From Endomicrobium sp. (GTDB taxonomy: Bacteria; Elusimicrobiota; Endomicrobiia; Endomicrobiales; Endomicrobiaceae): a stretch of 59,050 nt of DNA. The first letter of the stretch is position 1; each line of letters opens with the position of its first letter. A model generated the notes under the pieces. That model worked only from the letters and a program-made list of their open reading frames with translations, was not told where the DNA came from and did not search any database. Positions 1-59,050 of this stretch are shown piece by piece. The translations under genes were made by a program, and so were the position numbers. Where the stretch lies: positions 1-59,050 of the forward strand of contig JAITTL010000030.1 in NCBI GenBank assembly GCA_031286985.1, given 5' to 3'.

Positions 1-7
1 TGTTATT

Positions 8-1702
8 TTATTGTTTCTTTATGTTGAATGTTTTCTTATATTCTTCAAGATATCTCATGTATTCCTCAGCTTTTCTAAATGCTGTGTTTATATTTAATGA
101 AAAATTTGCTCTTCCCAAAATATCAACAAATCCATAATTTTTTAATACCCTTAAGGGTTGTTTTTGTATTTGGCACAGAATAAGACTGGTATTTGTTGCA
201 ACGCATTTTTTATAGATTTTGTACAACGCATGATATCCCGTAGCATCCATGGCTGGGACTTTACGCATTCGTAAAATTATAACTTTACAATCTCTAATTT
301 TTTCTATCTGTTCTACGAATGTGCTTGCTGCTCCAAAAAAGAAAGGTCCGTTGATTTCATATACAATTGTGTCTCTTAGTCTTTTTCTATCTGAAATTTC
401 ATCATTGTCCATGCCTTCATAAATGTCATTCGATGCAGTATCGATGTTTGCAATATCAGACATTCTTTTCATAAATAAAAGAGAAGCTAAAATTATTCCC
501 ATTTCAATAGCATAAACTAAGCTCACAAACACTGTCAAAACAAAAGTTGTTACCAGAATTATAGAATCGCTCACAGGAGCTTTAAGAATTTCTTTAAAAG
601 CATTAAAATCCACCATTCTAAACGCTGACATAAAAAGAATAGATGCAAGTGTTACCATTGGGATAAGAACAATATATTTCATAAAAGCAAGCAATATCAT
701 AAATATAAAAAACGCATGAGCTATTCCTGCAATGGGTGTTCTTCCTCCATTGTTCACGTTTGCTGCAGTTCTAACTATTGCTCCGGTGGCTGGAATGCCA
801 CCAAAAATAGCAGAGCCTATATTTGCTATCCCTTGAGCTATAAGTTCGGTATTTGATCTATGTTTTTTACCAGTCATACCATCTGCAATTACGGCGGAAA
901 GTAAAGATTCTATCCCTGCAAGAATTGCTATCATCAAGGCGGGTTGGAATAACTGGCATATTAACCCAAAATTTAATGCAGGTATTTTGGGAGCCCAAAT
1001 CGCAGATTTTGTTATATCCCCAAAACGTGAAAATATCGTTGCGATAGGTAGACTAAAAAAATTTACAACTAATGTTGAAACTATTAATGCAGCTAGTGGT
1101 GCGGGTAAAAATCTAAATTTTTTAGGATAAAATATTATAAACAACAAAATTCCAATTCCCATTGCAAGCGTTGGGGTGTTAATATTGCTGAAATTTTTAA
1201 TATATAGTGCCCATTTTTCTACGAAATCGGAAGGAATTGAGGAAAGACCTAATCCTAAAAAATCATTGATCTGTGTTGAAAATAAGATTACGGCAATACC
1301 GTTTGTAAATCCAGTTGTGATAGGGTCGGGAATATAGCGTATTATTCTACCAAATTTCAAAAGACCCATTACTATTAAAAAAATTCCCGCCATGGTGGTT
1401 GCGGTTATCAGTCCGTTTGTCCCATATGTTCGTATTATGCCGTAAACTATGATCGCAAAAGCACCTGTTGGTCCACCTATTTGAACGCGACTTCCGCTAA
1501 AAAATGAAATTAAAAATCCAGCCACTACAGCGGTTATAAGACCTTTTTCTGGCATAACACCAGAAGCAATACCAAACGCTATTGAAAGTGGAATGGCAAT
1601 AAAAGCCACTACGAGCCCAGCATTTATGTCTGTAAAAATACGGTTAAACGTAAATTCTTGCGGTTTGTTTTTTAGTATGGTAAAAAATTTTGGCTTGAAC
1701 AT
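8..1702 (-). CDS. SulP-family anion permease with C-terminal STAS domain
   Basis: The 564-residue protein is a multi-spanning inner-membrane transporter. Residues from about 25 to 415 are a series of hydrophobic helices rich in Gly and Pro, typical of the SulP/SLC26 family, with the conserved early stretch FSGSRVQIGGPTGAF at about 69-83. Residues from about 440 to 545 form a hydrophilic STAS domain (GPFFFGAAS followed by an MDATG loop). Family members carry sulfate, bicarbonate or dicarboxylates; the substrate cannot be told from sequence. No clear Shine-Dalgarno precedes the start. The gene is transcribed away from argF and is the leftmost in the window. Confidence 0.93.
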   Translation of the reverse strand: MFKPKFFTILKNKPQEFTFNRIFTDINAGLVVAFIAIPLSIAFGIASGVMPEKGLITAVVAGFLISFFSGSRVQIGGPTGAFAIIVYGIIRTYGTNGLITATTMAGIFLIVMGLLKFGRIIRYIPDPITTGFTNGIAVILFSTQINDFLGLGLSSIPSDFVEKWALYIKNFSNINTPTLAMGIGILLFIIFYPKKFRFLPAPLAALIVSTLVVNFFSLPIATIFSRFGDITKSAIWAPKIPALNFGLICQLFQPALMIAILAGIESLLSAVIADGMTGKKHRSNTELIAQGIANIGSAIFGGIPATGAIVRTAANVNNGGRTPIAGIAHAFFIFMILLAFMKYIVLIPMVTLASILFMSAFRMVDFNAFKEILKAPVSDSIILVTTFVLTVFVSLVYAIEMGIILASLLFMKRMSDIANIDTASNDIYEGMDNDEISDRKRLRDTIVYEINGPFFFGAASTFVEQIEKIRDCKVIILRMRKVPAMDATGYHALYKIYKKCVATNTSLILCQIQKQPLRVLKNYGFVDILGRANFSLNINTAFRKAEEYMRYLEEYKKTFNIKKQ

Positions 1703-1863
1703 TTATTTTTTAATTGAATTAGGTCTAACCAGACACCTTCAATCATCTATCAAATAAAATTTCCTCTAACTATTAACTATCTATCTGTGGTTGAAAATAC
1801 TTAAGCTATTCTACATAACAAAACTGATTTAGGCAAATACCGTTATGAAATCTTACGAGCAAT

Positions 1864-1892
1864 TTGCTTTAGACATTAAGTTATGGTAGAAT
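1864..1892 (+). promoter_or_regulatory. Predicted sigma70 promoter for argF-maf
   Basis: TTGCTT and TAGAAT are separated by 17 bases, about 40 bases upstream of the argF start. It lies in the 232-base gap between the divergent SulP gene and argF; nothing else recognisable is in that gap. Confidence 0.5.
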
Positions 1893-1934
1893 ACGAATGT
1901 ATTTGCACGAATTTGCTGACCAGTAGAAATAGTT

Positions 1935-2861
1935 ATGGTGAAAAAAAATTTATTGTCAATATATGACCTATCGAAAAAAGAGATAAAAGCGTTGTTAAAC
2001 AAAGCTGCCGAGCTTAAAGGCAAAAGAAAACCTCTTAGTGTGTTTAAAGGAAAAACTCTTGGGCTTTTACTAGAAAAGCCATCTACAAGGACTATGGTTT
2101 CTTTTGCTGTAGCCATGGCGCAGTTAGGCGGTACTCCTATCTTTCTCAACACCGAAAAAATGCAACGTTCTAGAGGTGAGTCTATACGGGACACAGCAAT
2201 GGTCTTGTCCAGATACCTAGATGGTCTTATGATAAGGGCATTTAAGCATTCCAATTTAGAAGAATTTGCAAAGTATTCAACAATCCCAGTTATAAATGGA
2301 CTTACGGATGATGAGCATCCATGCCAAATTTTAGCTGACATTATGACTATCATGGAGTTTCACAGGATAAAAATTATAGAATCTTTAAAAAATGTCAAAA
2401 TTGTTTATACCGGGGATAGCAACAATGTTGCTAATTCCCTTCTTGCAATATCAGCTATTTTGGGACTTAATTTAACCGTAATATCCCCAAGAGAATATTT
2501 GACTAAAAAGGAAGTGCTAAATAAAGCTTTGAAATACGCATCATCCACAAATGCTAAGATTAATGTTACAAGTGATATTAGTGCAGCTAAAGACGCTGAT
2601 GTTATATATACCGACGTATGGACATCGATGGGTTTTGAATCAGAGCAAGAAAGAAGAAAAAACCTCTTTGCTCCTTATCAAGTAAATAGTAAATTACTCA
2701 AAAAAGCTTCTTCTAGGTGTATTGTGCTTCATTGTCTTCCATCGGTAAGAGGCGAAGAAATAACCACAGACATTATGGATAAGTATGAAAATTCAATATT
2801 TACGGAAGCGGAAAATAGACTCTATGTTCAAAAAGCCGTCTTGCTGCACTTACTTAAATAA
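1935..2861 (+). CDS. argF: Ornithine carbamoyltransferase
   Basis: This cytoplasmic enzyme converts ornithine and carbamoyl phosphate to citrulline in arginine synthesis. The 308-residue length is standard. The carbamoyl-phosphate loop reads KPSTRTMVSF (the usual STRTR has Met as its last residue), followed by the HPCQ motif (HPCQILADI) and the HCLP motif (HCLPSVRGEE) of the ornithine site. The SD before the ATG is weak. It is the only arginine-pathway gene visible here and overlaps the maf gene at its 3' end. Confidence 0.95.
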   Translation: MVKKNLLSIYDLSKKEIKALLNKAAELKGKRKPLSVFKGKTLGLLLEKPSTRTMVSFAVAMAQLGGTPIFLNTEKMQRSRGESIRDTAMVLSRYLDGLMIRAFKHSNLEEFAKYSTIPVINGLTDDEHPCQILADIMTIMEFHRIKIIESLKNVKIVYTGDSNNVANSLLAISAILGLNLTVISPREYLTKKEVLNKALKYASSTNAKINVTSDISAAKDADVIYTDVWTSMGFESEQERRKNLFAPYQVNSKLLKKASSRCIVLHCLPSVRGEEITTDIMDKYENSIFTEAENRLYVQKAVLLHLLK

Positions 2862-3408
2862 AAAAATCGTACTTGCTTCATCGTCTCCACAAAGGATTTC
2901 TCTATTAAAGCAATGGGGGTTTTCGTTTGAGTCTGTCCCGAGCGAAATAGACGAACAAACTAGCTTCGTGAAACCTTCGTTTATGGTCAAAGATATTGCG
3001 TACAAAAAAGGTTTCTGTGTGGCTTGTATGTATCCTGATGCTTTGATTTTAGCTGCTGATACTATTGTTGTTTTAAATGGTAAAGTTTTTGGCAAGCCTA
3101 AAAACAAACAAGAATCAGAAACAATGATCAGATTATTAAACGGAAGTAGACATAGTGTCTATACTGGTGTGGCCATCATACAGGGTGATAAAAAATCAGT
3201 TTTTTATGATGTTGTTCACATAAAAATGAAAAAAATACCAGAGTATGAACTCAAACAACTTTTTGGAAAACACACAGATAAAGCAGGCTCTTACGCTATC
3301 CAAGATCATGATGACAATTTCGTAGACAAAATCTATGGAGATCGGTATACAGCTGTAGGCCTCCCATATACGAAACTTGTTAAAGAACTAGAGAGATTTT
3401 GGAATTAA
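2824..3408 (+). CDS. maf: Maf-like nucleotide pyrophosphatase
   Basis: Maf proteins hydrolyse non-canonical or modified nucleoside triphosphates and are linked to septum formation. The LASSSPQR signature near the N-terminus and the DTIVV and KPKNK motifs identify the family. I place the start at the ATG at 2824, giving 194 residues and an overlap with the end of argF, because the longer reading frame has 13 extra residues with no family match. The gene converges on the next minus-strand gene with a gap of only about 15 bases. Confidence 0.88.
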   Translation: MFKKPSCCTYLNKKIVLASSSPQRISLLKQWGFSFESVPSEIDEQTSFVKPSFMVKDIAYKKGFCVACMYPDALILAADTIVVLNGKVFGKPKNKQESETMIRLLNGSRHSVYTGVAIIQGDKKSVFYDVVHIKMKKIPEYELKQLFGKHTDKAGSYAIQDHDDNFVDKIYGDRYTAVGLPYTKLVKELERFWN

Positions 3409-3423
3409 ACGTTAATAATGACA

Positions 3424-4071
3424 TTAAAGACCAATTGACTTTCTGTTGAGCTCGATTTCTGCAGATTTTATAACATTAGAATACCAGTTGTCCCACATCA
3501 TATATCTTTTTAGTCTAAGCAAAGATTCTCTTTGTATTGACGGACTTTGTTTTATGGCTTCTTCAAGTTCATAACTCCACAGCTGCATACAGGAAGTTAT
3601 CATACGCTTGAGCCTGAGCTCAGCTAGTAATTTTCTTTTACTAGATTCGAATTCTGCTGGAGTCATACGACAAATACTTAGGAACCCTCTGTATTTTCTT
3701 TCATCAAAAACACCGCTCCTACTAAATATTGACAAACTGTACAAATAAGCTTTTAGTTCTGCATCAGTGATCGTAATGCGATAGAATTTGGACTGTTGGT
3801 AGGTAATTTCTTTTAATATCAAATCTCTGAAAATATCTGTTTTCATCTTATATAAACTTTGGGCACTCATACCTGGAATACCTACTTTTTTAGAAGCAGT
3901 TACTTCCATATCATATACTTTTTTGGATATTGCTATACCATTTACCTTAGCGATATAGTTTTTTTTGATCATAAATAAACATGAAACTGTCCCTGCAATC
4001 GTCACACCTATGAAAGCAGCAATTGTCACGACAAAAATTATACGCGTATGGTTTCTAAAAAATTCCATCAT
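3424..4071 (-). CDS. Membrane-anchored SurA-N-like protein without a PPIase domain
   Basis: The 215-residue protein has one N-terminal membrane segment (about residues 10-35) followed by a helical region resembling the N-terminal chaperone module of SurA/PpiD: KVNGIAISKKVYD, then a helix with IFRDLILKEITYQ, then the sequence DAELKAYL. The parvulin prolyl-isomerase domain that normally follows is absent and the frame ends with a basic, Trp-containing tail. It may be a natural short form acting as a periplasmic folding helper or membrane tether, or a shortened gene. It lies just downstream of the M23 peptidase gene on the same strand. Confidence 0.65.
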   Translation of the reverse strand: MMEFFRNHTRIIFVVTIAAFIGVTIAGTVSCLFMIKKNYIAKVNGIAISKKVYDMEVTASKKVGIPGMSAQSLYKMKTDIFRDLILKEITYQQSKFYRITITDAELKAYLYSLSIFSRSGVFDERKYRGFLSICRMTPAEFESSKRKLLAELRLKRMITSCMQLWSYELEEAIKQSPSIQRESLLRLKRYMMWDNWYSNVIKSAEIELNRKSIGL

Positions 4072-4152
4072 TTGTTTTCACTCCGTTATTTGTTTATTTT
4101 ACTATCATTAATGGTCGAAATTTTTACACAAAAAACATACAAATACCTGCTT

Positions 4153-4896
4153 TTAGCATTTCAGAACATCTTGCCCTATAAAATTCGCAAACAGATACGG
4201 CTCTGGATTTATAGATTTCCCGTTAAAGCAAACCTCGTAATGCAGATGAAACCCTGTCGCCGCTCCAGAATTTCCCATTTCCGCAATTATTTGTCTGCTA
4301 GATACTTTATCGCCTTTTTTTACATATTTTTTGGAAAGATGTCCGTAAACTGTTTCATAACCAAACCCATGCTTTACAATTATTACATGGCCATATCCAC
4401 GTATCCACCCTGAAAAAGCAACTTCTCCATAAGCTGTACAACGTATGCGTATGCGCGTGCTTGACGCATTTGCTATATCAATCCCTCGATGAAATTTTTT
4501 ACATCTGAAAACCGGATGAAATCTTATGCCATAGGCAGATGATATATACCCATCACACGGCCAACCACAGGGTTTTGCCATGGGAAGCAATTGCTCCAAA
4601 GCAGGAGGAAAACCCTCGTTTTGAACAGAGTCAACATCTGACCGCGAATTTATGTTTTGGATTTTTGTCCCTACATCATTTCCTTGCGCAATACGTGTTA
4701 TTTCGCCCAACTCCCTACCCGGCACCGATTTATCACTAGTTTTTGCCAATCTGCAAGCAGTTGAAGTTATCAACAAAACCGCAAATCCACACGCAAGCAA
4801 AAACCGACCATTGATCTTGAAAATTCCACACTTAGAACACAAAACAAAAAGCACAATAATCCCACTCTTTAATTCACATTTGGTTTTATGAAACAT
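4153..4896 (-). CDS. M23-family (LytM-type) peptidase, probable lipoprotein
   Basis: The last 130 residues are a LytM/M23 domain: SAYGIRFHPV, zinc ligands in HRGID (HxxxD) and HLHYE (HxH), and the YGHL motif between them. Such enzymes cut peptidoglycan cross-links or act as activators of amidases in the periplasm. Near the N-terminus a hydrophobic stretch ends in STAC, which fits a lipobox, so the protein is probably a lipoprotein, although an additional hydrophobic segment precedes it and no better in-frame start is visible. All zinc-binding residues are present. Confidence 0.87.
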   Translation of the reverse strand: MFHKTKCELKSGIIVLFVLCSKCGIFKINGRFLLACGFAVLLITSTACRLAKTSDKSVPGRELGEITRIAQGNDVGTKIQNINSRSDVDSVQNEGFPPALEQLLPMAKPCGWPCDGYISSAYGIRFHPVFRCKKFHRGIDIANASSTRIRIRCTAYGEVAFSGWIRGYGHVIIVKHGFGYETVYGHLSKKYVKKGDKVSSRQIIAEMGNSGAATGFHLHYEVCFNGKSINPEPYLFANFIGQDVLKC

Positions 4897-4967
4897 TCAC
4901 ATAGCGCGGATGTTATCATATAAAGCAATTTCATGTCAATCAGTATGTTGTGGAACCTTGCAAAAAG

Positions 4968-4997
4968 TTGAACAATGTGAAAAATATATAATATAAT
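4968..4997 (+). promoter_or_regulatory. Predicted sigma70 promoter for rubredoxin-iscS
   Basis: TTGAAC and TATAAT are separated by 18 bases, about 50 bases upstream of the rubredoxin ATG. The -10 box matches consensus exactly. Confidence 0.6.
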
Positions 4998-5047
4998 GTC
5001 TTGTATACAGTAAAAACAGTGCAATTAATTGTGGGGAGGGGGTTGTT

Positions 5048-5209
5048 ATGGAAAAATGGAAATGTTCTTTGTGTGGGTATGTCTATGATCCAGCTGTAGG
5101 CATTCCTGAGGATGGGATAGCACCAGGAACGACATTTGAGCAACTACCTGATGATTGGCTGTGTCCTTTGTGCAACGCTTCAAAAGTTGTTTTCGAAAAA
5201 GAAGAATGA
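5048..5209 (+). CDS. Rubredoxin
   Basis: The 53-residue protein is a complete rubredoxin: [10 protein letters not shown] and LCPLCNASK give the two CxxC(G) knuckles that bind one iron, with the aromatic core and acidic surface typical of the family. It carries single electrons to oxygen- and superoxide-reducing enzymes in anaerobes. A strong SD (GGGAGGGGG) precedes the ATG. The iscS-like gene starts four bases after its stop, so the two are almost certainly co-transcribed, and likely partners (flavodiiron protein, superoxide reductase, rubrerythrin) follow within 4.5 kb. Confidence 0.95.
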
Positions 5210-5213
5210 ATCT

Positions 5214-6416
5214 ATGAAACAGATATACCTAGATAATCAGTCAAACACTGTGCTTGATGGAAGGGTTTTAGGTGCTATGGAGCCCTTCTTTGTCGAGTTT
5301 TATGGAAATCCACAAAGTGTTTATTTTTTAGGTTCTGTTTCAAAAGATGCTCTTGAGACGGCAAGGACACAAGTTGCAGATTTAATCAATGCCACCTCAA
5401 AAGAAATTATTTTTACCTCCTGCGGCACAGAATCAAACAATTTAGCTATAAAAGGTATCGCAAACGCTTTAAAAGTTAGAGGGAATCATATTGTTGTTTC
5501 TGCTATTGAGCATTTTTCTGTGTTAAATTCGGTGAAAAAACTACAAAAAGAGGGATTTGAGGTAACGTATTTGCCGGTTGACTCTAAAGGAAACGTATTG
5601 GGATCCGAGTTAAAAAAAGCTTTGAGAGGCGATACCATTTTGGTGTCTGTGCAGTATGCAAATCCTGAAATTGGGACAATCCAGAACATAAAGGAATTAG
5701 TTTCTATAGTCAAGAACGGTAAATCAAAAAATTTCGTTGTTTTTCATACTGATGCAGTCAGTGCTTGTGGCGCTATTTCAGTTGATGTTCAAGATTTGCA
5801 AGTTGATGCTTTAACTTTTTCGTCTTCTGTGATGTACGGGCCTAAAGGGGCAGCAGCTCTCTATCTTAAAGATGGTATAAAAATTATCCCGCAAATTGAT
5901 GGTGGTGTTCAAGAAAATTCGAGACGGGCTGGCACTGAAAATCTTCCAGCTATTGTTGGTTTTGGAAAAGCTTGTGAAATTGCAAAATTGGAAACTGCGA
6001 AAAACGATAAAATTATTAAAAAATTAAGAGATAAATTTATTGCGGAATTGCCAAACAAAATAGAACACATTTATTTAAACGGAGCTTTAGAAAATCGTTT
6101 GCCTGGCAATATAAATTTCTCAATAGAGTTTGTTGAAGGTGAGGCACTGTTTCTACTTTTAGATGCCAAAGGTATTATAGCTGCAAGCGGTTCTGCATGT
6201 GCTAATAAGAATCTTAAATTTTCGCATGTTCTTGATGCTATCGGTGCGGATACTGCTGTTGGTCAGGGTTCAATTATATTTACTTTGTCAAAGTTTAACA
6301 CGGAAGAAGATGTAGACCATGTTTTAGAGGAATTCCCCAAAATTGTTAAAAAATTGAGAAATATGTCTCCTTTGTATTCATTTTTTATGCAAACTGGAAA
6401 CAGGAAAACTTTGTGA
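5214..6416 (+). CDS. IscS/NifS-like protein lacking the PLP-binding lysine
   Basis: Fold type I cysteine desulfurase family, 400 residues from the ATG at 5214. Conserved: YLDNQSNT start, TSCGTESNN (68-76), His100, Asp180, GPKG (209-212), RRAGTEN (237-243), and the catalytic loop SGSACANK with Cys329. Not conserved: the SAHK motif whose lysine binds PLP (Lys206 of E. coli IscS) reads SSSV, with Val206; Gln183 is Ser183; NNEIG reads NPEIG (Pro151). It therefore probably cannot hold PLP or extract sulfur from cysteine in the normal way. The overall sequence, including its MSPLY end, resembles the Archaeoglobus fulgidus IscS that I recall being reported as lysine-less. With iscU downstream, a scaffold partner role or sulfide-dependent assembly is likely. 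Confidence 0.88.
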   Translation: MKQIYLDNQSNTVLDGRVLGAMEPFFVEFYGNPQSVYFLGSVSKDALETARTQVADLINATSKEIIFTSCGTESNNLAIKGIANALKVRGNHIVVSAIEHFSVLNSVKKLQKEGFEVTYLPVDSKGNVLGSELKKALRGDTILVSVQYANPEIGTIQNIKELVSIVKNGKSKNFVVFHTDAVSACGAISVDVQDLQVDALTFSSSVMYGPKGAAALYLKDGIKIIPQIDGGVQENSRRAGTENLPAIVGFGKACEIAKLETAKNDKIIKKLRDKFIAELPNKIEHIYLNGALENRLPGNINFSIEFVEGEALFLLLDAKGIIAASGSACANKNLKFSHVLDAIGADTAVGQGSIIFTLSKFNTEEDVDHVLEEFPKIVKKLRNMSPLYSFFMQTGNRKTL

Positions 6417-6633
6417 ATTTAGGTAGTTAGTATGATGCTAGATGTTAGATGATGTTAAAGTGGTTTTTGTTGATGAGCCTTAGGAGTTAATGTGGTGGGT
6501 AGATAGGCGTAGGAAGGGACGCACAGAACAAGGTTTTTAGTTTTACGGTTGTATATGTATAACTAGCATTCACATGTGAAATTAGATACTGATTCATTTT
6601 AATAGATAGCTAGGATTCTGGAGGGAACCTTTA
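6417..6633. other. Intergenic gap with a 12-base palindrome
   Basis: The gap between the iscS-like gene and iscU has no recognisable gene. It contains the perfect palindrome TTCACATGTGAA at 6569-6580, about 55 bases before the iscU start, which could be a regulator site. A GGAGGG SD precedes iscU. Confidence 0.3.
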
Positions 6634-7209
6634 ATGTTTTATTCGAAAGAAGTTATGGATCATTTTTCAAATCCACGAAATGTAGGAGAAATAAAAGAGG
6701 CTGATGGTGTTGGAGAAATAGGTAATCCTGTATGCGGTGATATGATGACTTTCTACGTAAAAATCAGTGATAATAGAATTGAAGATGTTAAATTCAAAAC
6801 TTTTGGTTGTGGTGCGGCAATAGCTGTTTCCTCTATGGTTTCAGAGATGGCGTTTGGGAAAACGCTCGAAGAGGCTATGAATATCACAAACGCATCTGTT
6901 GCAAAGGCTTTGGGTGGGCTTCCTCCAAACAAAATGCATTGTTCGAACCTTGGAGCAGATGCGTTACATAAAGCTATTGAACATTACAAGAGTAAACAAG
7001 GGCAACAACATGTATCTAAAAGTCAAAGTTGTTCATGTCCTCTTTGCGAAACTGAGCTAAAAAATAAATGTACAAGTCCTAGTTTTTGCAAGCCGTGTTG
7101 TTCCAGTGGAAATAAAAACGTTGTTATCTGTTCCGTTTGCAAGGCTGAATATTTAGCCGAATACTCTGAGTGTCCCTCCTGTTTTGCAGCAAAAAAGAAT
7201 GACGTGTAG
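6634..7209 (+). CDS. iscU: IscU-type Fe-S scaffold with cysteine-rich C-terminal extension
   Basis: Residues 1-120 are a complete IscU domain with the three cluster-ligand cysteines Cys34 (GNPVCGD), Cys59 (FGCGAA) and Cys103 (MHCSNLG) and the conserved Asp36. The HscA-recognition motif LPPVK of E. coli reads LPPNK. Residues 121-191 are an unusual tail with eleven cysteines, ending in a CxxC-x10-CxxC zinc-ribbon or rubredoxin-like knuckle pair (166-183). The protein builds and hands over [2Fe-2S] clusters; the tail could store metal, bind sulfur or dock a partner. The neighbouring gene encodes its expected partner IscS, in a form lacking the PLP lysine. Confidence 0.9.
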   Translation: MFYSKEVMDHFSNPRNVGEIKEADGVGEIGNPVCGDMMTFYVKISDNRIEDVKFKTFGCGAAIAVSSMVSEMAFGKTLEEAMNITNASVAKALGGLPPNKMHCSNLGADALHKAIEHYKSKQGQQHVSKSQSCSCPLCETELKNKCTSPSFCKPCCSSGNKNVVICSVCKAEYLAEYSECPSCFAAKKNDV

Positions 7210-7250
7210 TCTTCAAGCGTGATCATCTGTAAAAAAAAGAGGTTTTCATC

Positions 7251-8453
7251 ATGGCAGCTAGATTAATAAAAGATGGTGTTTATTCAGTTGGTGCTGTGGA
7301 CTGGAATGAGAGACGCTTCCATGGATACACATATGCAACCAAAAGGGGTGTTACTTACAATTCGTATCTAATTGTTGATGAAAAAATAACTTTAATTGAT
7401 ACTGTACGTGGAGGTTTTGAAAATGAACTGATAGGAAATATAAAAGAAGTTGTTGACCCTTCAAAAATAGACACAATAATCATTAATCATATTGAGCCTG
7501 ATCATTCTGGGGCGTTCCCTGAGATGTTGAAAACATGTCCTAATGCAAAAATTTATGGAACAAAAACAGCAAAATCCGGACTTTTAAAATATTATGGGTC
7601 GGTCGGCGATTGGACTACCGTAAAATCTGAACAAAGTCTAAACATAGGTAAAAGAATTTTAAATTTTATAGATGTACCGATGATTCACTGGCCTGATAGC
7701 ATGTTCACATATTCTGCTTATGATAAAATTTTATTCTCAAACGATGGATTCGGCCAACATTATGCAACTAATAAAATTTTTGATGATGAAGTTAATTTCA
7801 ATGATTTGATGGATGAAGCGCAAAAATACTATGCCAACATACTATGGCCTTTTAGCCTACTAGTCGCTTCAAAACTTACTGCCATGAGTAAATTGAATCT
7901 TGATATTAAATTGATAGCTCCAAGTCACGGATTGATATGGCGTGAACATGTGCAGGAAATTATAAAAACATATTTTTACTGGTCGTCAAACTCATGTAAA
8001 AACAGAGTTGCAGTTATTTATGAAACTATGTGGAATTCTACTGAAAAAATGGCAAGAAAAATTGTGGAAGGAATAACTTCTCAAGGGGTTGAAGCTGCTT
8101 TATTTGATGTAACAAAAAATGACAGAACTGATATTGCCTCATATATGTTAGATGCCAAAGGTTGGATTTTTGGATCATCAACACATGATGGTGAAATGCT
8201 TCCGGTGATTGCGGGATTTTTACATTTCCTTAAAGGTTCAAAAGCAAAAGGACGTAAATCTTTTGCTTTTGGGTCTTATGGTTGGAACTGTGGAGCGATA
8301 AAAAACATTGAAGATATGGTTTCCGGTATTACAACACTTAGTCAACCTTTAAAAATTGTTTTTAATCCTACACAAGAAGAATTGGATATGTGTTTTAAAG
8401 CTGGTAAAGATTTTGCTTTAGAAATAAAAGATAGTAAGCTTTACGGCCAGTAG
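7251..8453 (+). CDS. fprA: Flavodiiron protein (oxygen/NO reductase)
   Basis: The 400-residue protein has an N-terminal metallo-beta-lactamase-like diiron domain (ligands in HIEPDH at 80-85, then SNDGFGQH and SHGLIWR) and a C-terminal flavodoxin domain starting near RVAVIYETMWNST. It reduces O2 to water, or NO to N2O, with electrons from rubredoxin, in the cytoplasm of anaerobes. There is no extra rubredoxin domain, so the separate rubredoxin at 5048 is a likely donor. A GAGG SD lies upstream; the gene follows iscU after about 40 bases. Confidence 0.95.
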   Translation: MAARLIKDGVYSVGAVDWNERRFHGYTYATKRGVTYNSYLIVDEKITLIDTVRGGFENELIGNIKEVVDPSKIDTIIINHIEPDHSGAFPEMLKTCPNAKIYGTKTAKSGLLKYYGSVGDWTTVKSEQSLNIGKRILNFIDVPMIHWPDSMFTYSAYDKILFSNDGFGQHYATNKIFDDEVNFNDLMDEAQKYYANILWPFSLLVASKLTAMSKLNLDIKLIAPSHGLIWREHVQEIIKTYFYWSSNSCKNRVAVIYETMWNSTEKMARKIVEGITSQGVEAALFDVTKNDRTDIASYMLDAKGWIFGSSTHDGEMLPVIAGFLHFLKGSKAKGRKSFAFGSYGWNCGAIKNIEDMVSGITTLSQPLKIVFNPTQEELDMCFKAGKDFALEIKDSKLYGQ

Positions 8454-8541
8454 TTACAATCTTTGTTTTAAAGATTCCTTAATTATCTGTCGAATTTTGT
8501 ATTTTGTTGGAGTGTGTTTGCGCTTAAAGAGGAGATGTCTC

Positions 8542-8985
8542 ATGAAAGGTTTGGTGTGCAAAGTTTGTGGTTATGTTGCGTTGGATGGGAACGAAGATTT
8601 ATGTCCTGTTTGCCAGTTAAAGAATGTATTTGAAAAGAAAGAAGATGCTTATAGGGCTTTTGATTTTAAAGCGACTTCGGGTGAAACAGAAAAAAAGCAT
8701 ATTCCGCATTTTACAATTGTTCAAAAATGTGGTTTAACTCCGCAATCGTGTGATGGTGTAGGTGTTCACATAAAAATAGGGGAAATTTTACACCCCTCTA
8801 CACCTGAACATTATATCGACACTATAACTTTTTATGTAGATAATAAATTGGTTTCAAATGTAATGCTGACGGCGGATGCATGTCCTGTAGCTGCTATTCA
8901 TTTGAAGAATGATGTAAAATGTAAGGTCCAAGTTATTGAAAATTGTAATGTCCATGGTAGATGGTTTAATGAGATAGAGAAGTAA
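8542..8985 (+). CDS. Superoxide reductase with N-terminal rubredoxin-like knuckle
   Basis: The 147-residue protein starts with a cysteine knuckle CKVCGY...CPVC (residues 6-29) that resembles a rubredoxin or desulforedoxin site, followed by a neelaredoxin domain with the iron ligands in KKHIP, HPSTPEHYI and the ENCNVHG loop (Cys and His). It reduces superoxide to hydrogen peroxide without making O2. The ATG at 8542 is chosen because a GGAG SD precedes it and the knuckle begins five residues in. It continues the oxygen-defence run with the flavodiiron protein and rubrerythrin. Confidence 0.9.
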   Translation: MKGLVCKVCGYVALDGNEDLCPVCQLKNVFEKKEDAYRAFDFKATSGETEKKHIPHFTIVQKCGLTPQSCDGVGVHIKIGEILHPSTPEHYIDTITFYVDNKLVSNVMLTADACPVAAIHLKNDVKCKVQVIENCNVHGRWFNEIEK

Positions 8986-9084
8986 AATAGATTCCTCTCA
9001 TTAAAATCTCTAACTGGTTTTTGGCCAATAAATCCGATTTGTTTAGTTTAGAGAACATTGTATGCTAGTTAAAGAGGTTTAAAG

Positions 9085-9114
9085 TAATATCAGGTAATAT
9101 ATATAGTGATATTA
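9085..9114. promoter_or_regulatory. Inverted repeat upstream of rubrerythrin
   Basis: TAATATCA and TGATATTA form a perfect 8-base inverted repeat with a 14-base AT-rich centre, about 70 bases before the rubrerythrin start. Its place before a peroxide-defence gene suggests an operator, but it does not match a regulator box I know. Confidence 0.35.
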
Positions 9115-9182
9115 TGGATGGAAAGAGGTTTAACGATTTTGTGCGTGTTTAATTTTGCACATATAAGGAGGCGGTGGGAATC

Positions 9183-9761
9183 ATGCTTAAATCAATTAAG
9201 GGAACGAAAACGGAGAAACATTTACTAACAGCATTTGCGGGCGAATCTCAGGCAAAGATGAGATACACTTATTTTTCTTCAAAAGCAAAAAAGGAAGGAT
9301 TTGAGCAGATTGCTGCAGTTTTTATGGAAACTGCTGATAATGAAAAAGAACATGCAAAAAGATTTTTTAGTTTTCTAGAAGGGGGATCCCTTGAAATTAC
9401 AGCAACTTTTCCCGCAGGAATCGTTGACAATACCATTAAAAATTTAGAATTTTCAGTTGTTGGTGAGAATGAAGAACATACAAAACTTTATCCCCAGGCA
9501 ATCCAAGTCGCTGACGAAGAAGGATTTCATGAAATAGCTGAATGCTTTAGGAGAATTTGCGTAGCTGAAAAATATCATGAATTGAGATATTTGAAATTTC
9601 TTGAAAATCTTCAAAATGACAAAGTATTCAAAAAAAACATACCTATAAAATGGAGATGTCGCAATTGTGGTTACGTATATGAAAGCAAAGAGGCTTTAGA
9701 TGAGTGTCCTGCGTGTTTGCATGGCAAGGCATACATTGAGGAATTGGCTGCTAATTTCTAA
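9183..9761 (+). CDS. rbr: Rubrerythrin
   Basis: The 192-residue protein has the four-helix ferritin-like diiron domain (KGTKTEKHLLTAFAGESQA at the start, then ETADNEKEHAKRF and later EEGFHEIA and EKYHE) and a C-terminal rubredoxin domain (CRNCGYVYE, CPACLHGKA). It reduces hydrogen peroxide with electrons passed through the rubredoxin centre, protecting the cytoplasm of anaerobes. The ATG at 9183 matches the family N-terminus; an AGGAGG SD lies about 11 bases upstream. It ends the oxygen-defence island. Confidence 0.95.
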   Translation: MLKSIKGTKTEKHLLTAFAGESQAKMRYTYFSSKAKKEGFEQIAAVFMETADNEKEHAKRFFSFLEGGSLEITATFPAGIVDNTIKNLEFSVVGENEEHTKLYPQAIQVADEEGFHEIAECFRRICVAEKYHELRYLKFLENLQNDKVFKKNIPIKWRCRNCGYVYESKEALDECPACLHGKAYIEELAANF

Positions 9762-9819
9762 TAGATGATTTTTTTAAAGCTATAAAGAAGAGATGTGGCA
9801 AAGATACGCGTTATATTTG

Positions 9820-10095
9820 TTGATTGTTGGATAGAGGATTCTTTGCGATTGCATCAAATAGTGGACAAAATTGCAAATAGGAGATGAACTGTTCTTCATC
9901 GGCAGCATCCGATAGGGCGATTGTGAAAATTATGCAACGAATATGTCAAAAACAATAGGTTTTTTAAGACTGTAACTAAATTTAGGACAGAAGTAATGCA
10001 ATTTTACCAAGAAACATGGGGAAAGATTGCCTGAAGTACAAGTAGATGACAATTTTTAAGCTTTTTAAATCCAAATTTCAACATTTCAACCAGTT
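9820..10095 (+). pseudogene. Relic of an IS630-type transposase (C-terminal part)
   Basis: No open frame survives, but the frame containing 9903-10031 reads HPIGRL*KLCNEYVKNN followed by RFFKTVTKFRTEVMQF and ETWGKIA, with in-frame stops. This matches the end of IS630-family DDE transposases, where the last catalytic Glu lies in a NPIERLW-like motif. An upstream stretch (LHQIVDKIANRR) fits the segment before the PPYSPNLNP motif, and a later one fits the usual DNF-type tail. A second, similar relic lies at 58.86-58.98 kb. It separates rubrerythrin from mreC and no ends or target duplication are recognisable. Confidence 0.65.
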
Positions 10096-10128
10096 GAGTA
10101 TGTGTTATTTTAATCGGCCACAGGCTTT

Positions 10129-10986
10129 GTGTTGGATTTTTACAAAATGTGTCAGCGTCGAAAGTCAAAAAAAGAGAACGTTGTCTTTGCGGTTTTACTT
10201 TTGATCGGTTTTTCCTTCATAATATGCGGATCTTGTGTACCAGTTAATCTTGTAAAAACATTTGTTTATTATGTTGCATATCCTAGCGTTGGTACAGCTA
10301 ATTGTATTTTCCGTTTTACCGGGAACTTGGCTGAAAACATCAAAGCGATGGTTCATTTACATCAAGAAAATATTATGTACAAACAAATAAATAAAGAACT
10401 TAATGATAAACTTCGTAATTATGATTTAATGGTTAAGGAATATGAAAACGTGTCAGAATTTTTAAAATTAGGAAAAATAGAAAACACGGTGTTGATTTTT
10501 GCTGAAATTTCCGTCAGAGAACCTCACGAGTGGTATCAGTGGCTCATTATAGATAAAGGTGAAGATGATGGTTTATACAATGATCTTCCAGTGGCAATGC
10601 TCAGTCGAGATAAGGGTGCATTATATGCGGTAGGAAGAATAGTAGAAACGTATAAAACTTCGTCGAAAGTTGCACTTATAACGAATTCAAATTGTGTTTT
10701 TCCCGTTGAAATTAAAGATAAAGGTATTAATTGTCTCGCCGAGGGATTTGGTTCAAATTTGCTAAAAATAACATATATTCCGTTTGGAGCCAATGTTAAA
10801 CCCGAGGATGAAATTGTTGTTAGCGAATTGAGTTCTGTTTTTCAAAAAGGGATGGCTGTTGGTGTGATTAGGGATGTGATGGAAGAAACAACTGATGATT
10901 TTAAGACCGCTACAGGAAAAGTTTTTTTTGAGGACAACATTCTATACAAGGCAATTATTCTTGTTCCACAAAAAAAGACAAAATGA
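10129..10986 (+). CDS. mreC: Rod shape-determining protein MreC
   Basis: MreC links the cytoskeleton to the elongation machinery of the cell wall. The 285-residue protein has one membrane segment near residues 20-45, a coiled-coil (about 65-105) and the periplasmic beta domain (ending with the sequence VVSELSSVFQKGMAVGVI). GTG at 10129 gives the longest form; the ATG at 10147 is an alternative, still before the membrane segment. The gene leads an mreC-mreD-PBP2-rodA operon with overlapping or close junctions. mreB, which usually precedes it, is not in this window; a decayed IS lies there instead. Confidence 0.9.
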   Translation: MLDFYKMCQRRKSKKENVVFAVLLLIGFSFIICGSCVPVNLVKTFVYYVAYPSVGTANCIFRFTGNLAENIKAMVHLHQENIMYKQINKELNDKLRNYDLMVKEYENVSEFLKLGKIENTVLIFAEISVREPHEWYQWLIIDKGEDDGLYNDLPVAMLSRDKGALYAVGRIVETYKTSSKVALITNSNCVFPVEIKDKGINCLAEGFGSNLLKITYIPFGANVKPEDEIVVSELSSVFQKGMAVGVIRDVMEETTDDFKTATGKVFFEDNILYKAIILVPQKKTK

Positions 10987-11459
10987 AAAAAATAATAAGT
11001 TATATTATTCTTTATATCGTTTTTTGTTTGCTACAGTTTTCTCTTGGTAAATATTTAAATATTTTTGAAATTTATCCAAATTTTATATTGATATTTGTTG
11101 TCTATCTTGGGCTTTTAAAAGGTGCGGGTAGTGCTCAATTAATTGGATTTTTGTTAGGTTTAACTTGGGATATTTTTTCGACAGGGATTTTTGGTATGAA
11201 GGCTGTAATATTTACAGTTATAGGGTATTTTGTAGGAAGAGCTAGTAGAAATTTTGATAATGGTAAAATTTTCGCACAATCGGTTATTGTGTTTTTTTTC
11301 AGTATTGTTTATTGGGTTGGTTCTAGTTTTATGGGTTATATTTTTTATAAAGGTGGAAATTATGCGATCGGTTTGTTCACCTTATCTAATGTTGTAGAAA
11401 TTTTTGTTACGGCCTTAATTGCTCCTGTGGTTTTTTACATATTGGATTTATATGTTTGA
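10983..11459 (+). CDS. mreD: Rod shape-determining protein MreD
   Basis: The 158-residue protein is nearly all hydrophobic, with five or six membrane segments and the family-like motif LLKGAGSAQLIGFLLGL in the middle. MreD is an inner-membrane part of the elongasome that works with MreC, PBP2 and RodA. Its ATG overlaps the mreC stop by four bases, indicating coupled translation. Identification rests on size, hydrophobic pattern and position as much as on sequence. Confidence 0.85.
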   Translation: MKKIISYIILYIVFCLLQFSLGKYLNIFEIYPNFILIFVVYLGLLKGAGSAQLIGFLLGLTWDIFSTGIFGMKAVIFTVIGYFVGRASRNFDNGKIFAQSVIVFFFSIVYWVGSSFMGYIFYKGGNYAIGLFTLSNVVEIFVTALIAPVVFYILDLYV

Positions 11460-11469
11460 GGAAACTTAG

Positions 11470-13266
11470 ATGGTTTGGCAGAAGGAAAATAAATTTAATT
11501 ATGAAACATTTCTTGAAAAACACAAGGTAATACTTGTGTTTTTTATGTTGTTATTTATTGGTCTTTCTATACGTCTTTTTTATTTGCAAATTATCAAAGG
11601 TGACAAATATAGAAAAATTTCACAACAACAAAGGATGTATAATACTCGTGAACGGGCACCGAGGGGAATAATCTATTCTGCTGATAAGGAAGTGCTTGCA
11701 GAAAATAAATTTAATTATGTTGTATTTTACCATCCTCTCAAAGCGCATCAAAATTCTTTAGAGCAAGTTATTGTGGAATTAAATAAAATTTTAGATGGAA
11801 AAATAAAACAAATAGCAAATAAGGATTTGAAATATGGTAAAGTTGTAAAACTTATAGATAATCTTACAGTAGAAGAGATGTTTAAAATACAAGAAAAGAA
11901 GCTAAATTTAAAAGGTGTTTCTGTTGTAAGGGAACCACGTCGAGTTTACTTTCATCCTGAAGCTATAAGCCACGTGATAGGTTATGTAAATGAAATAAGG
12001 TCTAATGAAATTGAAAATATGGCAAGCCAAGGCTATAAAATTGGAGATTACATAGGTAGAGGAGGTATTGAGCAAGAGTATGATAAATATCTTCATGGTA
12101 AAGATGGTGGTTGGCAAATTGAAGTAAATGCAAAAGGGTATCAGATAAAAGCATTCAAATATGTTACCCCAGAAGTTGGAGCAGACATTTATTCAACAAT
12201 AAATTTAAAACTTCAAAAAGTAGCCTACGATGCGTTGAAAGATTCATGTACAGCTAGAGGGGCAATCGTTGTTCTTGATGCAAAGACAGGTGCGGTAAAA
12301 GCTTTGGTCTCATGCCCAGGTTTCAATGCAAATACAGTAGGTAGTAAGAAATTCGATAAATATTTGAAGAATGGCAATTCGCCTCTTTTTAACAGAACTT
12401 TACAAGCCCTTTACCCTCCTGGATCCATATTTAAAGTGATAACATTTGCTGCTGCTGCTGATCTTTTAAATATTAATCCATCAGAAATAACGTTCACATG
12501 CACTGGTAGTTTTGAGGTAGGCAACAGACATTTTGGTTGTTGGTATAAACCAGGGCATGGTAATCTAAATTTTATCGCAGCTGTTGCGCAGTCATGCAGT
12601 AGTTATTTTTATCAATTAGGACTTAAGCTTGGCATAAAAAATCTTGAAAAATATGCCAAAAAATTTTATCTTGGACAAAAAACAGGAATAGATTTGCCCA
12701 ATGAAAAAAAAGGATTTATTCCAAATCCTGAATGGAAAAAAGCTAAGCTGAAAATGCCATGGTTTCGAGGGGACACCGCGATATTTGCAATAGGGCAAGG
12801 AGCCATTTTGGTAACACCTCTTCAAATGGCATGTATAATGTCTGCGGTTGCTAATAAAGGCTTGCGTTATAAGCCGTATATAGTTGATAAAGTAGTAGAT
12901 TTTGAGGGTAATGAAATATATAAACATGAGTTAAAATTTGATGATAAATTAGAATTATCTGATAAAACATGGACACTGCTTCATCAAGCCCTTTTGGAAA
13001 GTGTTGAAAATGGGACAGGAAGAAGATGTAAACTGGAAGGAATTAAAATTGCCGGCAAAACTGGAACTGCTCAAAATTCACAAGGGAAAGACCATGCTTG
13101 GTTTACCTCTTATGCCCCAGCGGATAATCCAGAAATTGTGATAGCAGTTATTGTTGAACATGTTGGTGGCGGTGGATTAAATGCGGCGCCAATATGTAAA
13201 AAAATATATGAGGCTTATTTTAATATAGAACCCACAAACGAATTTAACAAAGAAGATGACCAATGA
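11470..13266 (+). CDS. mrdA: Penicillin-binding protein 2 (elongation transpeptidase)
   Basis: PBP2 cross-links peptidoglycan during cell elongation. The 598-residue protein has an N-terminal anchor (about 20-42), a dimerisation domain containing GGIEQEYDKYL, and a transpeptidase domain with the active-site SxxK motif at Ser319-Lys322 (PPGSIFK), a second motif near QSCSSYFYQLG and the KTG motif in AGKTGTAQ. All three catalytic motifs are recognisable. It sits 10 bases after mreD and its stop overlaps the rodA start, so it is the partner of that RodA glycosyltransferase. Confidence 0.95.
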   Translation: MVWQKENKFNYETFLEKHKVILVFFMLLFIGLSIRLFYLQIIKGDKYRKISQQQRMYNTRERAPRGIIYSADKEVLAENKFNYVVFYHPLKAHQNSLEQVIVELNKILDGKIKQIANKDLKYGKVVKLIDNLTVEEMFKIQEKKLNLKGVSVVREPRRVYFHPEAISHVIGYVNEIRSNEIENMASQGYKIGDYIGRGGIEQEYDKYLHGKDGGWQIEVNAKGYQIKAFKYVTPEVGADIYSTINLKLQKVAYDALKDSCTARGAIVVLDAKTGAVKALVSCPGFNANTVGSKKFDKYLKNGNSPLFNRTLQALYPPGSIFKVITFAAAADLLNINPSEITFTCTGSFEVGNRHFGCWYKPGHGNLNFIAAVAQSCSSYFYQLGLKLGIKNLEKYAKKFYLGQKTGIDLPNEKKGFIPNPEWKKAKLKMPWFRGDTAIFAIGQGAILVTPLQMACIMSAVANKGLRYKPYIVDKVVDFEGNEIYKHELKFDDKLELSDKTWTLLHQALLESVENGTGRRCKLEGIKIAGKTGTAQNSQGKDHAWFTSYAPADNPEIVIAVIVEHVGGGGLNAAPICKKIYEAYFNIEPTNEFNKEDDQ

Positions 13267-14609
13267 TACAAGAAAGGCCTTTTTTTCAACGTCTTATTTT
13301 CAGTATAGATTGGTGGCTTGTTTTTTCAGTTATGGTTTTAATGTCAATAAGTTTTGCTGCCATATATTCAGCAGGCATTAATTACGAATTGTCTTTTAGG
13401 TATGTGTCAGTACAACTTTTGGCCTCTTCAATAGGGTTTGTTGGTTTTTTGTTTTTTACAGGGTTTAATTACCAATATTATAAATATATTGGAAAGTTGC
13501 TGTACATTTTTTCCTTAATGATTTTGGTTGCAGTATTGATTTTTGGATCTGTTAAAAGGGGGACAAAAGGTTGGTTCGATTTTGGATTTGTTTCTTTTCA
13601 ACCTGTAGAATTTGCCAAAATAGTGTTTATTTTGATTTTTGCGGCGTTTCTTGACATATGTTCAAAGGAGTCAAAGAAAATATCTTTTTTAATTTTTGCA
13701 TTTGCAATACTTGCGGGACACTTAACATTGATAATGATGCAACCAGATTTTTCTTCAACACTTTCATATTTTCCTGTTACTTTAGTTCTTCTTTTTACGA
13801 TCGGGGTTGGGTTTTTCCGTTTGATTTGTATAATGATTTTAGGAATCCTTGCCGTGGGGATACCGCTTTTAGCAACATTTATCGATATGCAACTTGAGTT
13901 TTTGCAAGGGAAAATGCTTTTAACAAAAGTTGCTATTTTTTTAAAGACAGGTTGGAACGTGTTTTATTTCATTTTTGTAATATTATTTTTGATAATGTGC
14001 GGTTGGTGGTTGTTGTGGAAATTAAAAATTAAAATCCAAATAGTGTATCCTATTGTTTTGAGTGTCACAATACTATTAGGTTGTATGGCTTCTATCCCTG
14101 TAAAAAATTCGCTAAAAGATTACCAAAGGAAAAGATTAATAGTGTTCCTAAATCCTAATATTGATCCAAGAGGTTCAGGTTACAATATAATACAATCTAA
14201 AATAGCCATAGGTTCTGGAAAATTTATGGGGAAAGGATTTAAAAAAGGTACACAAGCTCAACTTGGATTTGTTCCAGAGCAACACACCGATTTTATTTTT
14301 TCTGTCATTGGAGAAGAAGGTGGTTGGGTTATGGCTCAGCTTACGCTTTTTTTCTATTTTATTTTTATTTGGCGCGCTCTTATGATAGCAAAAGAGGCAC
14401 GTGATAGATATGGCTCACTTGTGGCAATTGGAATTGCTACGATGTTCACATTTTATGTTGTAATCAACGTCGGTATGGTTATGGGCATGATGCCTGTAAC
14501 AGGAATGCCTCTGCTTATGCTTTCATATGGAGGATCATCAATATTTTCATCGTTGTGCGCTGTGGGTATTTTGTGTTCTATTCACAGTAAAAGGTATACG
14601 TATTGCTAA
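13263..14609 (+). CDS. rodA: RodA peptidoglycan glycosyltransferase (SEDS family)
   Basis: The 448-residue integral membrane protein polymerises glycan strands from lipid II with PBP2. It shows the SEDS pattern of about ten membrane segments, with conserved GTKGWFDFG, QPVEFAKI, a functional loop containing DPRGSGYNIIQSKIAIGSG, and EQHTDFIFSVIGEE, then the C-terminal TGMPLLMLSYGGSS motif. The ATG overlaps the stop of the PBP2 gene by four bases. It is longer than many RodA proteins because of an extra hydrophobic region around residues 205-270. A divisome FtsW role is less likely given the mre context. Confidence 0.93.
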   Translation: MIQERPFFQRLIFSIDWWLVFSVMVLMSISFAAIYSAGINYELSFRYVSVQLLASSIGFVGFLFFTGFNYQYYKYIGKLLYIFSLMILVAVLIFGSVKRGTKGWFDFGFVSFQPVEFAKIVFILIFAAFLDICSKESKKISFLIFAFAILAGHLTLIMMQPDFSSTLSYFPVTLVLLFTIGVGFFRLICIMILGILAVGIPLLATFIDMQLEFLQGKMLLTKVAIFLKTGWNVFYFIFVILFLIMCGWWLLWKLKIKIQIVYPIVLSVTILLGCMASIPVKNSLKDYQRKRLIVFLNPNIDPRGSGYNIIQSKIAIGSGKFMGKGFKKGTQAQLGFVPEQHTDFIFSVIGEEGGWVMAQLTLFFYFIFIWRALMIAKEARDRYGSLVAIGIATMFTFYVVINVGMVMGMMPVTGMPLLMLSYGGSSIFSSLCAVGILCSIHSKRYTYC

Positions 14610-14721
14610 TGTATTTTCATTGCAAAATTCCAATATTATGTTGTGAAGCCTTCTTGCAATGTATTCTAAATTAGATACAATGTGACTGATAGACATGCTT
14701 TATGTGTTATGGAGCTAGGTT

Positions 14722-15879
14722 ATGATAAGATTTACTACGGCCGGAGAGTCTCATGGAGAAGCAGTTATTGTTGTTGTTGAAGGTATTCCAGCAGGGCTTA
14801 CCATAAACCTTGAGGATATAAATGTAGAACTTAGAAGAAGACAAGGAAGTTACGGTAGGGGTGGAAGAATGGACATAGAAAACGATGTTGTTAAGATTCT
14901 TTCAGGTGTGCGTTACGGCAAATCTATTGGTTCCCCAATAACAATGCTTATTGCAAATAAAGATTTTAAAAACTGGACAGATATAATGTCGCCAACATCG
15001 CATAAATCTAAAAAATCGATTCTTTCCAATCCTCGTCCTGGGCATGCTGATTTGGTTGGTCTTATGAAATACGATGTGAATGATTTTAGAGATATTTTAG
15101 AAAGAGCATCAGCCAGGGAAACGGTAGCAAGGGTTGCTGCAGGCTCAGTATGTAGAGTTCTTTTAAAAGAGTTTGGGACAAGTATAATGTCTTACACATC
15201 ACAAATAGGGGCTGTTAAAGCAGAAGTATCTTTTGCTGATGAAAATAAGATCTGGAATGATACGGATAAGTCTTGCGTTAGGTGTCCTGATAGTGCTGCA
15301 AGTAAAAAAATGGTTAAACTGATAGATAAAGCAAAATCAAATGGTGATACTTTGGGTGGGAAAACCGTTATTTTGGCAAAAAATGTTCTCATAGGACTTG
15401 GTAGTCATACGCAATGGGATTTGAAGCTTGATGGGCGCCTTGCACAAAGTTTGATCTCTATACAAGCTATTAAGTCTGTTGAGTTTGGTTTAGGTACAAG
15501 CCTTGCGGGTTGTCTTGGGTCAATATCCCACGATGAAATTTTTTATAGCAAGACAAGGGGGTTTTATAGAAAGACGAACAGGGCAGGTGGGATAGAAGGA
15601 GGTATAAGTAACGGAGAGATTATAGTAATAACCTGCACCATGAAGGCTATTCCTTCGCTTGTAAATTCGCTGCAATCCGTAAATATTATTACAAAAAAGC
15701 CAGTTAAAGCTGAATTGGTAAGAAGTGATGTGTGCGCGGTTCCAGCTGTAGGGGTTGTGGCAGAGGCTGCTGTGGCCATAGAGCTTGCAAAGGCGCTAAA
15801 AGAAAAATTTGGAGGAGATTCGCTTAAGGACATGAAGAAGAATGTAGGTATGTATCAAAAAAGATTAAGGACTCTGTAG
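14722..15879 (+). CDS. aroC: Chorismate synthase
   Basis: This enzyme makes chorismate from EPSP with reduced FMN, the last common step to aromatic amino acids. The 385-residue protein has the family signatures TAGESHGEA at the N-terminus, RRRQGSYGRGGRM, RPGHADLVG, the RASARETVARVAAG segment and GGIEGGISNGE. A GGAG SD precedes the ATG. The shikimate kinase gene starts at the base after its stop, so the two shikimate-pathway genes form an operon. Confidence 0.96.
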   Translation: MIRFTTAGESHGEAVIVVVEGIPAGLTINLEDINVELRRRQGSYGRGGRMDIENDVVKILSGVRYGKSIGSPITMLIANKDFKNWTDIMSPTSHKSKKSILSNPRPGHADLVGLMKYDVNDFRDILERASARETVARVAAGSVCRVLLKEFGTSIMSYTSQIGAVKAEVSFADENKIWNDTDKSCVRCPDSAASKKMVKLIDKAKSNGDTLGGKTVILAKNVLIGLGSHTQWDLKLDGRLAQSLISIQAIKSVEFGLGTSLAGCLGSISHDEIFYSKTRGFYRKTNRAGGIEGGISNGEIIVITCTMKAIPSLVNSLQSVNIITKKPVKAELVRSDVCAVPAVGVVAEAAVAIELAKALKEKFGGDSLKDMKKNVGMYQKRLRTL

Positions 15880-16416
15880 ATGTTGCATACAAGTCAAAGA
15901 TCGTTGATACTTACAGGTTTTATGGGTACAGGGAAAACTGAGACCGGGAAAATTATAGCAAAGATGTTGAATAGGTGTTTTTTTGATACAGATGATTTAA
16001 TAGAAAAGAAAGTAGGTTTTACAATAAGTGCAATCTTTGAAAAATTTGGGGAACTTTATTTTAGGCAAACAGAGACAGAAGTTATAAAAGAAATGACGAA
16101 AAAAAGTTCTGTTGTAATTTCGTGTGGTGGTGGTACGACACTAAACCCATTAAATGTTGATATGCTTAAGAGCGGAGGAATAATAGTAAATCTTTGTGCT
16201 TCAGCGGAAACCATATACGGCAGGATTAAAAAAAAACATACAAGACCCCTTTTAAAATGCGAAGATTCTCTAAGTACAATCAAAAGAATTTTATACACTA
16301 GAAAAAATGCTTACAAAAATTGCGATTTTACTTTTAATACAGATGAGCTAACAGCATCTGAAGTTGCAAATAGTATTCTAAATGATGTTAATATAAGGAA
16401 ACTTTTAAAGATCTAG
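15880..16416 (+). CDS. aroK: Shikimate kinase
   Basis: The 178-residue cytoplasmic kinase phosphorylates shikimate using ATP. The Walker A motif is GFMGTGKTE at about residues 14-22, followed by the substrate-binding DTDDLIEKK segment, the Arg of ELYFRQTE, the SCGGGTTLN motif, and the lid region KKHTRPLL. Everything needed for catalysis is present. It begins immediately after the aroC stop codon and is co-transcribed with it. Confidence 0.93.
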   Translation: MLHTSQRSLILTGFMGTGKTETGKIIAKMLNRCFFDTDDLIEKKVGFTISAIFEKFGELYFRQTETEVIKEMTKKSSVVISCGGGTTLNPLNVDMLKSGGIIVNLCASAETIYGRIKKKHTRPLLKCEDSLSTIKRILYTRKNAYKNCDFTFNTDELTASEVANSILNDVNIRKLLKI

Positions 16417-16482
16417 TGTGTTAGCATATTAAAAGATTTCGTTACATAATATAACTGTGATTTAGCATGAAGCCGCAGTAAA

Positions 16483-16510
16483 TTGATTTTGTCCAATTAA
16501 AAGTTATACA
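16483..16510 (+). promoter_or_regulatory. Predicted promoter for the outer-membrane protein gene
   Basis: TTGATT and TATACA are separated by 16 bases, about 36 bases before the ATG at 16546. The same pair with the same spacing precedes the pyruvate kinase leader on the other strand. Confidence 0.5.
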
Positions 16511-16545
16511 ATCTGAGAGGGTGTGGATTTCATAGGAGAGGCGTA

Positions 16546-17286
16546 ATGTTTAAGAAGGTGTTGTCGTCGTTGGTGTTGGTTTGTGTTTGTAGTGTTTTAT
16601 CTGTTGCAGATGTTGAAAATAGTGATGAGGTAGATACCGAGTGTAGCGTTAACAAGGTATATATTTATGTTATGGATACCCCAACTATCAACACGTTAAA
16701 CAGCGGTTTTTATACAGCAGCCCTTAAATTTTCTTCAGATGGGACTGTGATTCCTGAGTTTTCTCTTGGCGTTTTGAAGCGCCTTAATCTTGGCGTAAAG
16801 TTGAAATTAGGAAAGTTCATCGGGGGTGGCAGGATGAATGTCGATTGGCCTGCTTTGACAGCTAAATATAGAATTTATGATGGAAGTATAATAATGCCTG
16901 GAATTGCAGTAGGTTGTGATCTGGATGGTTGTTTTTCTAATGATGATTATTACAAGAAGGGAAAGGGGTTATATGTTGTTGCTGGTAGAGAAATTTTTAT
17001 TGATAATTTAATGCTTAGCGTTGGTGTTAATATAAATAAGCTTTCCAAATTCAAAGTTTATGGATTTGCAAACGCAACAGTTCCGTTGTATAAAGAAAAA
17101 GTATGTTTTATGACAGAATATGATAACGTGAATAATTGGTCTAGTGCGAGACTTAATTTTGGGTTAAGAATTGCTTTAACAAAGCATGTAGATTTGGATT
17201 TCATTATAAGAGATTGTTGGGGAAAAGGTGGAAAAAGAATTCCTAATGAGAGACTTTTGAAAATAGGGTATTCAGGGAAATTTTGA
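16546..17286 (+). CDS. Small exported beta-barrel-like outer-membrane protein
   Basis: The 246-residue product has a clear signal peptide (MFKKV, then a hydrophobic run, cleavage expected after VLSVA). The mature part alternates short amphipathic beta stretches with turns (for example GVKLKLGKFIGGG, LMLSVGVNINKL, FGLRIAL) and ends in Phe, as outer-membrane barrels do. I do not recognise a family; no catalytic motif is visible. It has its own predicted promoter and a GGAGAGG SD, and is followed after 66 bases by accA, with no functional link apparent. Confidence 0.6.
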   Translation: MFKKVLSSLVLVCVCSVLSVADVENSDEVDTECSVNKVYIYVMDTPTINTLNSGFYTAALKFSSDGTVIPEFSLGVLKRLNLGVKLKLGKFIGGGRMNVDWPALTAKYRIYDGSIIMPGIAVGCDLDGCFSNDDYYKKGKGLYVVAGREIFIDNLMLSVGVNINKLSKFKVYGFANATVPLYKEKVCFMTEYDNVNNWSSARLNFGLRIALTKHVDLDFIIRDCWGKGGKRIPNERLLKIGYSGKF

Positions 17287-17352
17287 AATCATTATAAACA
17301 ATAATCGATAATCGATGTTTTTGCATCATGCAAAGGAGTTTAAATAGGATAC

Positions 17353-18363
17353 GTGGAAACAATTTTTGATTTCGAGCAACCTATAGTTGATATCGGCAAG
17401 AGAATTGATGATTTAAAAAAATCTTCGCAAGATGGTGGTGTAGATTTATCTAAGCAGATTAAGGATCTTGAAAAAACAAGAGATGAGTTGAAGCTGAAAA
17501 TTTATAATTCTTTGTCTTCTTGGCAAAGAGTACAAATTGCAAGACATCCGCAAAGGCCGTACTTTGGGGACTATATAAAGCTTGTATTTGAAGATTTTGT
17601 AGAACTTCACGGTGATAGGGTTTTTGGTGATGATAAGGCAATTTTGTGTGGTATTGCTAGGATAGGTGAAAGACAAGTTGTTCTTATAGGGCATCAGAAA
17701 GGTAGAACTTTAGAAGAGAATATGGATAGAAATTTTGGCATGGCACATCCTGAGGGATACAGAAAAGCTTTAAGGGTGATGAAGCTTGCTGAAAAATTCA
17801 ATAAACCAATAATAACTTTTATAGATACACCTGGGGCGTATCCAGGAATTGCAGCAGAAAAAAGGGGTCAGGCTGAGGCTATTGCAAGAAATTTAAAAGA
17901 AATGTCTGATTTGAAAGTTCCTATCATAAGTGTTGTGATAGGTGAGGGTGGTTCGGGTGGAGCTTTAGGTCTTGGAGTTTCGAATAAAATTTTATGTCTC
18001 GAAAATGCTTATTATTCCGTAATCTCTCCAGAAGGATGTGCCGCTATACTTTTTAGAGAAAGTTCAAAAGCCCCTGAAGCTGCAAAATTAATGAAATTAA
18101 CGGCTAAATATTTGTTGAGTTTAAATGTCATAGATGAGGTTATAAAAGAACCTCTTGGAGGTGCTCACTATGATTATGTAAAAGTAGCGTTGAATGTAAA
18201 AATTGCACTCAATAAGTACCTTGATGATTATGAAAAGCTTAGTGGTAAAAGAATCGCGGAAGATAGATATTTAAAGTTTCGAAGCATTGGTATTTATGAC
18301 ACTGTTTCAGTAGCTAAGCGTGGAGCAGTAAAACACAAAAAAATTGAAAAAATAGCGAAATAG
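17353..18363 (+). CDS. accA: Acetyl-CoA carboxylase carboxyltransferase subunit alpha
   Basis: AccA with AccD transfers CO2 from biotin to acetyl-CoA, the committed step of fatty-acid synthesis. The 336-residue protein has the N-terminal helix region ([15 protein letters not shown]), RPYFGDYI, the [10 protein letters not shown] segment, the oxyanion-type [14 protein letters not shown] motif and [10 protein letters not shown]. It begins with GTG at 17353, preceded by AGGA. The other subunits (accB, accC, accD) are not in this window. The aldolase gene follows after nine bases and is probably co-transcribed. birA at 29.6 kb could biotinylate the partner AccB. Confidence 0.95.
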
Positions 18364-18372
18364 GGGATTACC

Positions 18373-19386
18373 ATGGCGCTGGTTCCAACTAAGCAGATAT
18401 TGGAAGAGGCAAGGAAGGAAGGATATGGAGTAGGTGCATATAATGTTAACAATATGGAACAGATACAAGCAATAATGGCTGCTGCAAAGGAAACGCAATC
18501 TCCTGTGATTATACAGGCAAGTAGAGGAGCGTTAAAATACTCTAATTTTACGTATTTGGGATATTTAATGAAAGCTGCTGTTGTAGAAAATCCGGAAATT
18601 CCTGTTGCAATGCATTTAGATCATGGAAATTCTTTGGAGTCGGTTGTAAAAGCGATTGATCTTGGTTTTTCATCGGTTATGATAGATGGTTCTTTGATGG
18701 ATGATGGTAAGACTGTTTCCACTTATGAGTACAATGTAAAAATTACTCGTTCTGTTGTTGAATACGCACATGCCAGGGGTGTTTCGGTTGAAGCTGAAAT
18801 TGGAACGCTTGGAGGTTTAGAAGATGGTGTTGGTTCAGGAAAGATTCATCTAACAGATCCTCAAGAAGCAGAAAATTTTGTAAAAGAAACAGGGGTGGAT
18901 TCTTTGGCTATTGCTATAGGGACGTCCCATGGTGCATATAAATTTAAAAGAGAGGAAAATCTTGATTTTGATGTTTTAAAAAAAATTAGATCTTTAATAG
19001 ATATTCCGATTGTTCTGCATGGAGCATCGTCGGTTCCTAAAGAATTGGTTGACAATATGAATAAGTATGGTGGAAAAATGGCAGGAGCAATTGGTGTCCC
19101 TATTGCGAGTTTGCAAGAAGCAATTAAACTTGGGGTATCAAAAATCAACGTAGATACGGATGGAAGACTTGCGATTACAGCTGCGATAAGAAAAGTGCTT
19201 ATGGAAACTCCTGAAAAATTTGACCCAAGGGATTATTTGGGTCCTGCAAGAACTGCTCTTTCAGAACTTATCGTTTTAAAAATGAAAGCTTTTGGGACTG
19301 CTGGCCATGCAAAAGATTATGCTCCGAAAAGCCTTGAAGATATGAAAAAATTATATACCGTGCAAGTAGTTGAGAAAATGGACTAA
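18373..19386 (+). CDS. fba: Class II fructose-bisphosphate aldolase
   Basis: The 337-residue enzyme cleaves fructose-1,6-bisphosphate to two triose phosphates using a divalent metal. Metal and substrate motifs are present: HLDHGNS (about 80-86), the acidic AEIGTLGG loop, GTSHGAYK and VLHGASSVP, with NVDTDGR near the phosphate site. A GGGG-containing SD precedes the ATG. It sits directly behind accA. With gapA, pgk and pyk elsewhere in the window it belongs to the lower glycolytic pathway. Confidence 0.94.
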   Translation: MALVPTKQILEEARKEGYGVGAYNVNNMEQIQAIMAAAKETQSPVIIQASRGALKYSNFTYLGYLMKAAVVENPEIPVAMHLDHGNSLESVVKAIDLGFSSVMIDGSLMDDGKTVSTYEYNVKITRSVVEYAHARGVSVEAEIGTLGGLEDGVGSGKIHLTDPQEAENFVKETGVDSLAIAIGTSHGAYKFKREENLDFDVLKKIRSLIDIPIVLHGASSVPKELVDNMNKYGGKMAGAIGVPIASLQEAIKLGVSKINVDTDGRLAITAAIRKVLMETPEKFDPRDYLGPARTALSELIVLKMKAFGTAGHAKDYAPKSLEDMKKLYTVQVVEKMD

Positions 19387-19818
19387 GATTGTAAAGAAGT
19401 TCGTGTTGTTAGTGTCAAAGCTTCAAGAATTATCAAAATAGTTCAAAATTGCGGTATTAGTGATATTTGCTGTGTATGCAAATGATAATTATCAACTCTT
19501 TTAAACCAAATTTTTCATTTTGTTGTGTGTAGGCGTGTATCCTAGCCTTAACGTAATAATAACTCTCTGATTTTTCCCGTTTTTTGTTTTATTAGAGGGG
19601 ATGCGCATATCTTTCCCTTAACGCAATAGTAAATAGCAGGTTGTTTATTTGGTATAATACGGGAGTAGTTATGTACAGATCAAAGCTTATTTTCCAAGGG
19701 TCCGTGAGATTGTGCGCTTTACGTTAGTTTTAGAAAAATCGTCAGTTAGAGTGGGATTGTGCTGGTTTGTAGTGAATGTTATATAATGAGCTGAGTAAGA
19801 AGCTAAAAAGAGATATTG
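19387..19818. other. 430-base gap with no recognisable gene
   Basis: No frame resembles a known protein. The gap holds a short palindrome TGATAATTATCA (19483-19494), an imperfect direct repeat around 19535-19565 and 19603-19635 that shares TTAACGtAATAgTAA, an isolated extended -10 box (TGGTATAAT, 19650-19658) and a TATAAT at 19782-19787 that could serve comM. It may be a decayed gene or a control region. Confidence 0.35.
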
Positions 19819-21339
19819 ATGGTTTCCCTTATTTATTCTGCGGCGATCAACGGGATAGATGCAAGTATTGTCGAGGTTGAAACATATATTTCTTCTGGTA
19901 TGCCGATTTTTTCTATTGTTGGTCTTCCGGATACTGCAGTTAAAGAGTCTCGGGACAGAGTTGTAGCTGCGATGAAAAATTCAGGATTTGATTTTCCATT
20001 AAAAAAAATCACTGTCAATTTAGCTCCAGCTGATATAAAAAAAGAAGGTGTTATTTTTGATCTTTCTATGGCTTTGGGAATTCTTGCCGCAATGGGAAAA
20101 ATAAAAAGAGAAATTTTGCAAAGATTTTGCGCGGTAGGCGAATTGTCTTTAAATGGGAAAATAAGAAAGGTCAAAGGTGTTTTGCCGATTTCCTTAATTT
20201 TGCAGAAAAATAATATAGGAAATTTTATAGTGCCTTTTGTAAACAGGCAAGAAGCTGCGGTTGCTGGGAAAGTAAATGTGTACCCGTTCAGAACGCTTGC
20301 GGAAATTGTTAAATTTATCAATGGTGAATTGAAGAGTGATCCGTACGTATATAACGAGAAAGACATAGATGTGCCTGTTGAATCAGATTATGACTTTGCA
20401 GATGTGAAGGGGCAGCAAAACGCGAAACGAGCTGCAGAAATTGCTGCAGCAGGTAGTCACAACATAATAATGTCTGGGCCTCCAGGTTCTGGGAAAACTA
20501 TGATAGCAAAGCGTATTCCGGGAATACTTCCGCCTATGACTTTTGATGAAGCTGTAGAGACCACCAAAATATGGTCTGCAGTTGGGCGTTCTTTTGGTGG
20601 TGGATTGATACGACGTCGTACTTTTCGAAATCCGCATCATAATTCTTCAGCTGTCGCTTTAGCGGGAGGGGGAGTTTATCCCAAGCCAGGAGAAGTTAGC
20701 CTTTCTCATAATGGTGTTTTGTTTTTAGATGAGTTTATGGAATTCAAAAGAGATTCTCTTGAGGTTTTACGGCAACCTTTGGAGGATAAAGAAATAGTTG
20801 TTGCAAGAGCAAAAAATAGTTTCATTTTTCCAGCTTCGTTTATGCTTGTTGCCGCTATGAATCCTTGTCCTTGTGGAAATTTAGGGCATAGAGAAAAGGA
20901 ATGTGTTTGTAGCCCTCTTCAAATAAGAAGGTACCGGAGTAAGATTTCAGGGCCCTTGATGGATAGAATAGATATCCACATAGAGGTACCTGCTTTAAAG
21001 ATTTCTGAATTATTAAGTTTGGATAATAATGCTGAAAGTTCGGCTTGTATAAGAGAAAGAGTCATAAGAGCAAGAGAAATTCAAAACATCAGATTTAGGG
21101 GAAGTGGAATATATGCAAATGCTCAAATGCAGTCAAAAGAAATAAAAAAGTATTGTACATTGAGCGGTGATGCTTATGAAGCGCTTAAAATTGCAATCGA
21201 AAAATTGAATTTCTCGGCTAGATCGTATGATAAAATTTTGAAAATTTCAAGAACAATTGCTGATTTGGAAAGCAGCGATGAAATTAATGTAAATCATATA
21301 GCGGAAGCTATTAGATATAGAGTTTTCGACAGAAGCTAA
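19819..21339 (+). CDS. comM: ComM/YifB-type Mg-chelatase-like AAA+ ATPase
   Basis: The 506-residue protein has the N-terminal Lon-substrate-like ChlI domain (GLPDTAVKESRDRV), a Mg-chelatase AAA+ domain with Walker A GPPGSGKTM and Walker B VLFLDEF, the arginine-rich FRNPHHNSS region, a cysteine cluster NPCPCGNLGHREKECVC, and the C-terminal MG_ChlI_C helix bundle. In other bacteria ComM is a helicase that promotes branch migration during natural transformation. The ATG at 19819 is chosen over TTG at 19816; AAGAG lies upstream. dprA and cinA are also in this window. Confidence 0.93.
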   Translation: MVSLIYSAAINGIDASIVEVETYISSGMPIFSIVGLPDTAVKESRDRVVAAMKNSGFDFPLKKITVNLAPADIKKEGVIFDLSMALGILAAMGKIKREILQRFCAVGELSLNGKIRKVKGVLPISLILQKNNIGNFIVPFVNRQEAAVAGKVNVYPFRTLAEIVKFINGELKSDPYVYNEKDIDVPVESDYDFADVKGQQNAKRAAEIAAAGSHNIIMSGPPGSGKTMIAKRIPGILPPMTFDEAVETTKIWSAVGRSFGGGLIRRRTFRNPHHNSSAVALAGGGVYPKPGEVSLSHNGVLFLDEFMEFKRDSLEVLRQPLEDKEIVVARAKNSFIFPASFMLVAAMNPCPCGNLGHREKECVCSPLQIRRYRSKISGPLMDRIDIHIEVPALKISELLSLDNNAESSACIRERVIRAREIQNIRFRGSGIYANAQMQSKEIKKYCTLSGDAYEALKIAIEKLNFSARSYDKILKISRTIADLESSDEINVNHIAEAIRYRVFDRS

Positions 21340-21417
21340 AAAAGATAGAATATGTCTAAATAATTGCTTCGTTTTGGAAAATATCGAGCTTGATGTGCTA
21401 AAAATTGGGCGATCTTT

Positions 21418-21828
21418 GTGGAATATATGAAAAAGTATCTAAAAGAATTTGATAAACTGGTAAATATGTTTACGATTTTGCGGTCTGAAACGGGATGTAT
21501 GTGGGATAAAAAGCAGACGCATGAAACTCTTTTAAAGCATCTGTTTTCAGAGGCGAGAGAAGTTAAACAGGCAATAAGAAATAAAGATATGGAAAACCTT
21601 GAGGAAGAACTTGGGGATATTCTTCTTCAGGTTGTGTTTCATGCGCAGATTGCTAAGGATAATAAGCATTTTAATATTTCTGGTGTAATAGAAAAATTAA
21701 ATAAGAAGCTTATTCGAAGGCATCCGCATGTGTTTGGCAATCACAAAGCTGAAAGTGTAAAAGATGTTGATGCTATTTGGAAAAAAATAAAAGAAAAGGA
21801 AAAATTCCAAAAAAGAGTAACAAATTAA
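21418..21828 (+). CDS. mazG: Single-domain MazG-like nucleotide pyrophosphohydrolase
   Basis: MazG hydrolyses nucleoside triphosphates to monophosphates and cleans the nucleotide pool. At 136 residues the protein is one MazG domain, not the tandem form of E. coli. Metal-binding acids are visible in SEAREV and EEELGDILLQVVFHA, and the C-terminal RRHPHVFG and AIWKKIKEKEK segments are typical. It starts with GTG at 21418 and is followed 21 bases later by the membrane pyrophosphatase gene; both act in pyrophosphate metabolism (MazG releases PPi), which may explain the pairing. Confidence 0.88.
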   Translation: MEYMKKYLKEFDKLVNMFTILRSETGCMWDKKQTHETLLKHLFSEAREVKQAIRNKDMENLEEELGDILLQVVFHAQIAKDNKHFNISGVIEKLNKKLIRRHPHVFGNHKAESVKDVDAIWKKIKEKEKFQKRVTN

Positions 21829-21849
21829 AAAATAATTTAAGGAGACTGT

Positions 21850-24252
21850 ATGGTAAGTAAATTTTTTTCGTTGAAGAAGCTCGCAATATCTTTCGGATTA
21901 TTGTTTTTAGCTGAAAATTTGTGTTTTGCAAGCGAAGCAAGCTTGCTTATTCCAGATCTGGCTTCTGTGTGTTTTTTTGGAAATTCAATTGATGGTAGAT
22001 TATTATTAACGTTTGGTTTTTTTGTTTGTATTTTCGGGTTACTGTTTGGAATTTACCATTTTTTAGGTATCAAGAACCTCCCAGTTCACAAATCTATGAA
22101 ATCAATTTCGGAGCTTATCTATGAAACATGCAAAACATATCTTGCATCTCAGGGGAAATTTATCATTGTCCTTGAGGTGTTGCTTATAGCTATTATGGTT
22201 GTATATTTTGGATGTTTAGAACATTTTGGAGTAATTAAAGTCGCTACTATTGTACTTTGCAGTATAGTAGGAATTCTTGGAAGTTACACTGTGGCATGGT
22301 TTGGTATGAGAATCAACACTTTTGCAAATTCAAGAACAGCTTTTGCAAGCTTAAAAGGGAAACCTTTTCCTCTTTATGCAATACCTCTGCGTGCAGGTAT
22401 GAGCATAGGAATGGTTTTAATAAGCATAGAACTTTTAATAATGCTTGTTATCCTTATTTTTATTCCTTCAAATTTTGCAGGTGCGTGCTTTATAGGATTT
22501 GCAATAGGGGAATCTTTGGGCGCATCGGTGCTTAGAATAGCAGGTGGAATTTTTACAAAAATTGCTGATATTGGTTCTGATTTAATGAAAATTGTATTCA
22601 ATATCAAAGAGGATGATGCAAGAAATCCAGGAGTTATTGCAGATTGTACTGGAGATAATGCCGGAGATTCAGTAGGACCTACTGCAGACGGTTTTGAAAC
22701 TTATGGCGTTACAGGAGTTGCTTTAGTAACATTTATAGTTCTTGCTGTAAGTGATCCTGTTTTACAAGTGAAACTTTTGGTGTGGATTTTTGTAATGCGT
22801 TTGATAATGCTTGTTTCAAGTGCCCTTTCTTATGGAATTAATTCAATAATTTCAAAAATCAGATATGCTGCTACAGATAGAATGAATTTTGAGACCCCTC
22901 TCACATCTCTTGTATGGATAACATCAATAGTGTCAATAATACTAACTTTTGTAATTTCTAACCTCGTAATCGGTGATTTGGGTGATGGTGATCTTTGGTG
23001 GAAGCTTTCTCTTATCATAAGCTGCGGAACAATAGCGGGGGCTGTTATTCCAGAAGTAGTAAAAATTTTTACTTCTGTGAAAAGTGCTTTTGTGCAAAAT
23101 GTTGTGGCTTCTTCAAAACATGGAGGCGCATCCCTCAATGTTCTTGCAGGTCTTACGGCTGGCAATTTTAGTGCATACTGGATGGGCATTGCTATCATAG
23201 TTCTTATGGGTGTAGCTTATGCAATTAGTTTACTGGGACTTAGTGTAATCATGATAGCTCCAGCAGTATTTGCTTTTGGTCTTGTAGCATTCGGTTTTTT
23301 AGGTATGGGGCCTGTTACAATTGCAGTTGACTCCTATGGTCCTGTTACTGATAATGCACAGTCTGTATATGAGTTGTCATTAATTGAAAACATACCTAAT
23401 ATTGATAAAGATATTGAAAAAGAGTTTGGCTTTAAACCAGTTTTTGAAAAATCAAAATTATTGCTTGAAGAAAATGACGGAGCCGGAAATACATTCAAAG
23501 CTACAGCAAAGCCAGTACTTATAGGGACTGCAGTTGTTGGTGCAACAACAATGATTTTTTCAACAATTGTTATGCTTACTGATGGGCTTACAGCCGGCCT
23601 TGCAAATCTTTCTCTACTGCATGCACCTTTTTTATTAGGGTTAATTGCAGGAGGTTCAGTGATTTACTGGTTCACTGGCGCTTCCACTCATGCGGTAACA
23701 AGCGGAGCTTATAAGGCTGTTGAGTTTATTAAGGAAAATATAAAACTTGATGGTAGTTCTGATAGAGCTTCGACAGAAGATTCTAAAAAAGTTGTTGAAA
23801 TATGTACAAGGTATGCGCAAAAAGGCATGATAAACCTATTTATGGTTGTTTTTTTTATGACGCTTGCATTTGCATTTATTGAACCTTATTTTTTCATAGG
23901 GTATCTCATTTCGATAGCTTTATTTGGCCTTTTTCAGGCAATATTTATGGCAAACGCCGGTGGTGCATGGGACAATGCAAAAAAATATATCGAAGTTGAT
24001 TTGCATGAAAAGGGAACAGATTTACATAAAGCAACTGTTATTGGCGATACAGTGGGGGATCCATTTAAAGACACTTCTTCTGTTGCAATGAATCCCATAA
24101 TTAAGTTCACAACGCTCTTTGGGCTTCTTGCGTTGGAACTTGCCTTGGCGCTTGCTGCAGAAGGATCATTGAATATAGTTTTTGCTGTGGTATTCTTTGT
24201 TATTGCCTCCATATTTGTTGTGAAATCATTTAGAGATATGAGGTGTAAATAA
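21850..24252 (+). CDS. hppA: Membrane-bound ion-pumping pyrophosphatase, divergent type
   Basis: The 800-residue protein of about 16 membrane segments couples pyrophosphate hydrolysis to H+ or Na+ export. The substrate motifs are present but in a variant form: DIGSDLMKIVF instead of the usual DVGADLVGKVE, then EDDARNP, DNAGDSVGPTADGFETY, and a C-terminal GDTVGDPFKDTS acidic motif. Lys occupies the position (GNTFKAT) that is often Lys in potassium-independent enzymes. I recall similar sequences in Bacteroidetes and in the divergent, sodium-regulated group; the ion carried cannot be decided here. Confidence 0.93.
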   Translation: MVSKFFSLKKLAISFGLLFLAENLCFASEASLLIPDLASVCFFGNSIDGRLLLTFGFFVCIFGLLFGIYHFLGIKNLPVHKSMKSISELIYETCKTYLASQGKFIIVLEVLLIAIMVVYFGCLEHFGVIKVATIVLCSIVGILGSYTVAWFGMRINTFANSRTAFASLKGKPFPLYAIPLRAGMSIGMVLISIELLIMLVILIFIPSNFAGACFIGFAIGESLGASVLRIAGGIFTKIADIGSDLMKIVFNIKEDDARNPGVIADCTGDNAGDSVGPTADGFETYGVTGVALVTFIVLAVSDPVLQVKLLVWIFVMRLIMLVSSALSYGINSIISKIRYAATDRMNFETPLTSLVWITSIVSIILTFVISNLVIGDLGDGDLWWKLSLIISCGTIAGAVIPEVVKIFTSVKSAFVQNVVASSKHGGASLNVLAGLTAGNFSAYWMGIAIIVLMGVAYAISLLGLSVIMIAPAVFAFGLVAFGFLGMGPVTIAVDSYGPVTDNAQSVYELSLIENIPNIDKDIEKEFGFKPVFEKSKLLLEENDGAGNTFKATAKPVLIGTAVVGATTMIFSTIVMLTDGLTAGLANLSLLHAPFLLGLIAGGSVIYWFTGASTHAVTSGAYKAVEFIKENIKLDGSSDRASTEDSKKVVEICTRYAQKGMINLFMVVFFMTLAFAFIEPYFFIGYLISIALFGLFQAIFMANAGGAWDNAKKYIEVDLHEKGTDLHKATVIGDTVGDPFKDTSSVAMNPIIKFTTLFGLLALELALALAAEGSLNIVFAVVFFVIASIFVVKSFRDMRCK

Positions 24253-24310
24253 TAAAATTTTTTATACACTAACCGTGTTGCGTCAGTATTTTTATTGTAG
24301 AAAATAAAAA

Positions 24311-25000
24311 ATGAAATTTTTAAGAAATAGTTTCGCATTTTTATTAATACCTGCGGTTTGTGCTGCAGGGTATACTTTCGTTGAAAATTTTCTTTATTGT
24401 ATGGCTTTTAGTGGCAGTAGGTACACTTGTTTTTGGATAGGAGTTTTGGGTTATGTTGTATTTCAAGTTGTTTTTTACAGACCCATAAAAATTTATGTGT
24501 TTGGGCATGAGCTTTCACATGCTATCACTGGAATTTTAAGTGGCGCTAAAATTAAAAAATTTAGTGTTGGTAAGCAATCTGGAAGTGTTGCTTTAACTAA
24601 AGATAACATATGGATAACGTTAGCGCCATATTTTTTTCCGATATATACGTTAGCATTGATAATAGTTTACATTTTTCTAGGTTGGTTCATAAACATAAAA
24701 CAGTTTTACGAGTATTTTCTTTTTCTTATTGGTTTTTCAATAGCTTTTCATGTTGCTCTTACGGCATATATTCTTTCTATAGAACAGCCGGATCTAAAAG
24801 TTTATGGTGTGTTTTTTTCTTATATTGTAATTTTTGCAGTAAACATCATAACGTTTACTTTGCTTGTGTCTTTATCTTTTCCTGAGGGGATAAGTGTGAA
24901 GGGCATTCTAGTGCAATCGTATACTAATATAAGTTCTATTTATAAATTTATATTTCATGGAGTATTGGATATATGGTCAGCGTTTTTAAAGGCGAAATAA
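24311..25000 (+). CDS. Membrane metalloprotease-like protein with HELSH motif (M50-like)
   Basis: The 229-residue protein has about six hydrophobic segments. The HExxH zinc motif HELSH lies at residues 66-70 at the end of a membrane region and is followed by GILSGAKIKKFSVG, a pattern seen in M50/M50B membrane proteases (intramembrane or membrane-proximal metallopeptidases). No PDZ domain is present, and a clear second metal-ligand motif is not obvious, so activity is uncertain. Its 3' end overlaps the next gene, and the set of three overlapping genes to 26390 is probably one operon. Confidence 0.65.
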   Translation: MKFLRNSFAFLLIPAVCAAGYTFVENFLYCMAFSGSRYTCFWIGVLGYVVFQVVFYRPIKIYVFGHELSHAITGILSGAKIKKFSVGKQSGSVALTKDNIWITLAPYFFPIYTLALIIVYIFLGWFINIKQFYEYFLFLIGFSIAFHVALTAYILSIEQPDLKVYGVFFSYIVIFAVNIITFTLLVSLSFPEGISVKGILVQSYTNISSIYKFIFHGVLDIWSAFLKAK

Positions 25001-25578
25001 TTAGAAAAACATTCCATTTTTTGTCACTTGTATATGTTTTTGGGTATTGGTATCTGCATAAAATTTTGGTTGTTTTTTGTCTTATTATTACGATTATCAT
25101 TGTAATTTTATGGGAATATCTGAGATTTAAAATACCCGTCTTTAATAATTTTTTTACAAATAATTTTAAAAGTTTGTACAGACCGAGCGAAGTTAATAGG
25201 ATTACGGGTTTGGTATGGACGTTGTCAGGAGCACTGATTACAATTTTGGTATTTACTAACAGATATATGGTTTTTGCAAGCTTTCTTTATCTTGTCTTTG
25301 GCGACGCTGTTGCAGCTTTGATTGGCACGTCTTTTGGGAAACACAAAATTTTTGCTGGAAAAAGTTTAGAAGGAAGTCTTGCTTGCTGTTTAGTATGTTT
25401 TGCGGCTGGTCTTTTTCTTTTCAATTTGAAATTTGCAATAGTTGGCGCTATTGTGGCGATGTTGGTTGAAATGTTTGTAGAAGCGATTCCGCTGAAACTC
25501 AATGACAATTTTTATATGCAAATAATCAACGCTGGCATTTTGACCATGTTATCAAACATAATGATGTGGACGAAATGA
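24973..25578 (+). CDS. Dolichol/phytol-kinase- or CDP-lipid-synthase-like membrane enzyme
   Basis: The 201-residue membrane protein carries the family pattern GDAVAALIGTSFGKHKI followed by GKSLEGS, which in this superfamily binds CTP for phosphorylation or cytidylylation of a polyprenol, phytol or lipid head group. About six membrane segments surround it. The N-terminal IIRKTFHFLS segment also fits. The start overlaps the M50-like gene by 28 bases and its stop overlaps the next gene by four, implying translational coupling. The lipid substrate is unknown. Confidence 0.75.
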   Translation: MVSVFKGEIIRKTFHFLSLVYVFGYWYLHKILVVFCLIITIIIVILWEYLRFKIPVFNNFFTNNFKSLYRPSEVNRITGLVWTLSGALITILVFTNRYMVFASFLYLVFGDAVAALIGTSFGKHKIFAGKSLEGSLACCLVCFAAGLFLFNLKFAIVGAIVAMLVEMFVEAIPLKLNDNFYMQIINAGILTMLSNIMMWTK

Positions 25579-26390
25579 AAAAATTTATAATACTTGTATT
25601 GTTTTTGTATGCAACTGTGTATTCCATAAAGATGGTTCCCACATTATTTCATACTGTTAGACCAAAACAAGCGAAGCAATGTGAAAAAATTAATGTGGTT
25701 TTTAACAATAATTCCGACCAATCCACAGGTGAAATTTTGAGAATTCAAAAAAAAAGAAGTAGTGAAATTATATTGTATTCTTGTGGATCCAATCACGATA
25801 AAAAAATTGCTTTAACTTTTGATGATGGTCCTGGCCAATCGACAAAAGAAATTTTGCAAATTTTAAAGAAAGTGAATGCTAAAGCTACATTTTTTATGCT
25901 TGGTGAGAGAATTCAAAAAAATCCTGAATTGGCAAAAGAAGTTTTTGCATTAGGTCATGAGATTGCAAACCACACTTATGAGCATAAAAATTTTTATGAT
26001 TATAATGGTGAAGATAAAATGCATGAAATGGAAAAGGGACTTTTAAAATGTGAGAAAATAATAAAAAAAATGCTCAATGTTAAGCCTTTTTTTGTCCGTT
26101 TTCCGTACGGATATGCAAAACATGATGCCATAAAAGTTGCAAGAGACAATGGTTATTATGTTGTGAATTGGAGTTTTGGGATCGACTGGGCCAAAATCGG
26201 TGCCGAGGAAATGCATAGAAAATACAAGCATGCCATTAGAAACGGGGCAATATTTTTGATGCACGATTTACCTAAAAACAGTAAAGTGTTACTATTTTTA
26301 GAAGCTTTTGTAAATGAGATTAAAGAAGCTGGTTATGAAATAGTTACACTAAGCAATCTTTTGAACATAAAGCCTGATAACGAAAAGTAA
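25575..26390 (+). CDS. Polysaccharide deacetylase (NodB domain), membrane-anchored
   Basis: The protein has an N-terminal hydrophobic signal or anchor (KKFIILVLFLYATVYS) and a NodB-type carbohydrate esterase 4 domain with TFDDGP, the metal site NHTYEHKN, the RFPYG motif and LMHDLP. Such enzymes remove N-acetyl groups from peptidoglycan or other cell-surface glycans. I use the ATG at 25575, which overlaps the previous stop (ATGA); GTG at 25566 is possible. A low-complexity linker (about 35-75) separates anchor and domain. All metal-binding residues are kept. Confidence 0.87.
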   Translation: MKKFIILVLFLYATVYSIKMVPTLFHTVRPKQAKQCEKINVVFNNNSDQSTGEILRIQKKRSSEIILYSCGSNHDKKIALTFDDGPGQSTKEILQILKKVNAKATFFMLGERIQKNPELAKEVFALGHEIANHTYEHKNFYDYNGEDKMHEMEKGLLKCEKIIKKMLNVKPFFVRFPYGYAKHDAIKVARDNGYYVVNWSFGIDWAKIGAEEMHRKYKHAIRNGAIFLMHDLPKNSKVLLFLEAFVNEIKEAGYEIVTLSNLLNIKPDNEK

Positions 26391-26407
26391 AACAACAGAT
26401 AAATTAC

Positions 26408-27118
26408 TTAAGACCCTATAATATATTCGGCTACAATAATGACAATTACTCCGGCAAACAGCATGAGCGATGTAGCTTTGTTTTTAGATTTATGTGTTTC
26501 AGGAATTAAATCCGATGCTGATAAGAAGATAAAGGACCCTGCTGTTGTCCCAAGTAGAGCTCCTAACGATGGCATAGATATATTTTTAAATAAGATCATT
26601 CCCATAATTGTTCCTATTGGCGTACAACAGGTTGTAAGGAGTGAAAAATTAAAGATCTTCTTTTTAGAAGCACCAGTATGTAATAAAATGCCGGCAATTG
26701 TTATACCATCTGGAAGTTTATGAAGAAGAATTGCAAGTGTTGTAAGAATTCCCAAATTAGAATTGGCCTCAAATACTACAGCAATCATCAAACCGTCAAT
26801 GAGAGAATGTAAAGATAATCCTATGATGGATGCTACATGCGTGTGATCAGAGCATTCGTTGTAATGACAGGGGTGAAAGAGAACAATAAATTGTAAAAAG
26901 AACATAACCAAAAAGCCTAAAAGAACATAAATTGATACGTTAGGGTTCAACTCAAAGCCATCTGGTATCAAATGAGCAAATGCGAGTGTAAGCATTACTC
27001 CTGCTGCAAAATTGATTATAAGAAAAGAATTTCTCTCCGACCACTTATGAAATGTTAATACAATTAACGCCCCAATCATTGCAGCGCTCGCAGCTACAAG
27101 TGAATAAATAATTCTCAT
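26408..27118 (-). CDS. ZIP-family divalent metal transporter
   Basis: The 236-residue protein has about eight membrane segments and the two ZIP metal-binding helices: HSLIDGLMIAV (helix IV) and LLHKLPDGITIAG (helix V). A short hydrophilic loop rich in His and Cys (HPCHYNECSDHTH, about residues 82-94) sits between segments III and IV, as in many ZIP proteins. It likely imports zinc, iron or manganese, the last two being relevant to the iron-rich enzymes encoded upstream. It converges with the deacetylase gene and lies 39 bases beyond the pyruvate kinase gene. Confidence 0.88.
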   Translation of the reverse strand: MRIIYSLVAASAAMIGALIVLTFHKWSERNSFLIINFAAGVMLTLAFAHLIPDGFELNPNVSIYVLLGFLVMFFLQFIVLFHPCHYNECSDHTHVASIIGLSLHSLIDGLMIAVVFEANSNLGILTTLAILLHKLPDGITIAGILLHTGASKKKIFNFSLLTTCCTPIGTIMGMILFKNISMPSLGALLGTTAGSFIFLSASDLIPETHKSKNKATSLMLFAGVIVIIVAEYIIGS

Positions 27119-27157
27119 TTGTTCTCTTTATTTTTTAGGTTTTTAAATGGTGATGCT

Positions 27158-28180
27158 CTAAAGTTTAGATTTATTTTTCTCAGTATATTTTATAATATTC
27201 CACATCATTGCCACAGCTTTTTGTGGATATTGGCCTACAGCTGACTCCGCTGAAAGCATGGTATAATCACTTCCATCTAAAACAGCATTTGCAACATCGC
27301 TGACTTCTGCTCTTGTAGGTATGGGATTATTTATCATGCTTTCAAGCATTTGAGTTGCAGTTATTACGAATTTTTTATGTATTTTACACTTTTTGATAAT
27401 ATACTTTTGCATTATAGGAACAGACCACAGCGGTATTGATACTCCCATATCACCTCTTGCAACCATTATACCATCAGAAACTTTGATAATTTTTTCAATA
27501 TTATCAATCCCTGACATGTCTTCAATTTTGGCGACTAGTTTACACGTCTTATTTTTACCTGTCTTTAAAATATCTATCAATGGCTTCATGTCATCAGCAC
27601 TTCTGACAAATGAATTCGCCACATAATCGACATTATGCTTCAAAGCAAAAAGCATTCCTTTACGATCTTTTTCTTCCAATGGCGTAAAATAAAGATCTGC
27701 ATAGGGGATGTTTACACCTTTATGTGTTTTTAAGGTGTAGTCCATCTGAACCTCAGTGAGAACTTCATCTTTTTTTGAAGATAAAACTTTAAGAGTGAGA
27801 TTTCCATCATCAATAAAAACAGTAAGTCCCTTTTGAATACCAGTGAGTGAGTTTTTATAATCTATGGGAATTTTTTTATTAGTGCCAATAATACCCTTAT
27901 TTGTAAGAATAAGCCTTTGATTTTTTTTTAATTCTACTTGTCCACCTTCAAGTTCACCAACTCTTATTCTGTGGCCCTCAAGATCTATAAGTGTTTTTAC
28001 AGTTTTTTTGTATTTTTTATTTAATGCCCTCACCAAATTAATGTCTTTCTCATGCTCATCAAACGTACCATGGGAAAAATTAAATCTTACTATTGCTAGA
28101 CCATTATCGGACAATTCTTTTAAAATTTTGAGAGAACGTATTGACGGTCCCATTGTACAAACAATCCTCGCACCAGCCAC
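27158..28180 (-). CDS. pyk: Pyruvate kinase, short form without the C-terminal domain
   Basis: The 340-residue protein contains the complete catalytic A domain and the inserted B domain: [24 protein letters not shown], the catalytic Lys in [23 protein letters not shown] and [16 protein letters not shown]. It ends right after the A domain (AESAVG, then KAVAMMWNI), so the C-terminal allosteric domain of the usual 470-residue enzyme is missing. It starts with GTG at 28180 after an AAAGGAG SD. It converts PEP and ADP to pyruvate and ATP. A 220-base structured leader precedes it. Confidence 0.92.
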
Positions 28181-28401
28181 CTGTAGCTCCTTTGTTATTT
28201 ATTTTATGTACTTAACCATACGAAACGATCCACACTGCAAACATATACAATTTTGATAAATTCAAAAACACCAAGCCCCAACCACAAACACTAAATCCCG
28301 ACCACGCTGTTACGCGTGACCGCGAAAGTTGTTAGGCTGAAGAAGAAAAAGGCGAAAAACAACGCCTCTACCAACCACTTCAGCAAATTCTGCGAGCTGC
28401 T
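28181..28401 (-). ncRNA. Candidate structured leader RNA of pyk
   Basis: On the minus strand this 5' region is visibly richer in G and C than other gaps. GCTGAAG (28378-28384) can pair with CTTCAGC (28336-28342), enclosing an AGGCG/CGCCT hairpin followed by five U, which looks like an intrinsic terminator. Downstream, positions 28314-28321 pair with 28300-28307 over eight base pairs only if G-U pairs are allowed, and those pairs exist only on the minus strand, supporting an RNA in that direction. No known riboswitch class is recognised. Confidence 0.5.
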
Positions 28402-28407
28402 ACCTAT

Positions 28408-28435
28408 TGTATATAAAACACACGATTGAAATCAA
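28408..28435 (-). promoter_or_regulatory. Predicted promoter for the pyk leader
   Basis: On the minus strand TTGATT (28435-28430) and TATACA (28413-28408) are 16 bases apart, placing the transcript start near 28401, about 220 bases before the pyk start codon. Confidence 0.5.
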
Positions 28436-28755
28436 TCTATATGATAAGAGTTAGAATAAATATGAACCTTGAAATTATGAATAAAAATATTAAGGTTATG
28501 TGTTAAACTCACACATATCAAGCACATATCTGACTCTACAATTGTATAATAGAGATTGTAAAGTAAGGCCGCGCTTTAGGTAAACACATTAACTGATACA
28601 AAATGAATGCAATTGCGCAGATGGAATTATGTAAACAATTTTTGTGAAATGCAAATGCTTTTTGAAAATGTCGCTTGTAGAGCTTTGGTCTGGATACAGA
28701 ATGAATAAAATAAGTCTGAACATAGTCTTACCAATATTTTAAAAATTATAAAATC
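28436..28755. other. 320-base gap upstream of nadC
   Basis: I see no gene, repeat or convincing promoter in this AT-rich stretch between the pyk promoter and nadC. There are scattered TATAAT-like boxes, for example near 28545, but none with a good -35 partner. Confidence 0.3.
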
Positions 28756-29601
28756 ATGGATACACTGAATACTTTGATAAAAATTGCGTTGGAAGAAGAT
28801 GGTGCGTATAATGACATCACTTCAAAAGAATTCGTTCAAGAAAATAAAACTGCAAAAGCTGTTCTTGTCACAAACAAAGATGGAATTCTTTCAGGTGTTG
28901 ACGTCTTTGTAGAGGTTTTTAAAACTCTTGGTGATGAGTGTAGGTTCATAATAGAAAAGCAAGATGGTGCGGTGATTGAAAAAGGTGATGTTATTTTAAC
29001 GATGAGTGGAAATGCAAGAACAATTTTATCGGGGGAAAGGACTGCTCTTAATCTTTTGCAGTATATGTCTGGAATAGCAACCTTAACAAATGATTTTGTA
29101 AAAGCTGCAAGTAACGGCAAAGCAAAAATTTACGATACAAGAAAAATTCTGCCTGGCTATAGGGAACTTGCCAAATACTCTGTGAAATGTGGTGGCGGTG
29201 TCAATCACAGAATGGGTCTTTTCGATATGGCATTAATAAAAGATAATCACCTGAAATTTATCAAAAACATAACTGCTGCAGTGGCGGATTTTAGAAAAAA
29301 ATATAAAGATGCCAAAATTGAAATGGAGTGCGAAAATATGGATGAAGTTAAAAAGGCCTTGAGTGCTAGAGCAGACATTATAATGTTAGATAATACAACT
29401 CATACAACTGTTAGTGAAATGATAGATTTTATAAGAAAAAACTCTACACAAGATTACAGACCAGAAATAGAAATTTCTGGTGGAATAAACCTGGATACCG
29501 TAAAAGGATTTGCAAAACTTGATGTGGATAGAATATCTGTAGGCATGATTACACATTCTGCTTCGGCATTAGACGTGTCTTTGGAGATAACGATAAATTG
29601 A
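28756..29601 (+). CDS. nadC: Quinolinate phosphoribosyltransferase
   Basis: NadC decarboxylates quinolinate with PRPP to nicotinate mononucleotide in de novo NAD synthesis. The 281-residue protein has the N-terminal half with VLTMSGNARTILSGERTALN, the DTRKILPGYRELAKYSV segment, the KCGGGVNHRMGL motif and IKDNHL, and the C-terminal barrel end EISGGINLDT. All active-site basic residues are visible. birA starts one base after the stop, so the genes form a cofactor operon. nadA and nadB are not in this window. Confidence 0.95.
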   Translation: MDTLNTLIKIALEEDGAYNDITSKEFVQENKTAKAVLVTNKDGILSGVDVFVEVFKTLGDECRFIIEKQDGAVIEKGDVILTMSGNARTILSGERTALNLLQYMSGIATLTNDFVKAASNGKAKIYDTRKILPGYRELAKYSVKCGGGVNHRMGLFDMALIKDNHLKFIKNITAAVADFRKKYKDAKIEMECENMDEVKKALSARADIIMLDNTTHTTVSEMIDFIRKNSTQDYRPEIEISGGINLDTVKGFAKLDVDRISVGMITHSASALDVSLEITIN

Positions 29602-29602
29602 T

Positions 29603-30556
29603 ATGAATGTTCTTAAAATTCTCAAAACAAGGGAAACTGTTTCTGCCAGTACCGTATGCGAAGTTTTAGAAATTTCGAGAGCCTCCGTGCACAAGCAAAT
29701 CAATGCGTTAAAGAAAATAGGATATAAAATAAAGTCTTCGACAAAAGGGTACTCCCTTGCTGAGAACAAAAGTTTTTTTAATGAGCACGAAATAGAGTCT
29801 GAGTTAGAGAAATCTCTCTCGGTATGCAAAACTTTAAAATATTATAATGAACTTCCATCAACTCAAACTACTGTGAAAACACTTGCTGTAAATGGTTTTA
29901 AGGAAGGAGTTGTAGTAGTAGCTGAAAAACAAACAAATGGATATGGACGCATAAAAAGAGCTTGGAGCTCAAATTCTGGTGGACTTTGGTTTTCTATTCT
30001 TTTAAATCCCTCTATGCGGCTTGATGAAGTTTCGAAAATGGCTTTGTTGATCAGCATTGCTTTTGATATGACCCTAAAGCAATATAATGTTATTTCTGAG
30101 ATAAAATGGCCTAATGATATTTTGATAAATGGTAAAAAGCTGGCAGGAATAATTATAGAAATGTCTGCCGAGCAAAACAAAATAAATTGGGTGGTGGCTG
30201 GTGTAGGGATAAATATAAATAACAAGTTGCCTAAAAAACTTGAAGGCATTGCTGTTTCTTTGAAAAATGTTCTAGGTCAAAGTGTTGATAGATCAAAATT
30301 TCTGGTAAAATTTTTAACAATTTTTGATGATGTATACGTTAATTTTCAAGTTAACGGATTTAGGCAATTTGTTGAAGAATACAATAACAAAATGGCATAT
30401 AAAGGAGAGCATGTGAGTATAGATGATGGGTATAGCATAATAACAGGTATTAACTTAGGCGTAGATGATTCTGGGAGACTGATAATTGACACAGGTCAAA
30501 AATTAGAAAAAATAATATCTGGAACTTTGCGTGTAAAAAAAGAAATGCATGATTGA
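29603..30556 (+). CDS. birA: Bifunctional biotin operon repressor / biotin-protein ligase
   Basis: The 317-residue protein has an N-terminal winged helix (ETVSASTVCEVLEISRASV, residues about 9-27) that can bind DNA, then the ligase catalytic domain with GYGRIKRAWSSNSGGL (the biotinyl-AMP loop) and KWPNDILINGKKLAGI, and a C-terminal SH3-like domain. It attaches biotin to carboxylase carrier proteins, such as the AccB partner of the AccA encoded at 17.4 kb, and may repress biotin genes. The gene follows nadC with a one-base spacer. Confidence 0.94.
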   Translation: MNVLKILKTRETVSASTVCEVLEISRASVHKQINALKKIGYKIKSSTKGYSLAENKSFFNEHEIESELEKSLSVCKTLKYYNELPSTQTTVKTLAVNGFKEGVVVVAEKQTNGYGRIKRAWSSNSGGLWFSILLNPSMRLDEVSKMALLISIAFDMTLKQYNVISEIKWPNDILINGKKLAGIIIEMSAEQNKINWVVAGVGININNKLPKKLEGIAVSLKNVLGQSVDRSKFLVKFLTIFDDVYVNFQVNGFRQFVEEYNNKMAYKGEHVSIDDGYSIITGINLGVDDSGRLIIDTGQKLEKIISGTLRVKKEMHD

Positions 30557-30700
30557 TTATTTAGAGAAAGACAAAATGGAAAAACGTAAAAATCATTGTG
30601 CAAAACACCTTCAAAAAAGCATCTAAAAACAGGATGGACTTTTCAACGAAGGAAGCATTGTTAAAATCCATGTCTTTCAGTATCTTAAGTAGTCTTAAAA

Positions 30701-31399
30701 TCACATATTTTTCGTACGATTTACAATCGCAGCTTTTTTGGCTAGAGAGTCCGCCCTATCGTTTCCGATGTTTCCAGTATGCCCTTTTATATGTTTCCAT
30801 TCAATTTCAGTTTTTGCTTTACAAATAAAATCTATATATTCTATTGAAAGAATATTTTTGGCCTTCCATTTACCTGTTGCAAATTTTTCTATACCTTGAT
30901 AATCGTAATTGATTCTTATTTTTTTTACACTATTGGTATGGCACCATTTGAGTGTTTCAATAACAGATTTTAATTCTCCTCCAAATTGTCTGAATTGATT
31001 TTCTGGGATAGTTCCTGAGATTTCGGTCTTTATTTCGGTTCCTAAATAAATAACGGCTCCATACCCGATAACACCTGCAATATATGAACCGTCAACAAAG
31101 GCTTCATAAATACCTGTTTTTGCAGGATAAATTTCACAACCACTTAATCTGTTCCAGGCCAAATCAATAAGCGAACCTATTTCTGGATTTTTTATTTGTT
31201 TTTTTAAAGAATAAGCATTTTTTGTCGGGCTGTAATAAAGCAGCAAACTCCCTAAAAATATTCCCCTTGTGTTAATTGTAAATTTTACAAGATAATCTCT
31301 GAAAGAATCATCGTTAAAAAGAATATCTACATTTTGGTCTTTTAATGCAGCTTGCAGTTCTACGGCTTTGCTTTGCAGCTCTCTTTTGCACAATGTCAT
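30701..31399 (-). CDS. RNase H (type I) with an N-terminal domain of unknown function
   Basis: Residues from about 98 to 225 form an RNase H fold with the catalytic acids in FVDGSY (Asp103), GGELKS (Glu142), NYDYQG (Asp166) and GNDRADSLA (Asp214), plus KGHTG. It removes RNA from RNA:DNA hybrids. The first 95 residues form a separate alpha/beta region (DYLVKFTINTRGIFLGSLLL) that I do not recognise; it is not obviously the hybrid-binding domain of eukaryote-like RNase HI. The gene lies 15 bases after rmuC on the same strand, a likely DNA-maintenance operon. Confidence 0.85.
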   Translation of the reverse strand: MTLCKRELQSKAVELQAALKDQNVDILFNDDSFRDYLVKFTINTRGIFLGSLLLYYSPTKNAYSLKKQIKNPEIGSLIDLAWNRLSGCEIYPAKTGIYEAFVDGSYIAGVIGYGAVIYLGTEIKTEISGTIPENQFRQFGGELKSVIETLKWCHTNSVKKIRINYDYQGIEKFATGKWKAKNILSIEYIDFICKAKTEIEWKHIKGHTGNIGNDRADSLAKKAAIVNRTKNM

Positions 31400-31414
31400 T
31401 ATTATTATTGCCCT

Positions 31415-32593
31415 TCAGTTGATAGTTTTCAATATTTCTTCTGGCATTTCTTTTTTTGTTGACGCGCCCAACTCTTTTAATTTTTGCACTCTTTCTACAA
31501 GACTATCGCCCTTTTTATCAGAAGACGAAAGTCTACGTATAGCTTCTTGGGTTTTATTTTTTGCCTCAGATATTCTTTTATCTACTTCAATTAGTGTTTG
31601 TGCAAACGCTACAAATTTGTCATAAAGATTGCCACCCTGTCTTGCTATTTCGGCAACATTTTTTGTTTGGCTTTCTTGACGCCACATATACTCAATAGTT
31701 TTTAACGTAGCAAGCAAGGTTGACGGTGTAACGATTATAATATTCTTTTTAAGAGCGTAAGCAACGAGATGGGGTTTGTCTGCAAGAGCAAGAGAAACTG
31801 CTCCTTCTATAGGGACAAACATTAAAATATATTCTGGTTGATTAAGATTTTCAAGCTCTACATAACCTTTATCTATCAGCTCATCAATATGCTTTTTTAC
31901 ACTTGTAGAATGTTCCTTTAAGTAATTCTTTTTATCGATTTCGTTTTGTGCATTGTAATATTTTTCATAGGCTTCAAGCGATGTTTTTGCGTCTATTACA
32001 ATATGTCTACCGTTTGGCAAATTTACTATATAATCAGGAATTTTTTTTCCATTTTCATCTTTAAACTGTTTTTGCGATATGTAGTTTACACCTTCAATCA
32101 TGCCAACATATTCAAAAATTCGCTGGAGGCTTAATTCTCCCCACATTCCTTGAAGTTTATTGTCACCTTTTAGGGCCCCAGCTAAATTATTTGCTTCCTC
32201 GCTTACATGCCTATTAAGCTCCATCAATTTCTCTAGCTCTTTTTGCAGCCCGGACATTTTTTCAGCTTCGTAAATCTGGAGGCAGTCAACTTTATTTTTA
32301 AATTCATCGATTTTTGTTTTAAATGGAGTTATAACATTCTCCAAAGCAATCTTATTCAAATCTGCAATTCTTGCATTTTTTTCTTCTAATACTTTAGATG
32401 CAATATTTTCAAATTCAATTTTTAAATTGCTGTTAGTATGCAGGTGATTTTTAATAGTGTCCGTCAGATCATTTATTTTTTGCTCTTTTGCAGCATTATC
32501 TTTTAATGCGTTTACATATTTATTAAAAATAAACAGACAGATACCAGTGATAATTATTAGCAAAGATGCCAAAACTAAAATTACCAAGACCAC
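31415..32593 (-). CDS. rmuC: DNA recombination protein RmuC
   Basis: The 392-residue protein has an N-terminal membrane anchor (VLVILVLASLLIIITGI), a long coiled coil (about 30-130), and the RmuC domain with GMWGELSLQRIFEYVGM, the nuclease-like IDAKTSLEAYEKY and FVPIEGAVSLAL. RmuC limits DNA inversions between short repeats and is predicted to be a PD-(D/E)XK nuclease. It starts with GTG, with an AAGGAAG SD seven bases upstream and a predicted promoter at 32621-32648. It is followed by the RNase H gene. Confidence 0.92.
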   Translation of the reverse strand: MVLVILVLASLLIIITGICLFIFNKYVNALKDNAAKEQKINDLTDTIKNHLHTNSNLKIEFENIASKVLEEKNARIADLNKIALENVITPFKTKIDEFKNKVDCLQIYEAEKMSGLQKELEKLMELNRHVSEEANNLAGALKGDNKLQGMWGELSLQRIFEYVGMIEGVNYISQKQFKDENGKKIPDYIVNLPNGRHIVIDAKTSLEAYEKYYNAQNEIDKKNYLKEHSTSVKKHIDELIDKGYVELENLNQPEYILMFVPIEGAVSLALADKPHLVAYALKKNIIIVTPSTLLATLKTIEYMWRQESQTKNVAEIARQGGNLYDKFVAFAQTLIEVDKRISEAKNKTQEAIRRLSSSDKKGDSLVERVQKLKELGASTKKEMPEEILKTIN

Positions 32594-32620
32594 ATCAACA
32601 CTTCCTTATGATCATGAAAA

Positions 32621-32648
32621 TATATACGACTCTAGAAAGAATTAACAA
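32621..32648 (-). promoter_or_regulatory. Predicted promoter for rmuC
   Basis: On the minus strand TTGTTA (32648-32643) and TATATA (32626-32621) are 16 bases apart, giving a transcript start about 20 bases before the rmuC GTG. Confidence 0.4.
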
Positions 32649-32704
32649 TTGAAATTCTACATAAAAAACAACAACTTCGCCAATATCGTGGTATGGTTAA
32701 CTGG

Positions 32705-32780
32705 GGTATGGTTCTCATTTAGTATGACAAATCTCTTTCCAAACCGCCAATACAAAGCCTCTGATATAAGATGAGAAAAG
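32705..32780 (-). repeat. Degenerate dispersed repeat, copy B
   Basis: Read on the minus strand this segment aligns over about 75 bases with 35441-35515 on the plus strand, sharing an identical 17-base core (GTTTGGAAAGAGATTTG, here 32728-32744) and a diverged flank on both sides. In one frame both copies encode RGF(I/V)LAVWKEI with several synonymous differences, so they may be fragments of a once-coding element. Confidence 0.5.
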
Positions 32781-32801
32781 AAAAAAGATAAGGATTAGCT
32801 T

Positions 32802-33701
32802 TTAAAATTTATAATCTGAACAAATTTCTTTGTAGTTACAATATTTACAGAAAAAGGAATTGTCTGTGAGTGGAAATGTTTTTTTATCTTTTGGGATATT
32901 TTTATCTATATCTATAAGATATTCATACATATTTTTTGTTTCTTCTACAACAATATTTGCAAACTCTGCAATCGAGAAATCACTAATTTTTACGTGTTTT
33001 TCATAATATTGAGGATAAAGGTAAACTATTGTTGGGTTAATGTCAATTGATTTTTTCTCAAAGTGATAGCATACCCAAAGTGCATAGCCGGTTAATTGTT
33101 TTGAATGTTTTGTTTCATCGGCCTTACCTGTTTTCCAATCTAGTATATAGATTTTGTCAGCTATAGGAAATAGAAAATCTACTTTGCAAAAGGCCTTATA
33201 GTCATTTATTCTTGTTTCTCCAAAACCCTCAGGTTCTATAATCCATTCGGAGCTTTGTTGAACGGCATTTTTTTCAATCCATCGAAACCTTGAGCTATTG
33301 ATAAAATTTTCTAATATGCTTTTCACTTTTGCATAAATTTCAGTTGTGGAGACAAGTTCATTGTTGTAGTAATGTTCAAAAAATGTTTTTGAGTTACAAT
33401 ATTTTTCAGTTATGTCGAAAGAGTATTTAAAAAATTTTTCTCTATTTATGGGTTTAGCACTTATCTGATATCTTTTCAACATATCTCTTATAATGTCATG
33501 TACTATGTTGCCAACTTCCAAAGCTTTTGATGTTAAGTTTTTTAAAAATTGTGTTTTTTCAATAGGTGTATCTTTATCAAATTTTGCATAATAGTCATAA
33601 AAATACTGTCTTTTGCAATTTGAAAATTTGCCATATCTTGATGCCGACCAACCTAAAATGCAGGTATACTTGAATTTTTTTATGTCATTTGTATTTATCA
33701 T
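32802..33701 (-). CDS. PD-(D/E)XK nuclease with a predicted 4Fe-4S cluster (RecB/Cas4-like)
   Basis: The 299-residue protein shows the RecB-family nuclease motifs: a conserved His in VGNIVHDII, Asp in KVDFLF, DWK in ILDWKTGKA, and the QLTGYALW motif. Cys29 (NCKRQYFY) and a C-terminal CxxC-x5-C group (Cys285, 288, 294) match the iron-sulfur staple of Cas4 and AddB nucleases. No cas or addAB genes are nearby, so it is a stand-alone nuclease, perhaps for repair or recombination. It lies between cardiolipin synthase and rmuC on the same strand. Confidence 0.8.
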   Translation of the reverse strand: MINTNDIKKFKYTCILGWSASRYGKFSNCKRQYFYDYYAKFDKDTPIEKTQFLKNLTSKALEVGNIVHDIIRDMLKRYQISAKPINREKFFKYSFDITEKYCNSKTFFEHYYNNELVSTTEIYAKVKSILENFINSSRFRWIEKNAVQQSSEWIIEPEGFGETRINDYKAFCKVDFLFPIADKIYILDWKTGKADETKHSKQLTGYALWVCYHFEKKSIDINPTIVYLYPQYYEKHVKISDFSIAEFANIVVEETKNMYEYLIDIDKNIPKDKKTFPLTDNSFFCKYCNYKEICSDYKF

Positions 33702-33745
33702 GGCTCCTCTGTATCAATTCAAAAATCATAAACTAATAAATCAGT

Positions 33746-35245
33746 TTAACCGTATGGAGTTAATAAACGGTATGCGTTGTTTCTAATACGTTTTAAAAAT
33801 GTGAGATTTTCACATTCATATGCCGTAGTAAGCTTTGCATTTATTTTTTTTGATTCTGCAATAAGGGTAAGTTTTTCAGCCAATTCTCTGCTAAAAATTT
33901 CTATGTTAGATTCAAAGTTGAGTTTGAAGCTTCTTACATCCCAATTTGCCGAACCTACAAAAACCCATTCGTTGTCAACTACGAAAATTTTACTGTGATC
34001 AAAAGGTCGAGAAGTACGATAAATCTTTATCCCGCAATTAATTAAACGTAAAAAATTAGGTTCGATGGCCCAATCTATAAAATTATAATTGCTTTTGGCA
34101 GGAATTATTATTTCGACGTTTACACCTCTCATGGCAGCCATTTCAAGAGATGTTAAAATATTGTTTTCAGGTAAAAAATAAGGTGTAACTATAAGAATTT
34201 TTTTTGTTGCAGTATTTATTGCACCATTAACAATAAGTTCAATTATCCCGCTTTTATTATCTGGTCCATCAGGAATTATTCTTGCTGGAATGATCCCTTC
34301 GTTAATATTTGATACATCTTTGGATAAAGATTGAAATTTTTCGCCGGTTGTAAATTCCCAATCATTTTCAAATACCTCTGACATTTGATCTATAACGGGA
34401 CCTTTAATTTTAAATGTGAGATCTAAAACCCCTTTTTCCAAATCGTTGATTAAAACATTCTTTTCTGAAAGATTCATCCCTCCAAAAAAAGCTATTGTTC
34501 CATCAATTATCATAATTTTTCGGTGATTCCTTAAGTTTACAAAAGGAAGTGTTACAGGGACATGAGGTGGAAGAAATATATCGTGCTGAAGACCCTTAAT
34601 TGTATCAAGTTTTTTTTCTATTGAACGATGAAAAAATTTTAATGTTCCTATTCCATCAATTAAAATCTTTACAGTGGCCCCGTTTTTAATGGCACTTCTA
34701 AAGGCATCTAAAAATCTATCTGTTTCGCTATCATAATCAAAAATATAACTTGAAATCAATACTTCTTTTTTTGCATTTTGTATAGCTTTAACCATTTCAG
34801 GGTATGCTTCTGTGCCGTTTTGTAAAGGTTCAACCGAATTTCCAAAAACAAAATTTTGTTGGTACACATTGTACCCCAAGGTTATGAACTGTTTGTAATT
34901 TAGTGGAAGATTTTTCAAAATATTTTTAATCACACCACGTGGATATTTCCACGACATGTTTGTATTTTTTCTTAAGCGAATACCCTTTCTTTTTACCCTA
35001 TTGATGCCCAAAAAAATATACAACACAGTACCAATCAACGGTGACAAAAAAACAAGGGATATCCATCCGATGGAGCTTTTGTTATCGTCTTTGTGTAGCA
35101 GTATGTGTACGCTGGTACCAACAGACAAAGTAAGATAAACACTTGCTGTAACGAGGACTCGCAAAAATAATGAACTGATAAAGCTTGAAAGGATTATTAT
35201 GTCCATCTTCGTGTATATGCTACTAAAGTTGATCCGTTTTATCAA
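33746..35245 (-). CDS. cls: Cardiolipin synthase (phospholipase D family)
   Basis: The 499-residue protein has two N-terminal membrane segments followed by a PLDc_N-type region (GWISLVFLSPLIGTVLYIF) and two phospholipase D active sites, NHRKIMIIDGTIAFFGG and DHSKIFVVDNEWVFVGS, each with HxKxxxxD. It condenses two phosphatidylglycerols, or PG and PE, into cardiolipin at the inner membrane. All catalytic residues are intact. The gap on its 5' side holds a degenerate repeat and an operator-like region shared with the divergent HTH gene. Confidence 0.94.
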   Translation of the reverse strand: MIKRINFSSIYTKMDIIILSSFISSLFLRVLVTASVYLTLSVGTSVHILLHKDDNKSSIGWISLVFLSPLIGTVLYIFLGINRVKRKGIRLRKNTNMSWKYPRGVIKNILKNLPLNYKQFITLGYNVYQQNFVFGNSVEPLQNGTEAYPEMVKAIQNAKKEVLISSYIFDYDSETDRFLDAFRSAIKNGATVKILIDGIGTLKFFHRSIEKKLDTIKGLQHDIFLPPHVPVTLPFVNLRNHRKIMIIDGTIAFFGGMNLSEKNVLINDLEKGVLDLTFKIKGPVIDQMSEVFENDWEFTTGEKFQSLSKDVSNINEGIIPARIIPDGPDNKSGIIELIVNGAINTATKKILIVTPYFLPENNILTSLEMAAMRGVNVEIIIPAKSNYNFIDWAIEPNFLRLINCGIKIYRTSRPFDHSKIFVVDNEWVFVGSANWDVRSFKLNFESNIEIFSRELAEKLTLIAESKKINAKLTTAYECENLTFLKRIRNNAYRLLTPYG

Positions 35246-35440
35246 GGAAATAAAAAATATAGTTATTATCTTTGTGTGAGTGTAAATTTATGTAAAATTG
35301 AGAACATATCTGCAACAAAGTTAAACCACACAGAGGTAAAAATATACAAATATAATCTATCGATAGTATTTCAAATCTCTTTTCAGCGGCATATAATATT
35401 TTCTTCCACTGCCTTTATTGTAAAGATTTCTCTGTTCCTT

Positions 35441-35515
35441 CTTTCCTCATTTTTTGTAAGAGGTTTTATTCTTGCAGTTTGGAAAGAGATTTGATGTAAA
35501 ATATGATACCTGTGA
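35441..35515 (+). repeat. Degenerate dispersed repeat, copy A
   Basis: This stretch upstream of cls matches, in the opposite orientation, the gap between rmuC and the nuclease gene (32705-32780). The identical core lies at 35477-35493. No other copy was found in the window. The surrounding 35246-35655 gap otherwise holds no recognisable gene; a 72-codon open frame there covers the repeat but has no family match. Confidence 0.5.
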
Positions 35516-35655
35516 AACGTTTGTGAAATTTAAATCGTTGGCATATGATGTTTGGTGGCGCTGCGTACGCAAGAGAGTTTATATTATAGCTTGGTTTTTT
35601 TCATTTTAAGGATAATGTAAGTGACGAGTATTCAAACAGTCAAATGGTATCGTAA

Positions 35656-35706
35656 ATTTTAAATAATAACAAACAATATTTGTTGGTATTTGTTATTATT
35701 TAAAAT
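35656..35706. promoter_or_regulatory. Perfect 18-base inverted repeat with TTTGTT half-sites
   Basis: ATTTTAAATAATAACAAA (35656-35673) is repeated perfectly in inverted orientation at 35689-35706 with a 15-base centre. TTTGTT/AACAAA occurs at 35668, 35679, 35689 and again at 35718. It lies in the divergent region between cls and the HTH gene, about 90 bases before a consensus promoter. It is more likely an operator array than a terminator, because neither flanking gene is transcribed into it. Confidence 0.5.
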
Positions 35707-35792
35707 GTCTGAAAGAGAACAAATAACAATATGTAATGATAGATAGCAAAAGATATTGTATTATAACGGTTTTTAATATTAAAAAATAATAC

Positions 35793-35821
35793 TTGACAAA
35801 ATATACTAAAAACAATATAAT
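35793..35821 (+). promoter_or_regulatory. Perfect consensus sigma70 promoter
   Basis: TTGACA and TATAAT with exactly 17 bases between them precede the HTH gene start by 43 bases. It is the only promoter in the window that matches both consensus hexamers and the ideal spacing, so strong transcription, probably under a repressor, is expected. Confidence 0.8.
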
Positions 35822-35864
35822 CCCGGGAGTGTAGCAAAAAATTTGGCATGAATACAGAGAAAAA

Positions 35865-36104
35865 ATGGAAAACTCGCAAAACGCATCAAATAAGCAAATA
35901 ATGGACATTAAACAACTTTCAGAGTATTTAGGAATAGGCAAGTCTAAAATATATAGCCTAATAAGGATGAAAAAAATTCCAGCCTCAAAAATAGGAAGAC
36001 AGTACAGATTTTCTAAAGATGTCATTGACTGTTGGCTAAAAGATAAAATAATTACAGGTAAAGAAAGTATGTTGCAGCAAAATAATAGTTCAAAGAAAGG
36101 TTAG
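35865..36104 (+). CDS. Small helix-turn-helix DNA-binding protein (excisionase/MerR-like)
   Basis: The 79-residue protein is one HTH_17-type domain: QLSEYLGIGKSKIYSLIRM, then KIPASKIGRQYRF and KDVIDCWL, the usual pattern of excisionase-like and BldC-like DNA-binding proteins. The tail is polar. No integrase is adjacent, so a regulator or nucleoid role is as likely as excision. It is the first gene behind a perfect promoter with upstream palindromes, and a histone-like gene follows after 37 bases, suggesting an autoregulated two-gene operon ended by the terminator at 36510. Confidence 0.82.
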   Translation: MENSQNASNKQIMDIKQLSEYLGIGKSKIYSLIRMKKIPASKIGRQYRFSKDVIDCWLKDKIITGKESMLQQNNSSKKG

Positions 36105-36141
36105 CTAGATCAAAAAAGAGTATAACCACATGGGGGGAACA

Positions 36142-36489
36142 ATGGCAGAAAAAGTACAAGCGGTTGGTGTAAAAAGAGAATCAGGTTATCTCTATTTTAT
36201 CGACAAGCAAGGTGATGTATCAAGAGCTTTGATGGCAAGGGGCGGAAAAAAGGGTGGCAAATCTTCGAAAGTAGCAAAAATTGGGATAAAAAAAGAAAAG
36301 GGTTATCTCTATTTTATCGACAAGCAAGGTGACATATCTAGATCAATTATGAGCAGAGGAGGGAAAAAGAAAGTGAAAAAGACTGTCAAAAAAGCTGCAA
36401 AAGTTGCCAAAACTGCCAAAACTGTCAAAAAAGTTAAAAAGACTGTAAAAGCTGTAAAAAAAGTGGCAAAAAAAAGTAAAAAGAAATAA
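36142..36489 (+). CDS. Histone-H1-like basic protein with a duplicated GYLYFIDK motif
   Basis: The 115-residue protein has two copies of a motif of about 20 residues (GYLYFIDKQGDVSRALM and GYLYFIDKQGDISRSIM, each followed by a RGGKK-type end), then a C-terminal tail of about 45 residues made almost entirely of Lys, Val, Ala and Thr (KKTVKK-like), as in histone H1 and chlamydial Hc1. It probably binds DNA and compacts the nucleoid. I have a memory of similar GYLYFIDK motifs in other bacteria but no assigned function. The ATG at 36142 is chosen because GGGGGG precedes it. A 32-base DNA repeat underlies the motif pair. Confidence 0.72.
   Translation: MAEKVQAVGVKRESGYLYFIDKQGDVSRALMARGGKKGGKSSKVAKIGIKKEKGYLYFIDKQGDISRSIMSRGGKKKVKKTVKKAAKVAKTAKTVKKVKKTVKAVKKVAKKSKKK
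36184..36332 (+). repeat. Exact 32-base direct repeat inside the histone-like gene
   Basis: Positions 36184-36215 and 36301-36332 are identical over 32 bases, 117 bases apart, and encode the GYLYFIDKQGD motif twice. The flanking codons have diverged, so the identity points to recent gene conversion or strong codon constraint. Confidence 0.85.
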
Positions 36490-36509
36490 AACTAAAATAT
36501 GGTTTTAGA

Positions 36510-36552
36510 AGGGCTTTAGCTACTGATACTGATTTTTGCTAAAGCCCTTTTT
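36510..36552 (+). terminator. Intrinsic terminator after the histone-like gene
   Basis: AGGGCTTTAGC (36510-36520) pairs perfectly with GCTAAAGCCCT (36538-36548) and is followed by a short T run. It is 21 bases after the stop codon and closes the HTH-histone-like operon. Confidence 0.85.
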
Positions 36553-36782
36553 GCAATCAAGGATCAATTACCTTTCAATTATCATCTCTGGCCGCTCAAA
36601 TTCAGGTTTCGTGCAATACATTTAAAAACATTCGTGCTATATCAAATTAAACGAGAATAAATAGACAACGGACTCAAAGATTCTAACGTTTTCATAAGTA
36701 CCAAAAAAATCCCAAAAGCAAGCTTTGGCCAGTACTCAGAAAGCAGATAAAGCCTTAATTTTGCTGTACCGTCACTTTATGC
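36553..36782. other. Intergenic stretch, no feature seen
   Basis: Nothing recognisable lies between the terminator and the promoter at 36783. The sequence is AT-rich with no open frame of note. Confidence 0.3.
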
Positions 36783-36880
36783 TATAATCCGGGCCAGATT
36801 GTTTCGCTTGAGAGCCGAATGTGTTGTCGACCTTCCCGTGGCTAAAATAAAAAAAATCGGGTCAATGGGAAAACGGTTAA
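36783..36880 (+). ncRNA. Candidate small RNA behind an extended -10 promoter
   Basis: TATAAT at 36783-36788 is preceded by TG one base upstream and by TTGCTG 16 bases upstream. The next 80 bases are visibly richer in G and C than the flanks, which in AT-rich genomes often marks a structured RNA, and CCCG/CGGG can form a hairpin. A 43-codon frame (TTG 36799 to TGA 36930) runs through it but has no SD and no family match. It does not match tmRNA, SRP RNA, RNase P or T-box signatures that I know. Confidence 0.4.
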
Positions 36881-37148
36881 GTTCATTTTTCAGTTCTATT
36901 GGTAAGTTCGTATGGTGTAAGTTATTTTGAAAACTTTAACTATTTTTGAGTTCTTTTAACAAATCTTTTCAACTAATAAAAAAGACTGTATAGAAAACAA
37001 GCGAATTAAATGGAAATAATATTAGGTAGGTACAGAAGCGGAAGAAGGCGTTTTAGAGTTAAGATCAAATTTAGTAGCATAGGTGTATGATTTTGAACTT
37101 TAAGTTTGATTTGAAAAGAACCCTTAAATTAAAAAAAAGGATATGTAG

Positions 37149-38213
37149 ATGCCTTACAAAGGGATAATTGAGAAATACAGAAAATATTTGCCAGTAAGCG
37201 ATGAAACGCCGATTATATCGCTTCATGAAGGAAACACACCGCTGATACAAGCAAAAAATATATCCAAAAAACTAAACTTTAATGGCGAAGTGTATTTGAA
37301 ATTTGAAGGGATGAATCCTACAGGTTCCTTTAAGGATAGAGGGATGACAATGGCAATTTCAAAAGCTATTGAATCGGGAAGTAAGGCTGTTATTTGTGCT
37401 TCTACGGGAAACACTTCAGCTTCGGCAGCTGCTTATGCAGCAAAAGCTAAGATAAAATGTGTAGTGCTAATTCCAGAAGGTAAAATATCGTTTGGAAAGC
37501 TTTCCCAGGCTGTTATCCATGGAGCTGAAGTTTTAGAAATTGATGGAAATTTTGATGAGGCATTGGATCTTGCAAAAGATTTAAGCAGTAGGTATCCTAT
37601 CACTTTGGTCAATTCAATTAATCCGTTCAGGATAGAAGGACAAAAAACAGCAGCTTATGAAGTGTGCGAAAGTTTAGAAGAGTCTCCTGATTATCAGTTT
37701 ATGCCAGTTGGCAACGCTGGAAATATTGCTGCATATTGGAAGGGATATAAAGATTATAATAAGGCAGAACCCGAAAAATATACTCTTCCTAAAATGATGG
37801 GGTTTCAAGCAGCAGGTTCAGCACCAATAGTAGAAGGCCACCCAATAGCAAACCCAGAGACGGTGGCAACAGCTATAAGAATAGGTAATCCTGCTTCATG
37901 GAAAATCGCCGAGGAGGCAAGGGATGAATCTTGCGGTGTGATAGATAAAATTACAGATGAAGAAATACTTGAGGCTTACAGGATTGTCGCTGCAACAGAA
38001 GGGATTTTTTGTGAGCCTGCTTCTGCTGCGTCTGTGGCAGGGTTTATAAAATATACCAGACAAAACTACTTTAAAGACATAGGTCCTGTGAAAGTTGTTT
38101 GTGTTCTTACAGGACACGGTTTAAAAGATCCTAATACAGCAGTGACAAACGCTGCTAAATCTAAGAAGGTTAGAGTAAATATTGAAGATATTGTAAGCGT
38201 TATAGGGCTTTGA
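37149..38213 (+). CDS. thrC: Threonine synthase
   Basis: The 354-residue PLP enzyme converts O-phosphohomoserine to threonine. The PLP lysine lies in [10 protein letters not shown], the phosphate loop in PVGNAGN, and the segments [14 protein letters not shown] and [13 protein letters not shown] are typical of the short bacterial and archaeal class. A GGAT-type SD precedes the ATG. No other threonine genes are in this window. cinA follows four bases after the stop and may be co-transcribed. Confidence 0.94.
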
Positions 38214-38217
38214 ACTT

Positions 38218-39525
38218 GTGAAAATTGAACTTATATGTACGGGAAGTGAACTCCTTACAGGTAGAGTTAATACAAATGCTGCATATATAGGTTCGAGGCT
38301 CTTGGCTTTGGGTTTTGAGTTATATTCTGTAACCGATGTTTGGGATAGGGAACATGATTTATTATGTGCGTTTAAAAGAGCTTTTAAAAGAAGCGAGGCT
38401 ATTATTGTTACGGGTGGACTTGGCCCCACGTTTGATGATATAACAGTCGAAATTGCTGCAAAATGTTTAAGACTAAAACTATATACAAATAAAAAAGTTT
38501 TAAAATCTATAAAAGATTATTTCTTAAGTCGTAAAGTTGATTTAATTCCTAAAATCAATGCAAAGCAAGCAAACATTATTGATGGGGCCAAAGTTTTGGA
38601 AAATCGTTTAGGAACAGCTCCTGGCCAAATGTTACGTTTTGAGTTTAAAGATGGCAAAACAAAACATAAGAAAACTTTATTCTTGCTGCCAGGCCCTCCA
38701 AAGGAAATGAGTTCAATATTTGAATCTGAAGTTGTACCATTTTTTAAAAATTGTGTTGTTGGTATAAAAAAAGTTGTTGGTATAAGAAAAAATGAAGTTT
38801 TACATATTTTTGGTATCTCCGAATCTGCTGTTGCAGAAATGATAAGACCCGTTTTAGAAGAAGCCAAGTTTGGTGTTTGTAAATCTGTAGAATTTGGCAT
38901 TATTGCAAACGCATCGATTGTAGATTTAAAATTTTCAGTATCTGGGACAAATGAAAATCTTGTTAGTGAAACGATAAAAAGTCTGAGGTCTAGGTTTGAT
39001 GATATTTTGAAAGATTATATTTTTGGAGCCAATAATGATACCCTTGCTTCTGTTGTGGGTCGTCTTTTGCTTGAAAATAGAAAAACAATTTCCTTGGCAG
39101 AATCGTGTACAGGTGGAAAAATAGCGGCGATGGTAACGGATATTCAAGGAAGTTCGTTATACTTTAAAAATTCTATTGTTGCGTATTCAAATGAGTCAAA
39201 AATTAAATTTCTTGAAGTAAAAAAGGAAACTTTGATGAAGTTTGGGGCCGTGAGTCCGGAGACTGCTGAAGAAATGGCCAAAGGAGTTTTAAAACTTTCA
39301 GGCAGTGATTACGCTTTTTCAGTAACTGGAATAGCGGGGCCTGATGGTGGAACAAAAGAAAAACCGGTAGGGCTTGTGTATGTTGGATTTTCCGATCAAA
39401 CTAAAACAAAAAGTTTTAAATTTAATTTTACCGGTGAAAGAAATGATATCAGAGAAAGATCTGCAAATACAGTTTTAGATTTGTTAAGAAAAAAATTGAT
39501 ATCACTAAAAGCAAATGATCATTAA
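38218..39525 (+). CDS. cinA: CinA: competence/damage protein with nicotinamide-nucleotide amidase domain
   Basis: The 435-residue protein has an N-terminal MoaB/MogA-like domain (ICTGSELLTGRVNTNA and TGGLGPTFDD) and a C-terminal CinA amidohydrolase domain (AESCTGGKIAAMVTDIQGSS, then SVTGIAGPDGGTKEKPVG) that deamidates NMN or hydrolyses ADP-ribose. In several bacteria it is a late competence protein. The start is GTG at 38218. It overlaps a 48-codon small frame at its 3' end. comM and dprA, other transformation-linked genes, are in the same window. Confidence 0.93.
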   Translation: MKIELICTGSELLTGRVNTNAAYIGSRLLALGFELYSVTDVWDREHDLLCAFKRAFKRSEAIIVTGGLGPTFDDITVEIAAKCLRLKLYTNKKVLKSIKDYFLSRKVDLIPKINAKQANIIDGAKVLENRLGTAPGQMLRFEFKDGKTKHKKTLFLLPGPPKEMSSIFESEVVPFFKNCVVGIKKVVGIRKNEVLHIFGISESAVAEMIRPVLEEAKFGVCKSVEFGIIANASIVDLKFSVSGTNENLVSETIKSLRSRFDDILKDYIFGANNDTLASVVGRLLLENRKTISLAESCTGGKIAAMVTDIQGSSLYFKNSIVAYSNESKIKFLEVKKETLMKFGAVSPETAEEMAKGVLKLSGSDYAFSVTGIAGPDGGTKEKPVGLVYVGFSDQTKTKSFKFNFTGERNDIRERSANTVLDLLRKKLISLKANDH

Positions 39526-39661
39526 TTTAGATGCGGTTAACGCTGTGATTAGAAAAAATTTTGAGCATGTTGTCCAAATTCAGGGAAAATATAACGAAAA
39601 GCCTATGGAGATAGATGCTAATTTACTTGAAGTGGTGCGTATGCAAAAGATCTACCATTGA
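39515..39661 (+). CDS. Possible 48-residue small protein
   Basis: An ATG frame overlaps the last codons of cinA by 11 bases and runs to a TGA inside the -35 box of the hrcA promoter. The peptide (MIINLDAVNAVIRKNFEHVV and so on) is acidic-neutral and shows amino acid use like the neighbouring genes. The overlapping start is typical of coupled translation, but there is no clear SD and I recognise no family. Real but unknown, or noise, are both possible. Confidence 0.35.
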   Translation: MIINLDAVNAVIRKNFEHVVQIQGKYNEKPMEIDANLLEVVRMQKIYH

Positions 39662-39687
39662 CATAAATTAATGTTTAGTGCTAAAAT
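39658..39687 (+). promoter_or_regulatory. Predicted promoter for the heat-shock operon
   Basis: TTGACA and TAAAAT are 18 bases apart; the -35 is consensus. The transcript would start within the CIRCE element that begins three bases downstream. Confidence 0.65.
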
Positions 39688-39689
39688 GC

Positions 39690-39714
39690 TAGCGCTCCAT
39701 GACTAAGAGCGCTA
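39690..39714 (+). promoter_or_regulatory. CIRCE operator (HrcA binding site)
   Basis: TAGCGCTC, nine bases, GAGCGCTA: a perfect 8-base inverted repeat matching the CIRCE layout TTAGCACTC-N9-GAGTGCTAA apart from G-C swaps in each arm. It overlaps the predicted start site and lies 33 bases before hrcA, so HrcA should repress its own operon. Confidence 0.85.
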
Positions 39715-39747
39715 ATATTTGTTGATTGTTAACTTTAAGAGGACAAA

Positions 39748-40815
39748 ATGCGACGTGTGGTGCTGGATGTTTTAAAAGAAAGAAAAGCTAAAATATTAAG
39801 TGCTGTTATACATCATTATATTAAGACAGGAAAGCCTGTTGGTTCAGATGTTTTGATAGGGCAGTACAATATTTCTCTTTCTGCGGCAACAGTTAGAAAT
39901 TTGATGGCAGATCTTGAAAGAGAAGGATATCTTACCCATCCACATACTTCTGCAGGAAGAGTTCCTACAGATAAAGGTTATAGATCTTATGTTGATAAAC
40001 TTGTAAAATTGCAAAATTTTGCTGTGGAAGAGGAAAATAGAATAAGGAAAGAGTATGAGCAAAAACATAGTGAAATAGAAACACTGCTTTCTGAAACTTC
40101 GCGTATTTTGTCAGGTCTTTCTCAGTATATGGGGTTTGTTATGGCTCCAAAGCCTCAATGTGATGAAATAAAAAATATTGAACTTGTACAGATTACGCGT
40201 GAAGAGCTTTTAGTTATACTACTTACTCAAAGTGGGATGATAAAACATAAAAAAATAGAAGCTTTTGTTAGACAGGAACAAATCAATAGGTTAAGAAGTT
40301 TTTTGAATGAAAAATTAAGAGGAACATCAGTCGCACAAGCGAATAAAATAATTGTTTCTGAGATAAAAGATTTTAAACAAAATGAGATGGAGATTTTCAA
40401 AGTGGCTGAAAAGATAGGAGACGTTTTTTACAATATACAAGATGATATTTATATAGATGGTGCATCTAATGTTAATATGATTTCCATTCCAGACTTTAAT
40501 GATTTTGAGCCTGTAAAATCTATGATAAAATTTAATGAAGACAAGAAAAGATTTATGGATATAATAAATAGGGATTTTAATCATAGAGGAATAAATGTGA
40601 AAATAGGTTCAGAAAATGCGTTAGAAAAGCTCAAACATTTAAGTATTGTAACAACAGTTTACAAAAACGGGGAACGAGCTGTAGGTATTCTTGGGATTAT
40701 AGGTCCAAAACGTATGGAATATCAAAAAATGATGTCACTTGTGAGCTATGTTTCGAAAGTATTGAATGAGTTTTTTAAAGCCAATGGATATAGGGGGAGA
40801 TGTCTTGGAAAATAA
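39748..40815 (+). CDS. hrcA: Heat-shock repressor HrcA
   Basis: HrcA represses chaperone genes by binding CIRCE; GroEL controls its activity. The 355-residue protein has an N-terminal winged helix (TGKPVGSDVLIGQYNISLS, then SAATVRNLMADLEREGYL, THPHTSAGRVPTDKGYR) followed by the GAF-like dimer domain with a C-terminal GILGIIGPKRMEYQ. The CIRCE element and promoter directly upstream fit autoregulation. grpE starts inside its 3' end. Confidence 0.96.
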   Translation: MRRVVLDVLKERKAKILSAVIHHYIKTGKPVGSDVLIGQYNISLSAATVRNLMADLEREGYLTHPHTSAGRVPTDKGYRSYVDKLVKLQNFAVEEENRIRKEYEQKHSEIETLLSETSRILSGLSQYMGFVMAPKPQCDEIKNIELVQITREELLVILLTQSGMIKHKKIEAFVRQEQINRLRSFLNEKLRGTSVAQANKIIVSEIKDFKQNEMEIFKVAEKIGDVFYNIQDDIYIDGASNVNMISIPDFNDFEPVKSMIKFNEDKKRFMDIINRDFNHRGINVKIGSENALEKLKHLSIVTTVYKNGERAVGILGIIGPKRMEYQKMMSLVSYVSKVLNEFFKANGYRGRCLGK

Positions 40816-41374
40816 AAAAAGTGAAATTATAGGCGAAAAGGAACCAAAAAGTTGTGCTTGCGATAAAACAAAAGAGGCAAAAGATAAAAAAATATCTGAA
40901 CTTGAGATTTTAAAGCAGTCAGTTGAAGAGCAAAAAAATTTGGCTCAAAATTATTACGATCAACTTATAAGACTTAAAGCTGATTTTGAAAATTACAGAA
41001 GACGTTCTGAGAAGGAAAAAAATGATTATTTGGACTGGGGAAAAGAAAAAATTCTTATCAAACAAATATACATTAACGATGTTTTACAACAGGCTTTAAA
41101 AAGTGCAACCACGGCAAGTAATGTAGAAAGTTTGGTAGTTGGTCTTGAAATGATAAGTAAAGAATTTGTGAAAATGTTGAAAGAGGAGGGGGTTGATGAA
41201 GTACAATGTGAAAAATTCGATCCTAGTGTATGTGAGGCGTTGGATTACGTTGAGAGCAGCGAAGAAGATGGGACAATTTTGGAAGTTTATCAAAATGGGT
41301 ATAAAATGAATGGAAAACTTGTAAGACCAGCAAAAGTGAAAGTGGCAAAAAACAACAAAGGTGTAACTGGTTGA
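40805..41374 (+). CDS. grpE: Nucleotide exchange factor GrpE
   Basis: GrpE releases ADP from DnaK. The 189-residue protein has a long N-terminal coiled coil and the family core LIRLKADFENYRRRSEKEK, then a beta wing with QNGYKMNGKLVRPAKVKV. I choose TTG at 40805, preceded by AGGGGGAG, which overlaps the hrcA stop by 11 bases; ATG at 40784 is an alternative within hrcA. The gene lies in the usual hrcA-grpE-dnaK order. Confidence 0.92.
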   Translation: MENKKSEIIGEKEPKSCACDKTKEAKDKKISELEILKQSVEEQKNLAQNYYDQLIRLKADFENYRRRSEKEKNDYLDWGKEKILIKQIYINDVLQQALKSATTASNVESLVVGLEMISKEFVKMLKEEGVDEVQCEKFDPSVCEALDYVESSEEDGTILEVYQNGYKMNGKLVRPAKVKVAKNNKGVTG

Positions 41375-41428
41375 TTATAGAAAAGCTTAAGATTAAGAAT
41401 ATCGAATTATTAACATAGGAGGAAGTAA

Positions 41429-43288
41429 ATGGCAAAGATTATAGGCATAGATTTAGGAACATCAAATTCAGCAGCAGCTGTTATGGAGGGTGGAAAAACT
41501 ACTCTTATTCCTTCGGCTGAAGGGACAACATTGGGAGGCAAAGCTTTTCCTTCTTATGTTGCGTTTACAAAAGATGGTCAGCTTTTAGTTGGAGAGCCCG
41601 CTAGGAGGCAGGCTGTAACAAACCCTGAAGGAACCATAAGTGCTTTTAAGAGGAAGATGGGGACGGATTATAAATACAATGTAAATGGAAAAGAATTTAC
41701 TCCACAGCAACTTTCTGGTTTTATTCTTCAAAAAATTAAGAAAGATGCGGAAAATTATTTAGGTGAGACGATAACAAAAGCTGTAATTACAGTGCCTGCG
41801 TACTTTAATGATGATCAAAGGCAAGCCACAAAGGACGCTGGTGCAATTGCTGGTCTGGAAGTTGTAAGACTTGTAAATGAGCCAACAGCGGCTTCACTTG
41901 CCTATGGTATAGATAAGGTCGGTAAGGAGCAAAAAATATTGGTTTTTGATCTTGGAGGTGGAACGCTTGATGTAACAATAATGGAAATGGGAGCAGAAGG
42001 TACATTTGAGGTCCTTTCTACTTCTGGTGATACACAGCTTGGTGGAACCGATATGGATAATGCTTTGATAGATTATATTGCTGACGATTTTAAGAAGATA
42101 AACGGTATAGATTTAAGAAAAGATAAGATGGCAGTGCAGCGCTTAAAAGAAGCTGCTGAAAAGGCAAAAATAGAACTTTCAAATGTCTTAGAAACGGATA
42201 TTAATCTTCCGTTTATCACAGCTGATGCGGCAGGGCCAAAACATTTGACTATGAAATTTACAAGAGCAACGCTTGAAAATCTTGTAAGGCCTATTGTTGA
42301 AAGATGTAAAATATCGATAGATCAAGCAGTAAATGATGCAAAACTTACGTCTGAAATTGTTACAAAAATAATTTTGGTTGGTGGTCCTACAAGAATGCCA
42401 ATCGTTCAAAAATTCGTTGAAGATCATGTTGGTAAAAAAGTTGAACGTGGAATCGACCCTATGGAATGCGTGTGTTTTGGAGCAGCTGTCCAGGCAGCTG
42501 TGTTAACAGGAGATGTTAAAGATATTCTACTTTTGGATGTTACACCGCTTACATTAGGACTTGAAACTATGGGTGGTGTGAGAACTGCCCTGATAGATAG
42601 AAATACCACTGTTCCCGTAAAGCGTTCTCAGATATTTTCGACAGCTGCAGATAATCAACCCAGTGTTGAGATCAATGTTCTTCAGGGTGAAAGATCTATG
42701 GCAAAAGATAATTTATCACTTGGTAGATTTGTACTTGATGGAATACCGTCTGCACCAAGAGGTGTTCCTCAAATTGAAGTCACTTTTGATATAGATGCCA
42801 ACGGTATTTTACATGTTTCTGCAAAAGACAAAGGAACTGGCAAGGAGCAATCTATAAAAATATCATCCTCAACTAAACTTTCCAAAGAAGATATAGATAA
42901 ATATGTAAAAGAGGCACAGCAGTACGCTTCTGAAGATGTGAAATATAAAGAAGAGGTTCAACTAAAAAACGAAGCTGATAATCTTGTTTATTCTGTTGAG
43001 AAGAGTTTGAAAGAGCATGGCGACAAAGTTTCTTCAGATGACAGGCTTGCAATAGAACAAGCGTTAACTGCGGTAAAAGATGCCTTAAAAGGTAGTGATG
43101 TTGCGGCAATTAAATCAACAAAAGAGGCATTGACAACAGTTTCGCATAAGCTTGCGGAAGCAGTGTATAAGGCTTCATCGCAGGCTCAAAGTGGTACCAC
43201 AACAGCACAAGGAGAACCTCAACGGACAGACAATAATGAGGAAAATGTTGTTGAAGCGGAAGTTGTAAACGATAATAAAAGTAAATAA
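41429..43288 (+). CDS. dnaK: Chaperone DnaK (Hsp70)
   Basis: The 619-residue protein has the ATPase domain with [48 protein letters not shown] and the third signature [11 protein letters not shown], followed by the linker [11 protein letters not shown] and the substrate-binding domain. The acidic C-terminus ends [13 protein letters not shown]. It folds nascent and stressed proteins with DnaJ and GrpE. A strong AGGAGG SD precedes the ATG. Unlike many relatives, dnaJ does not follow directly: a gap of more than 500 bases with a small frame intervenes. Confidence 0.97.
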
Positions 43289-43314
43289 TTAAATGCATAT
43301 TTCCAAGAATGAAT

Positions 43315-43346
43315 TTGAACTATTTATTGTTAAATTATTGTATAAT
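43315..43346 (+). promoter_or_regulatory. Possible internal promoter between dnaK and dnaJ
   Basis: TATAAT at 43341-43346 is consensus; the nearest -35-like box, TTGAAC at 43315-43320, is 20 bases away, so spacing is poor. It could let the small frame and dnaJ be transcribed without CIRCE control. Confidence 0.35.
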
Positions 43347-43490
43347 CTCCACCAATTATGGGATGCGGTTTGGTACTTTTAATGAAGAAAAGAGAGGAGG
43401 TGGTTTCTTGTAGGGTATGGAGCTTGTGTCAAGGATTTTAGGCTTTATTTCAGACCTAGAGTACGAAAAGGTTTGAAGGGGGGTGGTTCT

Positions 43491-43760
43491 GTGATACTAA
43501 AGAACGTGATGTCATTGTCTTTTGTCCGCAGTTTTAAGAATTGTTCGAACAGTAAAAAAGAAAATGAAAATGCGGTTCTTCAGGAGCATTCCCCTGGTGG
43601 GAGTAAAGTTAATGGTGTTGACAAAGTTGTAAGGCATACTACTACAAGATGTGGAGTTATTGTGTGTTTATCTGGTGAATGCAATTTTATTAGCTATTAC
43701 AGGTTTGAATTATGTGGTGCAGCTGGTGAGGACTGTAAGTCTTGTCATTTGGTTGAATAG
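43491..43760 (+). CDS. Cysteine-rich small protein of unknown function between dnaK and dnaJ
   Basis: GTG at 43491, a few bases after an AAGGGGGGTGG SD, opens an 89-residue frame; TTG at 43473 would give 95 residues. The product has seven cysteines, grouped as RCGVIVCLSGEC and LCGAAGEDCKSC, separated by a polar, Lys- and Asn-rich half. The pattern could bind metal, but I recognise no family. It sits between two chaperone genes on the same strand, 44 bases before dnaJ. A second strong SD (GGAGGTGG, 43396-43403) upstream has no long frame behind it. Confidence 0.5.
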   Translation: MILKNVMSLSFVRSFKNCSNSKKENENAVLQEHSPGGSKVNGVDKVVRHTTTRCGVIVCLSGECNFISYYRFELCGAAGEDCKSCHLVE

Positions 43761-43804
43761 TATGTTGATTTTTTGTGTATATGAAATGAGGATTATAGAG
43801 CAAA

Positions 43805-44953
43805 ATGAAACGTGATTATTATGAAGTACTTGGTGTTGTTAAAGCTGCTTCTGCAGATGAGATTAAATCAGCTTACAGAAGATTGGCTTTAAAGTATCAT
43901 CCGGATAAAAATCCTGGCAATAAGGAAGCTGAAGAAAAGTTTAAGGAAATAAATGAGGCTTACGAAGTGTTGTCTGATTCCTCAAAGAAGCAGCAGTATG
44001 ACACTTTTGGTCATGATTCAATGGGGGCCGGTGGAAATCCCTTCGGTGGACAGAGTAGATATACGCAGTACAGCAGTGGAGATTTTTCAAATGTTGGAGA
44101 TATTTTCGGGGATATTTTTGGAGATATTTTTGGCGGAGGTAGTTCGTCAAGTGGGCGTGCAAGAGGGAGAACTTCGCAAAGGCGTGGGAATGATTTACGT
44201 TATGACATAGATGTTTCTTATCTTGACGCAATGAAGGGTGTGGAAGTTTCTATTGATATACCTAAAAGAGAAGCTTGTTTGGTTTGCAATAGTACAGGAA
44301 GCAAGGATGGATCAGCCCCCAAACAGTGTCCTAAATGTAAGGGTGTGGGGCAAGTTAGATATTCTCAAGGATTTTTGTCGTTTAGTCAGGAATGTCCGCA
44401 CTGTAGGGGAAATAGGACTATCGTAACTAATCCGTGTCCGGAGTGTAAAGGTGAAGGAACTGTAAGAAAAAGAAAAAATGTTCGAGTAAGAGTTCCAGCA
44501 GGTGTTGATGAGGGTACTTCTTTAAAAGTCACAGGTTCAGGAGATGCTGGTGCTGTTGGTGCCCCGGCAGGGGATCTGTATGTAATAATACACATAAAAC
44601 AGGATGCTGCTTTCAAAAGAAATGGTAGTGATTTGTATACTGAAATAGTTGTTTCTTTTTCACAGGCTGCAATGGGAATGGAATATGAGGTTCCTGTTGT
44701 GGATGGGAATGTTAAAATAAAAATTCCGTCTGGAACACAGCCTGGAACAACTTTGAGGATACATGAGCAAGGGTTCCCTGTACTTGGTAGAAAAAGCAGA
44801 GGGGATCTTTATGTTAAAATAAACGTGTTGGTACCCAAATCTATGAGTGATACGCAAAAGCGCGCTCTTTTTGAATATGCAAAGACTATGGGTGAAATTC
44901 CCAAAAATATTCAGTATCAAAGTGATAATTTTTTTAAGAAGATTTTTAGATGA
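43805..44953 (+). CDS. dnaJ: Chaperone DnaJ (Hsp40)
   Basis: The 382-residue co-chaperone stimulates DnaK ATPase and presents unfolded proteins. It has the J domain with YHPDKNPG (HPD motif at about 33-35), a Gly/Phe region with [13 protein letters not shown] repeats, four zinc-binding CxxCxG repeats ([32 protein letters not shown]) and the C-terminal substrate-binding domain. The third repeat has Asn-Arg in place of the usual second Gly. It is the last gene of the heat-shock locus. Confidence 0.96.
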
Positions 44954-45049
44954 TTGTGTTTTGAGTTACCAACATATATGGTGAGTGATTTCTTATCTTT
45001 GACTGTGAAGATCATTTGCTGGACAATGGGTACAATTGGATAGTGATTT

Positions 45050-46128
<1,079 letters not shown>

Positions 46129-46231
46129 AAATATAACAAAAATTGATGCAGAAGGAAGAATGATAAAATTGAATCAAAAATAACTGATAGGTTGCTTATG
46201 TACGCTGCTCGTCAGTTTTAAGAGGTGTTGG

Positions 46232-47482
46232 ATGAAAAAAACTCTTGAAGATATTGACGTAAATGGGAAAAAAGTCTTGCTGCGTGTCGACTATAATGTT
46301 CCTCTCGATGAAGATCTTGAAATAACAGATGACAAAAGAATAGAAGCAACATTTCCAACAATAGAGTATCTTTTTAAGAAAAAAGCTGCGATAATTCTTA
46401 TGTCGCATTTAGGAAGACCAAAAGGAAAAGTTGTCCCTGAAATGAGTTTAAAGCCGGTTTTTGCGCGTTTAAGTGAATTTTTTGGTAAACGCATAAAATT
46501 TATCGGTGGTGATTGTGTAAGTAGCGAATCAAAAAAAATGGCAAAAAATCTAAAGCCAGGAGAGATACTTTTGCTGGAAAATCTCAGGTTTCATCCGGAA
46601 GAAGAGGGAAAGAATTTTGCAGGCGAGAGAGATAATGCCGCAAAGGATATGTTCGCGAAAGAACTTGCTTCAATGGGTGAAATTTTCGTTCAAGATGCAT
46701 TTGGTGTGGTTCATAGAGCACATGCTTCGACCACAGGTATTGTTAAGTTTGTTAAAGATGCTGCTGTGGGATTTCTTTGCGAAAAAGAACTAAAGTTTTT
46801 AGGAAAAGCTATTGAAAAACCTATGAGACCTTTTTTGGCGATTATAGGTGGGGCAAAGGTTTCAGATAAAATAAATGTTATAGAAAATCTCTTGGGAAAG
46901 GTCGATACGATTATAATAGGTGGAGCAATGGCGTATACTTTTCTAAAATCGTTTGGGTTAAGTATAGGTACTTCCTTGATTGAGGATAGTAAGCTTGATT
47001 TGGCTGCAGAACTTTTCAAAAAAGCTAAAGAAATGAAAATTGATTTTCTGCTTCCGCAAGACCATGTGGTTACAGACAAGATAGATTTTGTAAACAAGAA
47101 TGTTCCTTCTGATGCACAAATAGATACCACTATTGATGAAGCGATTCCAGAGGGATTTACAGGTGTTGATATAGGGCAACGTTCAATAGAAAAATTTTCC
47201 AAGGTAATTAAATCATCAAAGACTATAATTTGGAATGGTCCTTTGGGAGTTTTTGAGATAGACGAGTTTTCAAAAGGAACTGTTCAGATCGCAAGACTTG
47301 TAGCAGAAGCTACTGATGATGGGGCCATATCTGTAATAGGTGGTGGAGATTCTGTTTCAGCTGTAACGAAAGCAGGTGTTGATGATAAAATAAGCCATAT
47401 TTCTACAGGTGGTGGTGCATCTTTGGAATTCCTTGAAGGGAAAGAACTTCCTGGACTTGCGGCTCTCCCAGACAAAATATGA
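46232..47482 (+). CDS. pgk: Phosphoglycerate kinase
   Basis: The 416-residue enzyme makes ATP from 1,3-bisphosphoglycerate. Motifs: RVDYNVPLDE near the start, SHLGRPKG, LLENLRFHPEEE, the hinge region IIGGAKVSDKI, WNGPLGVFE and the nucleotide loop IGGGDSVSAV. It is full length with both Rossmann domains. An AAGAGG SD precedes the ATG. It forms the lower-glycolysis pair with gapA. Confidence 0.97.
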   Translation: MKKTLEDIDVNGKKVLLRVDYNVPLDEDLEITDDKRIEATFPTIEYLFKKKAAIILMSHLGRPKGKVVPEMSLKPVFARLSEFFGKRIKFIGGDCVSSESKKMAKNLKPGEILLLENLRFHPEEEGKNFAGERDNAAKDMFAKELASMGEIFVQDAFGVVHRAHASTTGIVKFVKDAAVGFLCEKELKFLGKAIEKPMRPFLAIIGGAKVSDKINVIENLLGKVDTIIIGGAMAYTFLKSFGLSIGTSLIEDSKLDLAAELFKKAKEMKIDFLLPQDHVVTDKIDFVNKNVPSDAQIDTTIDEAIPEGFTGVDIGQRSIEKFSKVIKSSKTIIWNGPLGVFEIDEFSKGTVQIARLVAEATDDGAISVIGGGDSVSAVTKAGVDDKISHISTGGGASLEFLEGKELPGLAALPDKI

Positions 47483-47539
47483 TTCTATTGATTAACAAAA
47501 AACACACAATCGGTGCATGAAATGGAAAAAGGAATATTT

Positions 47540-49360
47540 ATGCGTTTAGCAAAAGAATGTGGTGGTGCGGGAGTGTATTTAACTAACATAAAAAAATGTG
47601 TAATTGTTGCTGTGATTATGATGTTGATGGTCTTGGTTGAAGTAGTTGCTGTTGGCGAAATTTCAGAAAATCCAGTTAAAGCAAGAGAGCAAGTTGAGGC
47701 AATAAAAAGGGAAGCGCGAGTTGCAGCAGATGAGGCGAGTCGACTTGCAGCAAATACAATTGCCGCTGAAAAAGCATTAATAGAGAGGGGGCATGTTCAA
47801 ATCCAAGGTTGGGTGGAAAATTTAAGAACAACAGAGGATAGAGAGGGTATGGTTGCTATCCGCAAAGATCTTGAAGATCTTTGTAAAAATCTGAAAAATA
47901 AAGAAGCAGTATTGGTATCGGAACAAACAGAATCTCCAGGAACAGCAAAATCAGATGCAGGAGAGAGAAAAAGAAAGAAAGAAATGGTAAAGGACATGCT
48001 AGGGGCTGTATGCTATTTGGCAGCACAATCCGAAATTTCAGATTTGAAAAAAGAATTAGAAAAATTTAAAAGAGGCCCAAATGAGAAGATAAAAGATTTA
48101 ATAAATGCGAATCGAAGGGTATATGTTAAATTAGGAAGTGAATGTGATGACTTAATAAAAAAAATGAAAGAGACTCAATTTTTCAACGATGTTGCAAATG
48201 AAAAATATAAAAGAATGGATGCTGCAAAAGAGCGTCCGAACTTGAAGTTGAGCAACGAAGAAGTTATAGAAAAAGTGGAGCAAACCATAGCAATGTTCGA
48301 TATTGACGATGACGAGTTGAAAAAAAATTTGAAAGAAAAATTCGGTTCTATAGAATCAGTATTAGAAAAAAAAGATGTGGATATGATGGAAAAATTAGAA
48401 GAACTCTCAAAAATAGTAGCGAAGATAGATGACGCTAAACAATTTTTAAATCGTTTCCCGAAAGCAGAAAATTTGAGTTTTATAGCGAATATGATAATGA
48501 GTGGAGCTAGAAGAAACTCAAATGATAATAGGGATGTGTATAGTAAGCTGACAAAGAGAGAAGATGAATTGTTAAATAGCGGTTTATGGGGACAGTATGT
48601 ATCAAATTACTCAGAATATGATGGCGGGCAATGTTCATCTGGAAAATATATAGATAGGGAACATGGGTGTATGATAGGTATAAGAGGATACGTGAGTGAT
48701 AACGTTGTGTTAGGTGGGTATTTGAAGGGCAGTAGACGCATCGCAGTTCAGAATGGTAATAGTGGAAATATAACAAGTGTAATAATTGGGCTTTGTGGAG
48801 GATATATAGAGGAGAAATGGGAAATAAAAGGAATAATAAGAGGATGTTTTGATGGTTATAGTATAAAATTGGAAAATGAGAAAAAAAGGTTTAAGAACGA
48901 AGAAGATTTTCAAGGATATGGGTTTGGATTTGATATTGAGGGAATGTGGAAGATAAAAATAAGTGAGGTTATGAAGCTAAATCCGTATTTGGGATTGGAT
49001 TTATCAGAAAAAAAATATTATGACGTGAAAGAATGGGCAATTAAAAGTGGAAGATATGGTGAGTTGTTGGCAAAGGTTGGGATGGAGTTCAACGTAAAGT
49101 TAAATAAGAATGATTTTAGAATTGGAGTTGCATATGAACGATTATTGAGCTGTGAAACTCCTAAAATAAAGTTAATTTTAAAAAGAGGAACGAATAAGTA
49201 CATAGAAGGTATAGATTCAGGCAAAAATATAGGGTCAGTGCGAATAGGATGGAGTTGTGATATAATTGAGAACGTAGAATTGTATGTAAATATTGGGTAC
49301 TCAGTAGCAAAAAAATTTAGAAATTTAAACGGTAACTCAGGAATAAGTTATAGGTTTTAA
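47540..49360 (+). CDS. Autotransporter-like surface protein with a long coiled coil
   Basis: The 606-residue product (ATG at 47540 after AAAAAGGA; GTG 47513 would add nine residues) has an extended signal peptide with a hydrophobic core (VIVAVIMMLMVLVEVVA), then about 300 residues of heptad-like Lys/Glu-rich helix, then about 260 residues that look like an autotransporter beta-barrel (GIRGYVSDNVVLGGYLKGS, GKNIGSVRIGWS) ending in YRF. The helix probably forms a stalk outside the outer membrane, or stays in the periplasm. I recognise no adhesin or enzyme domain. Possible role in host or surface contact is inference. Confidence 0.7.
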   Translation: MRLAKECGGAGVYLTNIKKCVIVAVIMMLMVLVEVVAVGEISENPVKAREQVEAIKREARVAADEASRLAANTIAAEKALIERGHVQIQGWVENLRTTEDREGMVAIRKDLEDLCKNLKNKEAVLVSEQTESPGTAKSDAGERKRKKEMVKDMLGAVCYLAAQSEISDLKKELEKFKRGPNEKIKDLINANRRVYVKLGSECDDLIKKMKETQFFNDVANEKYKRMDAAKERPNLKLSNEEVIEKVEQTIAMFDIDDDELKKNLKEKFGSIESVLEKKDVDMMEKLEELSKIVAKIDDAKQFLNRFPKAENLSFIANMIMSGARRNSNDNRDVYSKLTKREDELLNSGLWGQYVSNYSEYDGGQCSSGKYIDREHGCMIGIRGYVSDNVVLGGYLKGSRRIAVQNGNSGNITSVIIGLCGGYIEEKWEIKGIIRGCFDGYSIKLENEKKRFKNEEDFQGYGFGFDIEGMWKIKISEVMKLNPYLGLDLSEKKYYDVKEWAIKSGRYGELLAKVGMEFNVKLNKNDFRIGVAYERLLSCETPKIKLILKRGTNKYIEGIDSGKNIGSVRIGWSCDIIENVELYVNIGYSVAKKFRNLNGNSGISYRF

Positions 49361-49520
49361 GGAATATATGGTGTGTTTTTCGTCTCGATTATGCATTTTC
49401 AATGTTCATTTTTTTGTTTAATGTTTTGATTAATCTTAAACGCTAAAAACAGATTTTTAATAACGTTTTCTAGTTGTAAAAATCGTCACGTTGTTGGTTG
49501 CTCTTTTCGCATATAAGATC

Positions 49521-49558
49521 TTGTCTTCACTTTGAGAATATTTTATACAACATTCTCA
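49521..49558 (+). promoter_or_regulatory. Predicted dprA promoter overlapped by an inverted repeat
   Basis: TTGTCT and TATACA are 17 bases apart. The -10 box sits inside TGAGAAT-N12-ATTCTCA (49533-49558), a perfect 7-base inverted repeat and a good position for a repressor. The rest of the 49361-49661 gap shows no gene. Confidence 0.5.
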
Positions 49559-49661
49559 TAATCCCCTAAAAAAAGAGCAATGCCGGTTGTTTACTAAAAT
49601 TCATGTAATATTTTAAGTTTTTTTTGAAAAATTTTTAATAATTTATTTGCAATGGCCTTCC

Positions 49662-50756
49662 ATGGATGAAAAAAATTTATCTCTATTCAAACTCATTTCA
49701 GCTGCAGATATAGGTGCTTTGAAGTTTTTTAGATTGCTTGAAAGATTTGGTAGTGCTGAATTGGTTCTTAAGGCACATAAGAAAGACCTTATGTCGATTG
49801 AAGGGATAAGCCCTGCGCTTGCAGAAACAATTTTGAGTTCTTTAAATGTAGATAAAGCTGAAAAAGAACTTGAGACAGCGATAAAAAATGGCATAACAAT
49901 TGTTCTTTATACTGACGATGCTTATCCTGTAACATTAAGGGATTTTACTGACAAACCACTTGTTCTTTATATAAAGGGCAATATATTAGAAAAAGATTTT
50001 AATTCGATATCAATAGTAGGGTCAAGAAAAATAAGTAACTATGGAAAAACAGTAACGTCTGAATTTGCGTCATATTTTGCAAAAAAAGGTGTGACAATAG
50101 TTTCAGGTTTGGCAAGAGGAGTTGATACTTTGGCACACGTTACAGCTTTAAAACACAAATCCAGAACAGTTGCAGTTTTAGGTAATGGACTTCTTGTAAA
50201 CTATCCTCAGGAAAACGCCAAATTACAAGAAATAATTTCACAAAACGGTGCTATCATAAGTGAATTCCCTCTTAAACAGCCCCCAGATAGATCTTCTTTT
50301 CCAAGGAGGAATAGAATAATCGCGGGATTTTCGATGGCTACGTTGGTTACAGAAGCTGCACTTGGAAGTGGAGCTTTTATAACAGCAAGGTTTTGTGCCG
50401 AATACGGAAAAGATGTTTTTGCAGTTCCTGGTAGTATATATTCAAATGTGTCAAAAGGAACGAATAAACTCATACAAGACGGAGCTTTTATTGCTCTGAG
50501 CCCACCGGATATGGCAGATAATTTTAAATGGATTCCTAAAGATAAAATTAATACAATCAATGGTCCTTCAAATATTGATAAACTTGGGCTTGCCGTTCTT
50601 AATTTAATAGAAAGTGATAGTGCTGGGCTACCACCTGATTTAATTGCTCAGAAATTAAATATCAATATTTCAAAAATAGCGCAAACACTTTTAAGGCTTG
50701 AAGTAGATGGATTTATAAAAACAACTCCAGGACAAGTATATGTAAGGGTATATTAG
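49662..50756 (+). CDS. dprA: DNA processing protein DprA
   Basis: DprA loads RecA on incoming single-stranded DNA during transformation. The 364-residue protein has an N-terminal helix-hairpin-helix-like region (residues about 40-60), the Rossmann-like DprA core with VGSRKISNYGK, SGLARGVDTLAH, GNGLLVNYPQENA, SEFPLKQPPDRSSFPRRNRIIAG (residues about 200-222) and a C-terminal winged helix. ATG at 49662 is preferred; the frame is open upstream to TTG at 49647. topA and xer follow closely, a conserved neighbourhood. Confidence 0.94.
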   Translation: MDEKNLSLFKLISAADIGALKFFRLLERFGSAELVLKAHKKDLMSIEGISPALAETILSSLNVDKAEKELETAIKNGITIVLYTDDAYPVTLRDFTDKPLVLYIKGNILEKDFNSISIVGSRKISNYGKTVTSEFASYFAKKGVTIVSGLARGVDTLAHVTALKHKSRTVAVLGNGLLVNYPQENAKLQEIISQNGAIISEFPLKQPPDRSSFPRRNRIIAGFSMATLVTEAALGSGAFITARFCAEYGKDVFAVPGSIYSNVSKGTNKLIQDGAFIALSPPDMADNFKWIPKDKINTINGPSNIDKLGLAVLNLIESDSAGLPPDLIAQKLNINISKIAQTLLRLEVDGFIKTTPGQVYVRVY

Positions 50757-50784
50757 TGTTTGTTTGATGAAAAGGAGTAAGATA

Positions 50785-52941
50785 ATGCCAAGATATTTAG
50801 TAATAGTGGAGTCTCCGGCAAAAGAAAAAACTATATCAAAGATTTTAGGTAAAGATTTTACCGTAAAAAGTTCTTATGGGCACATAAGGGATTTACCTAA
50901 AAGTAAGCTTGGAATTGATATTGATAATAATTTTGAACCTACATATGTAAACGTGCCAAAAGCTAAAAAACTTATAGCAGAATTAAAAAAAACAACCGCA
51001 AGTGCAGATAAAGTTTATCTTGCTACAGACTTCGATCGCGAAGGAGAAGCTATTGCATGGCACTTAAAAGAAGCTCTCGATATCCCGGATGCAAAAACCT
51101 CAAGAATAACATTTCATGAGATCACATCTGAAGCAATCCTTGAATCTGTAAAACATCCAAGAGAATTAGATATGGGACTTGTAAATAGCCAACAGGCGCG
51201 CAGGCTTTTAGATAGGCTAGTTGGATATAAACTTTCTCCTCTGTTATGGAAAAAAATAAAAATAGGGCTATCTGCGGGAAGGGTGCAATCTGTGGCTGTA
51301 ATGATCGTATGTAATAGAGAAGAAGAAATTAAAAGTTTTGTACCGGTAGAGTACTGGAGTATAGAGGCAGAATTATCAAAACTTGAACCCTCCTCAATGC
51401 CTTTTAAAACGCAGCTTTTTTCAAAAAATGATGTTAAGCTAGATAAACTCGCAATTCAAAACAAAGAGCAAGCTGATGCAATACTAAAAGATCTTATGGA
51501 CGCAAAATATGTTGTCCAATCGGTTTATTCAAAAGAACGTAAACGTTCTCCTTATGCTCCTTATACTACTTCAACAATGCAGCAAGATGCTTCAAGAAGA
51601 TTAGGATTTTCACCCTCAAAAACAATGTCTGTAGCGCAAAAGTTATATGAAGGTGTGCATATGGGAAAGGGTGCTGCTGTAGGTCTTATAACTTATATGC
51701 GAACCGATTCTTTAAACGTTGCAAAAAGTGCCCAAAATGAGACATTAAAATTTATTGAATCTTCATATGGAGAAAAATTCCTTCCAAAACATCCAAGAAT
51801 TTATAAAACAAAATCCAAAGGAGCACAGGAGGCACATGAAGCCATAAGACCTACTTCTCCTAAAAGAGTACTGTCGCAAATGAAACAGTATTTATCTCCT
51901 GATGAGTTTAAGCTTTATGATTTGATATGGAAAAGATTTTTAGCAAGTCAAATGGCAGATGTTGTATATAATACTACTACGGCTGAAATTTCGGCAAAAA
52001 ATTATTTATTTAAAATAACTGGAAGTACTTTGATTTTTGACGGATTCTTAAAAATTTACAATACAGATGATGATGAAAAAGAAATAAAACTTCCTCCACT
52101 TAAAAACGGTGAAATATTGAATTTAATGCAAATTATCCATCAACAGCATTTTACTGAACCTCCTGCACGCTACAATGAAGCAAGTTTGATTAAAGCTCTT
52201 GAAGAACATGGTATAGGAAGACCATCAACTTATGCGCCTACAATTAAAACTGTTTTAGATAGATTATACGTGCGTCTTGATGGGAAAAAATTTATTCCCA
52301 CAAATCTTGGGGTTGTAGTAAACAACGTTTTGAAAAATCACTTTGGAAACATAATAAATATTAAATTTACAGCTGATGTTGAAGAAAAATTAGATGAAAT
52401 TGCAGAAGATAAAGCTGTGTGGCAAAACATTTTAAAAGATTTTTATAAACCATTTGAAGAAAATTTAAACAAAGCAGAGAAAAATCTGCAAAGGCAAAAA
52501 ATTCAGATGCAAGAAACTTCAGAAAAATGTCCTAATTGTGGAAAAGTTATGATTATAAGGGATTCAAGGGGTGGACAATTTTTGGGCTGTTCTGGGTATC
52601 CTGAATGTAAAACAACAATGTCGTTGGATAAGGATGGAAAAGTTGTAGAAGGGCCACAAGAAACTGACATAAAGTGCGATAAATGTGGTAGTCCTTTGAT
52701 TAAAAAAATAGGGTTTAGGGGTAAACAATATCTATCATGCAAGAATTATCCAATATGTAAAACAACGTACAATATTGATAAAGACGGTAATAAAGTTATC
52801 AAACCAGAACCTGAACGTACAGATATGAAATGTGAAAAATGTGGTTCGGAAATGCTTAAAAGAGTTGGTAAAAAAAGATCTTTTTTTACGTGTTCGGCAT
52901 TTCCTAAATGTAGAAATTTACAATGGATCAAAGAATCATAA
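50785..52941 (+). CDS. topA: DNA topoisomerase I
   Basis: The 718-residue type IA topoisomerase relaxes negative supercoils. It has the Toprim domain (VIVESPAKEKTI, TDFDREGEAIAWH), the active-site tyrosine in LITYMRTDS, RLDRLVGYKLSPLLW-type helices, and three C-terminal four-cysteine zinc domains (CPNCGKV...CSGYPEC, CDKCGSP...CKNYPIC, CEKCGSE...CSAFPKC). The ATG at 50785 has AAGGAG upstream. It follows dprA by 28 bases, and the recombinase frame starts at or within its end. Confidence 0.96.
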   Translation: MPRYLVIVESPAKEKTISKILGKDFTVKSSYGHIRDLPKSKLGIDIDNNFEPTYVNVPKAKKLIAELKKTTASADKVYLATDFDREGEAIAWHLKEALDIPDAKTSRITFHEITSEAILESVKHPRELDMGLVNSQQARRLLDRLVGYKLSPLLWKKIKIGLSAGRVQSVAVMIVCNREEEIKSFVPVEYWSIEAELSKLEPSSMPFKTQLFSKNDVKLDKLAIQNKEQADAILKDLMDAKYVVQSVYSKERKRSPYAPYTTSTMQQDASRRLGFSPSKTMSVAQKLYEGVHMGKGAAVGLITYMRTDSLNVAKSAQNETLKFIESSYGEKFLPKHPRIYKTKSKGAQEAHEAIRPTSPKRVLSQMKQYLSPDEFKLYDLIWKRFLASQMADVVYNTTTAEISAKNYLFKITGSTLIFDGFLKIYNTDDDEKEIKLPPLKNGEILNLMQIIHQQHFTEPPARYNEASLIKALEEHGIGRPSTYAPTIKTVLDRLYVRLDGKKFIPTNLGVVVNNVLKNHFGNIINIKFTADVEEKLDEIAEDKAVWQNILKDFYKPFEENLNKAEKNLQRQKIQMQETSEKCPNCGKVMIIRDSRGGQFLGCSGYPECKTTMSLDKDGKVVEGPQETDIKCDKCGSPLIKKIGFRGKQYLSCKNYPICKTTYNIDKDGNKVIKPEPERTDMKCEKCGSEMLKRVGKKRSFFTCSAFPKCRNLQWIKES

Positions 52942-52988
52942 ATATAGCTGAAAAAGGATATAGAATTAAAAATTTAATAGAAGAAACC

Positions 52989-53858
52989 GGAATGCAAATA
53001 AATTCTTTTGAAAAGTATCTTAAAGCTGAAAGAAATTTTTCTTCGCATACTATAAGAGCTTATTTAAGAGATTTGTTTGTTTTCTTGGATTTTTTGCAAA
53101 ACAAACAAACAAGCTTGGTTAGCACCAACAAATATATCATTAGAGAATTTTTTGAAAAACTAGGCAAAGAGAAATTAAGTAAGGCGACTATAGCAAGAAA
53201 GTTTGCATCCCTTCGCACTTTTTATAAATTTTTGGTAATCAATAATGTTGTTGAAAGAAATCCTTTAGAAAGTATGTTCAGTCCAAAAAAAGCTAAAACA
53301 ATTCCATCTTTTTTGACTGAAAACGAAATGCAAACATTATTTGATTTGCCTGGTATAAAATTAAGAGACAAATCAATGATCGAGCTTCTTTATTCATGTG
53401 GATTACGAATTGAAGAGTTAATGAGCTTAGATTTGAAAAATATAGATTTTATTTCTAATACAGTTGCCGTAGTTGGTAAAGGAAATAAAGAACGAATTGC
53501 ACCAATAGGTGACCAATGCCTTAATGTTATAAGGGAATATCTAAACGAGCGGCGTGTACTTGGTCTTCCATGCGATGCAAAATCTCCTGTGATTTTAAGC
53601 GATCGAGCAAAAAGAATGGAACAAAGAACAGCTAGAAGAATTTTACATAGATGGTTTGTAAAAGTAGGTTTTACAAAAAGAGTAAGTCCTCATACCATAA
53701 GGCATACATTTGCAACGCATATTCTTGACAGAGGTTGCGATTTAAGAAGTGTGCAGGAGATGTTAGGGCACAAAAATCTTTCTACAACGCAAATGTATAC
53801 GCATGTTACAATAGAGAGCTTAAAAAAAGTTTACCAAAAAAACCACCCAAGAAAATAA
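52989..53858 (+). CDS. XerC/XerD-type tyrosine recombinase
   Basis: The protein has the SAM-like N-terminal domain (FEKYLKAERNFSSHTIRAYLRDL) and the catalytic domain with all tyrosine-recombinase residues: Arg in SCGLRIEELMSL, Lys in VGKGNKER, HTIRHTFATH, LGHKNLSTTQMYTHV with the nucleophile Tyr. It probably resolves chromosome dimers with a partner. ATG at 52989 gives 289 residues, close to the family norm; the frame is open to ATG at 52923, inside topA, which would give 311. Housekeeping Xer is more likely than a phage integrase because it lies in dprA-topA context. Confidence 0.9.
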   Translation, partial: GMQINSFEKYLKAERNFSSHTIRAYLRDLFVFLDFLQNKQTSLVSTNKYIIREFFEKLGKEKLSKATIARKFASLRTFYKFLVINNVVERNPLESMFSPKKAKTIPSFLTENEMQTLFDLPGIKLRDKSMIELLYSCGLRIEELMSLDLKNIDFISNTVAVVGKGNKERIAPIGDQCLNVIREYLNERRVLGLPCDAKSPVILSDRAKRMEQRTARRILHRWFVKVGFTKRVSPHTIRHTFATHILDRGCDLRSVQEMLGHKNLSTTQMYTHVTIESLKKVYQKNHPRK

Positions 53859-53898
53859 AAAACAGTTTAGTTGTATTTTTTAAAAAAATTTATTCCAA

Positions 53899-55563
53899 TC
53901 ACATTTTCTCAGGTGCTGAAATCCCCAAAAGATGTAGTCCGTTTTGAACTGTTATCATGACGCCTTCAATGAGTTTAAGCCTAGCGGAGGTAAGGTTTGC
54001 ATCATCTGATAAAACACGGCATTTTTCATAAAAATTGTGATATAAATCTGCAAGCCTTATCAAGTAGGCTGTAAAGTGATGTCCACCCATTGTTTTTTCA
54101 GATAAAGCAAGAGTATCGCAAAATGCAGAAAGCTGTTTTATTAGATCTCTCTCTTCTTTGGTGCTAAGTAAATTGAAATTTATTTTCTCAATGTCTGAAA
54201 TGATGTCATTTCTGTTTTTGCTTTCTCTAATGATAGAACTGCATCGAGCATTAACATATTGAACGTAAAACACAGGATTTGCGCTGGACTGTTTTTTTGC
54301 AAGTTCTAAATCAAATTCAAATTGCGAATCTGGAGCACGCAGTAAAAAGAAAAATCTACATGCATCTTTTCCGACTTCATCTATAACCTCTTTTAAAGTT
54401 ACAAATTCCCCTGTACGCGTTGACATTGCTACAGGTTGTCCATTTCGCACAAGAGAAACAAGCTGGTAGAGAATCACGTTCAGTACTTCTTTGTTGAAAC
54501 CCAATGCTTGAACGCATGCTCTTATTCTGGCAACATATCCGTGATGATCAGTACCCCAAAGATTTATCAATTTCGTAAAACATCTCTCAAATTTATTCTT
54601 ATGGTATGCTACATCTGAAGCAAGATACGTATATCTTCCATCACTCCTTCTTAAAACTCTATCTTTATCATCTCCAAATTTTGTTGAAGCAAACCATAAT
54701 GCGTTATCTTTCATATAGGCATCACTTTTTGAAAGAAGATACGCGCACGCCTTATCGACGTCAGTTTGTCCATCTTGATCCTTGTCAACGGCTATTTTGC
54801 TTTCCGAAAACCAGTTGTCAAATTCCACGGCAAAATTTTTTAAATCTACTTCTATTGTTTTTAAAATATCTTTCACAGTTTCGTACTTAAAATCTATATG
54901 ATCTATGTTTTGCTTTTGGGAAATCAAACGTTTTGCAATATCAGTTATGTAATCACCACAATAGTAATTTTTAGGAAAATCAATTTGTTCACCTTTAAGT
55001 TGTCTGTAGCGAAGTTCCGTGGATTTAGCTAAAATGAGCATTTGATTGCCAACATCATTTAGATAATATTCTTTTGTCACATTATATCCTAAATGCTTTA
55101 ATATTCTTGACAGAGAATCTCCTATTGCTGCTCCTCTACCGTGTCCCACATGCAAAGGCCCTGTTGGATTTGCAGAAACAAATTCGACCACAATTTTTTC
55201 TTTATTATTTTTAGGCAAGCTACCATATTTATCTTTTTCTGTAATAATCGCACAAAGTTCTTTGTAAAGAACTTTATTCTTAATACGTAAATTAATAAAA
55301 CCGTAAGCAGCCACTTCAGCTTTTTCTATAAATTCTGGTAATTCTTTTATTATTGTATTTACAATTTCTTCAGCGACAATTATAGGATTCATTTTTAATT
55401 TTTTTGCCACAAACATTGCAGCATTAGTCGCAAAATCTGCATCGATCTCTTTTGGAGGAACTTCTACGCTGAATTTTAAACTGTCCGATATGTCTTTGCT
55501 CCTTAAATATTTTCCAATTACATTATTTAAACCTACAGTTATGCTCTGTTTTATCATTTCCAA
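53899..55563 (-). CDS. argS: Arginyl-tRNA synthetase
   Basis: The 554-residue class I enzyme charges tRNA-Arg. The HIGH-type motif is in SANPTGPLHVGHGRGA; the second signature is in the form AMSTRTGEFVTL, the KMSK-like region; the N-terminal Arg-specific domain and the C-terminal anticodon-binding helices (DALRVL-type end with MTVQNGLHLLG) are present. It converges with the xer gene with a gap of about 40 bases, and its start overlaps the nitroreductase gene by 10 bases. Confidence 0.96.
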   Translation of the reverse strand: MEMIKQSITVGLNNVIGKYLRSKDISDSLKFSVEVPPKEIDADFATNAAMFVAKKLKMNPIIVAEEIVNTIIKELPEFIEKAEVAAYGFINLRIKNKVLYKELCAIITEKDKYGSLPKNNKEKIVVEFVSANPTGPLHVGHGRGAAIGDSLSRILKHLGYNVTKEYYLNDVGNQMLILAKSTELRYRQLKGEQIDFPKNYYCGDYITDIAKRLISQKQNIDHIDFKYETVKDILKTIEVDLKNFAVEFDNWFSESKIAVDKDQDGQTDVDKACAYLLSKSDAYMKDNALWFASTKFGDDKDRVLRRSDGRYTYLASDVAYHKNKFERCFTKLINLWGTDHHGYVARIRACVQALGFNKEVLNVILYQLVSLVRNGQPVAMSTRTGEFVTLKEVIDEVGKDACRFFFLLRAPDSQFEFDLELAKKQSSANPVFYVQYVNARCSSIIRESKNRNDIISDIEKINFNLLSTKEERDLIKQLSAFCDTLALSEKTMGGHHFTAYLIRLADLYHNFYEKCRVLSDDANLTSARLKLIEGVMITVQNGLHLLGISAPEKM

Positions 55564-56057
55564 ACCTCATACTTAATCTTTTCAGGGTCCCAACCATTCT
55601 TTGGATGAGAATTATCAGCTGATTTTCCAATAACAACAATGGAAAAAGCTTTTATATTTTTTGGCAGGTCAAAAAGTTTTTCTATTGCTTTTGACCTTTC
55701 CTCGTCTGAATAAACACCGCACCAGACTGATCCGTACCCTCTTGAAGTGGCTGCAATGAGGATATTTTGCGTTGCTGCTGCACAGTCCTGAGGCAAGTAG
55801 TTCTTATAGGCTTTCTCTTGATCGCCAACAACTAAAATTGCAAGCGGTGCCTGTAAAATCATTTGCGAGAATTGATGTGCTGCTGCAATTTTTTTGTGTG
55901 TTTCTTTATCTTTAATTACCAAAAATGAGTAACATCTTGTATTTTTTGCGGTAGGTGCAGACATGGCGGCACGTAAAATATATTCTAAATCACATTGTTT
56001 AATATCTTCATTAGTATATTTTCGAACACTTTTTCTTTCAAGTAAAATATCCATCAT
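55554..56057 (-). CDS. Nitroreductase-family FMN protein
   Basis: The 167-residue protein has the family start MDILLERKSVRKYTNEDI (FMN phosphate contact), the AAMSAPTAKNTRCYSF segment, and the LQAPLAILV and GYGSVWCGVY regions. These small flavoproteins reduce quinones, nitro compounds or act in related FMN chemistry; the substrate here is unknown. It starts with adjacent ATG codons after GGGGTGAT. The stop overlaps the argS start, so it is probably co-transcribed with argS. The promoter of the divergent pcrA lies just upstream. Confidence 0.87.
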   Translation of the reverse strand: MMDILLERKSVRKYTNEDIKQCDLEYILRAAMSAPTAKNTRCYSFLVIKDKETHKKIAAAHQFSQMILQAPLAILVVGDQEKAYKNYLPQDCAAATQNILIAATSRGYGSVWCGVYSDEERSKAIEKLFDLPKNIKAFSIVVIGKSADNSHPKNGWDPEKIKYEVWK

Positions 56058-56115
56058 ATCACCCCTTATGGTTTTTGGTGTCGTCTTGGGATTATATCAA
56101 AATTTTCTCAAGATG

Positions 56116-56131
56116 TGGTATAATCGGCAAA
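56116..56131 (+). promoter_or_regulatory. Extended -10 promoter giving a probable leaderless pcrA mRNA
   Basis: TGGTATAAT (56116-56124) is an extended -10 box. The normal start seven bases downstream would be the A of the ATG at 56131, so the transcript would have no 5' leader. No SD is seen before that ATG. Confidence 0.5.
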
Positions 56132-58374
56132 TGGAAAATCCGTTAACTAAAAATCTAAATTCTTCTCAGTTGGAAGCTGTTCTTTGTACCGAAGGCCCTT
56201 TGATAATTTTTGCAGGAGCAGGAACAGGAAAAACTAGAGTAATAACGCATAGAATTGCATATTTGCTTTCTTTGGGTATCGCACCTTGGTCCATTTTAGC
56301 TGTTACTTTCACAAATAAAGCTGCCATGGAAATGAAGCAAAGGGTAAATGCTCTTGTTCCTCAAACAGGTGCAAATGTGTGGATATCGACATTTCACTCG
56401 TTTTGTGCATATTTTTTACGATTGGAAACTTCAAAAATTGATCTAAATCATGATTTTTTAATATATGATTTTTCCGATCAAAAAAACGTAATTAAAGATT
56501 GTTTTAAAGAACTTAACATTGATGAAAAAAAATTTAAAATTTCAAACATAGTTGATAAAATAAGCCGCGCAAAAGATAATCTACAGTCTCCATCAGACAT
56601 GGCTAATGAGGCTATCAATGCTGGAGATCTTGTGGGGACCACAACAGCAACTATATATCAGCTTTATCAAAAAAAATTGGAGAAAACTGGAGCTTTGGAT
56701 TTTGGCGATCTTATAATGCGAACGGTTTTAGCTTTACAACATTACCCATCATTGCTAGAACATTATCAAAGAAAATATAAATACATTATGGTTGATGAAT
56801 ACCAAGATACAAATTGTGCTCAATATACCCTTGTGAAGCTGCTTGTTCAAAAACATTTTAATATTTGCGTCTGTGGTGATGATGACCAATCGGTGTACTC
56901 TTGGCGAGGGGCTGATATAAACAACATATTGGACTTTGAAAAAGATTATCCTAATGCGAAATCAGTGAAATTAGAACAAAATTATAGATCTACTCCAAAA
57001 ATACTAAAAACAGCCAATAATGTTGTAAAACATAACGACAACAGAATAAGCAAGCAATTATGGACACAGAACCCTGATGATGGGTCTGTATCCATCATAA
57101 GCGCTGCAAACGAAAATGATGAAGCAATTAGAGTTGTTGACTTAATTTCTCTTAAAACATCTAACTGTGAGTATAATTTTTCTGATTTCGCTGTTTTTTA
57201 TAGAACAAATTCACAATCGCGCACATTTGAGGATGCATTTAGAAGAATTGGAATACCATATGTTATTATAGGGACATTACGGTTCTATGATCGCGCAGAA
57301 ATTAAAGATATTATGGCATACTTAAAATTCATACATAATACGAACGATAATGTAAGCTTTAAAAGAATTGTGAATGTTCCAAAAAGAGGTATAGGAAAAA
57401 TATCTTTAGATTTGCTAGAAAATTTTGCAGTTTCTAAAGGCATATCCATCTGGCAGGCTATTCCTTTTTCACAAGAAGCAGGGTTACCAAAAGGAGCAAT
57501 AAATGCCTTGAATTCCTTTGCTCAAATTATAAAAAAATTTATCAATTTAAAAAATGCTGCTTCTGTTAAAGAAATAGCTCAAAAAATTATAACGCACTCT
57601 GGGTATCTAAAAGAACTTGAAAACGAAAACACCACTGAGGCAAAAATAAAGATAGAAAATATACAAGAATTGATTTCTGCTATCAGTGATTTTGAAAAAC
57701 GTTCTCCTGATAAATCTCTTTCAGGGTACTTAACACAAATTGCTTTAGTAAGTGATTTAGATTCTCTTGACGAATCAAAAGGTAGAATTACTTTGATGAC
57801 CTTGCATTTAGCCAAAGGTTTAGAATTTAACAATGTGTTTTTATGTGGACTTGAAGAAGGATTATTCCCAATAGGCGAATCTGCTTTTGAGCCTGAAGAA
57901 TTGGCAGAAGAAAGAAGGCTTATGTATGTTGGGATGACAAGGGCTAAAAAACATTTGTATATGTGCTGGGCAACAGAAAGAACGGTTTTCGGTAAAACTA
58001 AATGGAACATGCCATCTCGCTTTATTACAGAGGCCGGATTTACAGCTGAAATCTCACCAATAGAATTAATTAAAAAACAAAATTTTAACAATAGATTCAA
58101 CACATACCAAGAAAATAATTATTACAAAAAGTCTAAAGCAAAGTATCCCAACAACAACCAATTTTATGTTCCATCAAACGATAATACAGTTTATACTTCA
58201 ACGAAAGATACTAGCCCTTACAAGATAGGCATCTTTGTTAGTCATCCTGTTTTTGGTAAAGGTAAAATTATTGAAAAAAACGGTGTTGGAAACGATCTAA
58301 AACTAGTAGTTCTATTTGAAACTGGGCAATGGAAAAAACTGCTTGCAAGGGTGGCAAATCTAACTCTCATTTAG
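56131..58374 (+). CDS. pcrA: UvrD/PcrA-type DNA helicase
   Basis: The 747-residue SF1A helicase works in repair and replication-fork processing. Motifs: Q-like LNSSQLEAV, Walker A AGAGTGKTRV, TFTNKAAMEMK, DEYQDTN, GDDDQSVYSWRGA, EQNYRST, and TLHLAKGLEF, then VGMTRAKK. The C-terminal Tudor-like end (HPVFGKGKIIEKNG, then FETGQWKKLLARVA) is PcrA-like. The ATG at 56131 fits the family N-terminus. Its promoter leaves almost no leader (see that entry). It is the last intact gene in the window. Confidence 0.96.
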   Translation: MENPLTKNLNSSQLEAVLCTEGPLIIFAGAGTGKTRVITHRIAYLLSLGIAPWSILAVTFTNKAAMEMKQRVNALVPQTGANVWISTFHSFCAYFLRLETSKIDLNHDFLIYDFSDQKNVIKDCFKELNIDEKKFKISNIVDKISRAKDNLQSPSDMANEAINAGDLVGTTTATIYQLYQKKLEKTGALDFGDLIMRTVLALQHYPSLLEHYQRKYKYIMVDEYQDTNCAQYTLVKLLVQKHFNICVCGDDDQSVYSWRGADINNILDFEKDYPNAKSVKLEQNYRSTPKILKTANNVVKHNDNRISKQLWTQNPDDGSVSIISAANENDEAIRVVDLISLKTSNCEYNFSDFAVFYRTNSQSRTFEDAFRRIGIPYVIIGTLRFYDRAEIKDIMAYLKFIHNTNDNVSFKRIVNVPKRGIGKISLDLLENFAVSKGISIWQAIPFSQEAGLPKGAINALNSFAQIIKKFINLKNAASVKEIAQKIITHSGYLKELENENTTEAKIKIENIQELISAISDFEKRSPDKSLSGYLTQIALVSDLDSLDESKGRITLMTLHLAKGLEFNNVFLCGLEEGLFPIGESAFEPEELAEERRLMYVGMTRAKKHLYMCWATERTVFGKTKWNMPSRFITEAGFTAEISPIELIKKQNFNNRFNTYQENNYYKKSKAKYPNNNQFYVPSNDNTVYTSTKDTSPYKIGIFVSHPVFGKGKIIEKNGVGNDLKLVVLFETGQWKKLLARVANLTLI

Positions 58375-58581
58375 AAAAAATTATAAAGCCTTGATTTTCC
58401 TTTTTTTGTTTTGCTAGAACCAACCTGTTTTAAAAACAAAAGATTCAGTCAAGCAGGTGAAGAATTTGAAGAGCTAGTTAATACAATAAATAGTGAGAAA
58501 ATAAAAAGCAAAGTAAAGAAAATTGTTATAAGTTGGTTCGCCAGTAACTACTGTGATGTATAGAGTTAAAAGGAAGATACA
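58375..58581 (+). other. Short gap with possible coding remains upstream of the kinase fragment
   Basis: A frame about 35 codons long (with EEFEELVNTINSEKIKSKVK) ends at a TAG just before the kinase fragment. Its amino acid use is plausible for a helical linker of a histidine kinase, but it is in a separate frame and has no start, so this is only a suggestion. Confidence 0.25.
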
Positions 58582-58818
58582 TTGATGTATGCAGGTGATA
58601 TAGATGTTTCTTATACAGTTAATGATAAGAAGGTTGAAATAAAGGTAAAGGATAATGGATGTGGAATGCCAAAGGAAATAATAGATAAAATTATGAGTGA
58701 CAATGAAGAAGTAGGTACAACAAAAGAGGGAGGACATGGAATAGGGACGCAACAAATAAGGGATATAGTAAAAGAAATGAAAGGAAAGATGAAGATAAAG
58801 AGTTACAAGAGAGGATAA
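58582..58818 (+). pseudogene. Fragment of a histidine-kinase-like ATPase domain
   Basis: This 78-codon frame contains the ATP-binding boxes of a HATPase_c domain: DNGCGMP (G1) and GGHGIGTQQI (G2), with the sequence VSYTVNDKKVEIKVKDNG before them. The phosphoacceptor His, dimer helices and sensor are missing, and the N box is not convincing. It stops before the usual domain end and is followed by a transposase relic. It is most likely a remnant of a sensor kinase; a free-standing small ATPase is unlikely. Confidence 0.6.
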
Positions 58819-58860
58819 GAGGTAAAAGAAAATGGAATAGAGGTGCATTTGCGGCCAGTG

Positions 58861-58977
58861 CGAGATTGAATTCGGCAGAACGATTGTTGGAATTATGGAA
58901 CGAATATGTCAGGAATAATAGATATTTGTGAGAGGTTCACTGAATTTAGGATAAAAGTAATGAGATTTTCTCAAAGT
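58861..58977 (+). pseudogene. Second relic of an IS630-type transposase
   Basis: The frame reads LNSAERLLELWNEYVRNNRYL, then after a stop ERFTEFRIKVMRF. It aligns with the relic at 9.9-10.0 kb both as protein (NEYV(K/R)NNR(F/Y), FR.(E/K)VM.F) and as DNA (for example AACGAATATGTC in both). It corresponds to the last catalytic Glu and C-terminal helices of IS630 transposases. The element is truncated on the left next to the kinase fragment, and no terminal repeat is visible before the window ends. Confidence 0.6.
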
Positions 58978-59050
58978 ACATGATAAAAGATTTGAATTTT
59001 GTTGAGAGTGTACGTATATACAAAAACAGGAGGCAGTTGGTCTTAAAGTC

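Follow-up and report, generated by a model that had tools for sequence, protein, structure and literature searches.

An IscS homologue without the PLP lysine, conserved beside the only IscU found in an Endomicrobium genome, as a probable docking and cluster-assembly partner

The desulfurase activity of Escherichia coli IscS is lost in the K206A and Q183E mutants, whereas the R354K mutant is active, and some PLP is retained by the K206A protein (PMC9978102). IscU docks on the C-terminus of the E. coli enzyme at residues 379-391 (PMC2854127). The IscS of Archaeoglobus fulgidus has no desulfurase activity (PMC7585200), and its cysteine helps to coordinate the [2Fe-2S] cluster bound by IscU (PMC9769115). 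The complex of the two archaeal proteins is drawn with PLP despite the missing lysine (PMC9769115, Fig. 1 legend). Our literature search found no description of a bacterial lysine-less IscS and no experiment on one.

A stretch of 59,050 nucleotides from Endomicrobium sp. (assembly GCA_031286985.1, contig JAITTL010000030.1), here called the window, was analysed. At 5214..6416 of the + strand, on which all features described below lie, it carries an intact, full-length open reading frame of 400 amino acids that encodes an IscS/NifS homologue. We use IscS* for this lysine-less IscS homologue or pseudo-desulfurase, and Lys+ and Lys- for lysine-bearing and lysine-less proteins. Residues are numbered after E. 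coli IscS (NC_000913 iscS) by alignment. As the preliminary description had read from the DNA, the codon at 5829..5831 is GTG and puts Val206, within TFSSSVMYGPKG, where the PLP lysine Lys206 stands in the E. coli enzyme, Gln183 is replaced by Ser183 and Asn155 by Pro151, and the persulfide cysteine Cys328 is kept as Cys329 in an intact frame. His205 is also replaced, by Ser205. Two features had escaped that description: the arginine that holds the substrate carboxylate, Arg354 (role from PMC9978102), is Ile355 here (6276..6278), and the PLP-site residues Asp180 and His104 (His100) are retained, as are Thr76 (Thr72) and Thr243 (Thr241). Since Lys206, Gln183, Asn155 and Arg354 are all gone, IscS* should not desulfurate cysteine. 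The protein had also been described as PLP-free, which our data do not show. His104, Asp180 and Thr243 would be unneeded in a pure scaffold, so non-covalent PLP binding by IscS* is possible, and the A. fulgidus complex and the E. coli K206A protein both speak against equating the missing lysine with missing PLP.

The protein was matched by the Pfam family Aminotran_5 (E 1.5e-67) and stayed under every NCBIfam desulfurase cut-off, reaching 464.5 of 530.75 bits for TIGR03402 and 372.6 of 643.2 for TIGR02006. Its structure was predicted as a monomer with AlphaFold2, with the E. coli IscS row left out of the input alignment. The model showed a confident IscS fold (pLDDT 89.6) and superimposed on structures of human Nfs1 complexes, E. 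coli IscS-IscU and A. fulgidus IscS-IscU with TM values of 0.88-0.94. The cysteine loop, Cys329 to Lys335 (6198..6218), was modelled with low confidence (pLDDT <50 at 328-333) and is probably mobile.

Conservation was followed in 41 genomes, the window's genome and 40 relatives, many of which are incomplete MAGs. In all 37 readable IscS* sequences (the window's and those of 36 relatives) the lysine position was occupied by V, A, T, Q or M and never by K, and the loop cysteine was kept in each of the 37. The sequencing error at 5820-5835 that the preliminary description had considered is thereby excluded. Within the genus, seven pairwise comparisons of iscS* gave dN/dS values of 0.08-0.20, which points to long purifying selection on the gene. 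The gene is absent from one member of the order, G027 (99% complete), which has IscU and a Lys+ IscS; at its locus (L183, G027:C23) iscS* is missing from between rubredoxin and iscU. Two further genomes with IscU and a Lys+ IscS, G019 (85% complete) and G008 (52% complete), are perhaps also without it. The loss in G027 indicates that iscS* is dispensable when the canonical IscS is present. The IscU of G027 has an unrelated Cys/His-rich tail. The loss in one to three relatives is what a decaying copy or an assembly artefact might lead one to expect, but the intact frame in relatives, the low dN/dS, the invariant cysteine, the conserved operon and a Lys- clade that extends over about nine phyla leave this explanation a negligible chance; it is already refuted by the conservation data.

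The linkage of the lost residues was examined in 112 Lys+ and 68 Lys- homologues, a largely deduplicated set of related sequences that do not count as independent events. Arg354 was present in all 109 Lys+ sequences that have a residue at this position and in none of the 68 Lys- sequences; Gln183 was found in 112/112 and 4/68, respectively. Cys328, on the other hand, was retained in 68/68 Lys- sequences. The joint loss of Lys206 and Arg354 is common to the bacterial and the archaeal Lys- groups. The Lys- sequences carry basic residues (K/R) three and six positions after the cysteine, at 331 (58/68) and 334 (64/68), where Lys+ sequences mostly have Gly and Glu/Asp; in the window these are Lys332 and Lys335. 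One may ask whether IscS* is a PLP enzyme that uses one of these, or another lysine, for a Schiff base or a different reaction, and the retained Asp180, His104 and Thr243 would suit such an enzyme. This is highly improbable, as the substrate arginine and Gln183 are gone as well and the loop bears the acceptor cysteine and is of low model confidence. A search of type-specific columns for an alternative PLP lysine found enrichment only at the loop positions 331 and 334 and, outside the PLP-site motifs, at 219, 260 and 359, and no pocket lysine enriched in the Lys- type.

A tree of IscS homologues was computed after removal of the active-site columns. All bacterial Lys- proteins fell into one clade of 29 rows with a support of 100/99, spanning about nine phyla. 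Taking the taxon as the record label as given, including MAG labels and binning, bacterial Lys- matches came from Omnitrophota, Dehalococcoidia, Acidobacteria/Aminicenantes, Nitrospirae, Smithella, Deltaproteobacteria, Planctomycetota, Clostridia (MAGs) and Aquificaceae, and archaeal ones from Methanoperedenaceae and Bathyarchaeota. The preliminary description had counted IscS* and the A. fulgidus protein as one group. In the tree, the latter grouped with archaeal Asp-type proteins (99/89) beside a Lys-bearing archaeal IscS (98/84), away from the bacterial clade. A joint clade of bacterial and archaeal Lys- proteins appeared in none of 200 bootstrap trees, which therefore need two losses, while a single origin was not rejected by the AU test (p 0.2). 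Most likely, judged from these trees, the lysine was lost in the bacterial clade separately from the archaeal loss.

The reading frame downstream of iscS*, at 6634..7209, encodes an IscU scaffold (Pfam NifU_N, E 2e-49) with a fused Cys-rich, zinc-ribbon-like tail. The spacer at 6417-6633 is 217 bases long, longer than in many relatives. This is the only IscU copy found in the window's genome (95% complete), in which neither SufB/D nor a member of the IscA family was found anywhere. Exactly one IscU was present in 38 of the 41 genomes, and SufB/D was absent in 40 of them. The proposed partnership with IscU was supported in the relatives, where iscU adjoins iscS* in 33/37 loci and a Lys+ iscS in 2/33. 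An IscS with an intact lysine, whose presence elsewhere in the genome had been left open, was also found: it is a canonical protein (G000:C20, L069:4662-5882) with the motifs SAHK, NNE and DSVQ and with Arg354. MnmA, which also draws on desulfurase sulfur, was found as well.

Among 150 genomes drawn evenly from the phylum, those belonging to the class nearly all had both a Lys+ IscS and IscS*, and among the phylum members fetched that lack IscS*, the canonical IscS adjoins IscU/NifU in most. Nearly all well-assembled IscS* genomes checked contained a Lys+ IscS or SufS. Where IscS* genomes were searched for a sole desulfurase homologue, another homologue, carrying an HK motif, was detected in G044, G060, G063 and G074; no further desulfurase homologue was recognised in G048 and G059, which are MAGs without completeness data, or in G172, where the gene lies near a contig end. 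The class member G133 has two lysine-less IscS proteins and a canonical one that adjoins iscU (L231, L232).

The C-terminal regions of the two paralogues differ. Counted from the LR motif, the C-terminus of the phylum's IscS* is long and conserved, with a median of 35 residues, whereas the docking tail of the Lys+ paralogues in genomes with IscS* is short (median 13) and that of Lys+ IscS in genomes where no IscS* was found is intermediate (median 24). In the window, the C-terminal helix at 6354..6413 corresponds to the segment by which E. coli IscS docks IscU. The simplest reading of these lengths is that docking may have been taken over by IscS* and catalysis left to the canonical copy.

Such complementarity, with catalysis lost from IscS* and the docking tail lost from the Lys+ IscS, would also fit a heterodimer in which one subunit makes the persulfide and the other docks IscU, or a role of IscS* as a regulator (activator, inhibitor or tether) of the Lys+ IscS. 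Loci L220-L228 and L230 include a genus of the same family with the gene order iscS(Lys+)-iscS*-iscU and, from another family, the order iscS*-iscU-iscS(Lys+); both clusters can be counted for this explanation. It is distinctly unlikely, however, with an identity of only 43% between IscS* and the Lys+ IscS in the window's genome and with the two iscS genes unlinked in most genomes.

As the source of the sulfur, the preliminary description had thought of free sulfide in an anaerobic habitat, and a PLP-free IscS* might build clusters directly from it together with IscU, leaving the Lys+ IscS for tRNA thiolation and other uses only. In E. coli that lacks IscS, H2S can supply IscU under anaerobic conditions (PMC13015791), and sulfide is the Fe-S sulfur donor in Methanococcus maripaludis (PMC10500019); most relatives have the Lys+ iscS away from iscU, and MnmA would be there to take its sulfur. 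Against this stand the Lys+ IscS or SufS in nearly all well-assembled genomes, the tandem of Lys+ iscS and iscS* in one genus, and the retained His104 and Asp180, which do not fit a complete loss of the PLP site. Direct assembly from sulfide is therefore unlikely, though it deserves to be weighed. The use of sulfide as such is possible; it need not be the source, because a Lys-bearing IscS or SufS is found in nearly every IscS* genome checked.

We favour, with a probability of about 60%, the reading that IscS* is a pseudo-desulfurase that serves as the docking and cluster-assembly partner of IscU and obtains its sulfur in trans from the canonical IscS or from sulfide. At the level of sequence, our data demonstrate the losses, their linkage, purifying selection, the pairing with the only IscU and the division of labour. 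A role in cluster assembly is suggested because the cysteine loop and the docking tail are kept and the gene is paired with the only IscU, and a role as co-scaffold by analogy with the A. fulgidus protein. IscS* would retain the IscS fold, the mobile cysteine loop and the IscU-docking C-terminus. It would form no Lys206-PLP aldimine and have no hold on cysteine through Arg354, and hence would not desulfurate. IscU would build its cluster on IscS* as a dimeric platform, and Cys329, with its new basic neighbours, would ligate the nascent cluster or pass sulfur on. The sulfur would arrive in trans; its most likely supplier is the canonical IscS, as persulfide or as released sulfide, and ambient sulfide might be an additional source.

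The Cys-rich tail of the window's IscU lies at 7018..7206. In most relatives its counterpart is a separate open reading frame after iscU, for example at L016:790-990, L031:3203-3403 and L098:5431-5772. This small protein is rich in Cys and consists of two halves that resemble zinc ribbons (CxCPxC..CxPC..CxxC..CPxC); within the phylum, it follows or is fused to most IscU proteins linked to IscS*. In a profile search it accompanied 58/81 IscU adjoining a Lys- IscS versus 3/73 adjoining a Lys+ IscS; the three latter loci, in two genomes, come from a family that has IscS* elsewhere in the genome. Among named records of other phyla, it was found with 6/16 IscU adjoining a Lys- IscS and with 0/50 adjoining a Lys+ IscS. 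The genus with the tandem iscS(Lys+)-iscS*-iscU is without it, as is the IscU of G027. No known function was identified for the protein; one guess is a part in the metal or redox chemistry of the scaffold. Across most of the phylum, IscS* ends in a His/acid-rich tail, AGPGTDYEHEHEH (e.g. L031, L034, L036, L039). The tail, which may bind metal next to IscU, was lost in some relatives and in the window's species, whose IscS* lacks it at 6413.

We tentatively extend the favoured reading to a two-paralogue Fe-S system, at somewhat less than even odds. In it, the Lys+ IscS would make the persulfide, and the Lys- IscS, together with IscU and the dedicated zinc-ribbon protein, would act as a co-scaffold without enzymatic activity, taking up sulfur or sulfide and providing a ligand for the nascent cluster. 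The position of the Lys+ gene far from iscU in many relatives, the absence of IscS* from G027 and perhaps from G019 and G008, and the kept His104, Asp180 and Thr243 were counted against the favoured reading.

The iscS*-iscU pair lies in a cluster of oxygen-defence genes at 5048-9761. Upstream is a rubredoxin gene (5048..5209; Pfam Rubredoxin, E 1.6e-23) with its stop 4 bases before the ATG of iscS*; rubredoxin is the neighbour in most members of the genus too. Downstream, profile matches identified a flavodiiron protein (oxygen/NO reductase; 7251..8453), a desulfoferrodoxin/superoxide-reductase-like protein (8542..8985) and a rubrerythrin (9180..9761).

Our results suggest that the non-catalytic role reported for IscS in Archaeoglobus is not the oddity of one archaeon. 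The same loss, most likely an independent one, marks a large bacterial clade, in which IscS* became the partner of the cell's only IscU. This would let the two roles of IscS, persulfide making and cluster building, be studied separately in proteins that occur in nature. Because annotation pipelines are likely to label IscS* as a cysteine desulfurase, tallies of Fe-S pathways in anaerobes may contain probable non-desulfurases.

Among the known systems, the A. fulgidus IscS (PDB 4EB5/4EB7/4HVK; D199K variant 4R5F) resembles IscS* in the missing PLP lysine and Arg354, the kept cysteine and the IscU partner. It differs in having Asp199 at the lysine position, where the IscS* type has V, Q, A, T or M, in belonging to the archaeal clade beside Lys-bearing archaeal IscS (AU p 0.2 for one origin), and in the loci of its archaeal relatives, where no zinc-ribbon partner was found. 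IscS1 of Methanosarcina acetivorans, likened here by its published description, is archaeal as well; like IscS* it lacks the catalytic lysine, is encoded in an iscSU cluster and coexists with an active IscS2 (PMC7585200). An Aquificaceae-like lysine-less IscS (PDB 9WFY, 9WFE, 9WFB, 9WF8, 9WEW, 9WER, 9WEP) belongs to the same bacterial clade as IscS*; the 9WFY protein grouped there with L117, has about 50% identity to IscS* and carries Leu for Lys206, Val for Arg354 and Pro for Gln183. The chains of these seven structures differ at Lys206, Arg354, Gln183 and neighbouring positions, as if canonical residues had been put back stepwise, and no paper on the series was found in our literature search. 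Unlike at the IscS* loci, no IscU was seen within the flanks examined of this protein's relatives. The canonical group I desulfurases IscS, NifS and Nfs1 share with IscS* the fold, the Cys328 loop, the IscU-docking C-terminus and the operon with iscU, but have Lys206, Gln183, Asn155 and Arg354. The ISC system has, in addition to the IscS-IscU pair, an IscA carrier, of which none was found in the window's genome. The MIS system (MisS-MisU), which is reportedly defined by phylogeny, comprises, by its description, no more than an IscS-IscU pair and lacks accessory isc genes, and in this respect is like the pair of IscS* and IscU.
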